Shown here one piece after another: positions 1 through 64,000 of a DNA stretch of 64,000 bases (positions are counted from its first letter, which is position 1; each line of letters begins with the position of its first letter). The notes under the pieces were generated by a model, which saw only the letters and a list, made by a program, of their open reading frames with translations, was not told where the DNA came from and ran no database searches. Origin of the DNA: Slackia heliotrinireducens DSM 20476 (GTDB taxonomy: Bacteria; Actinomycetota; Coriobacteriia; Coriobacteriales; Eggerthellaceae); contig NC_013165.1 of assembly GCF_000023885.1 (NCBI RefSeq), forward strand, positions 496,001 to 560,000, written 5' to 3'. The position numbers were made by a program, and so were the translations under genes.

Positions 1-136
1 GGACTTCATCGCGAGCCAGGTGAAGGCCGGCTTCACGCTGGAAGAGAACTTCCCCGGAACCACACACCTGATCCTGTCCGAAGCGCCCCACGAGACGGCT
101 GCGGCTGTCGAGCGCTTCCTGGCGGCAACCAAGTAA
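1..136 (+). CDS. C-terminal end of a probable alpha/beta hydrolase (5' truncated by window)
   Basis: Only the last 44 residues are inside the window, read in the frame that starts at base 2 and stops with TAA at 134-136. The segment has a Gly-Thr-Thr-His stretch followed by an amphipathic helix ending in a Phe-Leu pair. This resembles the catalytic-His region and final helix of alpha/beta hydrolases. The family call is inference from this short tail alone. The radical SAM gene follows after 24 bases on the same strand, so the two may be cotranscribed. Confidence 0.4.
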   Translation, partial: DFIASQVKAGFTLEENFPGTTHLILSEAPHETAAAVERFLAATK

Positions 137-160
137 GCATCGCGCCCGAAAGGACCGACC

Positions 161-1042
161 ATGCATTTCACCGAGCCCGTATACCGCAACCCCTACTGGC
201 CCACCTGGCCGCTGCTTGAGGTCACGCAGGGTTGCACCCACAACAAGTGCAAGTTCTGCACGATGTACAAGGGCGTGCGCTTCGACCTGCGCCCGCTCGA
301 AGATATCGAAGCTGACCTGGCCGAACTGCGCTCCACGGTACCGCATGCCCGCACCATCCAGCTGCTGAGCGCCAATCCGCTGGCCCTGCCGTACAGCCGT
401 TTCAAGCCCATTCTCGAGAAGATCAACGAGTATTTGCCGGACATCGAGTTCGTTTACACACAGGGACGCGTCACCGACCTGCGCAACAAGACCGTCGAGC
501 AGTTGCGAGAGCTGCGTGACCTGGGCCTGCGCGAGATTTCCATGGGCACCGAGTCGGGTGACGACTGGACGCTGGACCGGGTGAACAAGGGCTACCACGC
601 CGAGGACATCATCGAGCAGTGCGCCAAGCTGGACGAGGCGGGCATCCGCTACTGGCACTCGTTTCTCAACGGTGTGGCCGGCCGCTCGCACAGCCGCGAG
701 CACGCCGTGAACTCCGCCAAGATCTTCAGCCAGACGAACCCCATGCTCGTGGGCACGGGCGGTCTCACGCTGTTCCCCGGTACGCCGCTTTTGGAAGAAG
801 CGCAGGTAGGGGAGTTCGACCCCTTGTCCGAAAAGGAGATGTTCGAGGAGCTGCTGCTGTTCGTGGAGAATCTGACCTGCGACTGCTCGTTCATCACGCA
901 CCACACCATCGGAGGCGAGAACCTGAGCGGTCCGAACTTCCTGGCACGCAAGGACGACATCATCGCGTCGCTGCGTGACGAGATCGAACACGGCGATTTG
1001 GACACTATGGCCCGCATCCGCGCGATGAAACGTTCGCTGTAA
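161..1042 (+). CDS. Radical SAM protein
   Basis: This 293-residue protein has a cysteine motif near its N-terminus, with Cys25, Cys30 and Cys33 (CX4CX2C). That is a spacing variant of the usual radical SAM CX3CX2C, in the local context GCTHNKCKFC. The motif binds a 4Fe-4S cluster that cleaves S-adenosylmethionine. A TIM-barrel-like body follows, including a GTESGDD segment of the kind that contacts SAM. No SPASM or B12-binding domain is visible. A ribosome site (GAAAGGACC) precedes the ATG. The substrate is unknown. The next gene, an FMN oxidoreductase, starts 73 bases downstream on the same strand and may be cotranscribed. Confidence 0.8.
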   Translation: MHFTEPVYRNPYWPTWPLLEVTQGCTHNKCKFCTMYKGVRFDLRPLEDIEADLAELRSTVPHARTIQLLSANPLALPYSRFKPILEKINEYLPDIEFVYTQGRVTDLRNKTVEQLRELRDLGLREISMGTESGDDWTLDRVNKGYHAEDIIEQCAKLDEAGIRYWHSFLNGVAGRSHSREHAVNSAKIFSQTNPMLVGTGGLTLFPGTPLLEEAQVGEFDPLSEKEMFEELLLFVENLTCDCSFITHHTIGGENLSGPNFLARKDDIIASLRDEIEHGDLDTMARIRAMKRSL

Positions 1043-1115
1043 CGGATGCGAACTGGGCCTGACATTTTCAATCAGCTGAAATAAGAAAGAACCGACGAAC
1101 GAAAGGAATCGAATC

Positions 1116-2066
1116 ATGAACAGGGTATGCGAGATTTTGGGAATCGAGAAGCCGGTCATCCAGGCTCCGATGCTGTGGCTGACCAGCCCCGAGCTGGTGG
1201 CTGCCGTCAGCAATGCAGGCGGTTTGGGTGTCATCGGCGTGGGCGCGGGATCCACCGAGCCCGAGGTGTCGCGCGAGGCGACCAACGAGGCGTTCCGCAC
1301 TGCCGTACGCCGTACGAAGGAGCTTACCACCAGGCCTTTCGGCGTGAACATGATGACGGCGGCGTCCGACCCCAACGGTCATAACGCCGACACCATCGCC
1401 ATCATGAAGGAAGAGGGCGTGGCTGTGGTCGTGCTCGTGGGCGACGTGTTCGCCGACGGCGAGATCGCCGCGCTCAAGGCCGACGGTTTCAAGGTGGTCG
1501 CCCGCCAGCTCAACCCCACGGTTGCCGGCGCCAAGCGCCTGGCCGAGCTCGGCGCGGACATGATTGTGGCTACGGGCTGCGACGAGGGCGGCGTTATGCC
1601 GGCCGGTGCGACGGGCACCATGTCGATGGTGGCCCTCATGTCCGAGGCCGTGGACATTCCCGTGCTGGCCGCTGGCGGTATCGTCAACGAGAAGTTCGCC
1701 CGCGCGTCCGCCGTGCTGGGTGCCGAAGGTGCCTTCGCAGGCACGCGTTTCATCCTGTCGGAGGAGTGCCGCGCGGCGCAGGCTACCAAGGAGAATCTGC
1801 TTTCCGCCGAGGCCGACGACATGGTCACGATTACCGTTTGGGGTGGCGGCGGACGCTGGCGCACCACGCCCACGGCCAAAGCCGTTGCGGCCGCGCAGGC
1901 CAATATGGCGGGCGACCTCAATCCTGACCAGGGCGATTACCGCAAGAGCGAGCTTTTGGGCCAGCTCGACGAGGGCATCAACTCCGCCAGCAGCGTCGTG
2001 TCCCTGGTGAAGAGCATCGACTCCTGCGCCGACATCGTTGCCGACCTCGCCCGCGGCTACGAATAA
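1116..2066 (+). CDS. Nitronate monooxygenase / FabK-like FMN-dependent oxidoreductase
   Basis: This 316-residue protein is full length for the nitronate monooxygenase (2-nitropropane dioxygenase)/FabK TIM-barrel family. Visible hallmarks are the N-terminal Pro-Val-Ile-Gln-Ala-Pro-Met start of strand 1, a glycine-rich NAGGLGVIG segment, and AAGGI near residue 190 for FMN phosphate binding. Where many members carry a conserved Gly-Gly-His, this protein reads DEGGVM, so the usual His appears to be Val. That leaves the substrate open: nitronate, enoyl-ACP or another enone. GAAAGGAATCGAATC precedes the ATG. A strong hairpin terminator follows the gene. Confidence 0.8.
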   Translation: MNRVCEILGIEKPVIQAPMLWLTSPELVAAVSNAGGLGVIGVGAGSTEPEVSREATNEAFRTAVRRTKELTTRPFGVNMMTAASDPNGHNADTIAIMKEEGVAVVVLVGDVFADGEIAALKADGFKVVARQLNPTVAGAKRLAELGADMIVATGCDEGGVMPAGATGTMSMVALMSEAVDIPVLAAGGIVNEKFARASAVLGAEGAFAGTRFILSEECRAAQATKENLLSAEADDMVTITVWGGGGRWRTTPTAKAVAAAQANMAGDLNPDQGDYRKSELLGQLDEGINSASSVVSLVKSIDSCADIVADLARGYE

Positions 2067-2162
2067 TTCCCCTAAACAATGGCTGCGGGTTGAGGCGGGA
2101 TTGCGAAGCTTCCTTTCGTACCACGTCCTCTCCACCCCTCGCTTCACTCGCAGACTTTGTAG

Positions 2163-2190
2163 AAAGCCCAGGCCGCACGACCTGGGCTTT
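2163..2190. terminator. Intrinsic terminator between convergent genes
   Basis: A perfect 10-bp stem (AAAGCCCAGG / CCTGGGCTTT) with an 8-base loop ends in T residues on the plus strand and is A-flanked on the other. It sits between the plus-strand FMN oxidoreductase and the minus-strand TetR gene, so it may act in both directions. Confidence 0.8.
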
Positions 2191-2196
2191 TCCAGT

Positions 2197-2268
2197 TGGA
2201 CAACGGGGACGGAGCCTTTCGTCCACCCGCGTCAACGAACGGACGAAAGGCTCCGTCCCCGTTGTCCA
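2197..2268. repeat. Palindromic repeat of the GGGGACGGAG family, complete copy
   Basis: Two 28-bp arms (2197-2224 and 2241-2268) are perfect inverted complements around a 16-base centre. The core GGGGACGGAGCCTTTCGTCC recurs, whole or as single arms, at about 8.85-9.0, 11.8-12.0, 13.7, 18.1-18.2 and (variant) 28.8 kb. The copies lie only between genes, as expected for REP-like elements. The IS110 element at 7347 is inserted inside a copy of this repeat. Confidence 0.85.
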
Positions 2269-2278
2269 GGGTGCGGCG

Positions 2279-2833
2279 TTACGAAAGCGAGAGGGAATCG
2301 TGCAGCAGGGATGGCACGCAGGTTTCCAGTTGTTCGGCGAAGGTGCTCGCCGGCTGGGCGTTGTTGGACCGGAGCCATTTGAAGGTGGACCACACCTCGA
2401 GGCGTATGTAGTGAGCTATCTGAAACTCCAGCAGGTCGTTCAGCTTCAGGCCGCGGAACTTCAGTAAGGTTTCCGTCAGCACCTGCTTGCGGTGGGATTC
2501 GATATAGGCCACACCGTAATCCGAGTTCCATTCCGCACATACCTTCAACGCGGATTTCTCCTGCTCAAGCAGCTGGTAGAAATGCTTCATGCCCTCGTTC
2601 CACGTGCGGGTGCGCCCCACCTGGTCCAGCGAGATGCTGCTGCAGAAAATGATGTACCAGTAGCAGAAGTCCTCCTGCGAATCGAAGTAACGGTAGAACG
2701 TGGAACGGGATATGCCGCTGAGCCGGCAGATTTCCTTAACGGAGAGGTTGCTGTTCGCGCCGTCGACAGAATGCAGAATGCGCAGCTTGCGCTGGAAGTC
2801 CTCTGGAATCTGCAGTAGATAGTTGTCGAGCAT
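2279..2833 (-). CDS. TetR/AcrR family transcriptional regulator
   Basis: This 184-residue protein has an N-terminal helix-turn-helix of TetR type: LSVKEICRLSGISRSTFYRYF at about residues 31-51, with the typical SxxTFYRYFxSxEDF turn. The rest is helical, as expected for a ligand-binding domain. An upstream in-frame extension exists, but the ATG at 2833 gives the normal distance to the DNA-binding helices and has AGGAAACGGGG ahead of it. The gene is divergent from the flavoprotein at 3098 across a 264-base gap, so that flavoprotein is the likeliest target. The ligand is unknown. Confidence 0.8.
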   Translation of the reverse strand: MLDNYLLQIPEDFQRKLRILHSVDGANSNLSVKEICRLSGISRSTFYRYFDSQEDFCYWYIIFCSSISLDQVGRTRTWNEGMKHFYQLLEQEKSALKVCAEWNSDYGVAYIESHRKQVLTETLLKFRGLKLNDLLEFQIAHYIRLEVWSTFKWLRSNNAQPASTFAEQLETCVPSLLHDSLSLS

Positions 2834-3097
2834 GCACAATCCCCGTTTCCTGGGTTCGTTCGTTCGCGTTGAGGCCATTGTTGTTTTCGCTGGGCATGAA
2901 AGTGCAACCACTATTGTAAGATATCGGATGCGGCATCGGTCAAATCCTGAACCGACATTTGGAATAAAGTATGCCGTTTGGTGGAACACTTGCTCGAAAG
3001 TGTCGCATTCCAACGTGCGGCAATCGGCCGATGAGGGTAGGCTATAACCAGCGTATTCTCATTGCATGAAACGGCAGAAAAACGGGGTACTTGCACA

Positions 3098-4543
3098 GTG
3101 AGCAGAGAAAGCTTGCATATCGAAATTACTTGGGATTACGAAGCCGACCTGATAGTAGTGGGTTCCGGTGCGGCGGGTCTTACGGCGAGCATCGAGGCCC
3201 GCAAGCAGGGGATGTCGGTCATCGTCGTTGAGTCGCAGCCGAGCTTCGGCGGCACCTCCATCATCTGTGGCGGTGGCATCGTCATACCCAATACGCCCAT
3301 GCAGCGCCGCCAGGGCATCGTCGATTCTGTGGACGCCATGTACAACGACATGGTGTCGATGACCCGCACGGACAACAACCCTGAAAACCTGCGTGTGTAC
3401 TGCGAACAGTCCGAGCGCCTATGGGATTGGCTTGAAGGCCAGGACGTCGAATTCATCGACGAGCCCCTTGTGGGGGTGGGCGCGCAGTCGGTGCCTCGCA
3501 TCCATTACGTCAATGCGCGAAAGATGTGCGAAACGCTGTACGGTAACGCGTGCGAGGCCGGTGCGGTGTTCCATTTCGGAGTGAAAGGCTTGCAGCTGAT
3601 CCAAGAGCCTGTCACGAAACGCGTGTTGGGCATGCGTGCGGAAGGCACCGATGGCCACAGCGTATGGTACCGCGCCCACAAGGCCGTAGTGGTGGCCACG
3701 GGCGGCTATTCGCGCAACACGCAGCTGCTCAACCAGCACATATTCGGCGAAGGTGCCGAAAACATCGCATGCGAGACAGCTCCTGGCGACGACGGGTCGG
3801 GGCTTGTCATGTGCATGGAGGCCGGGGCAGACACGAGGCATCTGGGCTACTGCTCCCTGTACACGCAGCAGCATCCCGACGGAGACGGGTCCGTGGGATG
3901 CGCCATGTACCATGTGGGCGCCATTCTGGTGAATCGTGCCGGACGGCGTTTCGTGAATGAAGCCCAGGGTTTCGAAGGCGTCTGGGAAGACGTCATGCAT
4001 CAGCCGGACGGCATCTGCTTCAGCGTCTGGGACGGAAAGATCGCTCAGCAGCAACGCGGCAACAGCTTCCGCTACCACTCCCAACAGAAACTGGAGGAAT
4101 CCGGGCTGCTGCTGAAGGCGGATAGCCTGGCCGAACTGGCTGAGGCCATGGGCGTCTCGTCGTTCCCGCTGGTGGCAAGCGTGTGCAAATACAACCAGGA
4201 CCTTTCCGAATACGGGTATGACACCGTGTTCGGACGGCATCATCTCGTGGCTAAGGTGGGCACTCCCGTGGCCATCGACGAGCCGCCGTTTTACGCCTGG
4301 AAGACCCGCAGCAGCATCCTGACCACCCACGGCGGCATCCGTAAGGACACGAACTGCCAGGCCATTGACGTGCTTGGGCATCCGATTCCCGGCCTTTTCG
4401 TGGCGGGCGGCATCAGCGGCTTCTGCGAGATGGGCATCGTTCCCGGAACGCATCGGTCGGTGGTGGCGTCGGGTCCGAGCCTCGGCGGCGCTTTGGCGCT
4501 CGGCCGTTACGCCGCGGAGCGAATCGCGGCATTGGATTGCTGA
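3098..4543 (+). CDS. FAD-dependent oxidoreductase of the fumarate reductase flavoprotein family
   Basis: The protein is about 481 residues. An N-terminal dinucleotide-binding motif, VVGSGAAGLTA, is followed by ESQPSFGGTS, and a C-terminal segment has GLFVAGG and GPSLGGALALGR, which close the FAD site in the FAD_binding_2 family (fumarate reductase, urocanate reductase, 3-ketosteroid dehydrogenase). There is no Tat signal and no haem motif, so it is probably cytoplasmic. I chose GTG at 3098, with ACGGGG upstream; an in-frame TTG at 3062 is possible but has no ribosome site. A TetR gene is divergent upstream. The electron acceptor is unknown. Confidence 0.8.
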   Translation: MSRESLHIEITWDYEADLIVVGSGAAGLTASIEARKQGMSVIVVESQPSFGGTSIICGGGIVIPNTPMQRRQGIVDSVDAMYNDMVSMTRTDNNPENLRVYCEQSERLWDWLEGQDVEFIDEPLVGVGAQSVPRIHYVNARKMCETLYGNACEAGAVFHFGVKGLQLIQEPVTKRVLGMRAEGTDGHSVWYRAHKAVVVATGGYSRNTQLLNQHIFGEGAENIACETAPGDDGSGLVMCMEAGADTRHLGYCSLYTQQHPDGDGSVGCAMYHVGAILVNRAGRRFVNEAQGFEGVWEDVMHQPDGICFSVWDGKIAQQQRGNSFRYHSQQKLEESGLLLKADSLAELAEAMGVSSFPLVASVCKYNQDLSEYGYDTVFGRHHLVAKVGTPVAIDEPPFYAWKTRSSILTTHGGIRKDTNCQAIDVLGHPIPGLFVAGGISGFCEMGIVPGTHRSVVASGPSLGGALALGRYAAERIAALDC

Positions 4544-4567
4544 TTCGTTCAAGTTCAAGATTCTACT

Positions 4568-4595
4568 AAGGCGTCCGGGTTTTCTCGGGCGCCTT
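4568..4595 (+). terminator. Intrinsic terminator after the flavoprotein gene
   Basis: Stem AAGGCGTCCG / CGGGCGCCTT, with one G-T pair and an 8-base loop, is followed by a T-rich stretch. Confidence 0.8.
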
Positions 4596-4849
4596 ATTCG
4601 TTTTGGCCGAAACACCCCGACAGGCCACTTCCGATGCGACACTTTTTCAAATGTGTCTCGCAACTCGGCACATATTCCCAAATGCACCCGCTCCACGCGA
4701 CGCACCGTGCACATCGGCTCTATAATCAGCCGTTTGACCTGCGTATTCTACAGACAGGCGGTCGGGGCGCACCAGTTCCCACAAACGGCATGCGCCCTTT
4801 CGACCGCCATCGTCACGCGGTTCATCGTTCCTGACAGAAGGAGGATCCT

Positions 4850-6433
4850 ATGTCCAACAAGTATGATGTCATCGTCGCAGGCGGCGGCCACAACGGCCTG
4901 ATTACCGCGGCCTATCTGGCCAAGGCGGGCAAGAAGGTTCTGGTGGTCGAAGGCCAGGAGCATGCAGGCGGCGGCCTGCGCACCGAAGAGGTGGCGGCCC
5001 CCGGCTTCAAGAGCAACCTGGCGGCTGTCAGCCATGGCTTCATTCAGCCGAACCCGCTCATCCGCAACGACGAACTGGGCCTGCTCTCGAAGTTCGGCCT
5101 GGAGTACATCTACCCCGAAAAGCAGACCGCCGTCATCTTCCCCGATGACCGTTCGCTGATCTTCTACCGCGACGTGGACAAGACCTGCGAGTCCATCGCC
5201 CAGTTCTCCGAGCACGACGCCGAGGCATACCACAAGTTCTACGCCATGGCGGAAAAGGCCCTCGAGATGATGGTCGCCGGCATGTACAACGGTCCCACGC
5301 CCACGTTCGGCGCGTTCTATGCGGGTCTTGAAGGGTCCGAAGAAGGCCGCGACCTGCTGCGCATCCAGCTGGGCAGCAGCGACGCCTTCGTCAACGAGTG
5401 GTTCGAAGACGACCACACCAAGGTCGCCTGCAACCGCTTCACCTCTGAGGGCATGTTCGATCCTCGCGAGCAGGGCTCCGGCATGAACCTGCTCATCTTC
5501 GTCCCGCTGACCCACAAGTACGGAACCGCCATCCCCAAGGGCGGCTCGATCGAGCTGACCAACTCCATCATCAGGTGCATCGAAGCCAACGGCGGCGAGA
5601 TCCGCACCAACTCCTGGATCAAGGAGTTCAAGGTCGCCAACGGTACCTGCGAGGGCGTTGTGCTTGAGGACGGCGAAGTGCTGCTGGCAAGCGACGCCGT
5701 GGTCACCAACTTCAACATCAAACAGCTCGACGAGACCATGCTGGGCAAGGGCAATGTGAGCGATCGCTATCTGACCAGCGTGAAGAACCTGCGTCCCCAG
5801 AGCTATCAGAACATGCTGCAGAGCATCGCTCTGAACGAGGCACCGATGTACAAGGCCGGCGAAGACGCCTCCACGAGCTTCATGGTCGAGTTCGCCTCCG
5901 ACACCATGGAAGGCTTCTACCGTGAGTTCGACGCCTACAAGTACGGCGAGCCGTGGTTCACGTCGCCGCTGTCCGTGACGAGCACGTTGTGGGATCCGAG
6001 CCTGGCTCCCGAGGGCAAGCACTCCCTGTACCTGTACAGCTACCAGCCCTACGAGCTGAAGGGCGGCGCGCAGCGCTGGGACGAAGGCATGAAGGAAGAA
6101 GTGGCGGGCAAGGTTCTGGAGTTCATCCAGTCCCGCGCCACCAACATGGGCCCCGAGAACATCGTGGGTCAGTACACCATGTGCCCGCGTGACTTCGAGC
6201 GCTGGAATCCGTCTTGGATCGGCGGCAACTTCTCCCACATCGGCTGCTACCTCAATCAGAACTACGGCAACCGCCCGTTCCCCGAGGTGCAGGACAACCG
6301 CCTGCCGCTGGACCACATGTACATCTGCGGCCCCAGCGCGTTCCCGGGCGGCGGCGTCATCGGCGGCGGCCGTGCGGTGGCACAGGTAGTCATGGAGGAC
6401 CTGGGCATCGACTTCTTCGACGTTGTCGGTTAA
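4850..6433 (+). CDS. Phytoene desaturase-like (CrtI/PYROXD2-type) FAD oxidoreductase
   Basis: This 527-residue protein begins with a FAD-binding motif, VIVAGGGHNGLITAAYLAKAG (residues 7-27), then an acidic strand end VVEGQEHAGGGLRTE. The C-terminus has YICGPSAFPGGGVIGGGRAVA, the second dinucleotide-contact region of CrtI-type desaturases and PYROXD2-like proteins. AAGGAGGATCCT lies just before the ATG. No carotenoid genes are nearby, so carotenoid desaturation should not be assumed; the substrate is unknown. It is transcribed alone between a terminator and a membrane-protein gene. Confidence 0.8.
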   Translation: MSNKYDVIVAGGGHNGLITAAYLAKAGKKVLVVEGQEHAGGGLRTEEVAAPGFKSNLAAVSHGFIQPNPLIRNDELGLLSKFGLEYIYPEKQTAVIFPDDRSLIFYRDVDKTCESIAQFSEHDAEAYHKFYAMAEKALEMMVAGMYNGPTPTFGAFYAGLEGSEEGRDLLRIQLGSSDAFVNEWFEDDHTKVACNRFTSEGMFDPREQGSGMNLLIFVPLTHKYGTAIPKGGSIELTNSIIRCIEANGGEIRTNSWIKEFKVANGTCEGVVLEDGEVLLASDAVVTNFNIKQLDETMLGKGNVSDRYLTSVKNLRPQSYQNMLQSIALNEAPMYKAGEDASTSFMVEFASDTMEGFYREFDAYKYGEPWFTSPLSVTSTLWDPSLAPEGKHSLYLYSYQPYELKGGAQRWDEGMKEEVAGKVLEFIQSRATNMGPENIVGQYTMCPRDFERWNPSWIGGNFSHIGCYLNQNYGNRPFPEVQDNRLPLDHMYICGPSAFPGGGVIGGGRAVAQVVMEDLGIDFFDVVG

Positions 6434-6573
6434 CCCGTAGGTTGACGGAATAGATTCCGTACCTGGTTGTATGGCATCCGGCCTTGCGTTGCGGGGCCGG
6501 GTGCCCGCTCATGCGGGCGGCGAAGGTTGCTGCGCGTCCGCATGAGCGCTGTTCGATAGAGGAGATGATCGTT

Positions 6574-7173
6574 GTGAAGAAGACGTTGGCCCTGTTGGTA
6601 GCCGTGCTGGGCGCATGGCTTGTGGTGTCGCCGTGGTTCGTGGGCTATGCCGACATGCCCACGAGGTTCGTGGATATGGCGCTTGGCGCGGTCCTTATCG
6701 TGCTGTTCGTGCTGCTGTCTTCGGCTTTGGGCAAAATCAAGCAAGGGGACAAGACCCCCAACGGGCATCTGACGGCCATGATGGTTGTCGGTGTGGTTCT
6801 GGTGGTCGAAGGCATCGTGGGCGCTGTTGCGCTGGGCCATTCGGTGGGATCCGTGGTGAACGAAATCGTGGTCGGCGTGCTGGTGGCCGCCTTCGCACGC
6901 TTCGCCATGCTGGTGCCGGATGTGAAGAAGGTCGGCATGAACGGTCTGGACGACCGCGAGATCATGCTTATCCAGAAGATCGGCGTGATGGAGGATTGCA
7001 ATGCCATCCAGATGCGCTGCAAGGCCTTCGGCAGCATGCCGCTGGCGGTGAAAATTACTCCTGAGCAGCTGCTGAGCCTTCTTGGCATCATTCCTTTCGA
7101 ACTGGTGAAAGCCCTGCCGAAGATGCTTCTTGAGGGCATCAAGGGATCCAAGGCCCAGGACCAGTCGAAATAA
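6574..7173 (+). CDS. Four-helix membrane protein of unknown function
   Basis: The predicted product is 199 residues with about four hydrophobic helices: residues 5-25, 33-52, 67-88 and 93-113. The first contains VSPWFVGY, reminiscent of SPW-repeat membrane proteins. A soluble C-terminal region of about 85 residues contains a LIQKIGVMEDCNAIQMRCKAFG stretch. GTG at 6574 is preferred because GAGGAG lies 9 bases upstream; the earlier ATG at 6565 would overlap that site. I recognise no enzymatic motif. Confidence 0.65.
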   Translation: MKKTLALLVAVLGAWLVVSPWFVGYADMPTRFVDMALGAVLIVLFVLLSSALGKIKQGDKTPNGHLTAMMVVGVVLVVEGIVGAVALGHSVGSVVNEIVVGVLVAAFARFAMLVPDVKKVGMNGLDDREIMLIQKIGVMEDCNAIQMRCKAFGSMPLAVKITPEQLLSLLGIIPFELVKALPKMLLEGIKGSKAQDQSK

Positions 7174-7238
7174 TCGCGTGTGACGTGTGATGCGGGGGTT
7201 TCGAATCGAGCACGATTCCCTTGCAGAGTCACACTTTG

Positions 7239-7265
7239 AAGGCCAGGTCACACGACCTGGCCTTT
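7239..7265 (+). terminator. Intrinsic terminator
   Basis: Stem AAGGCCAGGT / ACCTGGCCTT is followed by T residues, downstream of the membrane-protein gene. Confidence 0.8.
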
Positions 7266-7350
7266 CCCATATTGGAGCGTGCGTCTGCGGGGTTTTGGAA
7301 CAGGGGACGGGTTTGGTGTTCCACGCTTGCGGGTGGACTTTGGGGACACT

Positions 7351-7356
7351 GATAAT
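7351..7356 (+). promoter_or_regulatory. Left-end half of a split promoter (-10 box GATAAT)
   Basis: GATAAT matches the TATAAT consensus at five of six positions and lies 3-4 bases inside the element. The perfect TTGACA near the right terminus (8829-8834) would come to lie 17-18 bp upstream if the two ends were joined in a circle. As integrated, the left end has no good -35 box. Confidence 0.65.
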
Positions 7357-7362
7357 TGACTT

Positions 7363-7583
7363 GGCCGGGTTGGCGTGCGCCACCCGGCTGGGCGATAATG
7401 GCGCCGGGCCCGCCCCAGTGACCCCATTAGGGACCGTCCGCGCGAGCGTGACCTTGCTCCGATCAGTCCTGGAGGGCCCGGCGCCGGAGGCCATTCCCAT
7501 GACCTCATAGGAGCTTGGCGTTGCCGCCTTCGCACCCGAAACAAGCGAAGTGTACCACACGCCCCGTCAGTGTCTTGTCTGGG
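7363..7583 (+). ncRNA. Predicted IS110 bridge RNA in the left end
   Basis: This noncoding left-end segment folds in the bridge-RNA pattern. A 5' hairpin (CCGGGT / ACCCGG, 7365-7387) is followed by a 12-bp perfect stem (GGCGCCGGGCCC at 7400-7411 with 7474-7485) enclosing a loop. That loop holds TTAGGGAC (7427-7434), near-identical to the left target half TTGGGGAC, and GCTCCG (7456-7461), the reverse complement of the right target half CGGAGC. A second loop holds ATAGGAGC (7507-7514), identical to the element's right terminus, and TCAGTGTC (7567-7574), the reverse complement of the left terminus GACACTGA. CCCATGAC / GTCTGGG may close it. RNA ends are estimates. Confidence 0.75.
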
Positions 7584-7633
7584 ACGGACCCTCCGCCGCC
7601 GCGAACCTGGAAAAGAAGGACGAGGGAGGGTGA

Positions 7634-8842
7634 ATGGAGTGCACGGCAGGGGCGCCGGCGTTCGCCGGCGTCGACACCCACAAGGAGACGAACATGCTGG
7701 CCCTCAAGGACGGGCTCGGCCGCACGGTCGGAATCTGGGAGTTCCCGGCGAACCCCGCCGGCTACGACGCGCTCGCCGACGCGATCGGCGACACCTCCGT
7801 GCCGGTCGGCGTCGAGGGCGCCCGGTCCTACGGCGCGGGCCTCGCGCAGAGGCTCGCCGAGCTCGGCTACGAGGTCCGCGAGGTCGTCAGGCCGCGCCGC
7901 GAGCAGCGCCGCCGCGGCAAGACCGACGAGATCGACGCGCTGGCGGCGTGCGACAACCTGGCCGCCGGCAGGAGCATGCCCGCCAAGGAGATGGAGGGGG
8001 GCGCCGCGGCCCTGCGCTGGCTGATGGTCGCCCGCGAGCAGGAGGTCGCCCACATGACGAGGCTCGCCTGCTGCATGGACTCCATGCTGGTCACGGCGCC
8101 CTACGGCGTCCGCGAACGGTGGCGCGGCCTCGAAGGCGCCGCCCTGATGCGGGCCGTCGCCGCGGGCAGGCCCAAGGACGCGGCCGGCCGCACGATGAGG
8201 GAGGTCGCGAAAAGCTGGCTGGGGGCCGAGGCGCGCGCGGGCAGGCTCGAGGCGGAGATCCTGGAGCTGATGGCGCGCTCGTACCCCGCCCTGATCGGCG
8301 CGCCGTGCGTCGGCGCGATCAGCGGCGCCCGCATCGTCCTGGCCGCCGGGTCCAACCCGTCCCGCCTGGGCGGCGAGGCCGCCTTCTCGATGCTCTGCGG
8401 CACCTCGCCCGTGCCCGCGTCGTCGGGCAACACCGTCCGGCACCGCCTGAACCGGGGCGGCAACCGCCAGGCCAACCGGGCCGTCCACGAGATCGCCCGC
8501 GCGAGGATGTCCCACGACCCGCGCACGAAGGCCTACATCGCGCGGAAGATGTCGGAGGGCAAGACCAAGCGCGAGGCCGTCCGCTGCCTGTGCCGCTACA
8601 TCGCCCGCGAAATCTACCGCCTGCTCACGGGCCCGCAGGAGCCCCCCTGCGACCAGTCCGCCCTCGCGGAGAGGCGCAAGGCCTGCGGCCTGACCCAGAG
8701 GCAGGCGGCGGAGGGCGCGGGAATCACGAGGGCGAAGGTCGGTGGGCTCGAGAGGCTCGCCGAGTTCGACACCGAATCGCTGCTGAGATACGACGCGTTC
8801 CTAAGGGAGGTGGAGGCGGAAAAGGGGCTTGACAGCATATAG
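7634..8842 (+). CDS. IS110-family DEDD transposase with a C-terminal helix-turn-helix domain
   Basis: This 402-residue recombinase has the RuvC-like N-terminal domain of IS110 transposases, with acidic residues at Asp14 (GVDTHKE), Glu61 (VGVEGARS) and Asp98/Asp101 (KTDEIDA). The Transposase_20 domain follows at about residues 220-330, with PASSGNTVRHRLNRGGNRQ; Ser263 or Ser264 is the likely catalytic serine. The protein then continues for some 60 residues into an XRE-like helix-turn-helix (AERRKACGLTQRQAAEGAGI, about 346-365), which most characterised IS110 transposases lack. GAGGGAGGGTGA precedes the ATG. The -35 box TTGACA overlaps the last codons. The frame is intact. Confidence 0.9.
   Translation: MECTAGAPAFAGVDTHKETNMLALKDGLGRTVGIWEFPANPAGYDALADAIGDTSVPVGVEGARSYGAGLAQRLAELGYEVREVVRPRREQRRRGKTDEIDALAACDNLAAGRSMPAKEMEGGAAALRWLMVAREQEVAHMTRLACCMDSMLVTAPYGVRERWRGLEGAALMRAVAAGRPKDAAGRTMREVAKSWLGAEARAGRLEAEILELMARSYPALIGAPCVGAISGARIVLAAGSNPSRLGGEAAFSMLCGTSPVPASSGNTVRHRLNRGGNRQANRAVHEIARARMSHDPRTKAYIARKMSEGKTKREAVRCLCRYIAREIYRLLTGPQEPPCDQSALAERRKACGLTQRQAAEGAGITRAKVGGLERLAEFDTESLLRYDAFLREVEAEKGLDSI
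8829..8834 (+). promoter_or_regulatory. Right-end half of a split promoter (-35 box TTGACA)
   Basis: A perfect sigma-70 -35 hexamer overlaps the last transposase codons, 14 bases from the right terminus. No -10 box follows it in the integrated state. In a circular junction it would be 17-18 bp upstream of GATAAT in the left end, as reported for other IS110 elements. Confidence 0.65.
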
Positions 8843-8849
8843 GAGCATC

Positions 8850-8997
8850 GGAGCCTTTTGTCCGTTCGTTGGTGGACTTTGGGGACGGAGCCTTTCGTCC
8901 GTTCGTTGACGCTCGGTGGATAATGTCCACCGATGGGACAAAGGGCTACGTCCCCAATGTCCACAATGTCCACCCAATGTCCACCCCCGTTCCATCC
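8850..8997. repeat. GGGGACGGAG-family repeats: IS110 right flank arm and one further palindrome
   Basis: The first about 22 bases are the right half of the repeat split by the IS110 element. Next comes GTGGACTTTGGGGACGGAG (from 8871) with a diverged inverse partner, CTACGTCCCCAATGTCCAC (to about 8965), and two more short GTCCAC iterations. This fills most of the gap between the transposase and the SWIM gene; nothing else is seen there. Confidence 0.7.
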
Positions 8998-9154
8998 TGC
9001 GGTCTGGCTTCGGATTGCAACCTGCGTTTCGCACTTTGGCGCCAAGGCGGGCGTGCCTTTCGATACGCAAATCTCTTCCAGATACGCGTTGCAGCATTTC
9101 AAGGCTGCTTCGACGCGATACTATGTCCCAAACAACGGAAGAGAAGGTGACCTC

Positions 9155-10888
9155 ATGATTGAAAACTGGCGCGGTGCATTTACCGACCGCATTCTCGAGC
9201 GCGGGCGGAATTGCTGGCGCAACGGACAGGTAGCCATCAAAACGGCGAACGACACCACGTGCTCCGCCACCGTTGCGGGCACGCAGGTCTACAGAGTCAG
9301 TGTGCCGATGTCGGGCGCGCTTGCAAGGGCCACGTGCACATGCCCCCATTTCGCGAAGGGGAACATGTGCAAGCACATCGCAGCCGTCCTGTACGCGTTG
9401 GAAGCTGGCGATTCGAACGAGACGTGCGTCGAATCTCCTGTTCAAGACACTCAGGACATATCGTCCCGCGCCAATAGGGAGAACATTCTCGACATGATGT
9501 CGGAAGATGACCTGCGCGGCTTTGTCCGGGAGCTCATGGGTGAAGACGAGCGCCTGGAGCGTCGGGTTCTCTCTCGGATGGGCGTCGTTGACCTGAAGCA
9601 GGCGAAATCCGACCTCCGGAAGCTGACCACCGATCTCATGCGGACCTACGAGCACAGCGGCATGATTGACTGGAGATATTCGCTGGATTTCGAGAACGAG
9701 TATCTGGCAGGCGTTGACGACATCGTCGAGCCGTTCCGGACCACCCAAGACGTCGACGGGTTGATGGAGCTTGTCGTCGTCCGTTTAATGCAGCTCCAGC
9801 GCATACGCATCGACGATTCGGACGGGTTCTTCTCAACGGCTCTCTACCCTGTTCGAGACGATATGAAAAAAGCCTTCATCTGGGCAGACGTCAAGCAACG
9901 GCGCAAGATGCTCCAAACCCTGAATAGTTTTCTGCAGAAAAAACCTGGCACCAACCGCAACGACATGTACTGGTTTTTGGAGGACTGTGTCCAGGGTTTT
10001 CTGCTGGACGCGTTTCCAACCGATCCGGAACTTGCGCAGGACGTGATCGCCATGGCGGACAGCCGCATCGCCGAGCTGCCCGCGCAGTGCAATGACCGTG
10101 GCTATGACAGAAACGGAGCAGACCGTCGTCAATGGAAGATGGGGCGTTTGATGGCGCTGTCCAGCACGGATGCGTCCTTCGACGAGCTGACTGAAGCCGC
10201 TGATGAATTGCTTGGCGAAGCGAAGGCGGTACGTGTGCTTTCGGATGCGCTTTTGCGAGAGGGCAGGGTCGACGAGGCGTTGGGGATGTTGCGGGACAAC
10301 GTCGACGCTTTCGACGAGCGGCGTAGGGGAGACGATCGGCCGCCCCGTGTGGTTGACCGACTCATCGAGCTGACTGAGCAGTACAAACCCGTAGCCGAGC
10401 GAGAGGTGTTGCTGACTTGGCTTTTACAGAATCCTCCGGGCAAATGCTCCGCGAAAGACTTAGAGACATGGTATGACGCGCTGCATGGGTTGACGGGCGA
10501 ACAATCCTGGTCGCAGACGCGCGGGGCCTTGATGGCGACGATGCCGGCGGGTGCGAAGCAGACGTGCCTGGCGCACGAGGACTCTTTAGACGAGCTGTAC
10601 GAGTGCATCATGGCAGATGGCGGCGGGGATTTGTGGAAATACGAAAGCTTGCTTTCCGATCGGTATCCGCAGGCTTACCTCGAGTTGTATTTGGATCAGG
10701 CACGCTTCGAACTGAATAATTCGCGCGATCGTCGGGAATATAACCGGGCGGCGCGTGCCCTGAAGAAAGTGGTGGCCTTCGAAGGTGGGTTCGAAATCGC
10801 CCAGGCCGAGGCTGAGGCGGTCGTCGCGGCAAACCCGCGCAAGACTGCTCTGGCCGATGAGCTGCGCAAAGTTGGGTTTGCGGTCTAG
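9155..10888 (+). CDS. SWIM zinc-finger protein
   Basis: This 577-residue protein has an N-terminal SWIM motif CxCx(8)CxH, with Cys61, Cys63, Cys72 and His74 (CTCPHFAKGNMCKH), which binds zinc and is used for nucleic-acid or protein contact. The remaining 500 residues are mostly helical and charged, resembling the repeat-rich bodies of other bacterial SWIM proteins; no helicase or nuclease motif is seen. I chose the ATG at 9155, which follows AGAGAAGGTGAC and places the motif at a typical distance. The function is unknown. Confidence 0.75.
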   Translation: MIENWRGAFTDRILERGRNCWRNGQVAIKTANDTTCSATVAGTQVYRVSVPMSGALARATCTCPHFAKGNMCKHIAAVLYALEAGDSNETCVESPVQDTQDISSRANRENILDMMSEDDLRGFVRELMGEDERLERRVLSRMGVVDLKQAKSDLRKLTTDLMRTYEHSGMIDWRYSLDFENEYLAGVDDIVEPFRTTQDVDGLMELVVVRLMQLQRIRIDDSDGFFSTALYPVRDDMKKAFIWADVKQRRKMLQTLNSFLQKKPGTNRNDMYWFLEDCVQGFLLDAFPTDPELAQDVIAMADSRIAELPAQCNDRGYDRNGADRRQWKMGRLMALSSTDASFDELTEAADELLGEAKAVRVLSDALLREGRVDEALGMLRDNVDAFDERRRGDDRPPRVVDRLIELTEQYKPVAEREVLLTWLLQNPPGKCSAKDLETWYDALHGLTGEQSWSQTRGALMATMPAGAKQTCLAHEDSLDELYECIMADGGGDLWKYESLLSDRYPQAYLELYLDQARFELNNSRDRREYNRAARALKKVVAFEGGFEIAQAEAEAVVAANPRKTALADELRKVGFAV

Positions 10889-11018
10889 GGCCACGCCGTT
10901 TCCCGTTCCAAACCCGCCTCTTTGTTTCGCCCTGGCATCTCGTCTGCCGTTCAAGCCTGTGCTACACTCGACGGCGAAGGTGCCGCATCCATCGGCGTGC
11001 GACTGGCAGGAGGTCGTC

Positions 11019-11558
11019 ATGGGTCGAAAGCCGTATTCGAACGTGTACAACATCATGCTTCCTGTGTGGCTGCTTGTGTTCTGGCCATCGTATCTGTGGC
11101 TGTTGCTCATCCCGCTGAATTACCTGATAGACCGCATCGTTTTGAAGTGGGGTCTAGGGAAGATGCCCGATGCGGGCGCGTTCTGCCGGCGCCATACGTG
11201 GAAGATCTGCCTGGCTGGATTCGCCAGCGATTTCGTCGGCATGCTCATGTTGCTGGCATTGTTCCTGATTCCGACGCTGGCGGCGGACGGCTCTGCGTTC
11301 GAGGCCGTGATTCACGACATCGGATACGGCATTGGGTTCAATCCTTTCACGAACATTGTGGCGTTTCTCGTTGTGGCTTTGGCCGTGGCGGTATCGGGGT
11401 TGTGCATTTACGCGCTGGACCGGTTCATCCTCGTCCGGGCGGGCCTCGATCCGGTCCAGGCCAAGCGCTGCGCATTGCGCCTGGCCCTGATAACTGCTCC
11501 GTACCTGTTCTTCTTCCCGTCGAGCATCATCTACAGCCCACCGTTCTACACGTTCTAG
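11019..11558 (+). CDS. Integral membrane protein of unknown function
   Basis: The predicted product is 179 residues with about four hydrophobic segments, near residues 12-36, 61-81, 103-125 and 148-170. The ATG at 11019 follows GGCAGGAGGTCGTC, a strong ribosome site. I find no recognisable motif. It lies 130 bases after the SWIM gene on the same strand and ends just before the solitary IS110 left end. Confidence 0.6.
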   Translation: MGRKPYSNVYNIMLPVWLLVFWPSYLWLLLIPLNYLIDRIVLKWGLGKMPDAGAFCRRHTWKICLAGFASDFVGMLMLLALFLIPTLAADGSAFEAVIHDIGYGIGFNPFTNIVAFLVVALAVAVSGLCIYALDRFILVRAGLDPVQAKRCALRLALITAPYLFFFPSSIIYSPPFYTF

Positions 11559-11587
11559 CGCGGCCTGGACGTTGGGTGGACTTTGGG

Positions 11588-11817
11588 GACACTGATAATT
11601 GACTTGGCCGGGTTGGCGTGCGCCGCCCGGCTGGGCGATAATGGCACCGGGCCCGCCCCAGTGACCCCATTGGGGACCGTCCGCGCGAGCGTGACCTCGC
11701 TCCGATCAGTCCTGGAGGGCCCGGCGCCGGAGGCCATTCCCATGACCTCATAGGAGCTTGGCGTTCCCGCCTTCGCACCCGAAACAAGCGAAGTGTACCA
11801 CACGCCCCGTCAGTGTC
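11588..11817 (+). ncRNA. Solitary IS110 left end with a conserved bridge-RNA-like region
   Basis: This 230-bp segment differs from 7345-7574 at only five positions with no length change, yet has no transposase or right end. All four guide-like segments persist: TTGGGGAC (11670-11677, now identical to the repeat target), GCTCCG (11699-11704), ATAGGAGC (11750-11757) and TCAGTGTC (11810-11817). One change in the 5' hairpin keeps pairing as G-U; another puts an A-C mismatch in the 12-bp stem. It begins in a repeat arm (GGACTTTGGGGAC), as the full element does, and stops exactly at the last guide, running into a repeat arm of opposite orientation. Transcription is unproven. Confidence 0.65.
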
Positions 11818-11998
11818 AACGAACGGACAAAAGGCTCCGTCCCCATCGTCCCGCACGTCGCCGATGTCCCGCAGAACGTCAACGAACGGACAAAAGGCTC
11901 CGTCCCCATCGTCCCGCACGTCGCCGATGTCCCGCAGAACGTCAACGAACGGACAAAAGGCTCCGTCCCCAGTGTCCCGCACCCAGTGTCCCGCACGA
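11815..11998. repeat. 63-bp tandem array of GGGGACGGAG-family arms
   Basis: Units start at 11815, 11878 and 11941. The first two are identical over 63 bp; the third diverges after about 30 bases. Each carries GTCAACGAACGGACAAAAGG and CTCCGTCCCC, then GTCCCGCA-type iterations. With the solitary IS110 left end it accounts for most of the gap from 11559 to 12174. Confidence 0.85.
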
Positions 11999-12174
11999 GA
12001 GAGGGCCATTCGGCCCATTTGTCGCGTTCTGGTTGTTGCAAGGCCTCTGGAAATGTAAAACTATATATACATGCGATGACAGCGCCCGCTGCCCGGTTGC
12101 GCTGCTGAGCTGGTTGTTGGGCCGCAGGGGAGTCTGCCGCGGCAATGCCGTCGGCTTAACGAAGGAGGAACGTC

Positions 12175-13572
12175 ATGTCACGCGCGTCGACCCGCAATTC
12201 CGTTCGCCGTTTCCGCTTGCTGCTGGCCTTCGCTATGGCCGTTGTTTTCGCGCTGGGCTTCGGCGTTGCGGGATGCTCGTCGGACGGATCGGATGAAGGC
12301 GCCGACGAAATCGCCGCGCCCGTCCAGGCGGACTATTACGGCCAATGGGTCGTATCCTCCATCGAATCCGACGGCGGCGGCAGCGGCATCACGAACCAAG
12401 AGGAGCTCGAATCCCAGAAGGAACTCGGAAACGATACGGTTTTCACCTTTAACGAAGACGGCTCGGCGACGTTGACCCTGTACGGCTCCGATTTCGAAGC
12501 CACCTGGGATTATGCGGACTCGGGCGAAAGCACCGTGGAGGTTTTGGGCGAAACCTTCGATATGGACGTTTCCGGCAACACCCTCACGCTCACCAAGGAT
12601 GACACGGTATTCAACTGCAAGCGCTACGGCGCTGCTGCTCCGACGATCAGCGACGAGCGGACGTCGCTTGCCGACGTGAAAGGGTACGTCGGCGACCGCC
12701 AGAGCCCCGAGCTGCGTCCCGGCTGGAACGAAAGCGACGGCAAGCGCATCTACGTGAACGAAGACGGCTCGCTGCCCGACGGTTGGATGGACGTGGACGG
12801 CGCCAAGTACTGCTTCGTGCACGGCGCTCCGCGCACGGGCTTGTTCCTGGACGGCGACTACTACTACTTCACGAACGAAGAAGGCGCCATGCAGACCGGC
12901 TGGCAGGACATCGACATGGACCGCTACTACTTCGATCAGGAATCCGGTCAGGCGCTCATCGGCTGGCAGCAGCTCGACGGCGCGTGGTACGCCTTCGACG
13001 AGCAGGGCAGGATGCATACCCAGTGGTACCGCATCTCTGAGTCCGAAGAGTACTACATGGGTGACGACGGCAAGATGTGCACCGGCTGGGTGGACATCGA
13101 AGGGTCCTCATACTATTTCGATGCGAACGGCAAGCTGCAGAAGGACACTTGGATAGGCAACAACTACGTGAACGAATCCGGCCAGTGGGTCGAGGGCATC
13201 AAGCCGCTGCCCGACAGCGGCACGGTGTTCGTGGGCGGATCGGGCATCTCATCTGCCACCGTGGAGGGCAGTACGGATCGCAACGCTCTGGTCAAGTTCA
13301 AGGACGGCTCGGGCAACGAGGTTGCGGTGTTCTTCGTGGGCAAGGGCGAAACCGTGACCGTGAGCATGCCTGGTGGTTACTACTATATGTATGTCGCGTA
13401 CGGCGGCGACCAGTGGTACGGCGAAGACAGCGAATACCCCTTCGGCGACGAAACCACCTTCTCGAAGGATGACGAAGGCGCCGACTTCTCCAACTACACT
13501 TGGCAATACACGCTGTATACGGTTTCTAACGGCAACCTGCACATGGACTCCATCGGAGCCGACGAATTCTAG
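12175..13572 (+). CDS. Lipoprotein with cell-wall/choline-binding-type repeats
   Basis: This 465-residue protein has a basic N-terminus, a hydrophobic stretch and a lipobox ending at Cys34 (VAGC), so it is predicted to be surface anchored. Residues about 50-150 form a lipocalin-like beta domain. From about 180 to 340 there are six or so degenerate 20-residue repeats of the form GW-x-DG-x-YYF-x-G, typical of CW_binding_1 (choline/glucan-binding) modules. The last 110 residues look like a separate beta domain. AAGGAGGAACGTC precedes the ATG. It is likely a cell-envelope or polysaccharide-binding protein; the ligand is unknown. Confidence 0.75.
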   Translation: MSRASTRNSVRRFRLLLAFAMAVVFALGFGVAGCSSDGSDEGADEIAAPVQADYYGQWVVSSIESDGGGSGITNQEELESQKELGNDTVFTFNEDGSATLTLYGSDFEATWDYADSGESTVEVLGETFDMDVSGNTLTLTKDDTVFNCKRYGAAAPTISDERTSLADVKGYVGDRQSPELRPGWNESDGKRIYVNEDGSLPDGWMDVDGAKYCFVHGAPRTGLFLDGDYYYFTNEEGAMQTGWQDIDMDRYYFDQESGQALIGWQQLDGAWYAFDEQGRMHTQWYRISESEEYYMGDDGKMCTGWVDIEGSSYYFDANGKLQKDTWIGNNYVNESGQWVEGIKPLPDSGTVFVGGSGISSATVEGSTDRNALVKFKDGSGNEVAVFFVGKGETVTVSMPGGYYYMYVAYGGDQWYGEDSEYPFGDETTFSKDDEGADFSNYTWQYTLYTVSNGNLHMDSIGADEF

Positions 13573-13667
13573 CGGCGAAGCTGCGGATGGTGAAACGCGC
13601 CCTCCGCAGCCTGACGCATTCGCCGCGGGGCTTCGCATACGAGGCCGCCGTGGCCCGAGCGCGGTGG

Positions 13668-13708
13668 GGGACATTGGGGACGGAGCCCATTGTCCGTTCG
13701 TTGACGCT
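13668..13708. repeat. GGGGACGGAG-family repeat, single arm
   Basis: The sequence ATTGGGGACGGAGCCCATTG is followed by TCCGTTCGTTGACG, as in the other copies, but no inverse partner is adjacent. It is probably a decayed or one-armed copy. Confidence 0.65.
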
Positions 13709-13797
13709 TTGCCTCAGCTGGAGCTAAAGGCTCATGCTAGCCGTCCACTGTCGATACAGCGGAACGCAAACACCCACGGCGTAACATTAACACACGA

Positions 13798-13829
13798 GGA
13801 AAGGCACCGGGCTGAGTCGGTGCCTTTCC
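13798..13829. terminator. Hairpin between convergent genes
   Basis: Stem GGAAAGGCACCG / CGGTGCCTTTCC with an 8-base loop lies between the plus-strand lipoprotein and the minus-strand cytochrome gene. It could terminate either, although the T-tract is weak on both sides. Confidence 0.6.
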
Positions 13830-13855
13830 TTCGGGGGGGGGTATGTCATGCCCTC

Positions 13856-14404
13856 TTACGAGACTGTTCCCCGCATGGTCTGCCCACCGTTGGGGTGGCA
13901 TTCTCCACAGATGTCTACTTGTTCGGAATGTCCCTTGTGACACTCGTTGCAGTATTGAACTGTGCCATGTATGGAGTCGTGCGGGTTGTAATCCCCCAAT
14001 GATTCGGTTGCCGTGGCCAGGTCCTCCCAAGTCCCATGACAAGCGAAGCACTTGTCGTTGTCTACAAAATACGTGCTGGTCAGTTCAGGCTCGGAGCCAT
14101 CTTCGGTTTCGATACCCGAAAGCTGGTCGGGTAGGTCGGACCCATGGCACGAGGTGCAGTCGTAACCAAGCGCGGTGTGAAAGCTGGCAAGACCCGCGCC
14201 GCCGTCGCAGTTCTCGACATGCAGCTGATAGCTTGCGGTGTCAAACGTGGCCGAGTCCGTAGCATCGCCATCCGAGGATGTTGCGTTGGTGCCGCTAGGC
14301 GAGCAGCCAATGGCCAGCGCGACAAGCAGGGCGCCGATGGTACCGGCCACGAGGGTGAGCTTATTCTTGGAGGTCGTGTGCGATGCTCTCTGAATCCTCT
14401 TCAT
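13856..14404 (-). CDS. Small tetrahaem c-type cytochrome lipoprotein
   Basis: This 182-residue protein has an N-terminal signal with a lipobox ending at Cys34 (AIGC). Four CxxCH haem-binding motifs follow (CTSCH, CFACH, CNECH, CGECH), spaced over the C-terminal 100 residues. Such small tetrahaem cytochromes pass electrons from the quinone pool to exported flavoprotein reductases. The gene starts 3 bases after the Tat flavoprotein gene and is certainly cotranscribed with it. It is most likely the electron-donating subunit of that reductase, lying outside the membrane. Confidence 0.85.
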   Translation of the reverse strand: MKRIQRASHTTSKNKLTLVAGTIGALLVALAIGCSPSGTNATSSDGDATDSATFDTASYQLHVENCDGGAGLASFHTALGYDCTSCHGSDLPDQLSGIETEDGSEPELTSTYFVDNDKCFACHGTWEDLATATESLGDYNPHDSIHGTVQYCNECHKGHSEQVDICGECHPNGGQTMRGTVS

Positions 14405-14407
14405 GTC

Positions 14408-16162
14408 CTACACCCCCATCGCAGCGTTTTGGCCGGACACGTAGCCGAAGGTTACGCAGCGTCCGATTGACGGTCCGAAAATGTGTCGCGGGTAGTTGCC
14501 GCTGAAGAAACCACCCGATGCGCCGCCTGCAGCATACAGCCCCTCGATGACTTCGTTGTCGTAATCCAACACGTGACAGGAATAGTCGACGACCAAACCT
14601 GAAACAGTGGCCAGAATCGAAGACTGGTGCTTGATGGCATAGTATTTCTCGCCTTCGATTTTTGCCGAGGTTTCTGTCAGGGGCTTGTTGAAGTCTTCGT
14701 CCTTCATGTTGTCTACGAAACCGTTGTACCGCTCCACGGTTTCAACAAGGTTCTCAGCGGGGACTTCCATGATTTCGGCGAGCTCTTCCAACGAGTCCGC
14801 CTCGAACGCCCAGCTCTTCTCTTTAAACGGCTCAAGGGCTTCGAGCACCGTGGGGGCAGCGACCTGCGCACTGGACGCAACGCGCCAGCAGCTTTCTCCG
14901 TAATGGCGTTGGGCCGTGATGGCGTTAGAGCGAGCCTGGAAAGGTAGCGATTCGCTGGCGAAACGACGGCCCTGCTCGTTGATCATGAGTCCTTGGGCAA
15001 CGAGGCTCGTGATTCCGAGATTGCTGGAGTAGAACGACTCGGGGCTGCCGAAATCGAAGTTCATGATGGCTGCAGGCAGGGGGTCCATCTGGCCGCCAAC
15101 CGCAAGGCCCATGAGCTGGCCATCGCCGGTGGTGCCGTAGTTCGGGCACCAACTTGCGCAGTTGGCGATGTCTTCGGGGCGGCACCATGCCTTGAGCAGT
15201 TGCGGGTTGGCATCGAAGCCGCCGGTTGCCAGGATGACGCCTTTGCTCGCGTTCACGCGGAAGTAACCCTCAGCATCCTTGGCAATCGCGCCTGTGACGC
15301 GACCGCCCTCTTCACGCTCAAGCTTGACAACCGGGGTATTGTAGCGAAGATCTGCGTTTTCGCGTTTGGATAACGTGTTGGCCAGGTCCTTCACGATGTA
15401 GATTCCAGCGCCGCCCGCATTATTCGTGGTCTGCTCGCTCCATTGGTCGGATGCGAACCCCACTTCTGTCTGAGGTACTTCGAAGTTGTGGGCGTTCGGA
15501 TTATTCTCGATGAAGTGCGTGGTAATGCCGCCTTCGCCCTCGTCAAACTTCTCTTGAAGCCATGCGGCCGCTTCGGGACTGCGGTCTGCCCAAAGCTTGA
15601 TGGGGTCGATCGGTACGCGGTAATATGCCGCGTGACGCATGCGGTCCATCATTTCGGCCTTGTCCAGTTCGTAGCCGGCCTCTTCCATTTGCGGTCCACC
15701 GGTAACGCCCATGCCTTCGAACATGCCGCGGCCAACGCTCATCTTCTCGAGGCACAAGACCTGCGTGGTTCCGTCGTCGGATGCCGACAGGGCAGCGCAA
15801 GATCCGGTGATGCCGCATCCGACAACCAGCACATCGGTCTCTTCGGTGCGAACGATTTCGGTCTCATCGATTTCACGAGCTTCGAAAGCCGTTGGCCCTT
15901 GGCGGTCGATATCCGTCGGAGCGTCGATAACCGGGATGTAACGAACTGGCTGCGGGAACGCATTCATGTACAGTTCGCTGTTTGCGGCAAAATCAGTTAC
16001 GCCAGGTGTTTCAGCTGCCGTTGCGGACTCTTCGGCAATGGCCGCTTGAGGCTTGCCGACTACGCCGAATACGCCAGCGGCCGCTGCTGCACCAAGTACG
16101 CTTGCGCCCGTGGCTTTGACAAAGCCACGTCGGGACAGTGAACCCGTGCTTTTTTCTGCCAT
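14408..16162 (-). CDS. Tat-exported flavoprotein reductase (FAD-binding fumarate reductase family)
   Basis: This 584-residue protein starts with a twin-arginine signal (SRRGFVK at residues 10-16, then an Ala-rich helix). A flavin-binding core follows: VLVVGCGITGSCAALSA and, later, GVILATGGFDANP. The C-terminus, with EGLYAAGGASGGFF, closes the FAD site. The ATG at 16162 follows GGAGGGGGATT. With the tetrahaem cytochrome it forms the two-part respiratory reductase layout common in Eggerthellaceae. The acceptor cannot be read from sequence; fumarate, urocanate, cinnamate-type enoates and others are possible. Confidence 0.85.
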   Translation of the reverse strand: MAEKSTGSLSRRGFVKATGASVLGAAAAAGVFGVVGKPQAAIAEESATAAETPGVTDFAANSELYMNAFPQPVRYIPVIDAPTDIDRQGPTAFEAREIDETEIVRTEETDVLVVGCGITGSCAALSASDDGTTQVLCLEKMSVGRGMFEGMGVTGGPQMEEAGYELDKAEMMDRMRHAAYYRVPIDPIKLWADRSPEAAAWLQEKFDEGEGGITTHFIENNPNAHNFEVPQTEVGFASDQWSEQTTNNAGGAGIYIVKDLANTLSKRENADLRYNTPVVKLEREEGGRVTGAIAKDAEGYFRVNASKGVILATGGFDANPQLLKAWCRPEDIANCASWCPNYGTTGDGQLMGLAVGGQMDPLPAAIMNFDFGSPESFYSSNLGITSLVAQGLMINEQGRRFASESLPFQARSNAITAQRHYGESCWRVASSAQVAAPTVLEALEPFKEKSWAFEADSLEELAEIMEVPAENLVETVERYNGFVDNMKDEDFNKPLTETSAKIEGEKYYAIKHQSSILATVSGLVVDYSCHVLDYDNEVIEGLYAAGGASGGFFSGNYPRHIFGPSIGRCVTFGYVSGQNAAMGV

Positions 16163-16225
16163 AATCCCCCTCCTTGTGTAATTAGGGAAGGCCTTTGCCC
16201 CATCGGTCTTCCTGTCTGACATGGA

Positions 16226-16297
16226 CGTACAATGTACGTAATTGAATGGTATGAGATGGAAGACGCTTATGCAACATTTTTTAGCGTACAACGTACG
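16226..16297. promoter_or_regulatory. Two palindromic operators between divergent genes
   Basis: CGTAC-N3-GTACG occurs twice, at 16226-16238 and 16285-16297, with centres 59 bp apart. The first extends to ACGTAC/GTACGT. They lie between the Tat flavoprotein operon and the divergent TetR gene, so they are probable binding sites for that regulator. Two sites about 5.6 helical turns apart could allow looping; that is inference. Confidence 0.7.
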
Positions 16298-16365
16298 TTG
16301 TTTCTCATGAAGGTTCTTTCGGTATGATTGAGGCTGGGCATGAGCATGGAGAACGGAGCGGTTTG

Positions 16366-17016
16366 ATGGGTACGCCAGGGGTGGTGCCGTCCTTTTCGAA
16401 GGACGAGATAGTTGAGGTCGCCCTTGCTTTGATTGATGAAAAGGGTACAAAAGGCTTCACCATCCGCGCTCTTGCGGATCGTGTGGGCATAAGTCCTATG
16501 GGAATCTACACCTACTTCTCATCCAAAGAAGACATCGCCGCACATGTGTTGGGGCGTGTGCTGAGCGAGGTCGACAACGAACCTGTGCCGGGGGAGTTCT
16601 GGGAAGATACGCTGCATAGAGTGTGTGATTCCATCAGGGCTGCTGCGCTTGCGCACCCGAAAGCCCGGCTGATGCGACACGAGCTTGGTGTCGGCTGGCC
16701 TCAGGTGCACAACAGGCATGTGTATTGCCTGCATCTAGACCAGGGTATGCCAAGGGGTGTCTACGAGCACATGCACCATGTGCTGCGCGCGTTTCTCGAT
16801 GGATATCTTGACCAGGAAGCCAGGGCCACCGTTCAAAGGACGGATTCCGACATTCCCGACGAAGAAGAATGGACGCGTGTGTCGATTGGCTCGTATGAGA
16901 GCGAAGCGTTCAATCAGGGCATTGATTTCATCATTGCAGGCACTCGGGCGATAGCGGCGCCAAGCGATTGCGAATGGTATACGCCTGAAGATCCTGCGAA
17001 ATGGACCCTGATTTAG
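16366..17016 (+). CDS. TetR family regulator of the adjacent reductase operon
   Basis: The product is 216 residues from the ATG at 16366, which has GGAG 7 bases upstream; an in-frame ATG at 16324 is an alternative. The DNA-binding domain is typical: IVEVALALIDEKGTKGFTIR, then ALADRVGISPMGIYTYFSSK. The C-terminal ligand domain resembles the WHG/TetR_C type. It is divergent from the flavoprotein-cytochrome operon and the gap holds two matching palindromes, so it probably controls that operon and itself. Confidence 0.85.
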   Translation: MGTPGVVPSFSKDEIVEVALALIDEKGTKGFTIRALADRVGISPMGIYTYFSSKEDIAAHVLGRVLSEVDNEPVPGEFWEDTLHRVCDSIRAAALAHPKARLMRHELGVGWPQVHNRHVYCLHLDQGMPRGVYEHMHHVLRAFLDGYLDQEARATVQRTDSDIPDEEEWTRVSIGSYESEAFNQGIDFIIAGTRAIAAPSDCEWYTPEDPAKWTLI

Positions 17017-17256
17017 TCCTAACTTCGTAAGTGAATTGATGTGTGAAATGCTTGGCGAACTGAATCGCTCAGGTGACGCCCGGATTTGAGTTTCGATGCA
17101 AGCCTGGCAGCGAAAAAGTTTTCTACTTCGCTCAATGTCATATATATCTAGGTTGAAAATACTTGTCGAAACTGCCGGTTGCTGGTTTGAACGGGTTCGC
17201 CTCGGTCTGTATTCTGTGTCGGGGGATGTCCTTTCGCACAATCAAGGGGTCGATGC

Positions 17257-17961
17257 ATGGAACTCGCAATCACGATTGTCGTCACGGCGGTTGCGGCCGT
17301 TCTGCTGGCGCCGTCGATTCGCAAGGCGCCCGCCGCATGGTACGCCGGGGCCGTCGCCGTGTGCGTGATCTGCGCGTATCTGATGCTGCATCCCATGCCC
17401 TATCAAGTGTTGCGCGCGTTCGCTTTTGCAGTGCAGAAGTGCTATGTGGCATTCGGCCTGTTCGCCGTGGTCATGTTCGTGGGCGCCGCTCCCAAAACCT
17501 CGGTGTTCTTCCACCGTGTCATGCCGGCTCGTGCCGAACTGTCCATCGTGGCCACACTCCTTTCGGGCGGACACATCGTGCTGTATACCATGAATTATCT
17601 GAGCACGGGTTCGGCTCTGTTCTCGACGCCGAAGATGCTCGTGCCGTTTGCTATGTCCGTCATCGCAGCGGTGGTGCTCGTCGTGCTGTTCGCCACATCT
17701 TTCAAGCGCGTGCGCGTCACCATGCCGTTCAACCGTTGGAAATTCATCCAGCGATTCGCATACCTTTTCTTCGCGCTGATCATCGTGCATGCACTGCTGT
17801 TCCTGGGGCCGTCGGCCCTGAACGGGTCCGTGCATGCAGCGACCAATCTGGCCGTGTACGTGCTTGTGGGTGCTGCGTATGCGGTCGCGCGCATCGCCCG
17901 CTATATGTCCGACAGGAAGAAGGCTTCCAAGCCGGAAACCCTCGAGGACCTTTGTCGTTAG
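17257..17961 (+). CDS. Multi-helix membrane protein, possibly ferric-reductase-like haem protein
   Basis: This 234-residue protein has about six or seven hydrophobic helices. Histidines lie inside or at the ends of helices (HIVLYTMNYL near residue 107; HALLFLG near residue 177), which fits but does not prove a MsrQ/YedZ-like ferric-reductase transmembrane domain with bound haem. A short basic loop (KRVRVTMPFNRW) lies between. It follows the TetR gene on the same strand by 240 bases and ends at a strong terminator. The role is unknown; a membrane electron-transfer function is a guess from context. Confidence 0.55.
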   Translation: MELAITIVVTAVAAVLLAPSIRKAPAAWYAGAVAVCVICAYLMLHPMPYQVLRAFAFAVQKCYVAFGLFAVVMFVGAAPKTSVFFHRVMPARAELSIVATLLSGGHIVLYTMNYLSTGSALFSTPKMLVPFAMSVIAAVVLVVLFATSFKRVRVTMPFNRWKFIQRFAYLFFALIIVHALLFLGPSALNGSVHAATNLAVYVLVGAAYAVARIARYMSDRKKASKPETLEDLCR

Positions 17962-18001
17962 GACGTCCGCACATTCTCTCAACCACCCATTCACCCTCCA
18001 G

Positions 18002-18050
18002 AAAAACCTCCGCGCTTCTTCCCATCCCATTGACCCGCGCGGAGGTTTTT
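18002..18050 (+). terminator. Strong intrinsic terminator
   Basis: 14-base arms (AAAAACCTCCGCGC / GCGCGGAGGTTTTT) surround a 21-base loop and end in T residues. It closes the membrane-protein gene. Confidence 0.85.
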
Positions 18051-18103
18051 CTATTCATGCGAGTTTTCTGGTCGTAGAGCAAATAGCGTGTCTGGACAGG
18101 GGT

Positions 18104-18206
18104 GTTGACGGAGCCCATCGTCCTGCGGGACATCGGGGACGGAGCCTATCGTCCCGCGGTTCGAACGCGTCAACGAACGGACAAAGGGCTCCGTCCCCGA
18201 TGTCCC
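18104..18206. repeat. GGGGACGGAG-family palindrome with an extra single arm
   Basis: GGGACATCGGGGACGGAGCC (18127-18146) is the perfect inverse of 18187-18206, with a 40-base centre holding CAACGAACGGACAAAGG. A further arm (GTTGACGGAGCCCATCGTCC) precedes it. The rest of this intergenic stretch, to 18760, holds only the candidate operator and promoter listed next. Confidence 0.8.
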
Positions 18207-18420
18207 TGGAGCGTAGGGCGAACATTATTCAGAAGTCGTGCCGAAACGGTATTTTGGTATTTGCGTCAGATGCGTGAATCTGTACCGACAATATCGGTCT
18301 GTAGTCTAAATAAACATATATACAGCTATTATTATGCAATCGGAAATTTCGACGTCAGAGCAGGGTTTGTCACCGAATACCTGAAAAATGAGGGTATGGC
18401 GGGGCGGAATGGGAGAGATG

Positions 18421-18438
18421 TTGTAATCGCGGTTACAA
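18421..18438. promoter_or_regulatory. Candidate operator TTGTAA-N6-TTACAA
   Basis: A perfect 6+6 inverted repeat with a 6-base spacer lies about 40 bases upstream of a candidate -35 box. The TGT-ACA form resembles sites of Crp/Fnr-superfamily regulators. No such regulator is encoded in this window. Confidence 0.45.
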
Positions 18439-18476
18439 AAAAGAGGCAATTATCCAAAGGAATCGTCTGTTGGTGC

Positions 18477-18504
18477 TTGACTTTGAGTCGCGACCGCATA
18501 TTAT
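18477..18504 (+). promoter_or_regulatory. Candidate promoter for the molybdoenzyme operon
   Basis: TTGACT (18477-18482) and TATTAT (18499-18504) are separated by 16 bp. This would give a 5' untranslated leader of about 250 bases before the dmsA-like gene, in which I see no recognised RNA element. Confidence 0.45.
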
Positions 18505-18760
18505 TGAACAAACCAAAACCCGTTCTGCTAGGGTTTTGAAAATATGTCTGGTGCCTTTCAGGCTGTTCTGACTTCTCGGCTCAAGGTTCCAGAAACAAGC
18601 AAGGGCAATCCTTTCGCTTCTGCCAGCGAAGGATGTGTCTGTCAACGCGAATATCTGCAATCACAATTCAAGAGGTGTTTCTTTACGCATTGCACTGCAA
18701 GGGTGGGTTGTGTGTGCGTATTCGCATCGGTTCCATTTTGAAGGAAATGAGGGGGAGTCT

Positions 18761-21184
18761 ATGTCCAAATCCACATTGGGGGAGGTCAGCCGCCGTTCGT
18801 TCGTAAAGACGGCTGCTGGTTTGGGCGCCTTTGCCGCACTCGGCGTTACCGGCTGCAGCGCTTCGTTCCATGAGGAAGAGCCTGCGACTGAGGAAGAAGT
18901 CGAAGTCGAGGCGGAAGAGCATGAAACTTGGGCGCATTGTTCGCCGAACTGCTATGGTCGCTGCGCGCTGCGCGTTGTGACCCAGAACGACGAAGTCGTG
19001 CGCGTTGAAACCGACAACACCGGTGATGATGTGTTCGGCGACCATCAGATCCGCGCTTGCCTGCGCGGTCGTTCCATGCGTCGCTGGATCAACCATCCCG
19101 ATCGTCTGCAGTATCCCATGAAGCGCGTCGGCAAGCGTGGCAGCGGCGAGTACGAGCGCATCACCTGGGAAGAGGCTATCGATACCATTTGCGAGAAGTA
19201 CCAGAGCATCCTTGACGAGTACGGCCCTGAAGCCGTGCTCATCGCGCCCGCCAGCGGCGTCAAGGCTCAGAACATCTCCGACTTCGTGGGTCGTTTCTGC
19301 AACTGCTTGGGCGGTTATGTCCACCAGTCCGGCGGTTACAGCATGGCTCAGGCCCGCGTCTCCGTTCCTTACCTGTACGGCGACCGCAAGAACAACGCCA
19401 CCTACGACCTGAAGAACTCCAAGTTGTGTGTCATGTTCGGCGACAACCACGCCGATAACAAGCTGGGCGGCGCAGGCGACTGCTACCAGATCCAGCAGGC
19501 CCTGGAGGCCGGCGGCGCCAAGGTCATCGTCATCGACCCGCGCTACACCGCCACTTCGGCCCTGCGTGCCGACCAGTGGATTCCCATCCGTCCCGGCACC
19601 GACGCAGCTCTGGCTGACGCCATCGCTTACGTCCTGATCACCGAGGACATGGTGGACCAGGATTTCCTGGACACCTACTGCATCGGCTACGACGAGAGTA
19701 CGCTTCCCGAAAGCGCTCCCGCAAAGTCCGACTACAAGAGCCACATTCTGGGCGAAGGCCCGGACGGCACCGCCAAGACCCCTGCTTGGGCCAGCGAAAT
19801 CACCGGCATCCCCGAACAGGTCATCAGCGACCTGGCGCATGAGATCGGCACCACGCAGCCGTGCTGCATCATGCAGGGACTCGGTCCCCAGCGCCAGATG
19901 AGCGGCGAGCAGACCTGCCGTGCCATCTGCATGCTCGAGGTTCTGCTCGGCGGCATTGGCAAGCGCGGCATGGGCACCGGATTCATGTTCGGCAACGACA
20001 AGATCGACGGCGTAGAAGTTCCCATGGGCAAGGGCACTTTCAACATCACCATCCCTACTTTCATGTACATGGACGCCATCGACGACTACACCAAGATCAC
20101 GCTGCTCGACTCCGGCCTGACCGGCGCCGGCCGCCTGCGTCAGCCCATCAAGATGATGTTCAGCCACGGCGGTAACAGCCTGACCAACCAGCACGGCAAC
20201 ATCAATCGCAGCCATGAGATCCTCGGCGACGAGTCCAAGTGCGAAATGATCGTCGTGTGGGAAACCATGCTGACCGACTCCGCCAAGTACGCCGACATCA
20301 TCCTGCCTGACCTCATGCCTTCCGAGCAGCCCAGCTTCGCCGTCGGCGAATACTCCGGCAACATGGGCTACGCCATTCTGGGCACCGCCTGCACCGAGCC
20401 CAAGTTCGAGCGCAAGACCCTGTACCAGAGCCTGACGCTCATGGCTGAGAAGATGGGCGTTGCCGAGAAGTTCACCGAGGGTCTGGACGAGATGGGCTGG
20501 CTGGAGCAGATGTACGCCACCGCCCGCGAAGAGGATCCCGATCTGCCCGAGTGGGAAGACATGCTGGAGATGGGCGTCTATCGCCGCCTGCACAAGGACG
20601 GCGCCGACGGCGGCTCCATCGCCTACAAGAAGTTCATCGACAACCCGGGCAAGGAGAGCCTGAAGACTCCTTCCGGAAAGATCGAGATCTACTCCGAGCG
20701 TCTGGCCAAGATCGCCGATACGTGGCATCTGGGCGAAAACGACGTCATCATGCCGATTCCCGTGTACGTGCCTCCTGCAGAGTACGGCTACGACGACCCG
20801 CGTCGTGACGAGTACCCGCTGCAGATGGTCGGCTTCCATGAGCGCGGCCATGCGCATTCGTCGTTCACCCAGATCGACATCCTGCAGGCCACCAACATGA
20901 AGCGTTTCTGGATCAACACGGCCGACGCCGAAGAGCGCGGCATCGCCGATGACGACATGGTCGAGGTCTTCAACGAGTTCGGCCGCATGCAGGTTCAGGC
21001 CAAGGTGACCGACCGCATCATGCCGGGCGTCACGGCCATGGGCCAGGGCTATTGGTTCGAAGCGAACGAGGACGGCGTCGACGTGGGCGGTTGCATCAAC
21101 ACGCTCACCAACTCCCATCCGTCTCCGCTGGCCAAGGCCATTCCCGCCCATACCAACCTCGTTGAAGTCAAGAAGGTGATGTAA
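18761..21184 (+). CDS. Tat-exported molybdopterin oxidoreductase, DMSO reductase family (DmsA-like)
   Basis: This 807-residue catalytic subunit has a twin-arginine signal (SRRSFVK) followed by a lipobox-like VTGC (Cys32), suggesting a Tat-exported lipoprotein. A 4Fe-4S motif follows: Cys60-X3-Cys64-X3-Cys68-X31-Cys100. GGYSMAQ near residue 195 aligns by eye with the SYSTAQ region of DmsA, where a serine ligates molybdenum. A C-terminal molydopterin_dinucleotide-binding domain is evident (PLQMVGFHERGHAHSSF). ATG at 18761 follows GAGGGGGAGTCT. It is the first gene of a long sulfur-related cluster with no DmsC-type membrane anchor. The substrate (sulfoxide, thiosulfate, polysulfide or other) is not resolved. 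Confidence 0.85.
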   Translation: MSKSTLGEVSRRSFVKTAAGLGAFAALGVTGCSASFHEEEPATEEEVEVEAEEHETWAHCSPNCYGRCALRVVTQNDEVVRVETDNTGDDVFGDHQIRACLRGRSMRRWINHPDRLQYPMKRVGKRGSGEYERITWEEAIDTICEKYQSILDEYGPEAVLIAPASGVKAQNISDFVGRFCNCLGGYVHQSGGYSMAQARVSVPYLYGDRKNNATYDLKNSKLCVMFGDNHADNKLGGAGDCYQIQQALEAGGAKVIVIDPRYTATSALRADQWIPIRPGTDAALADAIAYVLITEDMVDQDFLDTYCIGYDESTLPESAPAKSDYKSHILGEGPDGTAKTPAWASEITGIPEQVISDLAHEIGTTQPCCIMQGLGPQRQMSGEQTCRAICMLEVLLGGIGKRGMGTGFMFGNDKIDGVEVPMGKGTFNITIPTFMYMDAIDDYTKITLLDSGLTGAGRLRQPIKMMFSHGGNSLTNQHGNINRSHEILGDESKCEMIVVWETMLTDSAKYADIILPDLMPSEQPSFAVGEYSGNMGYAILGTACTEPKFERKTLYQSLTLMAEKMGVAEKFTEGLDEMGWLEQMYATAREEDPDLPEWEDMLEMGVYRRLHKDGADGGSIAYKKFIDNPGKESLKTPSGKIEIYSERLAKIADTWHLGENDVIMPIPVYVPPAEYGYDDPRRDEYPLQMVGFHERGHAHSSFTQIDILQATNMKRFWINTADAEERGIADDDMVEVFNEFGRMQVQAKVTDRIMPGVTAMGQGYWFEANEDGVDVGGCINTLTNSHPSPLAKAIPAHTNLVEVKKVM

Positions 21185-21811
21185 ATGGCGCAGTTCGCAT
21201 TTTTCTTCGACGGCACGCGTTGCAACGGTTGCAAAACCTGCGTGATGTCCTGCAAAGACCTGCACGACCTGCCTGCCGAGCGTTCTTTCGGACGCGTGTA
21301 TGAATATGAGAAGACCAGCGGTTGGACCGTTGACGAAAACGGCTTCAACATCCCTGGCGAGATCTACGGCTACTTCGTATCCCTGTCCTGCAACCACTGC
21401 GACAGCCCCGCCTGCGTCGCGGCCTGCCCGACCGGTGCTTGCATGAAGGATGAAGAGTCCGGCGTCGTTTCCATCGACGAGGAGATCTGCATCGGCAGCG
21501 GCGAGTGCGTGACCGCATGCCCCTACTTCGCACCCAGCCTGAACGAAGAAACCAACAAGGGCGAGAAGTGCGACGGCTGCGCAGCCCGCGTGGCCGAGGG
21601 CATGGCCCCCATGTGCGTCGAGGCCTGCCCGCAGCGTGCGCTGACCTTCGGCGATGCCTCCGAGGTCCCCGAGGGCTTCGAGCGCGCCAACATCGCTCCG
21701 CTGCCCGGCATGGACGGCACCATGCCGAACCTGTACATCAAGGCGTCCAAGAGCGCTGCTAAGGCCGGCGATACCGCTGGTCATGTGGCCAACCTGCCCG
21801 AAACGATGTAG
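21185..21811 (+). CDS. DmsB-like four-cluster ferredoxin subunit
   Basis: This 208-residue protein has the cysteine pattern of DmsB/NrfC-type electron-transfer subunits: CNGCKTCVMSC at residue 13, CNHCDSPACVAACP at 69, CIGSGECVTACP at 102, and CDGC with a distant CVEACP after that. In the third motif the second Cys is Ser105 (codon AGC), so that cluster lacks one usual ligand. It starts 0 bases after the catalytic-subunit stop codon and is translationally coupled. There is no Tat signal, so it probably travels with its partner. Confidence 0.85.
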   Translation: MAQFAFFFDGTRCNGCKTCVMSCKDLHDLPAERSFGRVYEYEKTSGWTVDENGFNIPGEIYGYFVSLSCNHCDSPACVAACPTGACMKDEESGVVSIDEEICIGSGECVTACPYFAPSLNEETNKGEKCDGCAARVAEGMAPMCVEACPQRALTFGDASEVPEGFERANIAPLPGMDGTMPNLYIKASKSAAKAGDTAGHVANLPETM

Positions 21812-21813
21812 CC

Positions 21814-22449
21814 ATGGCCCAGGAGCAGACATACCAGGGCATTGCAGCAGCGGCCCGCATGCTGGGCCTGCTGTTCTCGTGCGACCCGAAGCTCGACGAC
21901 GAATCGCCGGAGCTGTTCGCGACCATTGCGAACATGGATGCGGACGAAACGGCCGCCGAATGGCCGGGCGTGGATGCAGGAAAGGCAAGCGCGCTGCTGC
22001 TTGACCTGCAGAAGAACGCTCCGGCCGACCACAGCGAGCTTGCATCCGCATACCGTCATCTGTTTGTGGGTCCTACCAAACTGGCGGCTCCGCCGTACGG
22101 TTCGGTATACACTGACCGCGATCAGGTTGTGTTCGGCGAGTCCACGATTGCCCTTCGCACATGGATGCGCAGGGCTGGTATCGGTGCAGACGGCTTGGAC
22201 GGCGCTCCTGAGGACCATATCGGCACCATGCTCCTGCTGCTTTCGTGGCTGGTGGAGCATAAGCCAGAGCTGGTTGAGGAATACTTGACGGATCACCTGC
22301 TCACGTGGGCTCCGCATTACCTCGACGAGCTGGAAGAAGCTGCTGAAGGTGGGTTCTACGGCACCTTGGCGCGGCTTGCGAATGAAACGCTTACCGGGAT
22401 CGAGGACGAGCTTGACCTCCAGGTCGAGCTCCCTCGGTTCTACCGATAA
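21814..22449 (+). CDS. TorD/DmsD-family molybdoenzyme chaperone
   Basis: This 211-residue all-helical protein carries the family signature in ASAYRHLFVGPTKLAAPPYG, corresponding to the ExxRLFxGPxxLxxPPYES region of TorD-like chaperones. Such proteins bind the Tat signal and hold the apo-enzyme until cofactor is inserted. It starts 2 bases after the dmsB-like stop. It is expected to act in the cytoplasm on the DmsA-like subunit. Confidence 0.85.
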   Translation: MAQEQTYQGIAAAARMLGLLFSCDPKLDDESPELFATIANMDADETAAEWPGVDAGKASALLLDLQKNAPADHSELASAYRHLFVGPTKLAAPPYGSVYTDRDQVVFGESTIALRTWMRRAGIGADGLDGAPEDHIGTMLLLLSWLVEHKPELVEEYLTDHLLTWAPHYLDELEEAAEGGFYGTLARLANETLTGIEDELDLQVELPRFYR

Positions 22450-22558
22450 GGCCGGAAACGGCAAAAGAAAGGCTATGGGCGCCCGAATTTACAAATGGAG
22501 GGTAGATACAGCGGGCGCAAACGATAGCAAGTACCGTAACAAACGTTAAGGAGCAAGA

Positions 22559-23755
22559 ATGAAGAAGAGTCTACTGATGCAGAAGGCAACGACCTTCGTC
22601 GTGGTCCTCTCGCTGGCAGCCATGGGCGCTCTGCTCGCTGCCTGCAGCAGCCAGACCGAAGAGCCTGCCGCTGAGGAGCCCGCAGCTGAAGAAGCTGCCA
22701 CCGAAGAGGCTGCTACTGAGGAACCGGCCGCTGAGGCTACGACCGAGCAGGCCGCACCTGAGGCTACCGCCGAGGAAGAAGAGGCCCCTGCTGAGGCCGA
22801 GGTTGTCTCCGGCACCGTGACCACCACCGTTGACCTGACCGCCTATGACAAGGGCCAGGTCGTCCGCGTGTGGGTCCCCGTCGCCACCGACAATGACTAC
22901 CAGGTCATCACCGACGACGAAGTTGACGGCGGCGCCAACGCCACCACGGCCGAGATCGTCGAGTCCGCTGACGGCAACAAGATGGCTTACATCGAATGGG
23001 ATGAAAACGTTGAGCCTGCTGACCGCATCGCCACCGTTTCCTTCCATGCCGAGCGCACCGAAGCTCTGCGTCCTGAAATCGTCGAAGAGGGCGAAGTCCC
23101 CGAAGACATCGCTGCCAACTACCTGGGCAGCTCCTCCATGGTCAAGGTCGACGATCCTGAGGTCGTCGCTCTGGCCGAGGAAATCACCGCTGGCAAGGAG
23201 ACCTACGTCGACAAGGCCCGCGCGGTCTACGACTGGGTTTATGAGAACATGAACCGTGACAACAACGTCACCGGCTGCGGCGACGGCGACGTCTGCCGTC
23301 TGGTCTCTGACGGCGTCCGTGCCGGCAAGTTCACCGACATCAACTCCGTGTTCGTGGCCCTGTGCCGCGCCTCCGGCGTGCCTGCCCGCGAAATGTTCGG
23401 CATCCGCATGAACGATGCTGACATCACCAAGAACCAGCACTGCTGGTGCGAGTTCTACGTTCCCGGCACCGGCTGGGTTCCGGCTGACCCTGCAGACGTC
23501 CTGAAGGCCGTTCTCACCGACGAGCTGGAGAAGGATTCCCAGGAAGCCCTGGACAAGAAGGAATACTACTGGGGTCAGTTCGACGCCAAGCGCGTTGAGT
23601 ACAGCCACGGCCGCGACGTCGTGCTTGAGCCTGCTCAGGCCGGCGATCCGCTGAACGACTTCGGCTATCCTTACGCTGAGGTTGACGGTGAGGCTCTGGA
23701 CTTCTACAGCCCCGACACCTTCGTGTACTCCGTCGCCTTCTCGGCTGACGAATAG
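22559..23755 (+). CDS. Transglutaminase-fold lipoprotein, probably catalytically altered
   Basis: This 398-residue protein has a signal peptide with lipobox LLAAC (Cys29), then about 60 residues rich in Glu/Ala/Pro/Thr that look like a flexible linker. The C-terminal half has the transglutaminase-like order: RAGKFTDINSVFVALCRASG, PAREMFGIRM, then QHCWCEFYVPGTGW and PADP. His and Asp of the triad are present. The position normally occupied by the nucleophilic Cys (GxCxD) is Phe258 (TTC). AAGGAGCAAGA precedes the ATG. It lies inside the sulfur cluster on the same strand, so it is likely an extracytoplasmic partner; binding rather than catalysis is inference. Confidence 0.75.
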   Translation: MKKSLLMQKATTFVVVLSLAAMGALLAACSSQTEEPAAEEPAAEEAATEEAATEEPAAEATTEQAAPEATAEEEEAPAEAEVVSGTVTTTVDLTAYDKGQVVRVWVPVATDNDYQVITDDEVDGGANATTAEIVESADGNKMAYIEWDENVEPADRIATVSFHAERTEALRPEIVEEGEVPEDIAANYLGSSSMVKVDDPEVVALAEEITAGKETYVDKARAVYDWVYENMNRDNNVTGCGDGDVCRLVSDGVRAGKFTDINSVFVALCRASGVPAREMFGIRMNDADITKNQHCWCEFYVPGTGWVPADPADVLKAVLTDELEKDSQEALDKKEYYWGQFDAKRVEYSHGRDVVLEPAQAGDPLNDFGYPYAEVDGEALDFYSPDTFVYSVAFSADE

Positions 23756-23763
23756 CTCATGCT

Positions 23764-23795
23764 GAAGGGGCGGCGATCCTCCATCCCGCCCCTTC
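23764..23795 (+). terminator. Intrinsic terminator inside the sulfur cluster
   Basis: Stem GAAGGGGCGG / CCGCCCCTTC lies after the transglutaminase-fold gene. The following T-tract is interrupted, so it may attenuate rather than stop transcription into yeeE. Confidence 0.6.
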
Positions 23796-23917
23796 AAAAG
23801 ATTGTTCTTTCGCCCCGCCCGTACCTTCCAAAAACTATGGGCGGTGGCGGTTTTTCGATTTTGGCGGTGCGCCGGGCGGATATCCGCCTGGCGTGACGCA
23901 TGTTTAGAGGTGGGCAT

Positions 23918-24985
23918 ATGATGTATCTATCAGGCCTGATTGTAGGCGTGCTGTTCGGCATCTTCCTGAAGAAGAGCCGGTTCTGCCTTACGGGCCTCAT
24001 CCGCGATACGTATATGGAGAAGAAACCGTATAACGCCGTTATCGTTTTCTCGATCATAGCCGTGCAGGGCCTGATCTACCACAGCCTGGCCCATGCTGGC
24101 CTCATACGCCTGCCGTCCTACCTGCCCCCGTTTTCGCTGGTGTCGATCGCAGTGGGCAGCCTGTTGTTCGGCATCGGAGCCGTTGTTTCCAGCGGATGCA
24201 TCGCCTCCACGTTGGTCAAGTGCGGCGACGGCCGTATTGCGGGACTCATCTCGCTGGCGACGTTCATGGTGACGGGCTACGCCCTGTCCGCCGGTCCCTT
24301 GGTGGAACTGTCGAAGGCGATTCGTTCGGTTGCCATCGTCGATGACAACCTTGCGATTCGCACGACTGTGGCTCCCATCGTGATCTGCGGCGTGGCCAGC
24401 GTTGTGCTGATCGCTGTCATGGTGCGTTACCGCATGACCCACAAGCCGAAATTCAGGATCCCCGGCCGCTATACGGGCGTTCGCCACATCCTGTTCGAAA
24501 AGGTGTGGCCGGTCGAGGTTTCCGCGGTGCTCATCGGCATTCTGGCCGGCTTCGCGTTCCTGATCAGCGGGCATTACGGACGTCACTTCGGCTTCGCACT
24601 GGTGACGCCGTTGCTGTCCTGGGCTTACGAGCTTTTGCAGCCTCCCTTCGTGGTGGGCGGGTGCAACCCCTACGACACCGTGTTCGGTTGGGGCTCGATG
24701 TTCGTTCTGGGCATCGTTTTGGGGTCGCTGATCACCACGGCGGCAAGCGGCGAGCTCACGCCTGTCATGCCCGACAAGACCACGGCGTTGAAGATGGTCA
24801 TCGGCGGCGTGCTGATGGGATTCGGCGGTGTGTGGGGACAGGGATGCCTGATTGCGAACGGCCTGGTCGGCACCGCTCAGTTCTCCCTCAAGTCCTGGTA
24901 CGCCCTTGTGTTTCTGGTGGCGGGCATCTGGCTTGCAACCCGGTTGTATCTGATGCCGTCGCTGCAGAAAGCGAGCAAGAACTAA
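23918..24985 (+). CDS. YeeE/YedE-family sulfur-compound transporter
   Basis: This 355-residue membrane protein has about nine hydrophobic segments and the conserved cysteine-bearing turns of the YeeE/YedE (TsuA) family: SRFCLTG, SSGCIAS, GGCNPYD and WGQGCLIANGLVG. Characterised members import thiosulfate through relay of sulfur on these cysteines. ATG at 23918 has GAGG 7 bases upstream. The next gene is TusA-like, the standard partner. The protein is therefore probably the inner-membrane step of sulfur import in this cluster. Confidence 0.85.
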   Translation: MMYLSGLIVGVLFGIFLKKSRFCLTGLIRDTYMEKKPYNAVIVFSIIAVQGLIYHSLAHAGLIRLPSYLPPFSLVSIAVGSLLFGIGAVVSSGCIASTLVKCGDGRIAGLISLATFMVTGYALSAGPLVELSKAIRSVAIVDDNLAIRTTVAPIVICGVASVVLIAVMVRYRMTHKPKFRIPGRYTGVRHILFEKVWPVEVSAVLIGILAGFAFLISGHYGRHFGFALVTPLLSWAYELLQPPFVVGGCNPYDTVFGWGSMFVLGIVLGSLITTAASGELTPVMPDKTTALKMVIGGVLMGFGGVWGQGCLIANGLVGTAQFSLKSWYALVFLVAGIWLATRLYLMPSLQKASKN

Positions 24986-25042
24986 CGCGTGCGGCAATGC
25001 GGCATGCGTCTTCTGTTGAGAAACGAGAGATAGAGGAATCTT

Positions 25043-25264
25043 ATGGAACCGATAAAATATGATGTTTCCGGTCAGGATTGTCCGATGCCTTTGATGACGC
25101 TGAAGAAAGCGCTCGCCGAGGCCCAGGATGGCCAGGAGATCGAGGTCGTCTTCACGTGCCCCGAGGCCACGGTGGTCCTGCCTGAGTATTGCGAGAACAA
25201 CGGCATCGAGATCGTTGGCTTCGACAAGGAAAAGAAGCACTGGAAATTCGTCGTGCGCAAGTAA
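25043..25264 (+). CDS. TusA-family sulfur carrier
   Basis: This 73-residue protein has the family CPxP motif (DCPMPLM, Cys13), whose Cys carries persulfide sulfur. Length and fold pattern match TusA/YeeD-type proteins. AGAGATAGAGGAATCTT precedes the ATG. It lies between yeeE and the rhodanese lipoprotein, so it should accept sulfur in the cytoplasm from YeeE and hand it to metabolism. Confidence 0.9.
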   Translation: MEPIKYDVSGQDCPMPLMTLKKALAEAQDGQEIEVVFTCPEATVVLPEYCENNGIEIVGFDKEKKHWKFVVRK

Positions 25265-25282
25265 ACGGAAGGCTGTACGAGC

Positions 25283-25774
25283 ATGCTGAAGGATAAGGGA
25301 TTGAAGAAACAATTCATGTTGGCTGTGACCTGCGTGGCTATGGTTGCAAGCATGGGAGCGCTGCTGGTTTCCTGCGGCGGCGGAAACACCGAGGCCGCCA
25401 TGGAGGAAGCCGCGAACGAATCGGCAGCGACCGAACCTGCAGAGGACACCACCTACCAGCATCTGTCCGGCGAAGAGGTCGTGGCTCTTATGGAGTCCGA
25501 CGACAACGCCGTGCTGGTGGACGTGCGCGAGCCGCTGGCATATCAGTACGAGCACATCGTCGGCGCCATCAACGTGCCTCAAAGCAAGATGGCTGAACAG
25601 GCCGAGAGCGCCTTCCCGGACAAGGACCAGACCATCATCCTCTACTGCGATTACGGCGGAGTGAGCAAGATTGCGGCTGAAGACCTGGTCGACATGGGAT
25701 ACACCAACGTCATCGAGTTCGATGGCCTGGAGGATTGGCCGGGAGAGACCGAAAAGGACGAGAGCATCAAGTAA
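25283..25774 (+). CDS. Rhodanese-domain lipoprotein
   Basis: This 163-residue protein has a signal peptide with lipobox LLVSC (Cys31), a short Glu/Ala/Thr linker and one rhodanese domain (residues about 60-155) with DVREPLAYQYEHIVGAINVP and the active loop YCDYGGVSK (catalytic Cys about 122). It is 18 bases after the TusA-like gene. It is predicted to work on the outer face, moving sulfur from a donor to an acceptor such as YeeE or the exported molybdoenzyme. The acceptor is inference. Confidence 0.85.
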   Translation: MLKDKGLKKQFMLAVTCVAMVASMGALLVSCGGGNTEAAMEEAANESAATEPAEDTTYQHLSGEEVVALMESDDNAVLVDVREPLAYQYEHIVGAINVPQSKMAEQAESAFPDKDQTIILYCDYGGVSKIAAEDLVDMGYTNVIEFDGLEDWPGETEKDESIK

Positions 25775-25856
25775 CGCGCTTCCGTTCGCAATTCCGTCTT
25801 TGGAAACGTTACGTCCGGGTGGCGCGAACGTCACCTGATAACAGATAGGAAACTAC

Positions 25857-27047
25857 ATGGATATCGGTATGATCGGTGCGGCCTTTGCGGCAGGTTTGCT
25901 GTCGTTCTTCTCGCCGTGCGTGCTGCCGCTTTTGCCTGTCTACATCGGCCTGCTTACCACCGATGCGGGCAATCAGGAGCTCGGCATGGTGCGCCGCGCC
26001 GCGAACACGGTGGCGTTCGTGTTGGGCATCTCCACCACGTTCTTGATTCTTGGCCTGGGAGCCGGCAGCATCGGCAAGATGCTGTCCAACAGCTACGTAG
26101 CCATCGTGTGCGGCATCATCATCATCTTCTTCGGCCTGTATCTTGCCGGCCTGTTGAAGATTCCGTTCCTGACCCAGGAAAAGCGCATGGACACCAGCAA
26201 GCTGAACACCAGCACCGTGCTGGGCGCCTTCCTGCTGGGTCTGGGCTTCTCCTTCGGATGGACGCCCTGCATCGGCCCCATCCTGGGCACCGTTTTGGCC
26301 ATGGCCGCCCAGCAGGGCACCGCTCTGGCAGGCGCCGGCCTCACCCTGGTGTATTCGCTGGGCATGTGCATCCCGTTTTTGGTGATCACCCTGGCGTCCA
26401 ACCTGCTGCTTGCCAAGGTTCGCAAGCTGAACAAGTACATGCCCATCATCCAGCGCGTGGGCGGCATCCTGATTGCCGTCATGGGCCTGTGGATGGTCGT
26501 GACCGCAGGTCAGAACCTGATGGCCAGCAACGCCGCCAGCTCTGCGGCGTCGAACGCGACGACCACTCAGTCCGCCACCGCCGAATCGGATGCGAGCAGC
26601 GGTCCCGATGAGGAAGTGGACGCTTGGCGCCACATCGAGTTCGAGACCCTCGAAGGCGAGAAGGTCACCATTGCCGACTACGAAGGCAAACCTGTTTACA
26701 TCGAGCTCTGGGGTTCGTGGTGCCCGCAGTGCATGTCCAACATGGATGCGTTCATCGCGCTGGCCGATAAGCACAATACCGCCGGTGACGTGCAGATTCT
26801 GTCTATGGCGTTCCCCAGCCTGTACGGCGAGATGGACAAGGCCGAGTTTATCGAGTGGTGCAACCAGCAAGGCTACGAGTTCCCCATCCTGATGGATGAG
26901 ACTGGCGCTTTGGTCGACTATTTCGGCGTGGCCGGCTTCCCCACGTCGATTTTCGTGGACGCCGACGGCAATGTCCAAATGGTTCGTGCCGGCGTAGTCG
27001 CCGAGGACGAACTTGAGGGGCTGCTCTCCACGCTGGCCGGCATGTAA
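25857..27047 (+). CDS. CcdA-thioredoxin fusion (DsbD-like thiol reductant exporter)
   Basis: This 396-residue protein joins a CcdA-type membrane domain of about six helices (first Cys in FFSPCVLPLLPV, second in WTPCIGPILG) to a TlpA-like thioredoxin domain with WGSWCPQCMSNM, the CxxC redox motif. An Ala/Ser/Thr linker of about 40 residues connects them. It moves reducing power from cytoplasmic thioredoxin to the outside. It ends the sulfur cluster before a terminator, so it probably keeps rhodanese, YeeE or other exported cysteines reduced; it could also serve c-type cytochrome maturation. Confidence 0.85.
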   Translation: MDIGMIGAAFAAGLLSFFSPCVLPLLPVYIGLLTTDAGNQELGMVRRAANTVAFVLGISTTFLILGLGAGSIGKMLSNSYVAIVCGIIIIFFGLYLAGLLKIPFLTQEKRMDTSKLNTSTVLGAFLLGLGFSFGWTPCIGPILGTVLAMAAQQGTALAGAGLTLVYSLGMCIPFLVITLASNLLLAKVRKLNKYMPIIQRVGGILIAVMGLWMVVTAGQNLMASNAASSAASNATTTQSATAESDASSGPDEEVDAWRHIEFETLEGEKVTIADYEGKPVYIELWGSWCPQCMSNMDAFIALADKHNTAGDVQILSMAFPSLYGEMDKAEFIEWCNQQGYEFPILMDETGALVDYFGVAGFPTSIFVDADGNVQMVRAGVVAEDELEGLLSTLAGM

Positions 27048-27087
27048 CAACCGGCGCCCTGGTGCGCAGCTGCAAACAACCCTTCCT

Positions 27088-27113
27088 AAGACCCCCGCTT
27101 GTCGGGGGTCTTT
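27088..27113 (+). terminator. Intrinsic terminator ending the sulfur cluster
   Basis: Stem AAGACCCCCG / CGGGGGTCTT with a short CTTGT loop is followed by T residues. Confidence 0.85.
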
Positions 27114-27204
27114 TCGTGCCGCGGGGATGGTGGGGCAAAGCGCTTTCAGGGTGGTTTCAGGTTCCTTTTCTATAGTGTGCACCATCCTAAGGAAAGGAAC
27201 CGAT

Positions 27205-28704
27205 ATGCAGAAAACCATAGCCAAATACAGCCCCATGTGGTGGGCTGCCTCCGTTGCAAGCCTGTGCCTGGTGTTCGCGCTTTCGTCCTGCGGCGCGACC
27301 GTGACCGAAGATGCGGCCGAGACCTCGACCGAGACGGAAACCGTCGAAGTTGCCGATGCCGCAGCAGAGGCCGAATCCTCCGAAGAAACCACGGCCGAGG
27401 TCGCGCCTGAGGCCGAGGCCGAAACCGTCGCGGCAGCCGATTTGCCCACCAAGGACAGCATCACGGTGAGCGAGACCTACTCCGACGACACCGACGGCGG
27501 ACATGCGATTCTGGCCGATGGCACCACCGACGACTACGCCAACGTGGCGGTCGAGAAGACCGGCGAATCCGACGGCGATGAAGCCGACTTCTACGGCGAG
27601 AACGCCAGCGTGTTCGCCACCAACGGCGCCACCTTGACGCTGTCCGAAATCGTGGTCGAGTCGGACGGCACCCACGCAAACGGTGTGTTCTCCTACGGCG
27701 AAGGCACCACGGTCAACATCTCCGACTCGTACATCGAGACGTCAGGCAATTGCTCCGGCGGTTTGATGACCACGGGCGGCGGCACCATGAACGCTTCGAA
27801 CCTCAACATTGCGACCAGCGGAAACTCCTCGGCGGCTATCCGCTCCGACCGTGGTGGCGGAATCGTGACCGTCGACGGCGGCAGCTACGTGACCAGCGGC
27901 ACGGGTTCGCCGGTCATCTACTCTACGGCAGACATCACCGTGAACGACTCCTATCTGGAGTCCACGGCATCGCAAGGCATCGTTGTCGAGGGCCAGAATT
28001 CGGTCACGTTGAACGACGACACGGTGGTTGCGGACAACAACACTAAAAACGGCGACAAGTCCGACTACTACCAGGCGGTCATGATCTACCAGTCCATGTC
28101 CGGCGATGCGGACGAAGGCACGGCTTCCTTTGAGATGAACGGCGGCAGCCTGACCAACAAGAACGGTGATGTCTTCTTTGTCAACAACACGGTGTGCACC
28201 ATCAATCTGAGCGGTGCCGAAATCGTGAACGAGGACGCGGACGGCGTGTTCCTGCGCGCCGAGGCCGCGGGTTGGGGTAGCGAAGGCAGCAACGGCGGTC
28301 AGGTCGACTTGAACGCATCAGGCCAGGTTATCGATGGGGATATGGTTGTCGACGAGGTTTCGAACCTGAATCTGTATCTGACCGACAGCTCTGCGTTCAC
28401 GGGCGCCATCAACCCGGACGGGCAAGCGGGCGAAGTGTACGTCGAGCTTGCGGACGATTCCACCTGGACGCTGACCGGCGACAGCTACATCACGTCGCTG
28501 ACCTGCGACGCAGGTGCGATTGACACCAACGGCTACACGTTGTACGTCAACGGCGAGGCTTACGACGGCAGCTCCGCATCCACGGGTACGGCCGTCGAGC
28601 ACACCGCCTCCAGCGGCGGCATGGGCGAGGGTGGAATGGAAGAGCCTCCCGGCGGCGAAGGTGGCCCCGGCGAAGGTGGCGAGCCTCCCGCGAAGCCCGA
28701 ATAA
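27205..28704 (+). CDS. Surface lipoprotein with a parallel beta-helix domain
   Basis: This 499-residue protein has a signal peptide with a lipobox ending in SSC (about Cys28) and an acidic Glu/Ala/Thr linker to about residue 85. Then come many Thr/Ser/Asn/Gly-rich beta turns (for example GTTVNISDSYIETSG, GGGTMNASNLNIATSG), as in right-handed parallel beta-helices of the pectate-lyase type. The last 30 residues are Gly/Glu/Pro rich. AAGGAAAGGAACCGAT precedes the ATG. It probably binds or modifies a polysaccharide at the cell surface; no catalytic residues could be identified. Confidence 0.65.
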   Translation: MQKTIAKYSPMWWAASVASLCLVFALSSCGATVTEDAAETSTETETVEVADAAAEAESSEETTAEVAPEAEAETVAAADLPTKDSITVSETYSDDTDGGHAILADGTTDDYANVAVEKTGESDGDEADFYGENASVFATNGATLTLSEIVVESDGTHANGVFSYGEGTTVNISDSYIETSGNCSGGLMTTGGGTMNASNLNIATSGNSSAAIRSDRGGGIVTVDGGSYVTSGTGSPVIYSTADITVNDSYLESTASQGIVVEGQNSVTLNDDTVVADNNTKNGDKSDYYQAVMIYQSMSGDADEGTASFEMNGGSLTNKNGDVFFVNNTVCTINLSGAEIVNEDADGVFLRAEAAGWGSEGSNGGQVDLNASGQVIDGDMVVDEVSNLNLYLTDSSAFTGAINPDGQAGEVYVELADDSTWTLTGDSYITSLTCDAGAIDTNGYTLYVNGEAYDGSSASTGTAVEHTASSGGMGEGGMEEPPGGEGGPGEGGEPPAKPE

Positions 28705-28724
28705 CATATCGACCCCTGATTGTG

Positions 28725-28758
28725 CGGGCCGCATCGACCGGGATGCGGCCCGTTTTTT
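28725..28758 (+). terminator. Intrinsic terminator
   Basis: Stem CGGGCCGCAT / ATGCGGCCCG is followed by a run of six T residues. Confidence 0.85.
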
Positions 28759-28780
28759 GTTTGGGTTGGGGAGGGGACGA

Positions 28781-28853
28781 GGTGGACATTGGGGACGGAG
28801 GGTATTGTCCCGTGCAGTGCACGGGACAATACCCTCCGTCCCCAATGTCCACC
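28781..28853. repeat. Perfect 73-bp palindrome, GGGGACGGAG family variant
   Basis: 36-base arms (28781-28816 and 28818-28853) are exact inverse complements around a single G. The core is TTGGGGACGGAGGGTATTGT, a variant of the window-wide repeat in which the GCCTTTCG part is replaced. It lies between convergent genes. Confidence 0.9.
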
Positions 28854-28866
28854 TCCCAGGTGTCGT

Positions 28867-29679
28867 CTAGTTCGCGTACAGCTCGGGGCGGCGGTGGTCA
28901 AGCACGGGCATGGCATCGCGGGCCGATTCGACGGCATCGGTGTCGATGGTGCAGATGACCAGGTCTTGAGGTGCGTTGCCTTTCGAGCTTCCGCGGGCCG
29001 ACGCCACGATGCGTCCCAAGGGGTCTGCGACCAGGGTCTTTCCCGTGTATCGTTTTCCGGCGTGGCAGATGCCAGCTACGAACAGCTCGTTTTCGATGGC
29101 GCGGGCGCGCAGGAGAGTAGTCCAATGCTTGACTTTGCGTGGTCCGGCGTTCCAAGCGGAGGGGAACAGCACCAGCTTGCACCCGGCGACCGCCAGGGCG
29201 CGGGCGACCTCGGGGAATCGCAGGTCGTAGCAGATGGCGACGCCCAAAGGGCCGAAAGGCGTGTCGACGGGCTGAGGCAGCTGGTCGCCTGCGACAGAGC
29301 GGTCGGATTCGAGCACGCCATGGGCATCGTACAGGTGGCATTTGCGGTACGCGCCGCGCTGCACGCCTTCTGCATCCACCGTGACGGCTGTGTTGAAAGG
29401 CTGGCCGCCATCAGGGTTTTCTTCAAATATGACGTATACGATCCAAAGGTGGTGGCGCAAGGCAATGTCGGCCATGGCCCGGGCGAAAGGACCGTCCAAC
29501 GGCTCGGAGATCTCCTTCACCCCTTCGGAGTCCAAGATGCCGGGCAGCATGAAATTCTCAGGAAAGACCAGCAACTGCGCTCCGGCAGCCGCTGCCTTTT
29601 CTGCGTACCGCTCGGCTTGCGCGATGGCGTCACCTTTCTTGGGGAATCCGGATTGCGCAAGTGCGATGGTTAGTTGCAT
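28867..29679 (-). CDS. Carbon-nitrogen hydrolase (nitrilase superfamily)
   Basis: This 270-residue protein carries the Glu-Lys-Cys triad of the superfamily: Glu in VFPENFM (about residue 41), Lys in YRKCHLYD (about 114) and Cys in VAICYDLRFPE (about 154). Length and motif context fit the omega-amidase/Nit-like branch. GGAGGTGTGTC precedes the ATG. It probably hydrolyses a small amide; the substrate is not resolved. It is convergent with the beta-helix gene across the palindrome. Confidence 0.85.
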   Translation of the reverse strand: MQLTIALAQSGFPKKGDAIAQAERYAEKAAAAGAQLLVFPENFMLPGILDSEGVKEISEPLDGPFARAMADIALRHHLWIVYVIFEENPDGGQPFNTAVTVDAEGVQRGAYRKCHLYDAHGVLESDRSVAGDQLPQPVDTPFGPLGVAICYDLRFPEVARALAVAGCKLVLFPSAWNAGPRKVKHWTTLLRARAIENELFVAGICHAGKRYTGKTLVADPLGRIVASARGSSKGNAPQDLVICTIDTDAVESARDAMPVLDHRRPELYAN

Positions 29680-29767
29680 GACACACCTCCGTTTGGAATC
29701 GTGTATGGATTATCGAGGATTCTATCAGGTGAAATGCTGCCTGAAAGAAACGAATCGCAGACGGTTG

Positions 29768-30301
29768 CTAGTTATTGCGCTCGATGTTGTAGGCGTAAAT
29801 GTCGGCGCGGGTCGGTTCGGCGTACCCCCAGTCCTCATACTTGGTTTGAAGGTGTTCGAATCCGGCTTTCATCAGGGATTTCTGAGACGCCAGGTTCTCG
29901 GGGATGCAATGGGCGGTAATAAGACTGACTTGCGTTTCGGCCATGAGGAACTCGATCATGGCCTCGGCGCAGCTTGTGGCGATGCCGCACCCCCAGAAGT
30001 CCTGGGCCAGGCGGCATCCGACGGAGATTATTCTGCCGGACGGCTTGTAGTCGTAGAGCTCAGCAAGTCCGACCAGCGTTTCGGGATCGGATTTCCTGTA
30101 GATGCCAAGGATGCATTGGCGGTCTCGTTCCAGCTCTAGGTTTTGGAATTTGACCAGGGCTTCTTCGGGGGTGAGACCCGATTCCGGAAGGTAGGTGGGC
30201 TCGAGCCGATACACCTTCGAGTCGTTCATGATGCGCCGCAGTCCGACCAGGTCGGAATTCTTTGGCGTATGCAGTATCAGCGCGTCGCTCTCGAAATGCA
30301 T
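29768..30301 (-). CDS. GNAT-family N-acetyltransferase
   Basis: The product is 177 residues. The RimJ/RimL-type GNAT pattern is visible: IISVGCRLAQDFWGCGIATSC for the acetyl-CoA loop (a variant of Q/RxxGxG/A), then ENLASQKSLMKAGFE. I chose the ATG at 30301 because GGAGG lies 5 bases upstream; longer in-frame starts exist. The target amine is unknown. Confidence 0.75.
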   Translation of the reverse strand: MHFESDALILHTPKNSDLVGLRRIMNDSKVYRLEPTYLPESGLTPEEALVKFQNLELERDRQCILGIYRKSDPETLVGLAELYDYKPSGRIISVGCRLAQDFWGCGIATSCAEAMIEFLMAETQVSLITAHCIPENLASQKSLMKAGFEHLQTKYEDWGYAEPTRADIYAYNIERNN

Positions 30302-30401
30302 CATGTCCTCCCTGCGTGCGGTTTCGCATATGTGAATTGTAGTCTTCATCGATCCGGTTTGCGATATGTTGGATTCACACCGTGGGTGGACAGGCGTTGC
30401 T

Positions 30402-30616
30402 GCAACGAAAACTCCGCGCATGGAGCATTTGAGGGGGATAATCCGCCGGCAAGACGCTTACAAGGCCCTTTCCGCCCTAGTAGGCAGGGTAGATAAACCA
30501 CGAAATCATACTAGGTGTTGCATAACGTTGAGGTTAGTGGGGTCACGAGTGCTCGATTGGGCATCCGTTCGGCGGATTATCCCCCACAAGTGCTCCCGAA
30601 ACCAGATTTTCGTTGC
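30402..30616. repeat. 215-bp inverted-repeat element, copy 1
   Basis: About 46-base imperfect terminal inverted repeats begin GCAACGAAAA and end in GGGGGATAATCCGCC on the inner side; the right arm is the inverse. A second element of 214 bp at 38686-38899 shares the arms and part of the interior. No protein is encoded. The size and arms fit a MITE-like element, or a structured RNA. It fills most of the 400-base gap between the GNAT and TetR genes. Confidence 0.7.
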
Positions 30617-30701
30617 ACGGCGGAGTGAATGCGGGGCGCGCACGCTTGAAAGGACGCGGGTGGGCCAGCGGATTCACGTGAGCCTGGCGAATCAAGTCGG
30701 A

Positions 30702-31265
30702 CTACTGGATGCCTTCGCGGACTGCAGCGTCGTAGGCGTCGCGCATGAACTTCGGCATGCGCTCGTATTCCCAGTTGGCGATTTTCTCAGGCGTGGATTC
30801 CAGCTCGCCGCGGAGCCATTCGACGGTAATGCCGATGCTGCCGTATGACTGGAATTTGATATCGAAAAGACGCTGTTCAGAAAGGGTTTTTGCACCGGAG
30901 TGCCTCAGCACCACGCGACTGCTCATCTCGACGTCGAACGCTTGAATGTAGGATTCGATGGAGTTCTGGGACTTGTCCGCGAAGGCTTTGCGGTAGAACG
31001 ACCGGCGGGTCCACATGTGCGCCAGGGCGGCTGCGGTTTGCTCGCGGTAGTCGGTCAGGGCGGTCTCTTCCATACCGGCGCGGAAGTCCTGCTCGAATAT
31101 CCATGCGACCAGGTCGTATTTGTCCTTGAAGTGGTAATAGAAGGCCTGGCGTTGCGCTCCGCAACGTTCGCAGAGGTCCTTCACGCGCACCTTCTCGAGG
31201 GGCATCTCGGTAAGCATGTTCTCCAGTTCTGCCGCGAACAGTTTCTTCGTCCGGTCCTTGAACAT
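30702..31265 (-). CDS. TetR family regulator, paralogue A
   Basis: This 187-residue protein starts MFKDRTKKLFAAELENML, with a helix-turn-helix VRVKDLCERCGAQRQAFYYHF. It is a close paralogue of the regulator at 34889-35458: both share FADKSQNSIE, LFDIKxQSYGSxG and the same length. I chose ATG at 31265, with GGGAG 5 bases upstream and the same start as the paralogue. It is divergent from membrane protein A, its probable target. Confidence 0.85.
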   Translation of the reverse strand: MFKDRTKKLFAAELENMLTEMPLEKVRVKDLCERCGAQRQAFYYHFKDKYDLVAWIFEQDFRAGMEETALTDYREQTAAALAHMWTRRSFYRKAFADKSQNSIESYIQAFDVEMSSRVVLRHSGAKTLSEQRLFDIKFQSYGSIGITVEWLRGELESTPEKIANWEYERMPKFMRDAYDAAVREGIQ

Positions 31266-31303
31266 GGCTTCTCCCATACATAAAAATGGAAATGTCTGAA
31301 TAC

Positions 31304-31316
31304 CTTACATTATAGC
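31304..31316. promoter_or_regulatory. Shared motif CTTACATNNTAGC upstream of TetR paralogue A
   Basis: CTTACATTATAGC lies between divergent TetR-A and membrane protein A. The same motif occurs at 35540-35552, ahead of TetR paralogue B. It is a candidate operator common to both regulators; ACAT/ATGT inverse elements lie around it. Confidence 0.45.
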
Positions 31317-31392
31317 GATATGTATGGTTCGTTGTCACATGGAGCGTCCTATTATTCGCGCCAAGAAGGAACCAGCAACCGAAGGAGGAACC

Positions 31393-32205
31393 GTGAATCC
31401 GTTCGAACTCGATCTGAACACGCTCGAGATGATCAACGATGTACCCGGCGTCATCATGAGCCACATGACGCCCAGCGTGGAGAACATCCCCGTGTTCATC
31501 ATGATGGCCGTCAACATCATCCTGGGCTTCATGCTCTACACCAACGTCGCCGAAATCCAGAAGCGCGACGGCAAGGACCCCTATCCGCTGTTCATCCACT
31601 GCGTGCTCATCGTGTGGGACACCCTGTGCACCATCATGATGTGGATCCTCATGTTCCGCTATCACTTCTTCTGGCTGTGGACGCTGTTCGGCATCCTCGA
31701 GCCCATCTGGGTCTGGGGCGAGGTCAAGTCCATCCAGGCGCACATCAAGACCGACCGCCACGAGGAGCTGGGCCGCTTCGTCCGGGGCGGCGACATCACC
31801 GAGAAGCAGGCGTGGGGCTACGTCGCCATCATGATCACCATCGCGGCCGCCTTCTGGCTGTCCGTCTCGTTCGTCCTCGGCGGCTTCTACAACGCCTCCC
31901 TGTGCGTGACCTGGCCGTGGACGAACTTCCTGTTCCCGTGGCTGTGCTGGGAGCACTGGCACTCCCGCGCCGCCCGCACCGGCACGAGCCTGGGCAACTC
32001 CATGAAGGTCCAGCTGACAATCTTCATCCAGATCACCATCTCCTGGCTGCCCGGCACCTGGTTCGTCCTCATGATGCCCTTCCTGCAGAACCCCGTGTTC
32101 TACCTGGTGGGCTTCGCATCCAGCGCCCTCGCCTTCGTGAACCTGATGAAGGTCCGCAAGCTCCCCAAGCCCGAGTCCGCCGCCGCGCAAGTTGTCGCTG
32201 AGTAG
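31393..32205 (+). CDS. Multi-helix membrane protein, copy A
   Basis: This 270-residue protein has about six or seven hydrophobic helices, Trp-rich (WTLFGILEPIWVWGEV, WPWTNFLFPWLCWEHWH). I do not recognise the family. The GTG start follows AAGGAGGAACC. Except for the last about 12 residues it is almost identical to the protein at 37791-38600: only four base differences over some 780 bp, giving one residue change, His91 versus Asp91. That implies very recent duplication or gene conversion. It is controlled, by position, by TetR-A. A transport role is possible but unsupported. Confidence 0.75.
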   Translation: MNPFELDLNTLEMINDVPGVIMSHMTPSVENIPVFIMMAVNIILGFMLYTNVAEIQKRDGKDPYPLFIHCVLIVWDTLCTIMMWILMFRYHFFWLWTLFGILEPIWVWGEVKSIQAHIKTDRHEELGRFVRGGDITEKQAWGYVAIMITIAAAFWLSVSFVLGGFYNASLCVTWPWTNFLFPWLCWEHWHSRAARTGTSLGNSMKVQLTIFIQITISWLPGTWFVLMMPFLQNPVFYLVGFASSALAFVNLMKVRKLPKPESAAAQVVAE

Positions 32206-32218
32206 TAGTATCGGCACG

Positions 32219-32252
32219 AGAAGGGCGGCCCCATGCGCGGGGTCGCCCTTCT
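32219..32252 (+). terminator. Intrinsic terminator after membrane protein A
   Basis: Stem AGAAGGGCGGCCCC / GGGGTCGCCCTTCT (one G-T pair) with a 6-base loop precedes a T/A-rich stretch. Confidence 0.8.
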
Positions 32253-32283
32253 TATAAGCAGACGCGAGAGAAAGGCAGGCACA

Positions 32284-32580
32284 ATGCACGTTACTGACGA
32301 AATGATCGATTCCGAGATCCTGCCGGCCGCCAAGTTCTTCGCCGGCCTGCCTCCCGCAACGTCGTTCGTGGGCGACCTGGAGCCCTTCCGCGACGAGCTG
32401 GTCCAGTACATGCAGAACCTGGCCGACGCCGGCATCGATTCCCAGTGGAAGGTCTACCCGGGCTGCATCCACATGTTCGACTCCGTGGCGCCCGACGCGA
32501 CCGTCACCAAGCAGGCCATGGAGTTCCTCATGGATCGGTTCGACTACGCCCGTAAGCATTTCTTCGCCGAGCAGAAGTAG
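32284..32580 (+). pseudogene. C-terminal fragment of an alpha/beta hydrolase (esterase/lipase type)
   Basis: The 98 residues align by eye with the last third of Abhydrolase_3 esterases: LPPATSFVGDLEPFRDELV (catalytic Asp region) and YPGCIHMFD (catalytic His), then an aromatic C-terminal helix. The oxyanion HGG motif and nucleophilic Ser domain are absent, so it cannot be an active hydrolase of this family. It does have an ATG with AGAAAGGCAGGCACA ahead, so it may still be translated. It is most simply a remnant of an esterase once linked to membrane protein A, as the CocE hydrolase is linked to copy B. Confidence 0.65.
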
Positions 32581-32704
32581 ACAATCGCCCCTACCAGGTT
32601 CGGGCGAACCAAATAGCTTTCCAAGCCCAGCCCTGCAGCCGAAACCGCGATGAGGGGCTGCGTCGAAGTCCCTCATCGCATACAGAACAGATAGAGAGAA
32701 CGCC

Positions 32705-34573
32705 ATGCAAAACAAGTATTACAAAGGCACCATCCTGCGCATCAATTTGAGCGACAAGAGCGTAACCCACGAGCAATTCGACGGCGAGCAGCTGCGGAAG
32801 TTCGTGGGGGGCGCAGGCTTGGGTATCAAGATGCTCTACGATGAGGTTGCACCCAATGTCGGGCCTACCGACCCCGAGAACAAGATCTTTTTATGCGCTG
32901 GTCCCTTGAGCGGCACAAGGATTCCCGGATCGGGAAACTACACCGTCTGCACGCGCGGCGGAGTCACCGGGCTCATGACCTCTGCTCAGGCAAACGGATT
33001 CTTCGGAGCACGCATGCGCCAAGCGGGTTACGACGTCATTGCAATCGAGGGCGTCGCCGAAGAATGGTCCTACATCGCCATCATAGACGACAAGGTTGAA
33101 ATACGGCCGGCAACAGAGCTACTTGGCAAGAGCACGTCCGAAGTCCAGGACATCCTGAAAGACGAAATGGGCAAGAAGGTTTCGATAGCGGGCATCGGCG
33201 CTGCGGGCGAGCATCTATTGCCAATCGCCAGCATTTCCGGCGACTATCACCATCGCGCCACGTCCAATGGCCCCGGGCTCGCAATGGGTGCCAAGAAGCT
33301 GAAGTGCGTGGCGGTTCTAGCGACGGACAACGCCATCGAGTATCCGGACGAAGCGCAGGTCAAGGCCTTTGTAAAGGACGAATTCCTAAAGCGTTCCATG
33401 GAGCCCGCACTTGCCCAAGCTGTGGACAAGTGCGGTACGACATCCTGGTTCGACCTGGTCGGGCCAGGGGGAGGCGTAGCCATCAAGAACTACACAACGA
33501 ACGTTTCCGACACGCTCGAGAAACTTTCGGTACCCACCTACCTCGCATCGCTTGAAAGCCGCAAACGCAAGCCCTGCTGGAACTGTCCGATGCATCACGG
33601 CTACGACGTCGTCTTCAAAGAGGGCTCGCACGCCGGCGTGGCATTCGATGAGGTCGAATACGAGATGATGGCGGCGTTCTCCACGAACATCGGCAACGAC
33701 GACATCAGCCTTGCCGCGTGGCTGGCATCCCTTATGGAGACCTATGGCGTGGACGGCAAGGAAATCGCGTGGAGCATCGCGCTGGTTTACGACTGCTTCG
33801 AGCATGGGGTCATCACGCTCGAAGACACGGGCGGCATGTCGTTCAAATGGGGCGAGACAGCCGATCTTCCCGAGCTGATTGACCAAATCTGCACGCGGAG
33901 GGGCTTTGGCGCAACGTTCTCGGACGGCGTGAAAGTTGGAGCGGAACGCATCGGAGGCGAAGCCGTTAACATGGCCGTCTGGGCCGGAAAGGGCAACGCG
34001 CCCCACGTCACCGATGACCGAGGCGTGGGCGTGTGGGGCTTCGAAGTAACGTATGCCTGCTCGGACAATGGTTCGTTCTACGGATCGGAGAGCTACGACC
34101 CCGAGGTAGGCAACAACGAGCCGACGGAGCCCTTCGACGTTGAGCGCATCCCTATTGCCGCGAAGAACGACAGCGTGAAATGGGTTTACATGGACATGGT
34201 CGGCCTGTGCATGTTCTTTGCGCAGAACCAATCTGTTCTGGTGGAGGCCATAAACTCCGTGACCGGCTGGGATATGACCGGCAAAGAGCTCTACGAGGCC
34301 GGCGACCGAGTGCGTGCGCTGTCCCGTTCGTACAACATGCTCTGCGGACGCACGAGGGAAGACGACCGTGTGTCTCCGCGCATGAAGGCGGCAAACGTGG
34401 ATGGCCCGGCGAAGGGCCATTGCGTAGGCGACGACCTCGATGCGATGATTGAGCGCTACCTCGAGGCGAACGAATACGATGTTGAAACGGGAAAGCCGAA
34501 GCCGGAGCTTCTGGAGCGGCTTGGCTTGGGATACGTAGTTGCCAATCTTTGGCCAGAGCACGTCTCGGCGTAA
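32705..34573 (+). CDS. Aldehyde:ferredoxin oxidoreductase (tungsten-type AOR)
   Basis: This 622-residue protein is full length for the AOR family, with N-terminal beta domain (GTILRINLSDKSV, KFVGGAGLGIKMLY), pterin-contact region (TRGGVTGLMTSAQANGFFGARM, AGIGAAGEH) and the cluster motif near residue 291. That motif reads CWNCPMHH: Cys291, Cys294, and His298 where Cys is usual; the distal Cys is present in DMVGLCMFF. AOR enzymes oxidise aldehydes, or reduce acids, with ferredoxin. The adjacent MoaD-like gene supports a pterin cofactor. Whether His298 ligates the cluster is unknown. Confidence 0.85.
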   Translation: MQNKYYKGTILRINLSDKSVTHEQFDGEQLRKFVGGAGLGIKMLYDEVAPNVGPTDPENKIFLCAGPLSGTRIPGSGNYTVCTRGGVTGLMTSAQANGFFGARMRQAGYDVIAIEGVAEEWSYIAIIDDKVEIRPATELLGKSTSEVQDILKDEMGKKVSIAGIGAAGEHLLPIASISGDYHHRATSNGPGLAMGAKKLKCVAVLATDNAIEYPDEAQVKAFVKDEFLKRSMEPALAQAVDKCGTTSWFDLVGPGGGVAIKNYTTNVSDTLEKLSVPTYLASLESRKRKPCWNCPMHHGYDVVFKEGSHAGVAFDEVEYEMMAAFSTNIGNDDISLAAWLASLMETYGVDGKEIAWSIALVYDCFEHGVITLEDTGGMSFKWGETADLPELIDQICTRRGFGATFSDGVKVGAERIGGEAVNMAVWAGKGNAPHVTDDRGVGVWGFEVTYACSDNGSFYGSESYDPEVGNNEPTEPFDVERIPIAAKNDSVKWVYMDMVGLCMFFAQNQSVLVEAINSVTGWDMTGKELYEAGDRVRALSRSYNMLCGRTREDDRVSPRMKAANVDGPAKGHCVGDDLDAMIERYLEANEYDVETGKPKPELLERLGLGYVVANLWPEHVSA

Positions 34574-34577
34574 CGCC

Positions 34578-34877
34578 ATGGCAGTCTTCAGGGTGCATTA
34601 CCCGATTCGCGCGCTTCTCGGCATCGAGCATGCCCCTTCTCGGATCCCGGTCGATGTACAGCCGGGATCCGAGGTGACGCTCAACGACGCACTGCGCATG
34701 CTCAGCGAGCGCTACCCGGAGTTCCTCGAGTTCACGCGCCCTCCAGAACCGAAAAGCCCGCTGCGTACGGCCATGCTTGTAGTCGACGGCAAAGTGGTCA
34801 GCCGGAAAGACCACGACTCGACGCGCGTGGAAAGCGACTCCACAATCATGTTCTTCGTGCCCTACCAAGGCGGCTGA
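34578..34877 (+). CDS. MoaD/ThiS-like sulfur carrier for the pterin cofactor
   Basis: This 99-residue beta-grasp protein ends in the Gly-Gly needed for thiocarboxylate formation. A hydrophobic core and VTLNDALRMLSERYP helix fit MoaD-type proteins; it is a little longer than MoaD (about 80). It starts 4 bases after the AOR stop codon and is surely cotranscribed. Its likely role is sulfur supply to the pterin dithiolene of the neighbouring AOR. Confidence 0.85.
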   Translation: MAVFRVHYPIRALLGIEHAPSRIPVDVQPGSEVTLNDALRMLSERYPEFLEFTRPPEPKSPLRTAMLVVDGKVVSRKDHDSTRVESDSTIMFFVPYQGG

Positions 34878-34888
34878 TCGTCCGCGTT

Positions 34889-35458
34889 TCAGCCCAGCTC
34901 TCCGTAATAGCCGGTCGCTTCGTACGCCTCGCGCAGGAAGGCAGGCATGCGCTCCGTCTCCCATGCGGCAAGCTGGGCTGGGGTCGCATGTACTTCGCCG
35001 CGCATCCACTCGACCGTGTAGCCCATGCTTCCGTACGACTGCGACTTTATGTCGAACAGCTGCTGTTCGGTGATCTTCTTGGCGCCGGTATGACGTTTTA
35101 CGGCCGTCTCGCCCATCTTCACGTCGAAATCTTGAATGTGGCGCTCGATGGAGTTCTGCGATTTGTCCGCAAACGCCTTTCGATAGAAGTCATGACGCTG
35201 CCACATGCGGTTCAGCGCGGCCTCGGTGCGCGCCTGCAGCCCGGCGTCGGGAGGCACCTCGCCCATGCCGGAGCGGAAATCGCGCTCGAAAATCCATGCA
35301 ACCAGGTCGTACTTGTCCTTGAAGTGGTAGTAGAACGTCGGGCGCTGAGCACCCACGCGCTCGCACAGGTCCTTCACCTTCACCTTGCTCAACGGCATCT
35401 CGAGCAGCATCTGTTCCAGCGCCTCGGCGAATAGCTCTTTTGTGCGGTCCTTGAACAT
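34889..35458 (-). CDS. TetR family regulator, paralogue B
   Basis: This 189-residue protein begins MFKDRTKELFAEALEQML and has helix-turn-helix VKVKDLCERVGAQRPTFYYHF. It is a paralogue of the regulator at 30702-31265. GCGGAGGAAGCCAC precedes the ATG at 35458. It is divergent from the CocE hydrolase and membrane protein B, its probable targets, and convergent with the AOR-MoaD pair. Confidence 0.85.
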   Translation of the reverse strand: MFKDRTKELFAEALEQMLLEMPLSKVKVKDLCERVGAQRPTFYYHFKDKYDLVAWIFERDFRSGMGEVPPDAGLQARTEAALNRMWQRHDFYRKAFADKSQNSIERHIQDFDVKMGETAVKRHTGAKKITEQQLFDIKSQSYGSMGYTVEWMRGEVHATPAQLAAWETERMPAFLREAYEATGYYGELG

Positions 35459-35539
35459 GTGGCTTCCTCCGCGCCTCACCTGGCGAAACAATCGTTGCAA
35501 GCTAGAATACTCTTACAAAAATGCAATATGTTAAATTAT

Positions 35540-35552
35540 CTTACATATTAGC
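35540..35552. promoter_or_regulatory. Shared motif CTTACATNNTAGC upstream of TetR paralogue B
   Basis: CTTACATATTAGC matches the motif before TetR-A. An inverse pair ATATGT / ACATAT overlaps it (35526-35548). It is a candidate operator for the divergent TetR-B and hydrolase genes. Confidence 0.45.
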
Positions 35553-35721
35553 AAAACGATAAAACACAAACCACCCTTTGGGGCGTATTCTGCATGCCAG
35601 AGAGAAAAGGGATTGCTAAACAACAAAAGACCTGATGAAACGCGCGATTATCGGGCCTAGCCCCTTGCGGCTGCAAAGCGGAATCCCACTCTGGAAGAGT
35701 CTCAACCCGAAAGGACCCGTC

Positions 35722-37683
35722 ATGAGCCTTGCACTTCCCACCAAAACCGACGCACCCCACGACTACGCCGTCTTCCATGGCGTGCGTATCCCCATGCGCG
35801 ACGGCGCCAAGCTGTACGCCAACATCTTCTTCCCCACGAAGGACGGCGAGCCCCAGACCGACCAGAAGTATCCCGTCGTCCTGATCCGCACCGCCTACGC
35901 CTACGGCAACGGCGAGTTCGGCACGCAGCCCATCCACCTGCCCTATTACGCCAACGAGCTGGGCTACGTGGTTGTCCTGCAGTCCTGTCGCGGCACCTTC
36001 CATTCCGACGACGCCCTGGAGTACCTGGGCAACGACGGCGAGGACGGCGTCGACACCGTGAAGTGGATTTTGAAGCAGCCTTGGTGCAACGGCAAGATCG
36101 CCACCACCGGACACTCGTACCTGGGTGGCACCGAGTACCTGCTGCAGCTGCAGAAGGACGTCCCCGGCCTGGTCACGGGCGTGCTGCGCAGCCCCAACCT
36201 GTCGTTCGACCACGGCGTTCTGTACGACGGCGACTTCGTGGACGCCAGCTGCATGGTGCTGTGGTGCATCAGCCAATCTATGGACCTGGCGAACAACGGC
36301 CACGTGTCCAAGGAGGTCGCTGAGGCCATCATGGCCGACAACGAGGCCATGGGCAATCCGCTCAGCAACCCCGCCGAGCTCAACATCGCCGCATGGCAGG
36401 CCCAGTACAGCCCGCGCGACATGCCCATCGTGCGCAACCTGGACTTCTACCAGCGCTGGCTGGACGCGCGCGAGAACCCCGAGCTGCTGAGCCGGCTTGA
36501 CCAGAGCACCTACGCGCACGATTTCGACCGCCCCATGCTGTTCATGACCGGCTGGTCCGACCTGCTGATGGACGTAAGCCTGAACGGCTACAAGAAGGCC
36601 GTCGCCGACGCGCCGTCCGCCGACATCGCCGCCGCACACCGCCTGATCGTGGGTCCGTGGGGCCACATGATGCCCACCGCCCGCCAGTTCCCGAACACCG
36701 AGACCGACGACCGCCTTTCCGCTATGGAATGGATCGACAGCCAGGTGAGCGGCACAAAGAGCGAGTTCTTCGACGCCAACCCGGTGGCCCTGTACGTCAT
36801 GGGCGAGGACCGCTGGCGCTCTGAAAAGGAATGGCCGCTGTCCGACACGCAGGGCATGACGCTGCGCCTGCATGAGAACGGCGTGCTTTCGGCCGACGCT
36901 CCGCAGGGCGCCGAAGCCGCCGACACCTTCACCAGCGACCCCGCGAACCGCATCTTCGACACCGCCGGCCACGGCCTGTTCTGCCAGGGCGTCGCCGACC
37001 AGCGCGAAATCGAGCAGCGCGACGACGTGATCTCGTACACCACCGCGCCGCTGGCCGATGACGTCGAGGTCACGGGAGTGGTCAAGGCCAACATCTTCAT
37101 GGCGACCACGGCCAACGATACCGACCTGATCGTGAAGCTGATCGACGTCGACCCCGAAGGCCCGGCCTGGCGCGTGACCTCCGGCGGACGCCGCGCCCGC
37201 TACCTGAAGGGCGGCCGCACGAACCCACAGCCCGTGGTGCCCGGCGAGGTCATGGCCTACGACGTAGAGATGCGCGCAACCTCGTACGTGTTCAAGAAGG
37301 GACATTCCATCCGCATCGACATCTGCCCGAGCGACGCGCTGAACAAAGAGGTGGGCCCCAACAACTTCGTGGACCTGAACACCGCCACTCCCGCCGATTT
37401 CGTGGTTGCGCAGAACACCGTCTTCCACGATGCCGAGCACGCCTCCAGCGTGGAGCTGTGCGTGGTGCCCGCAAGTCATGAGCGCAATTGGATCGAGTGG
37501 CCGTTCGGCACCGAGAAGACCGGCGTGGAGATGCTCAAGGGCTTCATGATGTTCCCCGGTTACGACACCGTGCCCACACCGCCCGTCATCCTGGACCCTG
37601 CCACCATTCCCGCAGTCGACGTGGCCGAGCCTTATTACGACACGAACGACGTGCACGCGGCCGTCGACACCATCCGCTTCTAG
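35722..37683 (+). CDS. CocE/NonD-type hydrolase (X-Pro dipeptidyl-peptidase family, S15)
   Basis: This 653-residue protein has the alpha/beta hydrolase core: an N-terminal RIPMRDGAKLYANIFFP entry typical of CocE-like proteins, the nucleophile elbow TGHSYLGG (Ser about 133), and later VGPWGHMMP with the catalytic His. From about residue 420 it continues into a jelly-roll PepX_C domain. ATG at 35722 follows CGAAAGGACCCGTC. No signal peptide is seen. Members cleave peptides or esters (for example cocaine esterase, glutaryl-7-ACA acylase); the substrate is unknown here. It precedes membrane protein B and is probably cotranscribed with it. Confidence 0.8.
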   Translation: MSLALPTKTDAPHDYAVFHGVRIPMRDGAKLYANIFFPTKDGEPQTDQKYPVVLIRTAYAYGNGEFGTQPIHLPYYANELGYVVVLQSCRGTFHSDDALEYLGNDGEDGVDTVKWILKQPWCNGKIATTGHSYLGGTEYLLQLQKDVPGLVTGVLRSPNLSFDHGVLYDGDFVDASCMVLWCISQSMDLANNGHVSKEVAEAIMADNEAMGNPLSNPAELNIAAWQAQYSPRDMPIVRNLDFYQRWLDARENPELLSRLDQSTYAHDFDRPMLFMTGWSDLLMDVSLNGYKKAVADAPSADIAAAHRLIVGPWGHMMPTARQFPNTETDDRLSAMEWIDSQVSGTKSEFFDANPVALYVMGEDRWRSEKEWPLSDTQGMTLRLHENGVLSADAPQGAEAADTFTSDPANRIFDTAGHGLFCQGVADQREIEQRDDVISYTTAPLADDVEVTGVVKANIFMATTANDTDLIVKLIDVDPEGPAWRVTSGGRRARYLKGGRTNPQPVVPGEVMAYDVEMRATSYVFKKGHSIRIDICPSDALNKEVGPNNFVDLNTATPADFVVAQNTVFHDAEHASSVELCVVPASHERNWIEWPFGTEKTGVEMLKGFMMFPGYDTVPTPPVILDPATIPAVDVAEPYYDTNDVHAAVDTIRF

Positions 37684-37790
37684 CCGAGCCTTGCCGCGGC
37701 TGCGGGCGCGAAAAAGCTCCCTGCAGCCGCGCTTAGACCGTAAGCCGCAAAGCCGGCCCGACGCAATCCGCTTCCAAACAAGGAGGAACC

Positions 37791-38600
37791 GTGAATCCGT
37801 TCGAACTCGATCTGAACACGCTCGAGATGATCAACGACGTGCCCGGCGTCATCATGAGCCACATGACGCCCAGCGTGGAGAACATCCCCGTGTTCATCAT
37901 GATGGCCGTCAACATCATCCTGGGCTTCATGCTCTACACCAACGTCGCCGAAATCCAGAAGCGCGACGGCAAGGACCCCTATCCGCTGTTCATCCACTGC
38001 GTGCTCATCGTGTGGGACACCCTGTGCACCATCATGATGTGGATCCTCATGTTCCGCTACGACTTCTTCTGGCTGTGGACGCTGTTCGGCATCCTCGAGC
38101 CCATCTGGGTCTGGGGCGAGGTCAAGTCCATCCAGGCGCACATCAAGACCGACCGCCACGAGGAGCTGGGCCGCTTCGTCCGGGGCGGCGACATCACCGA
38201 GAAGCAGGCGTGGGGCTACGTCGCCATCATGATCACCATCGCGGCCGCCTTCTGGCTGTCCGTCTCGTTCGTCCTCGGCGGCTTCTACAACGCCTCCCTG
38301 TGCGTGACCTGGCCGTGGACGAACTTCCTGTTCCCGTGGCTGTGCTGGGAGCACTGGCACTCCCGCGCCGCCCGCACCGGCACGAGCCTGGGCAACTCCA
38401 TGAAGGTCCAGCTGACAATCTTCATCCAGATCACCATCTCCTGGCTGCCCGGCACCTGGTTCGTCCTCATGATGCCCTTCCTGCAGAACCCCGTGTTCTA
38501 CCTGGTGGGCTTCGCATCCAGCGCCCTCGCCTTCGTGAACCTGATGAAGGTCCGCAAGCTCCCGGCGCCCGAGCCCAAGGCCGAAGCCGCTGCCGAATAG
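37791..38600 (+). CDS. Multi-helix membrane protein, copy B
   Basis: This 269-residue protein is almost identical to copy A at 31393-32205 from its ribosome site (AAGGAGGAACC) to about 12 residues before the stop; it has Asp91 where copy A has His91. It starts with GTG, 107 bases after the hydrolase stop. The pairing of a hydrolase with this protein in both modules (fragment in module A) suggests they work on related substrates, the membrane protein perhaps as a permease. The family is not recognised. Confidence 0.75.
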   Translation: MNPFELDLNTLEMINDVPGVIMSHMTPSVENIPVFIMMAVNIILGFMLYTNVAEIQKRDGKDPYPLFIHCVLIVWDTLCTIMMWILMFRYDFFWLWTLFGILEPIWVWGEVKSIQAHIKTDRHEELGRFVRGGDITEKQAWGYVAIMITIAAAFWLSVSFVLGGFYNASLCVTWPWTNFLFPWLCWEHWHSRAARTGTSLGNSMKVQLTIFIQITISWLPGTWFVLMMPFLQNPVFYLVGFASSALAFVNLMKVRKLPAPEPKAEAAAE

Positions 38601-38626
38601 CGGCACCGAAAAACCTGACCGAACAT

Positions 38627-38651
38627 GCGGCGACCCCTTATGGGCCGCCGC
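38627..38651 (+). terminator. Possible terminator after membrane protein B
   Basis: GCGGCGACCC / GGGCCGCCGC forms a GC-rich hairpin with one mismatch, followed by TTCTTGT. Confidence 0.55.
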
Positions 38652-38685
38652 TTCTTGTATTTGAACGGCATGATTGGGCGGAGCT

Positions 38686-38899
38686 GCAACGAGAATCTCG
38701 TTTTCTGTGCACTTAGGGCGATAATCTGTAAAAACGCGCGTTCCAGACCCGCCTAGAGACAAAAGATACGCCACAGAATAGCCAACAGTGGGGAATAACA
38801 GGTGCGAGATAAGGTCATGAAGGCCGCTTGGAAGCCTCCATTCGGCCAATCTGTTGCAGATTATCCCCTTAAGTGCACACGAAACTCAGTCCTCGTTGC
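38686..38899. repeat. 214-bp inverted-repeat element, copy 2
   Basis: The ends GCAACGAGAA and TCCTCGTTGC lead into about 46-base imperfect inverted arms containing GTGCACTTAGGGCGATAATC. Copy 1 at 30402-30616 has the same size, arms and parts of the interior (GGTCATGA... versus GGTCACGA...). It occupies half of the 420-base gap; no gene is seen in the rest apart from the small reading frame at 39024. Confidence 0.7.
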
Positions 38900-39023
38900 A
38901 CGCGGACGTGTCAGGCCTTCAAATTCATCCGATGGTCCTGTTGGTTGGGGCTTGACATTGGCTCTCGCGAATCCCCCATTCGCGGTATCATGGTTGCGAC
39001 ACATCCGAATGAAAGGGGTCTCC

Positions 39024-39215
39024 ATGTTCCTGAGGGTCAACAACGTGTCCGTCGCCAGCACGATTCTGCTGAACACCGACGCCATTGCCTATATAGAACG
39101 TCGCGAGAACCTGGGGACCTGCGACTACCGCATCCATTTGCAGGACGGAAGCATCATCACGGTGTACGCGCCCGATGCGGAGCAGGTCTTTCAGGCTATA
39201 GGAGTGCGGTTGTAA
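39024..39215 (+). CDS. Small hypothetical protein
   Basis: The product is 63 residues, with ATG preceded by GAAAGGGGTCTCC. Composition suggests a small beta-rich protein (VSVASTILLNTDAIAYIER, DYRIHLQDGSIITVYAPD). Its stop codon lies 1 base before the KptA start, so it is probably the first gene of a two-gene unit. No family is recognised with certainty. Confidence 0.6.
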   Translation: MFLRVNNVSVASTILLNTDAIAYIERRENLGTCDYRIHLQDGSIITVYAPDAEQVFQAIGVRL

Positions 39216-39216
39216 G

Positions 39217-39759
39217 ATGCCCGATCCGCGTTTGGACGCCATAAGCCGGCACTTGAGCTATCTGCTGCGGCACCATCCCGAAGCCGCCGGCCTCCATATG
39301 GACGAGCACGGCTGGGTGCGGGTGGACGAATTGGTCGCGGCCGTCGCCCAGAAGCACAGCTTCGACCAGACGACGCTTGAGAGGATCGTCGCCACCGACA
39401 AGAAGGGTCGGTATTCCTTCAACGAGGACCGTACGCTCATCCGGGCCAACCAGGGCCATTCCATTCCCGTGGATGTGGAGCTTGCATGCGTAACGCCTCC
39501 CGACCGGCTGTTCCATGGGACGGCGACGCGGTTCGCGGAATCCATCGAGCGCCAGGGCCTCCTGCCGCAGAACCGCCTGTATGTGCATCTGTCGCCCGAC
39601 CCCGAAACCGCCATGGTCGTTGGCGCGCGCCACGGCAAGCCCATGGTGTACGTCGTCGACGCCAAGGCCATGTCCGCGGCGGGGCACAGGTTCTTCCTGT
39701 CCGTCAACGGGGTCTGGTTGGTGAAAACGGTTCCGCCCGAGTATTTGACGCGGATGTAG
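39217..39759 (+). CDS. kptA: RNA 2'-phosphotransferase (KptA/Tpt1 family)
   Basis: This 180-residue protein has the family order: SRHLSYLLRHHPEAAGL (N-terminal winged helix with Arg and His), DEHGWVRVDELV, then in the C-terminal lobe HGTATRFAESIERQGLLP, HLSPDPETAMVVGARHGKP and the closing FLSVNGVWLVKTVPPEYL. The enzyme moves a 2'-phosphate from RNA to NAD+. In yeast it completes tRNA splicing; the bacterial substrate is unclear. It is coupled to the small gene just upstream. Confidence 0.9.
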   Translation: MPDPRLDAISRHLSYLLRHHPEAAGLHMDEHGWVRVDELVAAVAQKHSFDQTTLERIVATDKKGRYSFNEDRTLIRANQGHSIPVDVELACVTPPDRLFHGTATRFAESIERQGLLPQNRLYVHLSPDPETAMVVGARHGKPMVYVVDAKAMSAAGHRFFLSVNGVWLVKTVPPEYLTRM

Positions 39760-39767
39760 CCGGCGGG

Positions 39768-39911
39768 CTACAACAACGAGATGATCAGGCACAGCACGGC
39801 GAACACCGCCTGCGCAACGCCGATGACCATGACGGGTTTGTTGCCGCGGCCTGCGACTATGACGGCGATTGCGAACGCGAGCAGGATGCCCAGCAGCAGG
39901 TAGATGCTCAT
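39768..39911 (-). CDS. Small membrane protein (47 residues)
   Basis: Two hydrophobic segments (residues 2-20 and 27-46) are joined by GRGNKP. The ATG follows the stop codon of the DUF4230-type gene without a gap and has CAGGGGGCG ahead of it, so it is translationally coupled. The function is unknown. The frame is short but the coupling and hydrophobicity support it. Confidence 0.6.
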   Translation of the reverse strand: MSIYLLLGILLAFAIAVIVAGRGNKPVMVIGVAQAVFAVLCLIISLL

Positions 39912-40631
39912 TTACGCCCCCTGTCCTTCGTCGGCCGGCGCAAAGGCGGCGTCTTCGCTCGGTGCGTCGAAGGTGACGACCACGGCGTAGCCCTCCACCA
40001 GCGTAGAGCTTTCGAACAGCTCGGTGATGGCCCGGACCGAATTCGCCTGCGCCTCGGCCATGAACTCATCGTTGCCCAGCACGCGTTCGGCCTGCTTCTG
40101 CTTCAGCTCGTCGGTCAGCTCCCCGAAGTCCTTCACGTTGCTGTCGTTCAGGACCGAATCCTCGTTCAGCTCCACCATGAACGAATCGCCGTCGATTTCG
40201 TTGGCGACCACCTGGATTTCGGGCAGGTAGATCGTGACGGTTTTGGTTTCGTCGTCCACGGCGAATTTGATCTGCGACACGTCGATACCCAGGCTGACCT
40301 GGCCCGAATACGTGAACACCTGACGGTCGGTGGTGAAGGGGACCTTGCGCCCGAGCACGGTCTTATAGTCTTCGTACACTTCGGCATCGGTGTAGAAATA
40401 CCGCGTGGTGATCAGGTCGCTGGCCGACTCGATGCGTTCCTGCAGAGCGGCGGTCGACACGGCGAAGGCTTCGGGGGCGTCGTCGGAAAGCCCGATGTTG
40501 GCGAACATGGCTTCCAGCGCGCCGGATACGATGAGCACCGCTGCCAGGACGAAGCCCAGCAGGAACACCAAACCGGTGCCGACGATCGTCTTCCCGCCGC
40601 TTTTAGCAGGGGTTTCGTTATCCTGTGCCAT
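39912..40631 (-). CDS. Membrane-anchored DUF4230-type protein
   Basis: This 239-residue protein has one N-terminal membrane helix (residues about 17-38). An extracytoplasmic domain follows with TTRYFYTDAEVYEDYK, YSGQVSLGIDVSQIKF and VTIYLPEIQVVANEID, which is the pattern of the DUF4230 family, of unknown function. It lies between the zinc-ribbon/SPOR gene (31 bases upstream) and a small membrane protein, on one strand, likely an operon. Confidence 0.7.
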   Translation of the reverse strand: MAQDNETPAKSGGKTIVGTGLVFLLGFVLAAVLIVSGALEAMFANIGLSDDAPEAFAVSTAALQERIESASDLITTRYFYTDAEVYEDYKTVLGRKVPFTTDRQVFTYSGQVSLGIDVSQIKFAVDDETKTVTIYLPEIQVVANEIDGDSFMVELNEDSVLNDSNVKDFGELTDELKQKQAERVLGNDEFMAEAQANSVRAITELFESSTLVEGYAVVVTFDAPSEDAAFAPADEGQGA

Positions 40632-40662
40632 GGTTGCCTCCTGTGCTGCGGAAACGGTGCGC

Positions 40663-41481
40663 CTACAGATGCTCGCCGGAGTACTTCACGTATGCGTCGG
40701 CATAGCCGTCGGCGTGGGCCTGGTCGCACACGGCGTTCGCCTCGGACTCCGTGGCGGTTGAGGCTGCGGCCACCACATACCAGGTTTCGGGATTGAGGTT
40801 GCTCCACTCGGAGGATACGTACAGCTTGGCGTCATAGCCTTCGGAGCGCAGCTGGTCGACGAACGCCTGCGCGTTGCCCTGGTCCTTCGAGGCCGACATC
40901 CATACGCCGTAGAAAGGTTCGCCCTCGGCGACTGCAGTGCTGCCTGCGGAGGATTCTTCCTGGGTCTCGACGGTTGCTTCTACGGCGTCGTCGCTGGTAG
41001 ATGACGTGCTTGAGGCGTTCTCGGCAGGCACGCCCTCGGTTGCGGGGGCGTCCTCGCGGGTCTCTACGACGGTTGCGCCGTCAGACTTGGCTTCGGTTTC
41101 AGCCTCGGTTTCAGCCTCGGTTTCAGCCTTGGCGTCCTTGTCCTCATCGGCGGATTCTTCCTTTTCGGATTTCTTGTCCTTGGTGGCGTGGATGCTGGTG
41201 GTGGCCTTGTCGGCATCCGCGTCATCGGACGTGCTCATTACGGCGAACGCGACGCCGACGGCGATCAGCACGATGAGGACGCTGGCGATGGCGACTATGA
41301 TCGGCGTTTTGCTTTTGGTCTGCGGCTGGGGTGTGGGTGCGGCTTGCACATAGGTCGGTTGCGCGCCGACCGACGTTTGCATCTGCATCGTCGTGTCCGC
41401 ATTCTGAGTAACGGGCGCGCCGCATTTCGTGCAGAAGTCAAAACCGGGCTCCACCGTGGCGCCGCATTTCGTACAAAACAT
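40663..41481 (-). CDS. Zinc-ribbon membrane protein with a C-terminal SPOR-like domain
   Basis: This 272-residue protein starts with a zinc ribbon, MFCTKCGATVEPGFDFCTKCG, then a Gln/Pro/Thr-rich linker and one membrane helix (about residues 63-83). A long Glu/Ala/Ser/Thr linker follows, then a C-terminal domain (about 190-272) resembling SPOR peptidoglycan-binding repeats (FYGVWMSASKDQGNAQAFVD, WYVVAAASTATESEA). ATG at 41481 follows AAAAGGAGCCATC. It probably links the membrane to the cell wall. Confidence 0.75.
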   Translation of the reverse strand: MFCTKCGATVEPGFDFCTKCGAPVTQNADTTMQMQTSVGAQPTYVQAAPTPQPQTKSKTPIIVAIASVLIVLIAVGVAFAVMSTSDDADADKATTSIHATKDKKSEKEESADEDKDAKAETEAETEAETEAKSDGATVVETREDAPATEGVPAENASSTSSTSDDAVEATVETQEESSAGSTAVAEGEPFYGVWMSASKDQGNAQAFVDQLRSEGYDAKLYVSSEWSNLNPETWYVVAAASTATESEANAVCDQAHADGYADAYVKYSGEHL

Positions 41482-41655
41482 GATGGCTCCTTTTGTCGTG
41501 TGGAGCCATCGTACCACGTTGCCGCCGCGCTTCGCATCGCGTATGCGACCGAGTCCGAGAATCTGCCGTCCGCACGGTTTGCACGCGTCGCTGCCCGGGC
41601 TCGGGGCTGCCTGTGCGGTCTGCGCGCTTCATGGGAGGGGATGCCTCGGCTGCGT

Positions 41656-42117
41656 TCACATGGCTTGGCCGCCCGTGAGCAGCATCGTTTCGGCCGTGTT
41701 GGCGTCGCCCGCGAACGCATGTCCTGCGCGGGCGGGGGCAAAGCTGGGGTAGACACGGAATTCGCCCAGGTCAAGTGACAGGTCCTGGTACAGCACGACC
41801 GTTGCGAAACCGTCCAGCACAAGGTCGGCTTCGGCAAGCCGTCGGTTCAGCATGTCGCCGGCGCGCTGCTGGATGCCTTTGGGGTTGAGCCCGTAGAAGG
41901 CTTCCCAGTCGGCCTGCGAAATGGCCACGCGATACAGGTTCGGCGCCTGGCGTTTGCAATCGCCGCCCCAGCCCCGGGCCTGCGACTTGCCCGCACGAAC
42001 CATGGCGCGCACGATGTCGACGGGCTGCGCGCCGCGCTTGTGCAGCAGACGGAATAACCAAGCGAACGGCCTGGTCAGCAGGTTGATCAGAACATGCATC
42101 ACATTGATTGCGTCCAT
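41656..42117 (-). CDS. FhaA N-terminal-like (DUF3662-type) protein without an FHA domain
   Basis: The 153 residues resemble the N-terminal domain of actinobacterial FhaA proteins: APNLYRVAISQADWEAFYGL, then RAGDMLNRRLAEADLVLDGFATVVLYQD. The FHA domain that normally follows is missing. Its start overlaps the stop codon of the upstream BspA-like gene (ATGA), so the pair is translationally coupled. The family call is by eye. Confidence 0.6.
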   Translation of the reverse strand: MDAINVMHVLINLLTRPFAWLFRLLHKRGAQPVDIVRAMVRAGKSQARGWGGDCKRQAPNLYRVAISQADWEAFYGLNPKGIQQRAGDMLNRRLAEADLVLDGFATVVLYQDLSLDLGEFRVYPSFAPARAGHAFAGDANTAETMLLTGGQAM

Positions 42118-42968
42118 CAGTCCTCACTTCCTTCGGGTTCGGCGTAGGCACGTTCGGCAACGGCGGCGGGCCAACCGTCCAGGCGTATGCCGAACAGGCT
42201 GCCGGTGCCGTGGAACAGCCCCGTCGCGTTTGCCGTCTCGGGCATGCGCCATCCGCCCAAATCGGCGATCGCCATGCAGTGCCCCATGTCCGCCCACATG
42301 TGGGTCAGGTCCTCGGCTTTCGGCAGGTGCCAGTCCGTGGCCTCCACCACATTCAGCGTTGCGAAACGGAACATCTCGCGGGCGCTTCGCAACTCGGGGG
42401 CGTTCAGGCCCTGTGCACGCAGGTGGTCGATGTTGGCGTACATGAACATGCCGTCGGCGCATCGGCACGACGCCAGGTTCCAATTGTCGATCATCACGCG
42501 GACGGCTCGCGCGCGGGAGAACATCCCGGTTGCGGATCGGACGCTGCGGACGTCCCATCCGTATAGGTGCATGAGGTCCTCGTATTGGAAGAGCTCGAAC
42601 ATGCGGTCCATGCAAACGACTCCTGACACATCAAGTTCGCCCAGGTCAAGGGACCCTCGAATGGTGGTTTTGGAGAACATGCCCTCGCAGCCGGCGCCAG
42701 GCAGGAGCCGGATGCGGTCCAGCCCGACGATCGTGTCCAGCTTTCGCAAACCCGAGAAGAGGTACGCGCCGTGCGCCAGCACGATGTCGTCGTGGATTTC
42801 GACGGCGGTGTAGGGCCTGCCGTGCCACATGGGCAGGAAGCGGTTCGAGAAGCGGATGTCGCCATGATAGCTTCCATCGGACTGATCAGGTGCGCAGCCG
42901 ATTTGCAGCACGGCGGCGTTTTTGCTCAGGACGGTTCTGTAGTGCACACGCGGCGTTGCGGTTTCCAT
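42117..42968 (-). CDS. BspA-like leucine-rich repeat protein (DUF285-type)
   Basis: The product is about 283 residues with repeats of the form SGVVCMDRMFE, SATGMFSRA, CADGMFMYANID, SAREMFRFATLN, each ending in the MF-x-x-A/C turn of BspA/DUF285 LRRs. No signal peptide or wall anchor is seen, unlike most BspA surface proteins. ATG at 42968 follows AGAAAGGGCCGTC; longer in-frame starts exist. It overlaps the FhaA-N-like gene by 3 bases. Confidence 0.65.
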   Translation of the reverse strand: METATPRVHYRTVLSKNAAVLQIGCAPDQSDGSYHGDIRFSNRFLPMWHGRPYTAVEIHDDIVLAHGAYLFSGLRKLDTIVGLDRIRLLPGAGCEGMFSKTTIRGSLDLGELDVSGVVCMDRMFELFQYEDLMHLYGWDVRSVRSATGMFSRARAVRVMIDNWNLASCRCADGMFMYANIDHLRAQGLNAPELRSAREMFRFATLNVVEATDWHLPKAEDLTHMWADMGHCMAIADLGGWRMPETANATGLFHGTGSLFGIRLDGWPAAVAERAYAEPEGSED

Positions 42969-43042
42969 GACGGCCCTTTCTATCGGATGATTCGTCGTGG
43001 TCATTGTCCGGCACCGGCTCCAAGCAGGTTGCGCAATGGTGT

Positions 43043-43147
43043 GTGTCAGTAGGGACGTTTCCTGCTGACACAATTTTGGGACAAAGGGGACAGGTCCCCC
43101 CATTCCGCTGACGCAAATGTGCCAAAAGGAAACGTCCCTACTGACAC
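43043..43147. repeat. Second palindromic repeat family (GTCAGTAGGGACGTTTCC)
   Basis: 21-base perfect arms (43043-43063 and 43127-43147) are joined by a centre that itself contains GGGGACAGGTCCCC. It resembles REP-type elements linked to REP-associated transposases in other genomes, but no such transposase is in this window. Confidence 0.75.
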
Positions 43148-43154
43148 GCTCGAT

Positions 43155-45455
43155 TTATTCGGCGGCAGTTTCGGATTCGCCTTCCGCGTACGACGCCTGC
43201 GCTGCCTCGATCAGGGCGGCGTTTTCCTCCTTGCCGGCGGCGTTCACTTCGTTCACGTCGGGATTCTTGCCAAAGACATGCGCGAAGTAATCCGTGGTCA
43301 AAACGGCGGCGCAGTAGTTGATCTTGTTGGCGACCATCGTGTTGATGCGGTCCACGTACCCGTTGTCGACCGTGACGCCGTCGTTCGGCTCGAAGGTGTC
43401 CGTAACAGCCCAATAGGTTCCCTTGTCGGTGCGCCAGTTGTAGCTCAGGTCGAAAACCAGCGGCGTGGCGTTTGAGAACACGTCGCGGCCGGGCAGCAGG
43501 CGGGAATCCCATTCGCAGCCGAACAGGTTCAGCAGCGTGGGCAGGACATCAATCGAGCTCACAGGGTCGTCCACCACGATGGGCTCCTGGTCCTCAAGGC
43601 ATCCGCTCCAGATGATGAGGCGGTTATGGTCGCGGGAGAAGGTGTCTTCGACCTTGTATCCGTACAGCTCCGACAGATACTTCATGTTGCCCAGCGCCGC
43701 ATCGTCGTCCAACCCGTAGGGGAAGTGGTCCGCGCTTATCACGATGACGGTGTCGTCGGCGATGCCCAGCTCTTCCAACCGCCCGATCAGGTATTCCATG
43801 GCGGCGTCAAGCTCGACATTGCAGGCCAGGTACGCCTTCACCTGGTCGCTGCAGTCCAGATCGGCCACGGCATCCCAGTTCTTCCTGACCATGTCGTTCT
43901 CTTCGGGGTCGTAGTCGCAGTGCCCGCTGACGGACATGTAATACACGTTGAACGGCGCTTCGGTTCCGTATATTTCGTCAAAGGTCCCCTGCACCATCTC
44001 CAGGTCGGATTGGGGCCACTGCTCAGTGACATAGTCCTCCATACCGTTGCCATAACCCATGTATCCGTTGTTATAACCCAGGTTGTTGTGGGTCAGGTGC
44101 CGGTCGTAGTAGGTGTAGTCGTTGTTGTGGAACGCCCATCCGTTGTATCCCTGGCGGTTGAGGGCCGATCCTATGGTGAAGTAGTTGTTGAACTCGGCCA
44201 CGCCCTTGAGGGATTCGCCGCCTTCGAAGGGCAGCACGCCGAGGATGTTGCTGCATTCGCCGCCCGTGGTGCCGGCGCTTGAGGGCTGGTAGTAATCCGT
44301 AAACTGGATGCCTCTGGTCGCCATGCGGTACAGCGTGGGCGTGATGTCCTCGCGGATGGCTTCGGCCGAGAACGCTTCCGCCGAGATGAATATGAGGTTC
44401 TTACCCGCGAACAGGCCGGTCATTTCGTTCTGCGAGCTGGGCGTGAGGCCCTGCACGTATTCATCCAGCTTGACGCAGGTTTTATCCCCCTGGTCCAGGC
44501 TGTCGAAGTCGATGTCCATGACGTTGTCGTCGTAGTCCGACAAGACTGGCCCTTCGGCGTTTTCCTCCGACTCGAAGGCGATTTCCCCAGATGAGTTGAC
44601 CAGCGCTTTGCCGATGGTTCGCGACAGGCCGAATTCCTGCACCGACGTGGCGAAGTTCCATTGGCTCCAATAGACGTTGCGATATGGCGACGGGATGGCG
44701 ATCAGCAGCAGCGCCAGAAGGTAGGCCAGGATGCATTGGACCACGATGAGGATGCGCCCGCGGGCGGATTCCTGCGCCGGCTCGTATACGCCGAAGTGCC
44801 GAACGAGGAAATACAGGATGAGCGGCAGCAGGAACAACAGGACGTGGACCAGGCCCGACGGCGAGAACACCAGGCGAATCGCGTCGCCCATGAATCCACC
44901 GGCCACATGCCCTGCGCCTGAGGTGACGGTTTTTATGTCGAAGTAGATTTTGAACTGGCGATATACGAAATACTCGACGCCGTACAATACGCCGAGGCCG
45001 CACAAGATGACCTTCGTGACAACGGAATTCACCCTGACGCCGAAAGGCAGGGTGGTGAACAACGTCAAAAAACGGCCGAGCACGATGGCGAACAGCGCGA
45101 TGTATATGACGGACGGGAAGAAGTCGCCTGCGGTGGACGCCTTGAAAACCATCTCCAGATAGAAGATGACCAGGGGCAGCATCCATCGGTCGAGCAGGTC
45201 GGTTTGGGAGTCGGCGTAAAACGAACCTAGCATGCCCAGCATGTGTCTGACCCCGGTGGGCTCGCTCAATGTCGACGACCCTGTGAGCTGCACCTGCACG
45301 GTGTCTTTGCGGGAAGGCGGCTCGCCGTGGCGCGGCGTTCTAGCGTGGCCGGCGCGGGGGTCCGATGGCGTCGCCGACGGACTTACGTCGGCGGTGTGTT
45401 CCCTCGCGCGATGGCTTCGGGCAGGAGTTTCTGTCTGTTCGTTGTTGTTCGTCAT
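43155..45455 (-). CDS. LTA synthase-family membrane sulfatase
   Basis: The product is 766 residues: a variable charged N-terminus, about five membrane helices (residues about 85-270), then a periplasmic-side sulfatase domain. The catalytic Thr region is SSAGTTGGECSNILGVLPFE and the metal-site region VIVISADHFPYG. Members transfer phosphoglycerol to lipoteichoic acid or modify other glycolipids. The usual protein is about 620-650 residues, so the N-terminal extension is long. I chose ATG at 45455. Confidence 0.8.
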   Translation of the reverse strand: MTNNNEQTETPARSHRAREHTADVSPSATPSDPRAGHARTPRHGEPPSRKDTVQVQLTGSSTLSEPTGVRHMLGMLGSFYADSQTDLLDRWMLPLVIFYLEMVFKASTAGDFFPSVIYIALFAIVLGRFLTLFTTLPFGVRVNSVVTKVILCGLGVLYGVEYFVYRQFKIYFDIKTVTSGAGHVAGGFMGDAIRLVFSPSGLVHVLLFLLPLILYFLVRHFGVYEPAQESARGRILIVVQCILAYLLALLLIAIPSPYRNVYWSQWNFATSVQEFGLSRTIGKALVNSSGEIAFESEENAEGPVLSDYDDNVMDIDFDSLDQGDKTCVKLDEYVQGLTPSSQNEMTGLFAGKNLIFISAEAFSAEAIREDITPTLYRMATRGIQFTDYYQPSSAGTTGGECSNILGVLPFEGGESLKGVAEFNNYFTIGSALNRQGYNGWAFHNNDYTYYDRHLTHNNLGYNNGYMGYGNGMEDYVTEQWPQSDLEMVQGTFDEIYGTEAPFNVYYMSVSGHCDYDPEENDMVRKNWDAVADLDCSDQVKAYLACNVELDAAMEYLIGRLEELGIADDTVIVISADHFPYGLDDDAALGNMKYLSELYGYKVEDTFSRDHNRLIIWSGCLEDQEPIVVDDPVSSIDVLPTLLNLFGCEWDSRLLPGRDVFSNATPLVFDLSYNWRTDKGTYWAVTDTFEPNDGVTVDNGYVDRINTMVANKINYCAAVLTTDYFAHVFGKNPDVNEVNAAGKEENAALIEAAQASYAEGESETAAE

Positions 45456-45709
45456 GGCTCCGAACCAAAGGGGGTGTGGTGGTACTGTGCCAAGCTGCGC
45501 TGCGAGGTTCGGGTTGAGCTGAGCTCTCGGGCGCGCCGTACGATTCGGCATTGTAGCGCATGGCGGGTGCGGTGCGGGTCCGGACGGCCGTCGTTCGTCA
45601 GGATTTCCGATTATCGATCTCGAAGGGGTTTCGAGAGGCGCATCTGTATTCGATTTGGTTTTGAGCCTGCCCGAAGGCGTGCTTGCCGCCAGTGAATTCG
45701 GGCGAAAAC

Positions 45710-45738
45710 GAAAACGCGAGCCGCCTGAGCGACTCGCG
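45710..45738 (-). terminator. Intrinsic terminator after asnS
   Basis: On the minus strand, CGCGAG / CTCGCG with extra TCG/CGG pairing is followed by TTTTCGTTTT. The rest of the 300-base gap between asnS and the sulfatase start holds nothing I recognise. Confidence 0.75.
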
Positions 45739-45762
45739 CCAATCATTTCGATGTCGGTCGGA

Positions 45763-47166
45763 TTAGAACTCCGCGTTACCGACGGTGCGGGGGTGGGGAA
45801 GGACGTCGCGGATGTTGCTCACGCCGGTCAGGTACATGACCATGCGCTCGAAACCGAGGCCGAAGCCGGCATGGCGGCAAGAGCCGTAACGGCGCAGGTC
45901 GCAGTAGAACTTGTACTGTTCGGGATCCATGTCCAGCTCGCGGATGCGGTTTTCGAGCACATCGAGGCGCTCTTCACGCTGGCTGCCGCCGACGATTTCG
46001 CCGATGCCGGGGACCAGGCAGTCCATGGCGGCGACGGTCTTGCCGTCATCGTTCAAGCGCATGTAGAAGGCCTTGATTTCCACGGGGTAGTCGGTCACGA
46101 ACGTGGGCTTCTTGAAATGCTCTTCGGTCAGATAGCGCTCGTGCTCGGTCTGCAGGTCGATGCCCCAGGATACGGGGTAGTCGAACTTGTGGCCCTTGGC
46201 CGCGGCGTCCAGCAGGATGTCGACGGCCTCGGTGTAGGTGACGCGGATGAAGTCGGAGTTGGCCACGTGCTGCAGGCGCTCGATCAGGCCTTTGTCCACA
46301 AAGCTGTTGAACATATTCATCTCGTCCGGGCACTTCTCGAGCACCGTGTTGATGACGTGTTTGAGCATGTCCTCGGCCAGGTTCATGTCGTCGTCCAGGT
46401 CGGCGAAGGCGATCTCGGGCTCGACCATCCAGAACTCGGCGGCGTGGCGGGCGGTGTTGGAGTCCTCGGCACGGAACGTGGGGCCGAAGGTGTACACATC
46501 GCCGAAGGCCATGGCGAAGCTCTCAGCCTGGAGCTGGCCGGACACCGTCAGGTTGGTGGCCTTGCCGAAGAAGTCCTGGCTGTAGTCGACGTTGCCCTTG
46601 TCGTCCAGCGGCGGGTTGGCAGGGTCGATGGTGGTCACGCGGAACATCTCGCCGGCACCCTCGGCGTCCGACGCGGTGATGATGGGCGTATTCACGTAGA
46701 CGAAGCCGCGCTCCTGGAAGAACTCGTGGAGGGCGTAGGCGGCAACGGAGCGCACGCGGAACACGGCGCGGAACAGGTTCGTGCGGGGGCGCAGGTGCTG
46801 GATGGTGCGCAGGAACTCGTTGGTGTGGCGCTTCTTCTGCAGCGGATAATCCTCGCGGGATTCACCTTCTACCTGAATGTTTGCAGCCTTCAGCTCGAAG
46901 GGCTGCTTGGCGTCGGGCGTCAGCACCACCGTGCCGGTGACGATGAGCGCGGCGGAAACACCCTGGGCGGCGATGACGTCGTACTCGGGCAGGCTTTCGC
47001 GGTCCATGACGACCTGCAGATCCTTGAAGCAGCTGCCGTCGTTGAGCGTGACGAATCCGAAGTTCTTCATATCGCGAATCGAGCGGACCCAGCCGGCGAC
47101 GGTGACCTCTTGGTCTGCGTACGCCTCGGCGTTGCGGAACAGCTCGGCAATGACAATGCGATCCAT
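45763..47166 (-). CDS. asnS: Asparaginyl-tRNA synthetase
   Basis: This 467-residue class II synthetase has an N-terminal OB fold ([25 protein letters not shown]), then motif 2 with [22 protein letters not shown] and motif 3 with [21 protein letters not shown]. The wording of motif 2 and the C-terminal PRTVGNAEF match asparaginyl, not aspartyl, enzymes. The ATG follows AGAGGAGGCCATACCAC. It is a single-gene unit with its own terminator. Confidence 0.95.
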
Positions 47167-47415
47167 GTGGTATGGCCTCCTCTGAAATTACGTGCGCGTC
47201 TATTCAATCGCAAAAAGGTTTGAAAAACAAGTTTCGTGGGAAGAAGCCACGGAAGGTTGGCAAAATAGCACAGGTCGAGGCCGTGTCAGGGGCGGCAAGC
47301 CTGTATTTTGGTTGGCTTTTCACCAATACTGTCAATTGATGTATATCGTGGGGACAACAGTGGCTTTAATCTGCGATAATGCAAAAGCTTATTAAATAGA
47401 TGTAAAGGGGAACCG

Positions 47416-48708
47416 ATGTCAGTTGAGATCCTGAACTCCGAAAAGATCATGAACGGTCAGAAAATGCGCGTGAAACTTCGTGTTTCCGCTGACGAGAAGG
47501 CCGAAATCGTACAGGAATCCTTGGAGGCGCTGGCCGAGATGGCCCGTCTGCCGAAGGACGAGAAGCTCCGTTCCGAGCTTGAGAAGCAGGTCGGTGCCGA
47601 CCGTTTGGCCTCGGCTATCTCGCTGTCCGTGGCTCAGAACTGCGCCACGAAGCCCGTCAACGACTTGAAGCTGCACATCCTGTTCGATCCCGAACTGGTG
47701 GGAGAATCCATTCCCGGCGTTTTCGCCGAGGGCCCGGAGGAATTCAGCGTCGACATGGTGCTGTGCCCCGAGATGGAGCTTTCCTCCTACGAGCCCGTGC
47801 ACATCAAGGTGAACTCCCTCGAAGTGACCGACGCCATGGTGGACGCCCAGGTCGCCCAGGTTCTCGAGATGGCCAGCACCTACGAGCCCACCGATGAGCC
47901 GGTGGCCGAGGGTCGCGTCATCCAGGTCGAAATGGAAACCCAGATCAACGGCAAACCGGCCACGGGCCTGTCCGGCAAGAACATGCCGCTGAACCTCGAT
48001 CCCACCATGGTTCCCAAAGAGCTCATCGAGCGCGCCACCGGCATGGTCAAGGGTGAGGAGCGTGAGTTCGAATTCTCGATGCTCAATCCGCAGACCCCGG
48101 CGGCCCGTCCGGACTTGTTCCACGTCAAGCTGAAGGTGCTGGACATCCGCGAGAAGAAGACGCCCGAGCTTACCGATGAGCTGGTGGCGACGACCATCTC
48201 GCCGCTGGACGGCACGGTGGAGAAGTTCCGCGAGCATGTACGCGAGGACATGAAGGCCGAGCTTGACCGCCGCAACGAGCAGCAGACCGCCCAGCAGCTC
48301 GACTCCGAACTGGCAAAACGTCTGCAGGGCAGCATCTCTGACATGCTGCTGCAGCGCGCAGGCCAGGATGCCATGGCCAACATGCAGCAGTCCTTGGCGC
48401 AGCAGGGCATGAACATGCAGCAGTACATGCAGCAGATGGGTATGGAACAGCAGCAGTTCCAAATGATGATGATGGTTCAGGCCCGCGAATCGCTTCGCCA
48501 GGGCTTCGCGCTGGACGCGCTGGCCAGGCACCTGAAGCTGGAGCTTACCGACGAAGACATCGAGGCGGCCCTCCACCAGATGTCTCCCGGCAACGAGCAG
48601 GCCATGCGTGCGAACTTCGACAAGAACGACGCCTGGTTCTTGGTGAACGACATCGCCATGCGCATGAAAGCCCACAACTGGCTGGCCGAGAATTCCACCA
48701 TCGATTAG
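47416..48708 (+). CDS. tig: Trigger factor-like ribosome-associated chaperone
   Basis: This 430-residue protein has the length and C-terminal arm pattern of trigger factor: a domain of about 110 residues, a reduced FKBP-like segment (EGRVIQVEMETQINGKPATG) and a long helical C-terminus with LTDEDIEAALHQM. The ribosome-binding GFRxGK signature is not visible at the N-terminus, so sequence identity is low. Residues about 320-360 form an unusual Met/Gln-rich stretch (MNMQQYMQQMGMEQQQFQMM). AAAGGGGAACCG precedes the ATG. Confidence 0.75.
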   Translation: MSVEILNSEKIMNGQKMRVKLRVSADEKAEIVQESLEALAEMARLPKDEKLRSELEKQVGADRLASAISLSVAQNCATKPVNDLKLHILFDPELVGESIPGVFAEGPEEFSVDMVLCPEMELSSYEPVHIKVNSLEVTDAMVDAQVAQVLEMASTYEPTDEPVAEGRVIQVEMETQINGKPATGLSGKNMPLNLDPTMVPKELIERATGMVKGEEREFEFSMLNPQTPAARPDLFHVKLKVLDIREKKTPELTDELVATTISPLDGTVEKFREHVREDMKAELDRRNEQQTAQQLDSELAKRLQGSISDMLLQRAGQDAMANMQQSLAQQGMNMQQYMQQMGMEQQQFQMMMMVQARESLRQGFALDALARHLKLELTDEDIEAALHQMSPGNEQAMRANFDKNDAWFLVNDIAMRMKAHNWLAENSTID

Positions 48709-48731
48709 CAGCAAAAACATCCGCGCACGTC

Positions 48732-48755
48732 AGAGGCCCTTCGGGGCCTCTTTTT
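48732..48755 (+). terminator. Intrinsic terminator after tig
   Basis: Stem AGAGGCCC / GGGGCCTCT with a TTC loop is followed by five T residues. Confidence 0.85.
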
Positions 48756-48830
48756 GCGGGATGGGAAAAGGGGAAGGCCCCGCTGGATTCGATGTCCAAC
48801 GGGGCCTTGCAGCGCGGTATGCGGGAAGGG

Positions 48831-50234
48831 CTACTCTTCGACGATGTTGTCGTAGCCTTCGGGGCCTTCCATCATGAGCTGGCGCTTCGGATGGTCGCGC
48901 GGCAGGGTGGGCTCGATGCCGTCGCCGTCGTGCTCGGGCAGGATGATGTTCAGGAGGATGCCCGCCAGCGAGCCGATAGCCAGGCCGGACAGGGACACGG
49001 TGATTTCGCCCACCGAGAAGACGATGGCGCCCGCGGCGCTGTAGGCGATGCCGATGGACAGAACCAGAATCAGGGCCGTGACCAGGACGTTACGGGTTTT
49101 CGTGAAGTCAACGTGGCTTTCGACCAGGTTGCGGATGCCGACCGAGGAGATCATGCCGTACAGGACCAGCGAAACGCCGCCGATAACGCTCGGAGGCATG
49201 GCGCCGATGACGGCTGCGAACTTCGGGCAGAAGGAGAATACGATGGCGAAGCAGGCTGCCAGGCGCACGACGCGGGGGTCGAACACGTGGGTCAGCGCCA
49301 GAACGCCGGTGTTTTCGCCGTACGTGGTGTTGGCCGGCGCGCCGAAGAGGGACGCCAGAATGGTGGCCAGGCCGTCGCCGAGCAGCGTGCGGTGCAGGCC
49401 GGGATCGGCGATGTAGTTGCGGTTCACGGTGGAGCTGATGGCGGAAATGTCGCCGATGTGCTCGATCATGGTCGCGAACGCGATGGGCATGATGGTGATG
49501 ACGGCGGTCAGGGCCAGGCCGGAGTCGAAGCCCTCACCCAAGATGCCGAAAACGGTGTTGTCCCACAGGACGGGTAGGCCCACCCATTCGGCGCTCTGGA
49601 CGCCGGAGAAGTCGACGATGCCGACGATGACGGCGAAGATATACGACACGATGACGCCCATGAGGATGGGGATGATACGGATCATGCCCTTGGCCCAAAT
49701 GTTGCACACCACGATGGTAATGATGGCAACCAATGCGACCAGCCAATTGGTCGAGCAATTGGCGATTGCGGAGCTTGCCAGAATCAGGCCGATGGCGATG
49801 ACGATGGGGCCTGTGACCACGGGCGGGAAGAAACGCATGACGCGCTTGGCGCCGAAAGCCTTAAAGGCCGCCGACAGGACCAGATACAGAAGGCCGGCGC
49901 TGGCTACGCCCAGGCAGGCATAGGGGAGCAGCTCGGGTTCGCCGTTGGGGGCGATGGCTGCATAGCCTGCGATGAACGCGAAGGAGGAACCGAGGAATGC
50001 CGGCACCTTCCGCTGGGAGAGCAGGTGGAAGAGCAGCGTGCCCAAGCCTGCGAACAGCAGCGTTGCGGAGACTGACAGGCCGGTGAGGACAGGCACCAGG
50101 ATGGTGGCGCCGAACATCGCGAACATGTGCTGGAAGCCGAAAACCACCATTTTCGGCGTGCCGAGTTCGCGCGCGTCGTAAACGGCGTCGGGGGCGTCTT
50201 GGCCACCCATGGTCGGAACAGTGTTGATTGCCAT
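48831..50234 (-). CDS. uraA: Uracil permease (NCS2 family)
   Basis: This 467-residue protein has about 12-14 hydrophobic helices and NCS2 signatures: FGFQHMFAMFGATILVPVLTG at the start, FAFIAGYAAI, and GENTGVLALTHVFDP with the substrate-contact Glu. The AFKAFG and GxxxxPPSVIGGVSLVLYGMI segments fit uracil-xanthine transporters. ATG at 50234 follows AAAGGACCGCGT. It is divergent from the uracil phosphoribosyltransferase gene, which points to uracil as substrate. Confidence 0.9.
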   Translation of the reverse strand: MAINTVPTMGGQDAPDAVYDARELGTPKMVVFGFQHMFAMFGATILVPVLTGLSVSATLLFAGLGTLLFHLLSQRKVPAFLGSSFAFIAGYAAIAPNGEPELLPYACLGVASAGLLYLVLSAAFKAFGAKRVMRFFPPVVTGPIVIAIGLILASSAIANCSTNWLVALVAIITIVVCNIWAKGMIRIIPILMGVIVSYIFAVIVGIVDFSGVQSAEWVGLPVLWDNTVFGILGEGFDSGLALTAVITIMPIAFATMIEHIGDISAISSTVNRNYIADPGLHRTLLGDGLATILASLFGAPANTTYGENTGVLALTHVFDPRVVRLAACFAIVFSFCPKFAAVIGAMPPSVIGGVSLVLYGMISSVGIRNLVESHVDFTKTRNVLVTALILVLSIGIAYSAAGAIVFSVGEITVSLSGLAIGSLAGILLNIILPEHDGDGIEPTLPRDHPKRQLMMEGPEGYDNIVEE

Positions 50235-50341
50235 ACGCGGTCCTTTCAAAATAGGCCAGGCGACGAAAGTTATCGGGTTGTCGCGTCGCCACGGGGAATT
50301 ATAATGTTCAAAGCTTATATGTTGTTCGGAAAGGTGTGAAT

Positions 50342-50971
50342 ATGAGCGAAGTTCACGTACTTGGCCACCCCCTGATTGCCCACAAGCTTACGCAAATGAG
50401 GGACAAGAATACCTCCTCGGCGGATTTCCGCAGGTTGCTGAAGGAAATCTCGCTGCTTATGTCATACGAGGTCACTCGTGATTTTGAGACGAAGACCGTC
50501 GCTATCGAAACCCCGGTTTGCCCTGGTGAATTTCCGCGTCTGAAGAACGACTTCTTCACCATCGTCCCCATCCTTCGTGCCGGCCTCGGCTTGGTCGACG
50601 GTCTGCTGGAGCTTCTGCCTGAAGCGCATGTGGGCCACATCGGTCTGGCTCGCGACGAGCGCACCCACGAGCCGGTGGAGTACTACTACAAGATGCCCCC
50701 GGGAGTCGAGAACTCCCTGATCATTCTCGTCGACCCCATGCTGGCTACCGGTGGAAGCGCCGTGGACGCCATCAACAACCTGAAGGCACGCGGCTGCAAG
50801 AACATCCGCATGGTCAACCTGGTGGCTGCGCCGGAAGGCATCAAGGTTATGCAGGAGCAGCACCCCGACGTGGACATCTACGTCGCTTCCATCGACGAGT
50901 ACCTCAACGACGCTGCCTACATCGTGCCTGGTCTGGGAGATGCCGGCGACCGCATCTTCGGTACCATCTAA
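50342..50971 (+). CDS. upp: Uracil phosphoribosyltransferase
   Basis: This 209-residue enzyme is full length for Upp. It has the PRPP loop [16 protein letters not shown] and the uracil site region [16 protein letters not shown] at the C-terminus; [13 protein letters not shown] is also typical. ATG at 50342 has GGAAAGG 7 bases upstream. It converts uracil and PRPP to UMP and shares its 5' region with the divergent permease gene. Confidence 0.95.
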
Positions 50972-50992
50972 AAACGCGAACAGTCTGAAACG

Positions 50993-51030
50993 AAACGTCG
51001 CCTGGCCGAATCGGTCAGGCGACGTTTTTT
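50993..51030 (+). terminator. Intrinsic terminator after upp
   Basis: Stem AAACGTCGCCTG / CAGGCGACGTTT with a GCCGAATCGGT apical part is followed by T residues. Confidence 0.9.
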
Positions 51031-51055
51031 GCTCGGCAATGGTGCGGCGGGTCTT

Positions 51056-51838
51056 CTACGCTTCGACGAACACAAGGGTGCCAGGGGTTGAGCGGTCCGG
51101 GTCGAAACGGTATCCGGCATCGAATCTCCGCAGGTCGTCAAGGGTGTCGACGACGTTTTCGGCACACCACCGTACAAAGCTTCCACGGGCCGCCTTGGCG
51201 TAGGTCGAGCGTTGCCGCAGCTTTCCGGCGTCGGTAATGTCGCCGAACAGGCAGGTGATTACCTGGGGGCCGTCGGGTCGGATGTGGGGCGTGACGGCCT
51301 TCGAGTATTCCACTGAGGCGATGTTGATGATGGCCCCGTTGCCCGCGCACTCTTCGGCAATCGCGTCATAAAGGGAGCTCCCCCAGAATGCGTACAGGTC
51401 TTTTGCGCCTTCGACCTGGAGTTTCGCTTGCATTTCAAGACGGTAGGGGATTACCGCGTCGAAGGGTCGCAACATGCCGTAGAATCCCGACAGGATACGT
51501 AGGTGGTCTTGGATATACTCGAGCGAATCGTCGTTCATCACGGTGGGGGCCATGTTCTGGTATTGGATGCCCTCGTAGGCCATGATCGCCGGCGTGAGCA
51601 GGCCGCATTCTCCCGTGTCCCAGCCCGTGCCGGGCTCACACGTGCGCAACCGTTCGAAGTTCTGCTGGGCTAAGGCGTCGCTGCAGTTCCAGAGTTTTTG
51701 CAGCTCGTCGAAGGTCAAGCGGTGCAGGGCTTCAGCCACAAGGCGCGTGCGATCGATGAACCGCGGCATGCCACGCCAGGCGAACATGTCGTCGACATTC
51801 ATTTTCTTCGCAGGTGAGACGATAAATTTCAGATCCAT
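51056..51838 (-). CDS. yaaA: YaaA family peroxide-stress protein
   Basis: This 260-residue protein matches the DUF328/YaaA family: FIVSPAKKMN at the N-terminus, then LTPAIMAYEGIQYQ, LSGFYGMLRPFDAVIPYRLEM, LYAFWGSSL and a Lys/Arg-rich C-terminal segment (STYAKAARGSFVRW). In E. coli YaaA lowers intracellular iron under peroxide stress. It is about the usual length. The transposase-like gene lies 8 bases upstream on the same strand. Confidence 0.9.
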   Translation of the reverse strand: MDLKFIVSPAKKMNVDDMFAWRGMPRFIDRTRLVAEALHRLTFDELQKLWNCSDALAQQNFERLRTCEPGTGWDTGECGLLTPAIMAYEGIQYQNMAPTVMNDDSLEYIQDHLRILSGFYGMLRPFDAVIPYRLEMQAKLQVEGAKDLYAFWGSSLYDAIAEECAGNGAIINIASVEYSKAVTPHIRPDGPQVITCLFGDITDAGKLRQRSTYAKAARGSFVRWCAENVVDTLDDLRRFDAGYRFDPDRSTPGTLVFVEA

Positions 51839-51846
51839 GGCGGCTC

Positions 51847-53436
51847 CTATCTTCTATCGAGGGGTGTCCGGTCCCGGATGGTGCGCTTGGCCTGGGCGAT
51901 GGCGTGACGTATGTCGTTGCGGCTCATGATGCGGCGTCCCACGTCGATGCCAAGGGTCTCTTCGACGGCATCGGTCACGTCGGTGCGGTAGTTGAACAGA
52001 TACCAGTTTTCTGTCAGATGTGCGCCTTCTAGCTGGAGCAACGCGTCCGCTACCTGGGCGGCATTGTATTTCCAGCCCATGTCCAGACGAAGCATGCGCA
52101 GCGCGAAAAACGCGGTGTAGCAGATGAGGAAATGTGCACGCAGGTGATCCTGGGGATTGACGGGGGCGGGTGGAGAGATGAAGTCGGCATCGATGACCTG
52201 GAATGGCTCGTGCACGCGCCAAAGCTCGCGGTACAGGTTGAACAGGCCCCCGTTGGTGCGCCCCGTTTCGCTTGAGACGATGCAAAGGTAGCCGTCCAGA
52301 TCGGTGTCGGAGCCTGTGCCGTCGGTTTGAGAAGAGCTCATGCGTTGGGCGCGGGTCTGCATGGCGAACTCGCGGCCCCAAAGCACCAGGTCCTTGATGG
52401 GCATGCGTCGGTGTTTTCCCTCGTCATCCATGTATTCGTGGCGCATCACACGGGATTTCATGCGGAAACTGCCGCTTTTCGAGGTTTCGTATCCGTCGTT
52501 GTCGGCCACCCATTGGCGAAGGCCCCTCGCGGCGGAGCCGAGGGGTTGGTACAGGATGAACCCGTTGCCGGATTCCCAGGTGAGGCGGGCTATCTCGTCG
52601 GCATCGTCCACGCGGCCCGCCACAAGCACAATCCGCTTCGCACCGATTTCACGTTTGGTCTCCTCAAGGACGGAAAGTACGCCGGCGGTGTCCAGCTGCG
52701 CATCCACGATGCGGTAGGTAATTGGCATGCCGTTGCCGTCAATGATGACACATAGTCGTTTGAGCTGGGACGATGTGGAATCTTCTGCTCGGGATGGCCG
52801 CCCGCCGCCCGCTTCGTCACCCAGAGCCGCGCTGAACACGTAGTTGCTGTAAATGAGCAGCGCCTGGTTGACAGATCCGCGTCCGCGCAGCCGGTCGAAA
52901 GCCTTGTTGATGCTTGCGACGAGCTGCATGTCGTTGCGGGCGAAGCAGGGCAGTGCGCGGTACGCGTCCGTGAAGTTTGCGGACACTTCACGGGGGAACG
53001 CGTCGATGGACTCCCAGGTCTCGTGCTTCGGGACGGCATGCAGCATTCGCGCGCAGGCCAGGACCTCGAACACGGTTCCCGGGTCGGCAAGCCCCTGAGA
53101 CCCTGAAACGCCGTCGAAAAATGTGTGCGCCCCCAACGCTTCTATATATGATGCGGCGATGCCTGCGCCAAGATGCACTCCCTCGTTCTGGCCGGGTTCG
53201 ATCTGCGCATTGCGCGAAAAGGAGAGGGAAACGGGTGCATCCTCGCTTCGGGCCTCCTCGTTCAGCTTTGCCACGTACTCCTGGAAATGCGCTATAGGGT
53301 CGTCGTACCGGTCGGCGAACGCATCCGCGTACCCGATGGTCTCGATGGTCTTGGTGCGCGTTTTGCCGCCTTCGCGATAGTTCTGGACCACTGAAAGGTA
53401 CACGCGGCCGTTGCGCTTGATCTGCTTGAGGTGCAT
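51847..53436 (-). CDS. IS4/IS1634-like transposase homologue, probably not mobile
   Basis: This 529-residue protein has the family layout: an N-terminal REGGKTRTKTIETIGY segment, a long helical part, an RNase-H-like core (CVIIDGNGMPITYRIVDAQ) and a C-terminal segment (HFLICYTAFFALRML) as in IS1634 transposases. ATG at 53436 has AAGGAG 6 bases upstream. I find no terminal inverted repeats or target duplication, and it abuts yaaA by 8 bases. The usual DGxTxxG/GNxxD context is degraded, so the catalytic triad is doubtful. It may be a remnant or a domesticated copy. Confidence 0.65.
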   Translation of the reverse strand: MHLKQIKRNGRVYLSVVQNYREGGKTRTKTIETIGYADAFADRYDDPIAHFQEYVAKLNEEARSEDAPVSLSFSRNAQIEPGQNEGVHLGAGIAASYIEALGAHTFFDGVSGSQGLADPGTVFEVLACARMLHAVPKHETWESIDAFPREVSANFTDAYRALPCFARNDMQLVASINKAFDRLRGRGSVNQALLIYSNYVFSAALGDEAGGGRPSRAEDSTSSQLKRLCVIIDGNGMPITYRIVDAQLDTAGVLSVLEETKREIGAKRIVLVAGRVDDADEIARLTWESGNGFILYQPLGSAARGLRQWVADNDGYETSKSGSFRMKSRVMRHEYMDDEGKHRRMPIKDLVLWGREFAMQTRAQRMSSSQTDGTGSDTDLDGYLCIVSSETGRTNGGLFNLYRELWRVHEPFQVIDADFISPPAPVNPQDHLRAHFLICYTAFFALRMLRLDMGWKYNAAQVADALLQLEGAHLTENWYLFNYRTDVTDAVEETLGIDVGRRIMSRNDIRHAIAQAKRTIRDRTPLDRR

Positions 53437-53709
53437 GGATTGCTCCTTCATGTGTCGTTTCGAGACAGTATACCGAGCCAGAACCTGCTTGTGAACCCCG
53501 CTGAACCCCGCAAACATAACTAGGCAAATATGCATCACGGTACGGAATTGACCTGCGAAAACGCCGATGCGCAAATATATCAGAGCTGCCTATACAAGCT
53601 GCTGCGCAGTCTTGATGTACTGCAAACGTACAATGGCCTCGCATCCCATCGGATGCCGTCTCGACTGTGCGCGGGACGTTCGGTGCAAGGAAGAGAAAGG
53701 GCAGTGGCA

Positions 53710-53991
53710 ATGGCAGAGAACCAGACCCGCATGACCTATCGCGAGAAGCTGTTGCAGGCCAATCGCGAGGCGAAGGCAACGGTGGTCGCGCTGTGCGTGA
53801 CGATCGTCGCTTGGATTGTGCTGGGCTTCGGCCTGGCGGGCACGGGCATCGAGATTGCCCATACGCCCATTTGGGTGATCGGCGGCACCATCGGCACGTG
53901 GATCGTGTCGCTGATCTGCTGCGTCGTATTGGCGAAGGTCGTCTTCAAGGATTTCGACCTGGACGATGAGGAGGCCGAAGATGAGCGCTAA
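53710..53991 (+). CDS. yhdT: YhdT family membrane protein
   Basis: The 93 residues have two hydrophobic helices: TVVALCVTIVAWIVLGFGLAG and WIVSLICCVVLAKVVF. Size, the basic N-terminus and the acidic tail DFDLDDEEAEDE match YhdT, the small partner found beside PanF. Its last 11 bases overlap the panF start, so the two are coupled. ATG at 53710 follows AGAGAAAGGGCAGTGGCA. Confidence 0.8.
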   Translation: MAENQTRMTYREKLLQANREAKATVVALCVTIVAWIVLGFGLAGTGIEIAHTPIWVIGGTIGTWIVSLICCVVLAKVVFKDFDLDDEEAEDER

Positions 53992-55471
53992 CATCGCAGG
54001 CATCCTGCCCGTCCTCCTGTTCTTGGCGTTTGCGATGGTGGTGGCCATCGTCGTCCGTCGCCGCGCTGCCAAGCAGGCGGAACAGGGATTCGTGAAGGAA
54101 TACTTCATCGGCAACCGCGGTCTGGGCGCCTTCGTCCTGGCCATGACCACCATCGCGACGTACGGTTCCGTCAGCTCGTTCGTGGGCGGCCCGGGCCAGG
54201 CTTGGAACATCGGCTGGGGCTGGGTTTATATGGCTGCCGTCCAGGTCACGACGCTGTTCTTGCTGTATGGCATCATGGGCAAGAAGATGGCCCTGGTTTC
54301 CCGCAAGACGGGCGCCGTCACGGTCATCGACGTCATCCGCGAGCGTTACCAATCCGACGCGCTGGCCATCATTGCAGCCGTCATCATGGTGCTGTTCTTC
54401 GCAACCACGATGATCGCCCAGTTCGTAGGCGGAGCAAAGCTGTTCGAATACGTGACCGGCTACTCCTACAATATCGGCCTGATCATCTTCGGCGTGGCCT
54501 GCATCCTGTTCACCACCATCGGCGGCTTCCGCGGCGTGGCCGTTACCGACGCCTTGTGCGGCATCGCCATGCTCGTGGGTATCGCCGTGCTGGCGGGCGG
54601 CATCCTGAATGCAGGCGGCGGCTACGAGGCCGTCATGACCACCATCGCTACCAACCATCCCGAGATGATGGAACCCCTGTCTGGCGGTAACATGCCCTAC
54701 GGCCTGTACTTCACCCAGTGGCTGCTGGTGGGCATCTTCACCTTCTGCCTGCCGCAGTCCGTTGTCCGTACCATGGGTTATAAGGATACGAAGAGCCTGC
54801 ACAACGCCATGATCTGGGGCACCGTGATCCTCGGCGCTATGATGATCGGCGTTACCTCGCTGGGCGTGCTGAGCGCCGGCGTTCTGACAGACACCGTCGA
54901 AGCCTACGGCGGCAGCATCGACAACATCATCCCGCAGGCTATCGTGCAGACGCTTCCCTCGTGGCTGGCCGGAGTGGCCATCATCGGCCCTATCGCCGCT
55001 TCCATCTCCACGGTCAGCTCGCTGCTGATCGCCTCCAGCTCGGCCATCATCAAGGACATCTGGCTGCATCATTGCGAAGCGAAGGGCGCTCTTCCCGAGG
55101 ACAAGCTGGTCCGCAACTCCAGCCAGGCCATCACCCTTTTGCTCGGTGCCATCGTGTTCATCCTGTCTATCGTCCCGCCCGAGGTCATCTGGAAAATCAA
55201 CATGTTCGCTTTCGGCGGTCTGGAAACGGCGTTCTGCTGGGTTCTGGTGGGCGGTCTGTTCTGGAAGCGTGCGAACAAGTACGGCGCCATCCTTTCCATG
55301 GCGGGCGGTGTGCTGGTCTACTGCCTGGCCATGTACTTCGGATTCAAGATCGGCGGTTTGCATCAGATTACCATCGGCATCACCGTGTCGTTCATCCTGA
55401 TGATCATCGGTTCGCTTGCCACCAAGGCCGACGATCCGAAGCGTTTGGAGATGTTCTTCCCCAGCAAGTAG
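53981..55471 (+). CDS. panF: Sodium/pantothenate symporter
   Basis: This 496-residue sodium-solute symporter has about 13 helices and PanF-type features: FIGNRGLGAFVLAMTTIATYGSVSSFVGGPG and FCLPQSVVRTMGYKDTKSLHNAMIWG. A preceding yhdT gene strengthens pantothenate over other SSS substrates. GGAGG lies 6 bases before the ATG, inside yhdT. It supplies pantothenate for coenzyme A. Confidence 0.88.
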   Translation: MSANIAGILPVLLFLAFAMVVAIVVRRRAAKQAEQGFVKEYFIGNRGLGAFVLAMTTIATYGSVSSFVGGPGQAWNIGWGWVYMAAVQVTTLFLLYGIMGKKMALVSRKTGAVTVIDVIRERYQSDALAIIAAVIMVLFFATTMIAQFVGGAKLFEYVTGYSYNIGLIIFGVACILFTTIGGFRGVAVTDALCGIAMLVGIAVLAGGILNAGGGYEAVMTTIATNHPEMMEPLSGGNMPYGLYFTQWLLVGIFTFCLPQSVVRTMGYKDTKSLHNAMIWGTVILGAMMIGVTSLGVLSAGVLTDTVEAYGGSIDNIIPQAIVQTLPSWLAGVAIIGPIAASISTVSSLLIASSSAIIKDIWLHHCEAKGALPEDKLVRNSSQAITLLLGAIVFILSIVPPEVIWKINMFAFGGLETAFCWVLVGGLFWKRANKYGAILSMAGGVLVYCLAMYFGFKIGGLHQITIGITVSFILMIIGSLATKADDPKRLEMFFPSK

Positions 55472-55503
55472 CCAAGCCTGCTCGCTTAGAAATCTCGACT
55501 TAC

Positions 55504-55529
55504 AGCGGCCGCGATTGTTCGTGGTCGCT
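55504..55529 (+). terminator. Probable terminator after panF
   Basis: Stem AGCGGCC / GGTCGCT with a G-T pair is followed by TTCGCTTT. The remaining intergenic bases before rpmE hold nothing clear. Confidence 0.55.
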
Positions 55530-55687
55530 TTCGCTTTGAGTGTGGCATTCCGACGGATCGCAATACCGCAGCTTGTGCAACATTCGTGAGGGAGCAGGGG
55601 GTTCTTCCAACAAAACGCGAGCTGTGCTATCATACGCAGGCTGTCTCGTCTTGGTCGGAAACCAAGACATGAAAAGGAGAAACCATC

Positions 55688-56122
55688 ATGAAAGAGGGCA
55701 TCCATCCCGAATATGTCGAGTGCCAGGTTCGCTGCACCTGCGGCAACACCTTCATCACTCGCTCCACCAAGCGCGAACTTCGCGTCGACATCTGCAACGA
55801 GTGCCATCCGTTCTTCACCGGCACCCAGAAGCTGATTGACACCGGCGGACGCGTCCAGCGCTTCGCTGACAAGTTTGGTGGCGCCGCTGCCGCCGTCGCC
55901 GAGCGCGAGGCCGCCAAGAAGGCTGCGAAGGCTGCTGCCGTCGCTGAGGCCGAGGCCAAGAAGAAGGCTGAGCGCGAAGCCAAGGCTGCTGCCAAGGCTG
56001 CCCGTGCCGCCGAATTCGCCAAGAAGGCTGAGGCTGAAGCCGCTAAGGCCGCTGCCGCCGCCGAGGCCGCCGCTGCTGAGGCTCCTGCCGAAGAGGCCGC
56101 TGAGGAAGCTGCTGCTGAATAA
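55688..56122 (+). CDS. rpmE: Ribosomal protein L31 with a long Ala/Lys/Glu tail
   Basis: The first 70 residues are a normal zinc-type L31: [40 protein letters not shown] and VQRFADKFG, with the four-Cys pattern. The protein then runs on for about 75 residues of almost only Ala, Lys, Glu and Arg, as [20 protein letters not shown], ending in an acidic run. L31 is usually about 70 residues, so the total of 144 is double. The frame is continuous and ends before a clear terminator. The tail may contact rRNA or other ligands; that is inference. Confidence 0.9.
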
Positions 56123-56149
56123 GCGCGCCATCCTTACTAAGGCAAGACG

Positions 56150-56177
56150 AAGCGCCTGCTCCTGCGAGCGGGCGCTT
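56150..56177 (+). terminator. Intrinsic terminator after rpmE
   Basis: Stem AAGCGCCTGCTC / GAGCGGGCGCTT with a 4-base loop is followed by a long T/C tract. From here to 56441 nothing else is recognised. Confidence 0.85.
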
Positions 56178-56441
56178 TTCTTTTTCTTTCTTTTTCGAAA
56201 CGTTGAACATTTCCGCTTGACAGGCGGACGCTAAAAGCGTACAAATGTTCTTGTGAATAGATATGGTTGGTGTACCTAACTCGCACGAGGACAGCCTTTA
56301 CTGACGAAAGGGCTGCCCCATGTCTCCTTAAACTCTTTCTTTCAATTCGCATATCGAAACGTAACGCTGCATCCGTTGCGGAGTCGGTATATCCGACGAA
56401 TCTCCCTGCCATGTCCAATTGAAGTTGAAAGGATCTGCACC

Positions 56442-56774
56442 ATGTCATGCGAAATCACCCATGCCTTGCCCCTGAACGACCGAATCTTTTTAGCCCGGTT
56501 TTCTGACGGGGAGGTGCTCAAATATAACGTATCATCCCTGTTTGCAATTTGGCCGTTGTTCGCCAAGGTGGTCGATGACGAGGCGTCTGTCCAGGTCAAG
56601 GCAGTGGATTGCGGATTTGGCGTGGGGTGGCATGTGGGTGGCTTCGATTTCGAAATCAAGTCAGACGCCGTGCGTACATATGGCGAGCCTATTCGCGTCG
56701 TCGCGAAGCCAAGGAAGTCCCACTTGGCATTTGATCAGCAAAAAACGCATGTGCCTCTGGCGACATGCGGATAG
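56442..56774 (+). CDS. DUF2442-type small protein
   Basis: This 110-residue protein has the DUF2442 sequence of events: ARFSDGEVLKYNVSSLFAIWPLFAKV, then VKAVDCGFGVGWHVGGFDFEI. Many family members sit beside toxin-antitoxin genes or phage genes; no such partner is adjacent here. A GAAAGGATCTGCACC ribosome site precedes the ATG. Confidence 0.65.
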   Translation: MSCEITHALPLNDRIFLARFSDGEVLKYNVSSLFAIWPLFAKVVDDEASVQVKAVDCGFGVGWHVGGFDFEIKSDAVRTYGEPIRVVAKPRKSHLAFDQQKTHVPLATCG

Positions 56775-56849
56775 GCTCCTGCACGGCTTTGACGTGTGCT
56801 TTTTTCAAAAGGATATATTGACGGTCATAATTGGTCCATCGTTGCGGTA

Positions 56850-57196
56850 TACTTCCCGTTTGTGCCGCTCAGGCGGCATGTGCGTTGACGAAGATTGCTT
56901 CCTCGCATCCGTTTTGCCAACAGAGAGGGTTCCTCGGCTGAAAGAACCTGGCAGAACGCGGGGCGGCGTTTCCCTTCCGAGCAGCACGGCTGAACGCGGG
57001 ATGCCTCTCGGGGCATGGATGCCAAGTAGGTCGAGCCGGGCGCTCCCGTTACAGGGCAGTTGAGCGGGCGAATCCGTTCGGGGCACAGGGTATCCTGGCT
57101 TCTGGCGAATTCGTCAACCGAGGTGGTACCGCGAGAGCCTCTCTCGTCCTTGGACTTGACCGTTTTAGGTCGTCTAAGGCGGGAGAGGCTCTTTTT
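56850..57196 (+). promoter_or_regulatory. T-box leader of pheST
   Basis: AGGTGGTACCGCG at 57121-57133 is the T-box signature that pairs with the tRNA 3' end. Stem I features (AGAGAGGGTTCCTCGGCTGA) lie upstream; UUC triplets at 56970-56972 and 56975-56977 are candidate specifier codons for Phe. A terminator hairpin, AGAGCCTCTC with GAGAGGCTCT plus T residues (to 57196), completes it. Uncharged tRNA-Phe should favour the antiterminator and pheST expression. The 5' limit is approximate. Confidence 0.9.
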
Positions 57197-57252
57197 ATAT
57201 TGGTGAACGATGCGGCGCATAAGCGTCGCTACAACGAAGAAAGGTGCAGGTC

Positions 57253-58335
57253 ATGGCATTGATCGATGAGCTATCGCAGCTCAGGGCCGAGACGCTTGCG
57301 GCCATTGAGAGCGCGGCTGACACCGCAGCGCTCGATCAGGTCCGTATCGGCGTTCTGGGCAAGAAGGGCACGCTTACGAGCTACCTTCGCAGCATGGGCC
57401 AGGTTGCCAAAGAAGAGCGCGCTGTCGTCGGCAAGACCGTCAACGAAGTGCGTCAGACCATCGAGGCTGCTCTGGATGAGCACAAGGCGATTCTTGAGCG
57501 CAGCGAGCTTCTGGCCAAAATGGATTCCGAGGCCGTGGACATCACGCTGCCCGGCCGCGTCCAGCAGATGGGTACGCGCCATCTGATCAACGGCATCATC
57601 GACGAGGTTTCTGAAATCTTCCTCGGCATGGGCTATTCCGTCGTTACCGGTCCTGAAGCCGAGACCGACTACTACAACTTCGAGGCCTTGAACGCCCCGG
57701 CAGACCATCCGTCCCGCGGCATGCAGGATACCTTCTATCTGGTCGATCGCTCTGGCGACGTCTCCCGTGTTCGCGGCGAGTCCGGCATCCTGCTGCGCTC
57801 CCAGACGTCGGGCGTGCAGGTGCATACCATGGAGGACCAGAAACCGCCTATCTACATCATCGCCCCTGGTAAGGTGTACCGTCGCGACGTTGCTGACCCG
57901 AGTCACCTTCCGCAGTTCCATCAAATCGAAGGCCTGGTCGTGGACAAGGGCATCACCTTCGGCGACTTGAAGGGTACGCTCGAGTACTTCACCAAGGCCG
58001 TCTTCGGCGAAGACCGCAAGACCCGCTTCCGCGCGCACTATTTCCCGTTCACCGAGCCTTCCGCCGAGGCTGACGTTAGCTGTGGCGTATGCGGCGGCAC
58101 AGGGCACCTGCATAATGGCGAACGTTGCCGTATGTGCAAGGGCACGGGCTGGCTTGAGATCCTCGGCTGCGGCATGGTCGACCCGAACGTCTACGGATTC
58201 GTGGACATCGATCCCGAAGTGTATTCGGGCTTCGCATTCGGTATCGGCGTTGAGCGCATCGCCTGCCTCAAATACAACGTCCCCGACCTGCGTATGCTGC
58301 TCGACGGCGACATGCGTTTCCTGCGTCAGTTCTAG
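57253..58335 (+). CDS. pheS: Phenylalanyl-tRNA synthetase alpha subunit
   Basis: The product is 360 residues: a coiled-coil N-terminus (to about 90), then the class II core with YKVT-type motif 1 (MGTRHLINGIIDEVSEIFLG), motif 2 (YRRDVADPSHLPQFHQIEGL) and motif 3 (GFAFGIGVERIACLKYNVPD). ATG at 57253 follows AAAGGTGCAGGTC. It sits behind the T-box leader and 15 bases before pheT. It forms the catalytic half of the alpha2beta2 enzyme. Confidence 0.95.
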   Translation: MALIDELSQLRAETLAAIESAADTAALDQVRIGVLGKKGTLTSYLRSMGQVAKEERAVVGKTVNEVRQTIEAALDEHKAILERSELLAKMDSEAVDITLPGRVQQMGTRHLINGIIDEVSEIFLGMGYSVVTGPEAETDYYNFEALNAPADHPSRGMQDTFYLVDRSGDVSRVRGESGILLRSQTSGVQVHTMEDQKPPIYIIAPGKVYRRDVADPSHLPQFHQIEGLVVDKGITFGDLKGTLEYFTKAVFGEDRKTRFRAHYFPFTEPSAEADVSCGVCGGTGHLHNGERCRMCKGTGWLEILGCGMVDPNVYGFVDIDPEVYSGFAFGIGVERIACLKYNVPDLRMLLDGDMRFLRQF

Positions 58336-58350
58336 GAAGGGGTCTGAATA

Positions 58351-60786
58351 ATGAAAATTTCCATGAAATGGCTTGCCGACTACGTGCAGGTGCCTGATGA
58401 AATCAAAGCGTTTTGCGACCAGCTGGATCTGACCGGCACGGGCGTTGAGGAGGTCGACCGCTTGGGCGACACCTTCGACCACATCGTGACCGCGCAGGTC
58501 GTGTCCAAGGAGCCGCATCCGGACTCCGACCACATGTTCGTCTGCCAGGTGGACGTGGGTCAGGCCGAGCCGATTCAGGTCGTGTGTGGCGCACAGAACT
58601 TCAACCAGGGCGACCACATTATCACGGCGCTCGTGGGTGCTGAACTGCCTGGTGGCATCAAGATCAAGAAATCCAAGCTCCGCGGCGTCACGTCCAACGG
58701 CATGAACTGCTCTGCCCGTGAACTCGGTTTGGGCAACGACCATTCCGGCATCATGATTCTGCCTGAGGATGCCCCCATCGGCATGCCCGCTGCCGACTAT
58801 CTGGGAATCGGCGACACGGTTCTTGATCTGGAAATCACGCCGAACCGTCCTGACAGCCTGTCAGTGGTCGGTTTCGCCCGCGAAGTCGGTGCCATGTACG
58901 ACATCGACATTACGCTGCCCAGCCGCGAGCTGACGGAGACCGACGAGCTTACGTCGGACGCCGTCGCCGTTCAGATCCCCGATCCGGAATTGTGTCCGCG
59001 CTACACGGCTCGTCTTATTCGCAACGTCAAGGTGGGCCCGTCTCCCGATTGGTTGGTCGAGCGACTGGCGGCCATTGGGCAGCGTTCCATCAACAACATC
59101 GTGGACGTGACCAACTACGTGCTCTTCGAGTTGGGCCAGCCGCTGCACACCTTCGACTTCGATACGTTGGACGTTGAGAACGGTAAGGCGACCATCATCG
59201 TGCGTGCTGCCGAAGAGGGCGAGAAAATCACCACACTGGATGGCGCCGAGCGTGAGCTCACCAGCGACATGACGGTCATTTCCACGCCGAAGCGCGCCGT
59301 TGCGTTGGCCGGCGTCATGGGCGGCATCGACTCCGAGGTGACCGAAGGCACGACGAACGTCCTTCTGGAAGCCGCAACCTTCAATCAGGCGCATACGAGT
59401 CGCACCAGCCGCAACCTCGGCCTGATCAGCGAGTCCTCCATCCGCTACGAGCGCCGCGTCGACGATCATGACATCGACTGGCGTAGCGATTACGCCGCAG
59501 CGCTTATCGCCGAAGTTTCAGGCGGCACGGTGTGCAAGGGCATCGTCGACGAATGGCCTGCCGGTGACACTCCCGCTCGCGAACTGCCGCTGCGTGTGAA
59601 GCGTTGCCAGCAGATGCTGGGCGACGACGTGCCTGTCGAATTCATGAAGAGCCGCCTGACGCGTCTGGGTTGCACGGTCGCCGACACTGAAGACCCCGAC
59701 GTTCTGTCGGTAACCGTCCCGACCTACCGTCCCGACCTTGAGCGCGAGATTGACCTGTACGAAGAAGTCCTGCGTCTGTATGGCATGGACCGCATCCCTT
59801 CGACGCTGCCTGCTGGCCGCGGTCGCGTGGGTGTTCTTACCCCGCAGCAGCTCATCGATGCGAAGCTGCATCGCACGCTTTCCGCAAGCGGCATGAACGA
59901 GACCATGACCTATTCCTTCGCCCATGTGGACGATCTCGAAAACCTGCGCATGAAGGAAGACGGCCTGGGCGATCCTGTGGAGCTCATCAATCCGATGAAT
60001 GCAGAGCAGGCCCATATGCGCCGCACCATTATCCCCGGCCTGCTTCGCAGCATCGCCTACAACCAGAGCCGTGGCGTCAACAATATCCAGCTGTACGAAA
60101 TCGGCACGGTCTTCGCCGCTCACGAGGGTTCCAAGAAGCCCAAGGAGCGTCGCAAGCTGGCTGGCGTTCTGGCTGGGTCCATGGGCGTCAAGGGTTGGAA
60201 CACCGACCCGGCACCCTTCGACTTCTTCGACGGCAAGGGCGTTCTGGAAAGTATCGCCCGTGAGCTCGCACTGCCAAAGGTGACGTTCCGCGCGTTGAGC
60301 GCCGAAGATGCTCCGCATCTGCAGCCCGGCCGCGCAGCCCGCATGCTTTCCGGCGGCGACGAGATTGGCTGGATTGGCGAAATCCATCCTCTGGCCGCCG
60401 ACGCCTTCGACGCAAAGGCGCCTATCGTCGCCTTCGAACTGGATATGAATGCTCTTGAGCGCAATGCCCGTCCTGCCCGCGACTACGTCGATGTGCCCCA
60501 GTTCCCTGAGGTCGCCCGCGACGCAGCTTTCGTGGTGGACGAAACCGTCACTAACGAGAAACTGATGCAGTGCATGAAGTCTGCCGGCGGCAAGCTGCTC
60601 GAGGAAGTTCGCCTGTTCGATGTCTACCGTTCCGATAAACATCTTGGGGCAGGCAAGAAATCCATGGCCTACTCGCTGACTTACCGTGCGGCAGACCGCA
60701 CGTTGACCAGCGAGGAAGTGGACAAGGCCCACAACAAGCTTATCGACAAGACCTGCCGCGCTACCGGCGCCGAGGTTCGCGGATAA
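58351..60786 (+). CDS. pheT: Phenylalanyl-tRNA synthetase beta subunit
   Basis: This 811-residue protein has the full beta-subunit order: tRNA-binding OB domain (residues about 40-150; IVTAQVVSKEPHPDSDHMFVC), B3/B4 editing domain, B5 domain, core-like region and C-terminal FDX-ACB domain (QFPEVARDAAFVVDETV). The length is normal. AAGGGGTCTGAATA precedes the ATG. It is cotranscribed with pheS and ends at a terminator. Confidence 0.95.
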   Translation: MKISMKWLADYVQVPDEIKAFCDQLDLTGTGVEEVDRLGDTFDHIVTAQVVSKEPHPDSDHMFVCQVDVGQAEPIQVVCGAQNFNQGDHIITALVGAELPGGIKIKKSKLRGVTSNGMNCSARELGLGNDHSGIMILPEDAPIGMPAADYLGIGDTVLDLEITPNRPDSLSVVGFAREVGAMYDIDITLPSRELTETDELTSDAVAVQIPDPELCPRYTARLIRNVKVGPSPDWLVERLAAIGQRSINNIVDVTNYVLFELGQPLHTFDFDTLDVENGKATIIVRAAEEGEKITTLDGAERELTSDMTVISTPKRAVALAGVMGGIDSEVTEGTTNVLLEAATFNQAHTSRTSRNLGLISESSIRYERRVDDHDIDWRSDYAAALIAEVSGGTVCKGIVDEWPAGDTPARELPLRVKRCQQMLGDDVPVEFMKSRLTRLGCTVADTEDPDVLSVTVPTYRPDLEREIDLYEEVLRLYGMDRIPSTLPAGRGRVGVLTPQQLIDAKLHRTLSASGMNETMTYSFAHVDDLENLRMKEDGLGDPVELINPMNAEQAHMRRTIIPGLLRSIAYNQSRGVNNIQLYEIGTVFAAHEGSKKPKERRKLAGVLAGSMGVKGWNTDPAPFDFFDGKGVLESIARELALPKVTFRALSAEDAPHLQPGRAARMLSGGDEIGWIGEIHPLAADAFDAKAPIVAFELDMNALERNARPARDYVDVPQFPEVARDAAFVVDETVTNEKLMQCMKSAGGKLLEEVRLFDVYRSDKHLGAGKKSMAYSLTYRAADRTLTSEEVDKAHNKLIDKTCRATGAEVRG

Positions 60787-60815
60787 CAACCGCCATTCGG
60801 CAAAGCCCGAAAAGG

Positions 60816-60852
60816 AAGGTCCTCCGCGGTACAAAACTGCGGAGGGCCTTTT
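60816..60852 (+). terminator. Intrinsic terminator after pheST
   Basis: Stem AAGGTCCTCCGC / GCGGAGGGCCTT with an 11-base loop is followed by TTC. The next 300 bases hold no gene I can support. Confidence 0.8.
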
Positions 60853-61160
60853 CGGTGTGGCCAGCATAATTCAGCCACAAGAACAGCATGCAAAGTAGTT
60901 GCTGCAGAGCATGTTCCCAGAGGCTATGTCTTGAACGGGGGCATGTTGGCCGTTCAGGGAATCGGGCAGAGGAACTCCGAAAGGCGAAGGGGCCGTCGGT
61001 GGGGATTGCGCGCTATGGGGACGATGAAGGACGGAATCAAGGGGAACGGTCCAGCCGAGGCGTTGTCGCTGCTGGCTGCACTGGCGTAGAACGCCTGCCA
61101 TTCGGCATTCGCTTACGACGTTTGCGTGGGACCGCCCCAGGCCCGCAGGGGGCCCGGGGC

Positions 61161-61190
61161 TTGACGCCTGCCTCATCTACATTGTAGAAT
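61161..61190 (+). promoter_or_regulatory. Promoter for a short RNA opposite the toxin-like gene
   Basis: TTGACG (61161-61166) and TAGAAT (61185-61190) are 18 bp apart, each differing from consensus at one position. Transcription would start near 61197, about 12 bases before the 3' end of the opposing small gene. Confidence 0.6.
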
Positions 61191-61196
61191 CAGCGG

Positions 61197-61240
61197 TGGG
61201 TTTTGGTCCTAGCGGTGCGTCTTTCCGCTAGGCCTTTTTC
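61197..61240 (+). ncRNA. Candidate antisense RNA (antitoxin-like)
   Basis: A short transcript would run from the promoter just upstream to a hairpin CCTAGCGG / CCGCTAGG with a T-rich tail (about 61208-61240). It is complementary to the last codons and stop region of the small membrane-peptide gene on the other strand. The ends are estimates; no experimental support is available from sequence. Confidence 0.5.
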
Positions 61241-61337
61241 GTTTGCGCGTCAGGATCCGCGCCGACAGGAGCCGGAGCAGCCAGAGCACGCATCCGGCCG
61301 CCACGTTCGCGGCGGCCGCTACGAAGAAGTCCCTCAC
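61209..61337 (-). CDS. Small membrane peptide, type I toxin-like
   Basis: The product is 42 residues. A hydrophobic helix (residues 4-24: FFVAAAANVAAGCVLWLLRL) is followed by a basic tail RILTRKRKRPSGKTHR. This resembles small type I toxins of the DFL-x-NVxxG-x-CKWL kind. A consensus ribosome site GGAGGTGAT lies 8 bases before the GTG start, far stronger than most in the window. A TATAGT box near 61437 could serve as its -10. An opposing short transcription unit overlaps its 3' end. Confidence 0.55.
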   Translation of the reverse strand: MRDFFVAAAANVAAGCVLWLLRLLSARILTRKRKRPSGKTHR

Positions 61338-61663
61338 GGGTCATCACCTCCCTCCGGGAGCAACCGAAGGGCAGGACTCAAAACGTCCAAGGGCATCACC
61401 CCTTCCGAAGAAGGTCGGGCTAAGTCCCACATGGCGGACTATAGCCTATCTTTCCTGGCGAAAACCTTGGCGGAGCCTGAACTGAGCCTGAATTCCGCCT
61501 GAACCCATGAAAGCACCTGTTCAGACGCCGCATCGCCCGCCCTTACGGAAGGCTTCGCCCGGGCGCCCCATGACCATTCCACAATTTGCAGGCAATGCGG
61601 TAGCATCCGGCTGGATTAACGCCGGGGATGCGGTCGATTCGGCATTTTATCGACGAAGGGCTG

Positions 61664-62983
61664 TTACCACAGATCGGAAAGCTGGGTGAGGGTGATGCGT
61701 TTTTCCACGAGCTCAGCCAGCGGATCAAGGTAGCGTTTCTCGTCGCTACCGAGTGCGGCGTATGCCAGTTCGATGACCTTGTCGGCGATGTCCGACACCG
61801 GCATGCCGTACGCCTGCGCGTCGTAGCCGAGCCTCATGAGCTGCGTCTTGGCATCTTCGACAAGAGCCTCGTCAAGAACGTCGCAGAGCATGTCGTCCAA
61901 AGCGTTCAGGGATGATTCGGAGTAGAACAGGCCCTTGACCAATCCGGCGTATGCAACCACATAAGGTGTGGGCATCGAGTCTGCGGGACGGATTTCAAGA
62001 TAGGTTTTCAGACGTGTGTCTGGCCATTGCATGGACAGCGCATGCTCCACGTCGGGGCGTTCCATGGGCACTTCGGCATAGATTTCGCCGAACGTGCGCG
62101 TGTCGTAACGGAAACCGCCTTCGCCATTGGGAGCAACGATCGCCGGCACGCCCAGGACGTATTCGGCGTATTTGCGGAAGCTGAAATCTTCGGCCAACGA
62201 ACCAGGCACCGTATTGCAACGGACAGGATCAAGGTGGCGCCAGATTTCAGTGCGCATCATGTAATGGGGCGCCTTCTTCCCCTCAAATACCGGGGTATTG
62301 TCGCAGATGAGAGCGAAGATTGGGGCAAGTACGTTCGAAAGCCGGAGCTTGCGGACGGCATCCGCTTCGCTGGTGAAGTCAATGGAAATCTGCGTCGAGG
62401 CGCTGCCGCGCATCATGCGAGGGCCATACGGCGAAATGGTTGAGAGGTAGCGGTTCATGAAGTCGTAGCGGGCCTTGGGAATGAGCTCTTTATCAACCGC
62501 TTTCATACTGGTGTCGTATCCGTAAGTCAGCATGCGGCATCCGTGCGGTTCGATTATCTGGGCAACGTCGTTATCGAACTGTACAAAGGCCTGCTCGACC
62601 TCGTCGAGGCGAACGAAGGGGCCCGCAGACAGCTCGATTTGCGCAGCAGGCTCGATTGTGACGTTCATCTTGGGGCGTGCCAGGCCGAGAATATGAATGC
62701 CGTCCTTTGTGACCTGGGGGTATGTAGCGCTGAGAGCTTCAAGGACGTCGGCCACGCCATTGGGCTGGCTGTACGTCAAAGGCTGCCCGTCGGCATCGAC
62801 GATGGTGTGCTCTACTTCGACGCCGAGCGTTTCGGCCTGTTTCTTGATTCCGCTTTCGAACAGGCTCACGAGCGCCTGGATGTTCTGCTCGCGTGCGGGC
62901 TGATCGGCATAGAGTGCTTGGGTGTTCGGGTGGCGTTCCACGTAGGCCTCCTTGGAAGCATACTTGATATTTCGTATTTCCAA
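61664..62983 (-). CDS. gshA: Glutamate-cysteine ligase (GCS2 family)
   Basis: This 439-residue protein shows the GCS2-type features: VEVEHTIVDADGQPLTYSQPNGV near the start (substrate Glu), IEPAAQIELSAGPF, YMNRYL-type NRYLSTISPYGPRMMRGSASTQISIDF and the C-terminal LEIRPADSMPTPYV. The family joins glutamate and cysteine, the first step to glutathione or related thiols such as ergothioneine precursors. No glutathione synthetase is nearby. An inverse pair TGCAC-GGG-GTGCA (63016-63028) lies just upstream. The gene is alone between unlinked units. Confidence 0.8.
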   Translation of the reverse strand: MEIRNIKYASKEAYVERHPNTQALYADQPAREQNIQALVSLFESGIKKQAETLGVEVEHTIVDADGQPLTYSQPNGVADVLEALSATYPQVTKDGIHILGLARPKMNVTIEPAAQIELSAGPFVRLDEVEQAFVQFDNDVAQIIEPHGCRMLTYGYDTSMKAVDKELIPKARYDFMNRYLSTISPYGPRMMRGSASTQISIDFTSEADAVRKLRLSNVLAPIFALICDNTPVFEGKKAPHYMMRTEIWRHLDPVRCNTVPGSLAEDFSFRKYAEYVLGVPAIVAPNGEGGFRYDTRTFGEIYAEVPMERPDVEHALSMQWPDTRLKTYLEIRPADSMPTPYVVAYAGLVKGLFYSESSLNALDDMLCDVLDEALVEDAKTQLMRLGYDAQAYGMPVSDIADKVIELAYAALGSDEKRYLDPLAELVEKRITLTQLSDLW

Positions 62984-63203
62984 TCCAGTATACTAGAGTG
63001 CCCAAACCTTGTGAATGCACGGGGTGCACACTGAAACCATCGTGTTATGCATCAACATTCTGATTCATGACTAAGAATGTTATTTTATGCAAAAATCGGT
63101 TAGAATATGCAAACTAATAGTTAGTTTTTTCCTACAGTCAACCAACGTAGGCATGCTAGGCACTCCCGAGCAGTCGGCCGCCGTGCTGTGCAAAAGGCTA
63201 TAA

Positions 63204-64000
63204 TGGCGGAGCCAAACAATGATCAGCCCAGGTGCCCATCCGGTCCATTGTTTGGCGACGATCCCGATCGGATGGGCGCCTGGGCGGATGGGATACCGCC
63301 ATGTCCACCCGTACGAACCCGTTCGCGAAGCGGGTCAACGCCCTCGATGAGGGCGATTTCGCGCTCTTGCAAGAGGCCGTCGAGACGAGAAGGTGCCGCG
63401 AGTCCGTCGGCGTCGGAGATTACGACGAGGCTGCCGACGAGTGGAGGCCCCGGCCCCCGTGCCCGAGATGCGGTTCCGGCGAGACCGTCGGCCGAGGCCG
63501 CACGGGTGCCGGCCGCAGGTTCTGGGAATGCCGCGACTGCGGTCGCAAGTACACGTCGTTGGCCGGCACGATATTCGAATCCTCGAAGAAGCCCCTGTCC
63601 GCATGGGTCCTCTTCATCCGCCTCATGTGCTACAACGTGCAGCTCGACGCTGCGGCGGAGCTCTGCGGGATGTCGCACCAGACGGCCTGGGAGTGGCGCC
63701 ACCGGGTCATGAGCACGATAGACGGCTACCAGGACCGCATCGTCCTGCGGGACAAGGTCTGGATAGACGAGATGTACGTCACGGACTCCGACCTGAAGGG
63801 AGGCCCGGGCTGGAGGCCGAAGAGGGGCCTGAGCAAGGACAAGGTCTGCATAGCGGTCGCGATCGACGTCCACAAGAACGTGGTCGCCGTGCGCTGCGGC
63901 CACGGCAAGCCCTCGGCCAGGCGCATCAAGGACGCGCTGCAGGCCAGCATCGCCGAGGGCTCCGAGATCTTCCACGACATGGAGAAGTCCCACAAGTCGC
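63204..64000 (+). mobile_element. IS1595-type insertion element, right part outside window
   Basis: A transposase gene with a left noncoding part is cut by the window edge. The left part contains the inverse pairs GCCAAACAATG / CATTGTTTGGC (63213-63256) and CAGCCCAGGTGCCCATCCG with a diverged CGGATGGGCGCCTGGGCGG (to about 63289). The left terminal repeat cannot be fixed without the right end. Confidence 0.6.
63301..64000 (+). CDS. IS1595-family transposase (3' truncated by window)
   Basis: The 233 residues inside the window start with MSTRTNPFAKRVNALDEGDF. A zinc ribbon follows (CPRCGSGETVG, then ECRDCGRKYTSLAGTIFESS), typical of IS1595/ISXO2 transposases, then the start of the DDE domain with VWIDEMYVTDSD and AVAIDVHKNVVA. 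The frame differs from an overlapping longer frame that has no motif. Codon GC is higher than in the neighbours, as in the IS110 gene, in keeping with transfer. Confidence 0.85.
   Translation, partial: MSTRTNPFAKRVNALDEGDFALLQEAVETRRCRESVGVGDYDEAADEWRPRPPCPRCGSGETVGRGRTGAGRRFWECRDCGRKYTSLAGTIFESSKKPLSAWVLFIRLMCYNVQLDAAAELCGMSHQTAWEWRHRVMSTIDGYQDRIVLRDKVWIDEMYVTDSDLKGGPGWRPKRGLSKDKVCIAVAIDVHKNVVAVRCGHGKPSARRIKDALQASIAEGSEIFHDMEKSHKS

What the first reader, a model, noticed from the sequence alone, without database searches (positions are those of the whole stretch)
7345..8855. IS110 element whose left end encodes a bridge RNA with guides matching a REP-like target
The left end holds a 12-bp perfect stem enclosing TTAGGGAC and GCTCCG. 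These match, respectively, the left half (TTGGGGAC, same sense, one mismatch) and the right half (CGGAGC, reverse complement) of the repeat split by the element. A second loop holds ATAGGAGC, equal to the right terminus (8838-8845), and TCAGTGTC, the complement of the left terminus. The same-sense left guides and antisense right guides are the bridge-RNA logic known from IS621-type elements (established knowledge). Applied here, the element should target the GGGGAC/GGAGCC core of the family's palindromes (inference).
Basis: partly seen in the sequence, partly recalled or inferred. Interest (0 to 1): 0.85.

Follow-up and report, generated by a model that had tools for sequence, protein, structure and literature searches.

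The report
RNA-guided jumping gene targeting repeats
This is a small mobile DNA element that carries the gene for its own guide RNA, which reads one address in the bacterium's repeated sequences and another on the element itself; the principle is known, but in this branch the two addresses appear to share only one base at the crossover instead of two.

Summary
Window 7348-8849 is a 1,502-bp IS110-group insertion sequence in a REP-like repeat (empty site GGGGAC|GGAGCC, 39 copies in the genome). Its left non-coding end encodes a predicted bridge RNA: perfect 12-bp stem, target loop, donor loop, and a promoter formed only across the circle junction. Twenty-nine elements in 15 clades show covarying helices (16 sequences aligned) and guides that track each element's own insertion site (0 of 100,000 permutations as good for left target guide and for right junction, also with the least favourable clade members). 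So it is a new member of a known kind. The tools add a twist: target and donor differ at the first core base in 21 of 24 elements (donor T) and share the second (C). The right guides mostly spell the recombined junctions, not the starting DNA: the right target guide pairs with donor bases 7-8, the right donor guide with target bases 7-8. This fits the 'handshake' pairing known from IS621 and extends it into the core; three elements of two sister clades fit less well. Exchange with a one-base overlap, or biased repair, is inference; no RNA or activity data exist here.

The parts
7340..7347 (+). left half of the target repeat, TTGGGGAC; core bases 8-9 = AC (7346-7347)
   Evidence: empty sites
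7348..8849 (+). IS110-group element, 1,502 bp
   Evidence: boundaries from two full copies and empty sites
7348..7352 (+). right-donor half site ACTGA (left terminus)
7351..7356 (+). -10-like GATAAT of the circle-junction promoter
   Evidence: seen at many homologues' left ends
7364..7590 (+). predicted bridge RNA (ends inferred from promoter and last guide)
   Evidence: fold -108 kcal/mol, z -2.79; covarying helices
7400..7411 (+). 5' arm of the perfect 12-bp stem of the target loop
7426..7434 (+). left target guide ATTAGGGAC
7456..7463 (+). right target guide GCTCC + core partner GA + handshake T; complementary to ATC|GGAGC
7474..7485 (+). 3' arm of the 12-bp stem
7507..7514 (+). left donor guide ATAGGAGC, equal to the right end
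7567..7574 (+). right donor guide TCAGT + core partner GT + handshake C; complementary to GAC|ACTGA
7634..8842 (+). DEDD recombinase, 402 aa, with a weak C-terminal helix-turn-helix match
   Evidence: Pfam DEDD_Tnp_IS110, Transposase_20, HTH_3; invariant D14 E61 D98 D101 S264 G265 in 13 sequences
8829..8834 (+). -35-like TTGACA, 18 bp from GATAAT in the circle
8839..8849 (+). right end ATAGGAGCATC; donor core bases 8-9 = TC
8850..8855 (+). right half of the target repeat, GGAGCC
11591..11817 (+). solo left end with all four guides but no recombinase and no right end; it stops right after the right donor guide, so the 3' arm of the donor-loop closing helix is missing; probably a remnant
   Evidence: 98% identical

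Best explanation
An IS110-group element that moves by bridge-RNA-guided recombination. Seen in the sequence: an excised circle would join the right end to the left end and create a -35/-10 promoter firing into a structured RNA. One loop of that RNA can pair with the REP-like target (left guide on the bottom strand, right guide on the top), the other with the element's own ends. Inferred from IS621: a tetramer of the DEDD/Ser recombinase cuts both top strands after the core and swaps them. In this clade core base 9 (C) is common to target and donor, base 8 as a rule is not. The right target guide and right donor guide are mostly written for the swapped strands at positions 7 and 8, so pairing would be completed only after exchange.
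For: Protein family and catalytic residues; profile matches to ISCro4 (7.4e-15) and IS621 (1.7e-13) structures. RNA helices: 89.8% of cells paired versus 73.4% shuffled and 35-42% slid, 15 of 25 pairs with two-sided changes (16 sequences). Left target guide: at least 8/9 in 12 of 15 clade representatives, against 7 of 204 non-cognate pairs; permutation 0 of 100,000, and 0 again with the least favourable member of each clade. Right junction: at least 7/8 in 13 of 14 against 16 of 178; 0 of 100,000, while the empty target read the same way gives 4,900 and 41,049 (8 elements) of 100,000. Handshake: right target guide pairs donor position 8 in 21 of 24 (3 wobble) and position 7 in 23 of 24; right donor guide pairs target position 8 in 23 of 29 (4 wobble) and position 7 in 24 of 29 (3 wobble). 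Empty sites: 39 GGGGACGGAGCC, reversed control 0; 17 of 18 TGGGGNCGGAGCC have A, none T, reversed control 2. Joining the flanks of six relatives inside genes gives an open frame with a recognisable transposase motif. In 21 relatives of the wider phylum sample the right-junction signal is 0 of 20,000 permutations.
Against: No transcript, circle or activity was seen. This copy's left guide has a mismatch to its site and alone is not beyond chance. Left guides are weak in clade B (6-7/9 in four of four) and clade E (6-7/9 in three of three, best matches outside the target loop). With eight least favourable elements whose left boundary was set by the -10 motif alone, the left-guide permutation gives 17 of 100,000. 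In three elements of clades I and J the right target guide pairs with target base 8 by Watson-Crick rules and with donor base 8 only by wobble. Donor base T8 is constant, so that side cannot covary. L076 fits neither handshake base of the donor loop. L086 shows two extra bases at the left junction. In the wider set 5 of 21 elements miss the right-junction match (one, L135, has 1 nt of flank), at least four of the 16 matches (L120, L139, L141, L144) look out of the target-loop register by eye, and left guides reached 8/9 in only 7 of 21.
Confidence: 0.93

Rival explanations
1. The short matches are accidents in a GC-rich left end next to palindromic repeats; the IS110 enzyme picks sites by protein contacts.
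For: The left guide match of the window copy alone is met by 593 of 5,000 shuffles.
Against: Guides track sites across clades with different sites, the sense/antisense-swapped controls give no signal (28,237 and 11,606 of 100,000), and the RNA helices covary.
Confidence: 0.02
2. The core is an identical dinucleotide as in IS621 and the apparent split core comes from misplaced boundaries.
For: IS621 strongly prefers matching CT cores (PMC11208160, passages); L075 and L086 have ambiguous junctions; in clades I and J the right target guide fits the target core.
Against: Empty sites have A (17 of 18) or G (83 of 94) at position 8, hardly T (0 and 2); five of six joined gene sites place a base other than T in the target (in L059 it is T); right ends carry T8 in 24 of 24.
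Confidence: 0.07
3. The overlap is two bases and a mismatched heteroduplex forms, repaired or inherited in favour of the top strand.
For: IS621 uses a two-base core (PMC11208158, passages).
Against: 24 of 24 right junctions keep T8, though target base 8 differs in 21 of them; a random outcome would give about half. A one-base overlap needs no repair bias.
Confidence: 0.35

Closest known systems
IS621 (E. coli, IS110 group; PMC11208160, PMC11208158)
   Same: DEDD plus Ser recombinase, bridge RNA in the long left end, four guides with the same sense/antisense logic, circle-junction promoter, REP target, handshake pairing at position 7.
   Different: IS621 has the same CT core in target and donor and in all four guide pairings; here the cores are as a rule NC and TC. 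The window recombinase has a weak C-terminal helix-turn-helix match. Similarity to IS621 was found by profile, not by single-sequence search.
ISCro4 (PDB 9t56)
   Same: Same protein family; best profile match.
   Different: Distant sequence; no RNA or target comparison made here.
seekRNA elements ISEc21 (IS110) and ISPa11 (IS1111, REP-targeting) (PMC11187229, passages)
   Same: Element-encoded RNA with short matches to both target strands; for IS110 the bottom-strand match comes first, as here.
   Different: IS1111 members have the RNA downstream and subterminal inverted repeats; here the RNA is upstream.

Membership tests
IS110 group (bridge-RNA recombinases) | DEDD RuvC-like domain plus Transposase_20 domain with SG serine | tested here: met
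   (13 of 13 members carry both domains)
IS110 group (bridge-RNA recombinases) | long non-coding left end holding the RNA, short right end | tested here: met
   286 nt before the ORF, 7 nt after its stop
IS110 group (bridge-RNA recombinases) | RNA with target loop and donor loop, conserved structure | tested here: met
   (predicted structure)
IS110 group (bridge-RNA recombinases) | guides covary with target and donor | tested here: met
IS110 group (bridge-RNA recombinases) | promoter rebuilt at the circle junction | tested here: met
   TTGACA-18-GATAAT by sequence only
IS110 group (bridge-RNA recombinases) | expressed RNA bound to recombinase; RNA-dependent recombination | not testable with these tools
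   no RNA or biochemical data
IS621 mechanism in detail | identical core dinucleotide in target, donor and all four guides | tested here: not met
   left NC, right TC; left donor guide has G where donor position 9 is C in 19 of 24
IS621 mechanism in detail | handshake pairing of position 7 with the opposite loop | tested here: met
   23 of 24 and 24 of 29
IS1111 group | RNA downstream of the recombinase | tested here: not met
   RNA lies upstream; right end only 7 nt after the stop
IS1111 group | subterminal inverted repeats of 7-17 bp | not tested
   no dedicated repeat search of the ends was run
Rfam families | match to a curated RNA model | tested here: not met
   one hit, on the other strand, far below its cut-off (24 versus 54.5 bits)

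The most novel reading that the evidence does not exclude
A branch of IS110 elements in Actinomycetota recombines DNAs that share a single core base. Its bridge RNAs are written for the product: right guides pair imperfectly with the starting target and donor at positions 7-8 and fully only after strand exchange. That would drive insertion forward and remove the identical-core limit of IS621-type editing.
Probability: 0.55. Interest if true: 0.7.

Novelty: new variant of a known kind. Interest (0 to 1): 0.5.

Why it matters
It supports, from evolution alone, the handshake step proposed from IS621 structures and covariation, and suggests natural bridge recombinases that do not need identical core dinucleotides. 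If functional, such enzymes could widen the choice of programmable insertion sites and bias the reaction towards insertion. It also gives a compact family with about a dozen natural guide-target pairs for testing.

Tried and rejected
Rfam search of 7000-12500 gave one sub-threshold hit. Matching the right guide to right-flank bases alone depends on length: five bases give a signal (10 of 100,000 permutations), seven bases little (5.5 against 5.27), six bases none in the wider set (10,982 of 20,000); it is strong when donor bases 7-9 are included. Two first attempts to find left junctions automatically in the wider set failed: one search stopped with a script error; one search used a window that excluded true junctions and gave no difference (13.19 against 13.16); one search changed the window and took the first donor-guide candidate only.

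Choices that could flatter the result: one search used L014 instead of the window copy and L062 instead of the weaker clade B members; one search repeats it with the least favourable members. Junction anchors were set by eye; for L064 (right) and L067, L083, L085, L075, L076 (left) the guide was in view, and the eight-element runs drop these. In one search the right-end pattern demanded TC, so that set says nothing about how often base 8 is T; the class set was scanned with AGGAGC or AGGGGC only. Clades I and J were left out of the RNA alignment. Not used: L066, L073, L100 (left end not resolved), L101 (no left end), L098, L065, L082, L084, L091, L097 and others fetched. A trans-acting role for the solo copy was considered and judged unlikely: no right end, so no circle promoter, and an incomplete donor loop.

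Papers: PMC11208160 (outline, sections 5 and 12, passages), PMC11208158 (section 11, passages), PMC11187229, PMC3035243 and PMC13174815 (passages only); all others as search listings. Extended Data Fig. 10c of PMC11208160 (ISAar29 and others) could not be seen and may already show unequal cores. I saw no unequal-core IS110 report in the listings, which cover open-licence PMC papers only.

Full report
What is there. At 7348-8849 lies a 1,502-bp element between TTGGGGAC (7340-7347) and GGAGCC (8850-8855). The uninterrupted 12-mer GGGGACGGAGCC occurs 39 times in the genome and its reversed control never. The genome holds five copies of the left end: this one, a full copy 95% identical (L014), a third cut short next to another ORF that looks like a transposase (L015), a solo left end in the window (11591-11817) and a stub of about 90 bp (L016).

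The protein. The ORF 7634-8842 has the two IS110 Pfam domains and a weak C-terminal helix-turn-helix match (HTH_3 23.1 bits, cut-off 23). In an alignment of 13 sequences the residues D14, E61, D98, D101 and the SG pair at 264-265 are invariant. By profile alignment these correspond to the IS621 catalytic residues named in PMC11208158 (the residue-by-residue assignment is mine). The commonest helix-turn-helix model is found in 7 of 13 members, some being truncated.

The RNA. The left end folds at -108 kcal/mol (z -2.79, 1 of 200 shuffles as low). Across 16 sequences the consensus of five helices has 89.8% of cells paired against 73.4% in shuffles and 35-42% when slid, with 15 of 25 pairs showing two-sided changes. 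The alignment was made by sequence, not fitted to the structure; the structure was derived from it. The right end carries TTGACA and the left end GATAAT, 18 bp apart once circularised; similar pairs are seen at many relatives' ends.

Guides against sites. Matches to the protein were found in 47 of 396 genomes of the class at E 1e-20 and 20 of 395 of the order at 1e-50; loci were taken for the best of them. I fixed boundaries for 29 elements in 15 clades. The last nine bases of the left flank are found in the element's own left end at 8/9 or better in 12 of 15 clade representatives, against 7 of 204 non-cognate pairs. The right junction, donor bases 7-9 plus target bases 10-14, is found antisense at 7/8 or better in 13 of 14, against 16 of 178. 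With 12 representatives no permutation of 100,000 reaches either observed sum; the left junction likewise gives 0. The strand-swapped controls give 28,237 and 11,606. Because one search used well-matched members, repeats it with the least favourable ones: 0 of 100,000 for the left guide (12 elements) and for the right junction (11 elements). With eight elements whose boundary owes nothing to the guide, it gives 17 and 0 of 100,000.

The split core. In 24 elements with both junctions, core bases 8-9 read AC (10), GC (8), CC (3) or TC (3) on the left and TC (23) or TT (1) on the right. That the left base belongs to the target is supported three ways. Empty sites in this genome have A in 17 of 18 and T in none (reversed pattern 2). 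Empty sites of clade B in four genomes of one genus have G in 83 of 94 and T in 2, counted by me, where the reversed pattern gave 33 hits. Joining the flanks of six relatives inside genes gives frames such as GDSYDNALIES, VWDNLNTHL and WSNNPPERLNREI (these resemble transposases of IS3, IS630 and IS256, recalled); five of the six have a base other than T.

Product-written guides. In IS621 the top strands are cut after core base 9, and after exchange the right target guide pairs with the incoming donor core and its handshake bases with donor 6-7, and vice versa (PMC11208158, section 11 and passages). Here the right target guide pairs with donor base 8 in 21 of 24 elements (3 wobble) and base 7 in 23 of 24, but with target base 8 in 6 of 24 and target base 7 in none by Watson-Crick rules (5 wobble). 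For four elements two equally good anchors existed and I took the one in the target loop; L070 was anchored outside that loop and is the one miss at position 7. The three wobble cases (clades I and J) fit the target core better. The right donor guide pairs with target base 8 in 23 of 29 (4 wobble, 2 mismatched) and base 7 in 24 of 29 (3 wobble, 2 mismatched), but with donor base 8 in 2 of 24 (3 wobble) and base 7 in 1 of 24 (1 wobble). All four bases occur at donor position 7 and at target position 8, so these are covariations; donor position 8 is constant. Read as a starting target, the same eight bases score little better than chance (4,900 of 100,000; 41,049 in the stricter set).

Wider sample. 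Forty-two of 396 genomes drawn from the phylum match the family profile at E 1e-60. Of 27 loci examined, 23 had a right end by pattern and 21 of these enough left end; the right-junction match is 6.81 of 8 against 5.79 for non-cognate pairs, 0 of 20,000 permutations, with 16 of 21 at 7/8 or better. Left guides reached 8/9 or better in 7 of 21 against 8 of 420.

Mechanism and limits. The best account is bridge-RNA-guided insertion into REP-like repeats, with exchange stabilised by product pairing. Whether the overlap is one base or a repaired two-base heteroduplex is open; the first is simpler because 24 of 24 right junctions keep the donor base. Nothing here shows transcription, circles or activity.

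Novelty. IS110 elements with bridge RNAs, REP targets and handshake pairing at position 7 are known (PMC11208160, PMC11208158, PMC11187229). Unequal cores with guides written for the product through position 8 were not seen in the papers and listings examined, with the caveat that one relevant figure could not be viewed. The published boundary method took repeated core sequences at element ends (PMC11208160), which could overlook a one-base repeat (inference).

Noticed in passing
window 11591-11817: A solo left end, 98% identical, with all four guides intact but cut off right after the right donor guide, beside three tandem repeats on the minus strand. The breakpoint shares GTC with the repeat family, so a short-homology deletion is likely.
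   Followed up: partly
L016, about 930-1003: A left-end stub whose breakpoint also falls at CAGTG, a motif present in the flanking repeat family (compare window 11970-11990).
   Followed up: partly
L015:8390-8845 (minus): A 151-aa ORF resembling an IS200-type transposase (recalled, not searched) lies where the third copy of the element breaks off.
   Followed up: no
L126, L133, L140, L142, L137, L058, L059: Relatives sit inside genes that look like transposases of other insertion sequences, at conserved motifs; six were joined, L140 was not.
   Followed up: partly
left donor guides, e.g. window 7507-7517: Donor position 9 is C but the left donor guide has G there (NTG) in the 19 of 24 elements anchored at that motif; the other five were anchored elsewhere; unexplained.
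   Followed up: no
genome of the window, 39 sites of GGGGACGGAGCC: REP-like repeats, several in inverted pairs; what spreads them was not examined.
   Followed up: no
L053 left end: A 44-bp tandem duplication of the left terminus, including the -10 motif.
   Followed up: no
L082-L085: Four copies in one genome (G074) have left flanks ending TGTCATCC and right flanks starting TGAGCG, matching the guides of that clade.
   Followed up: partly
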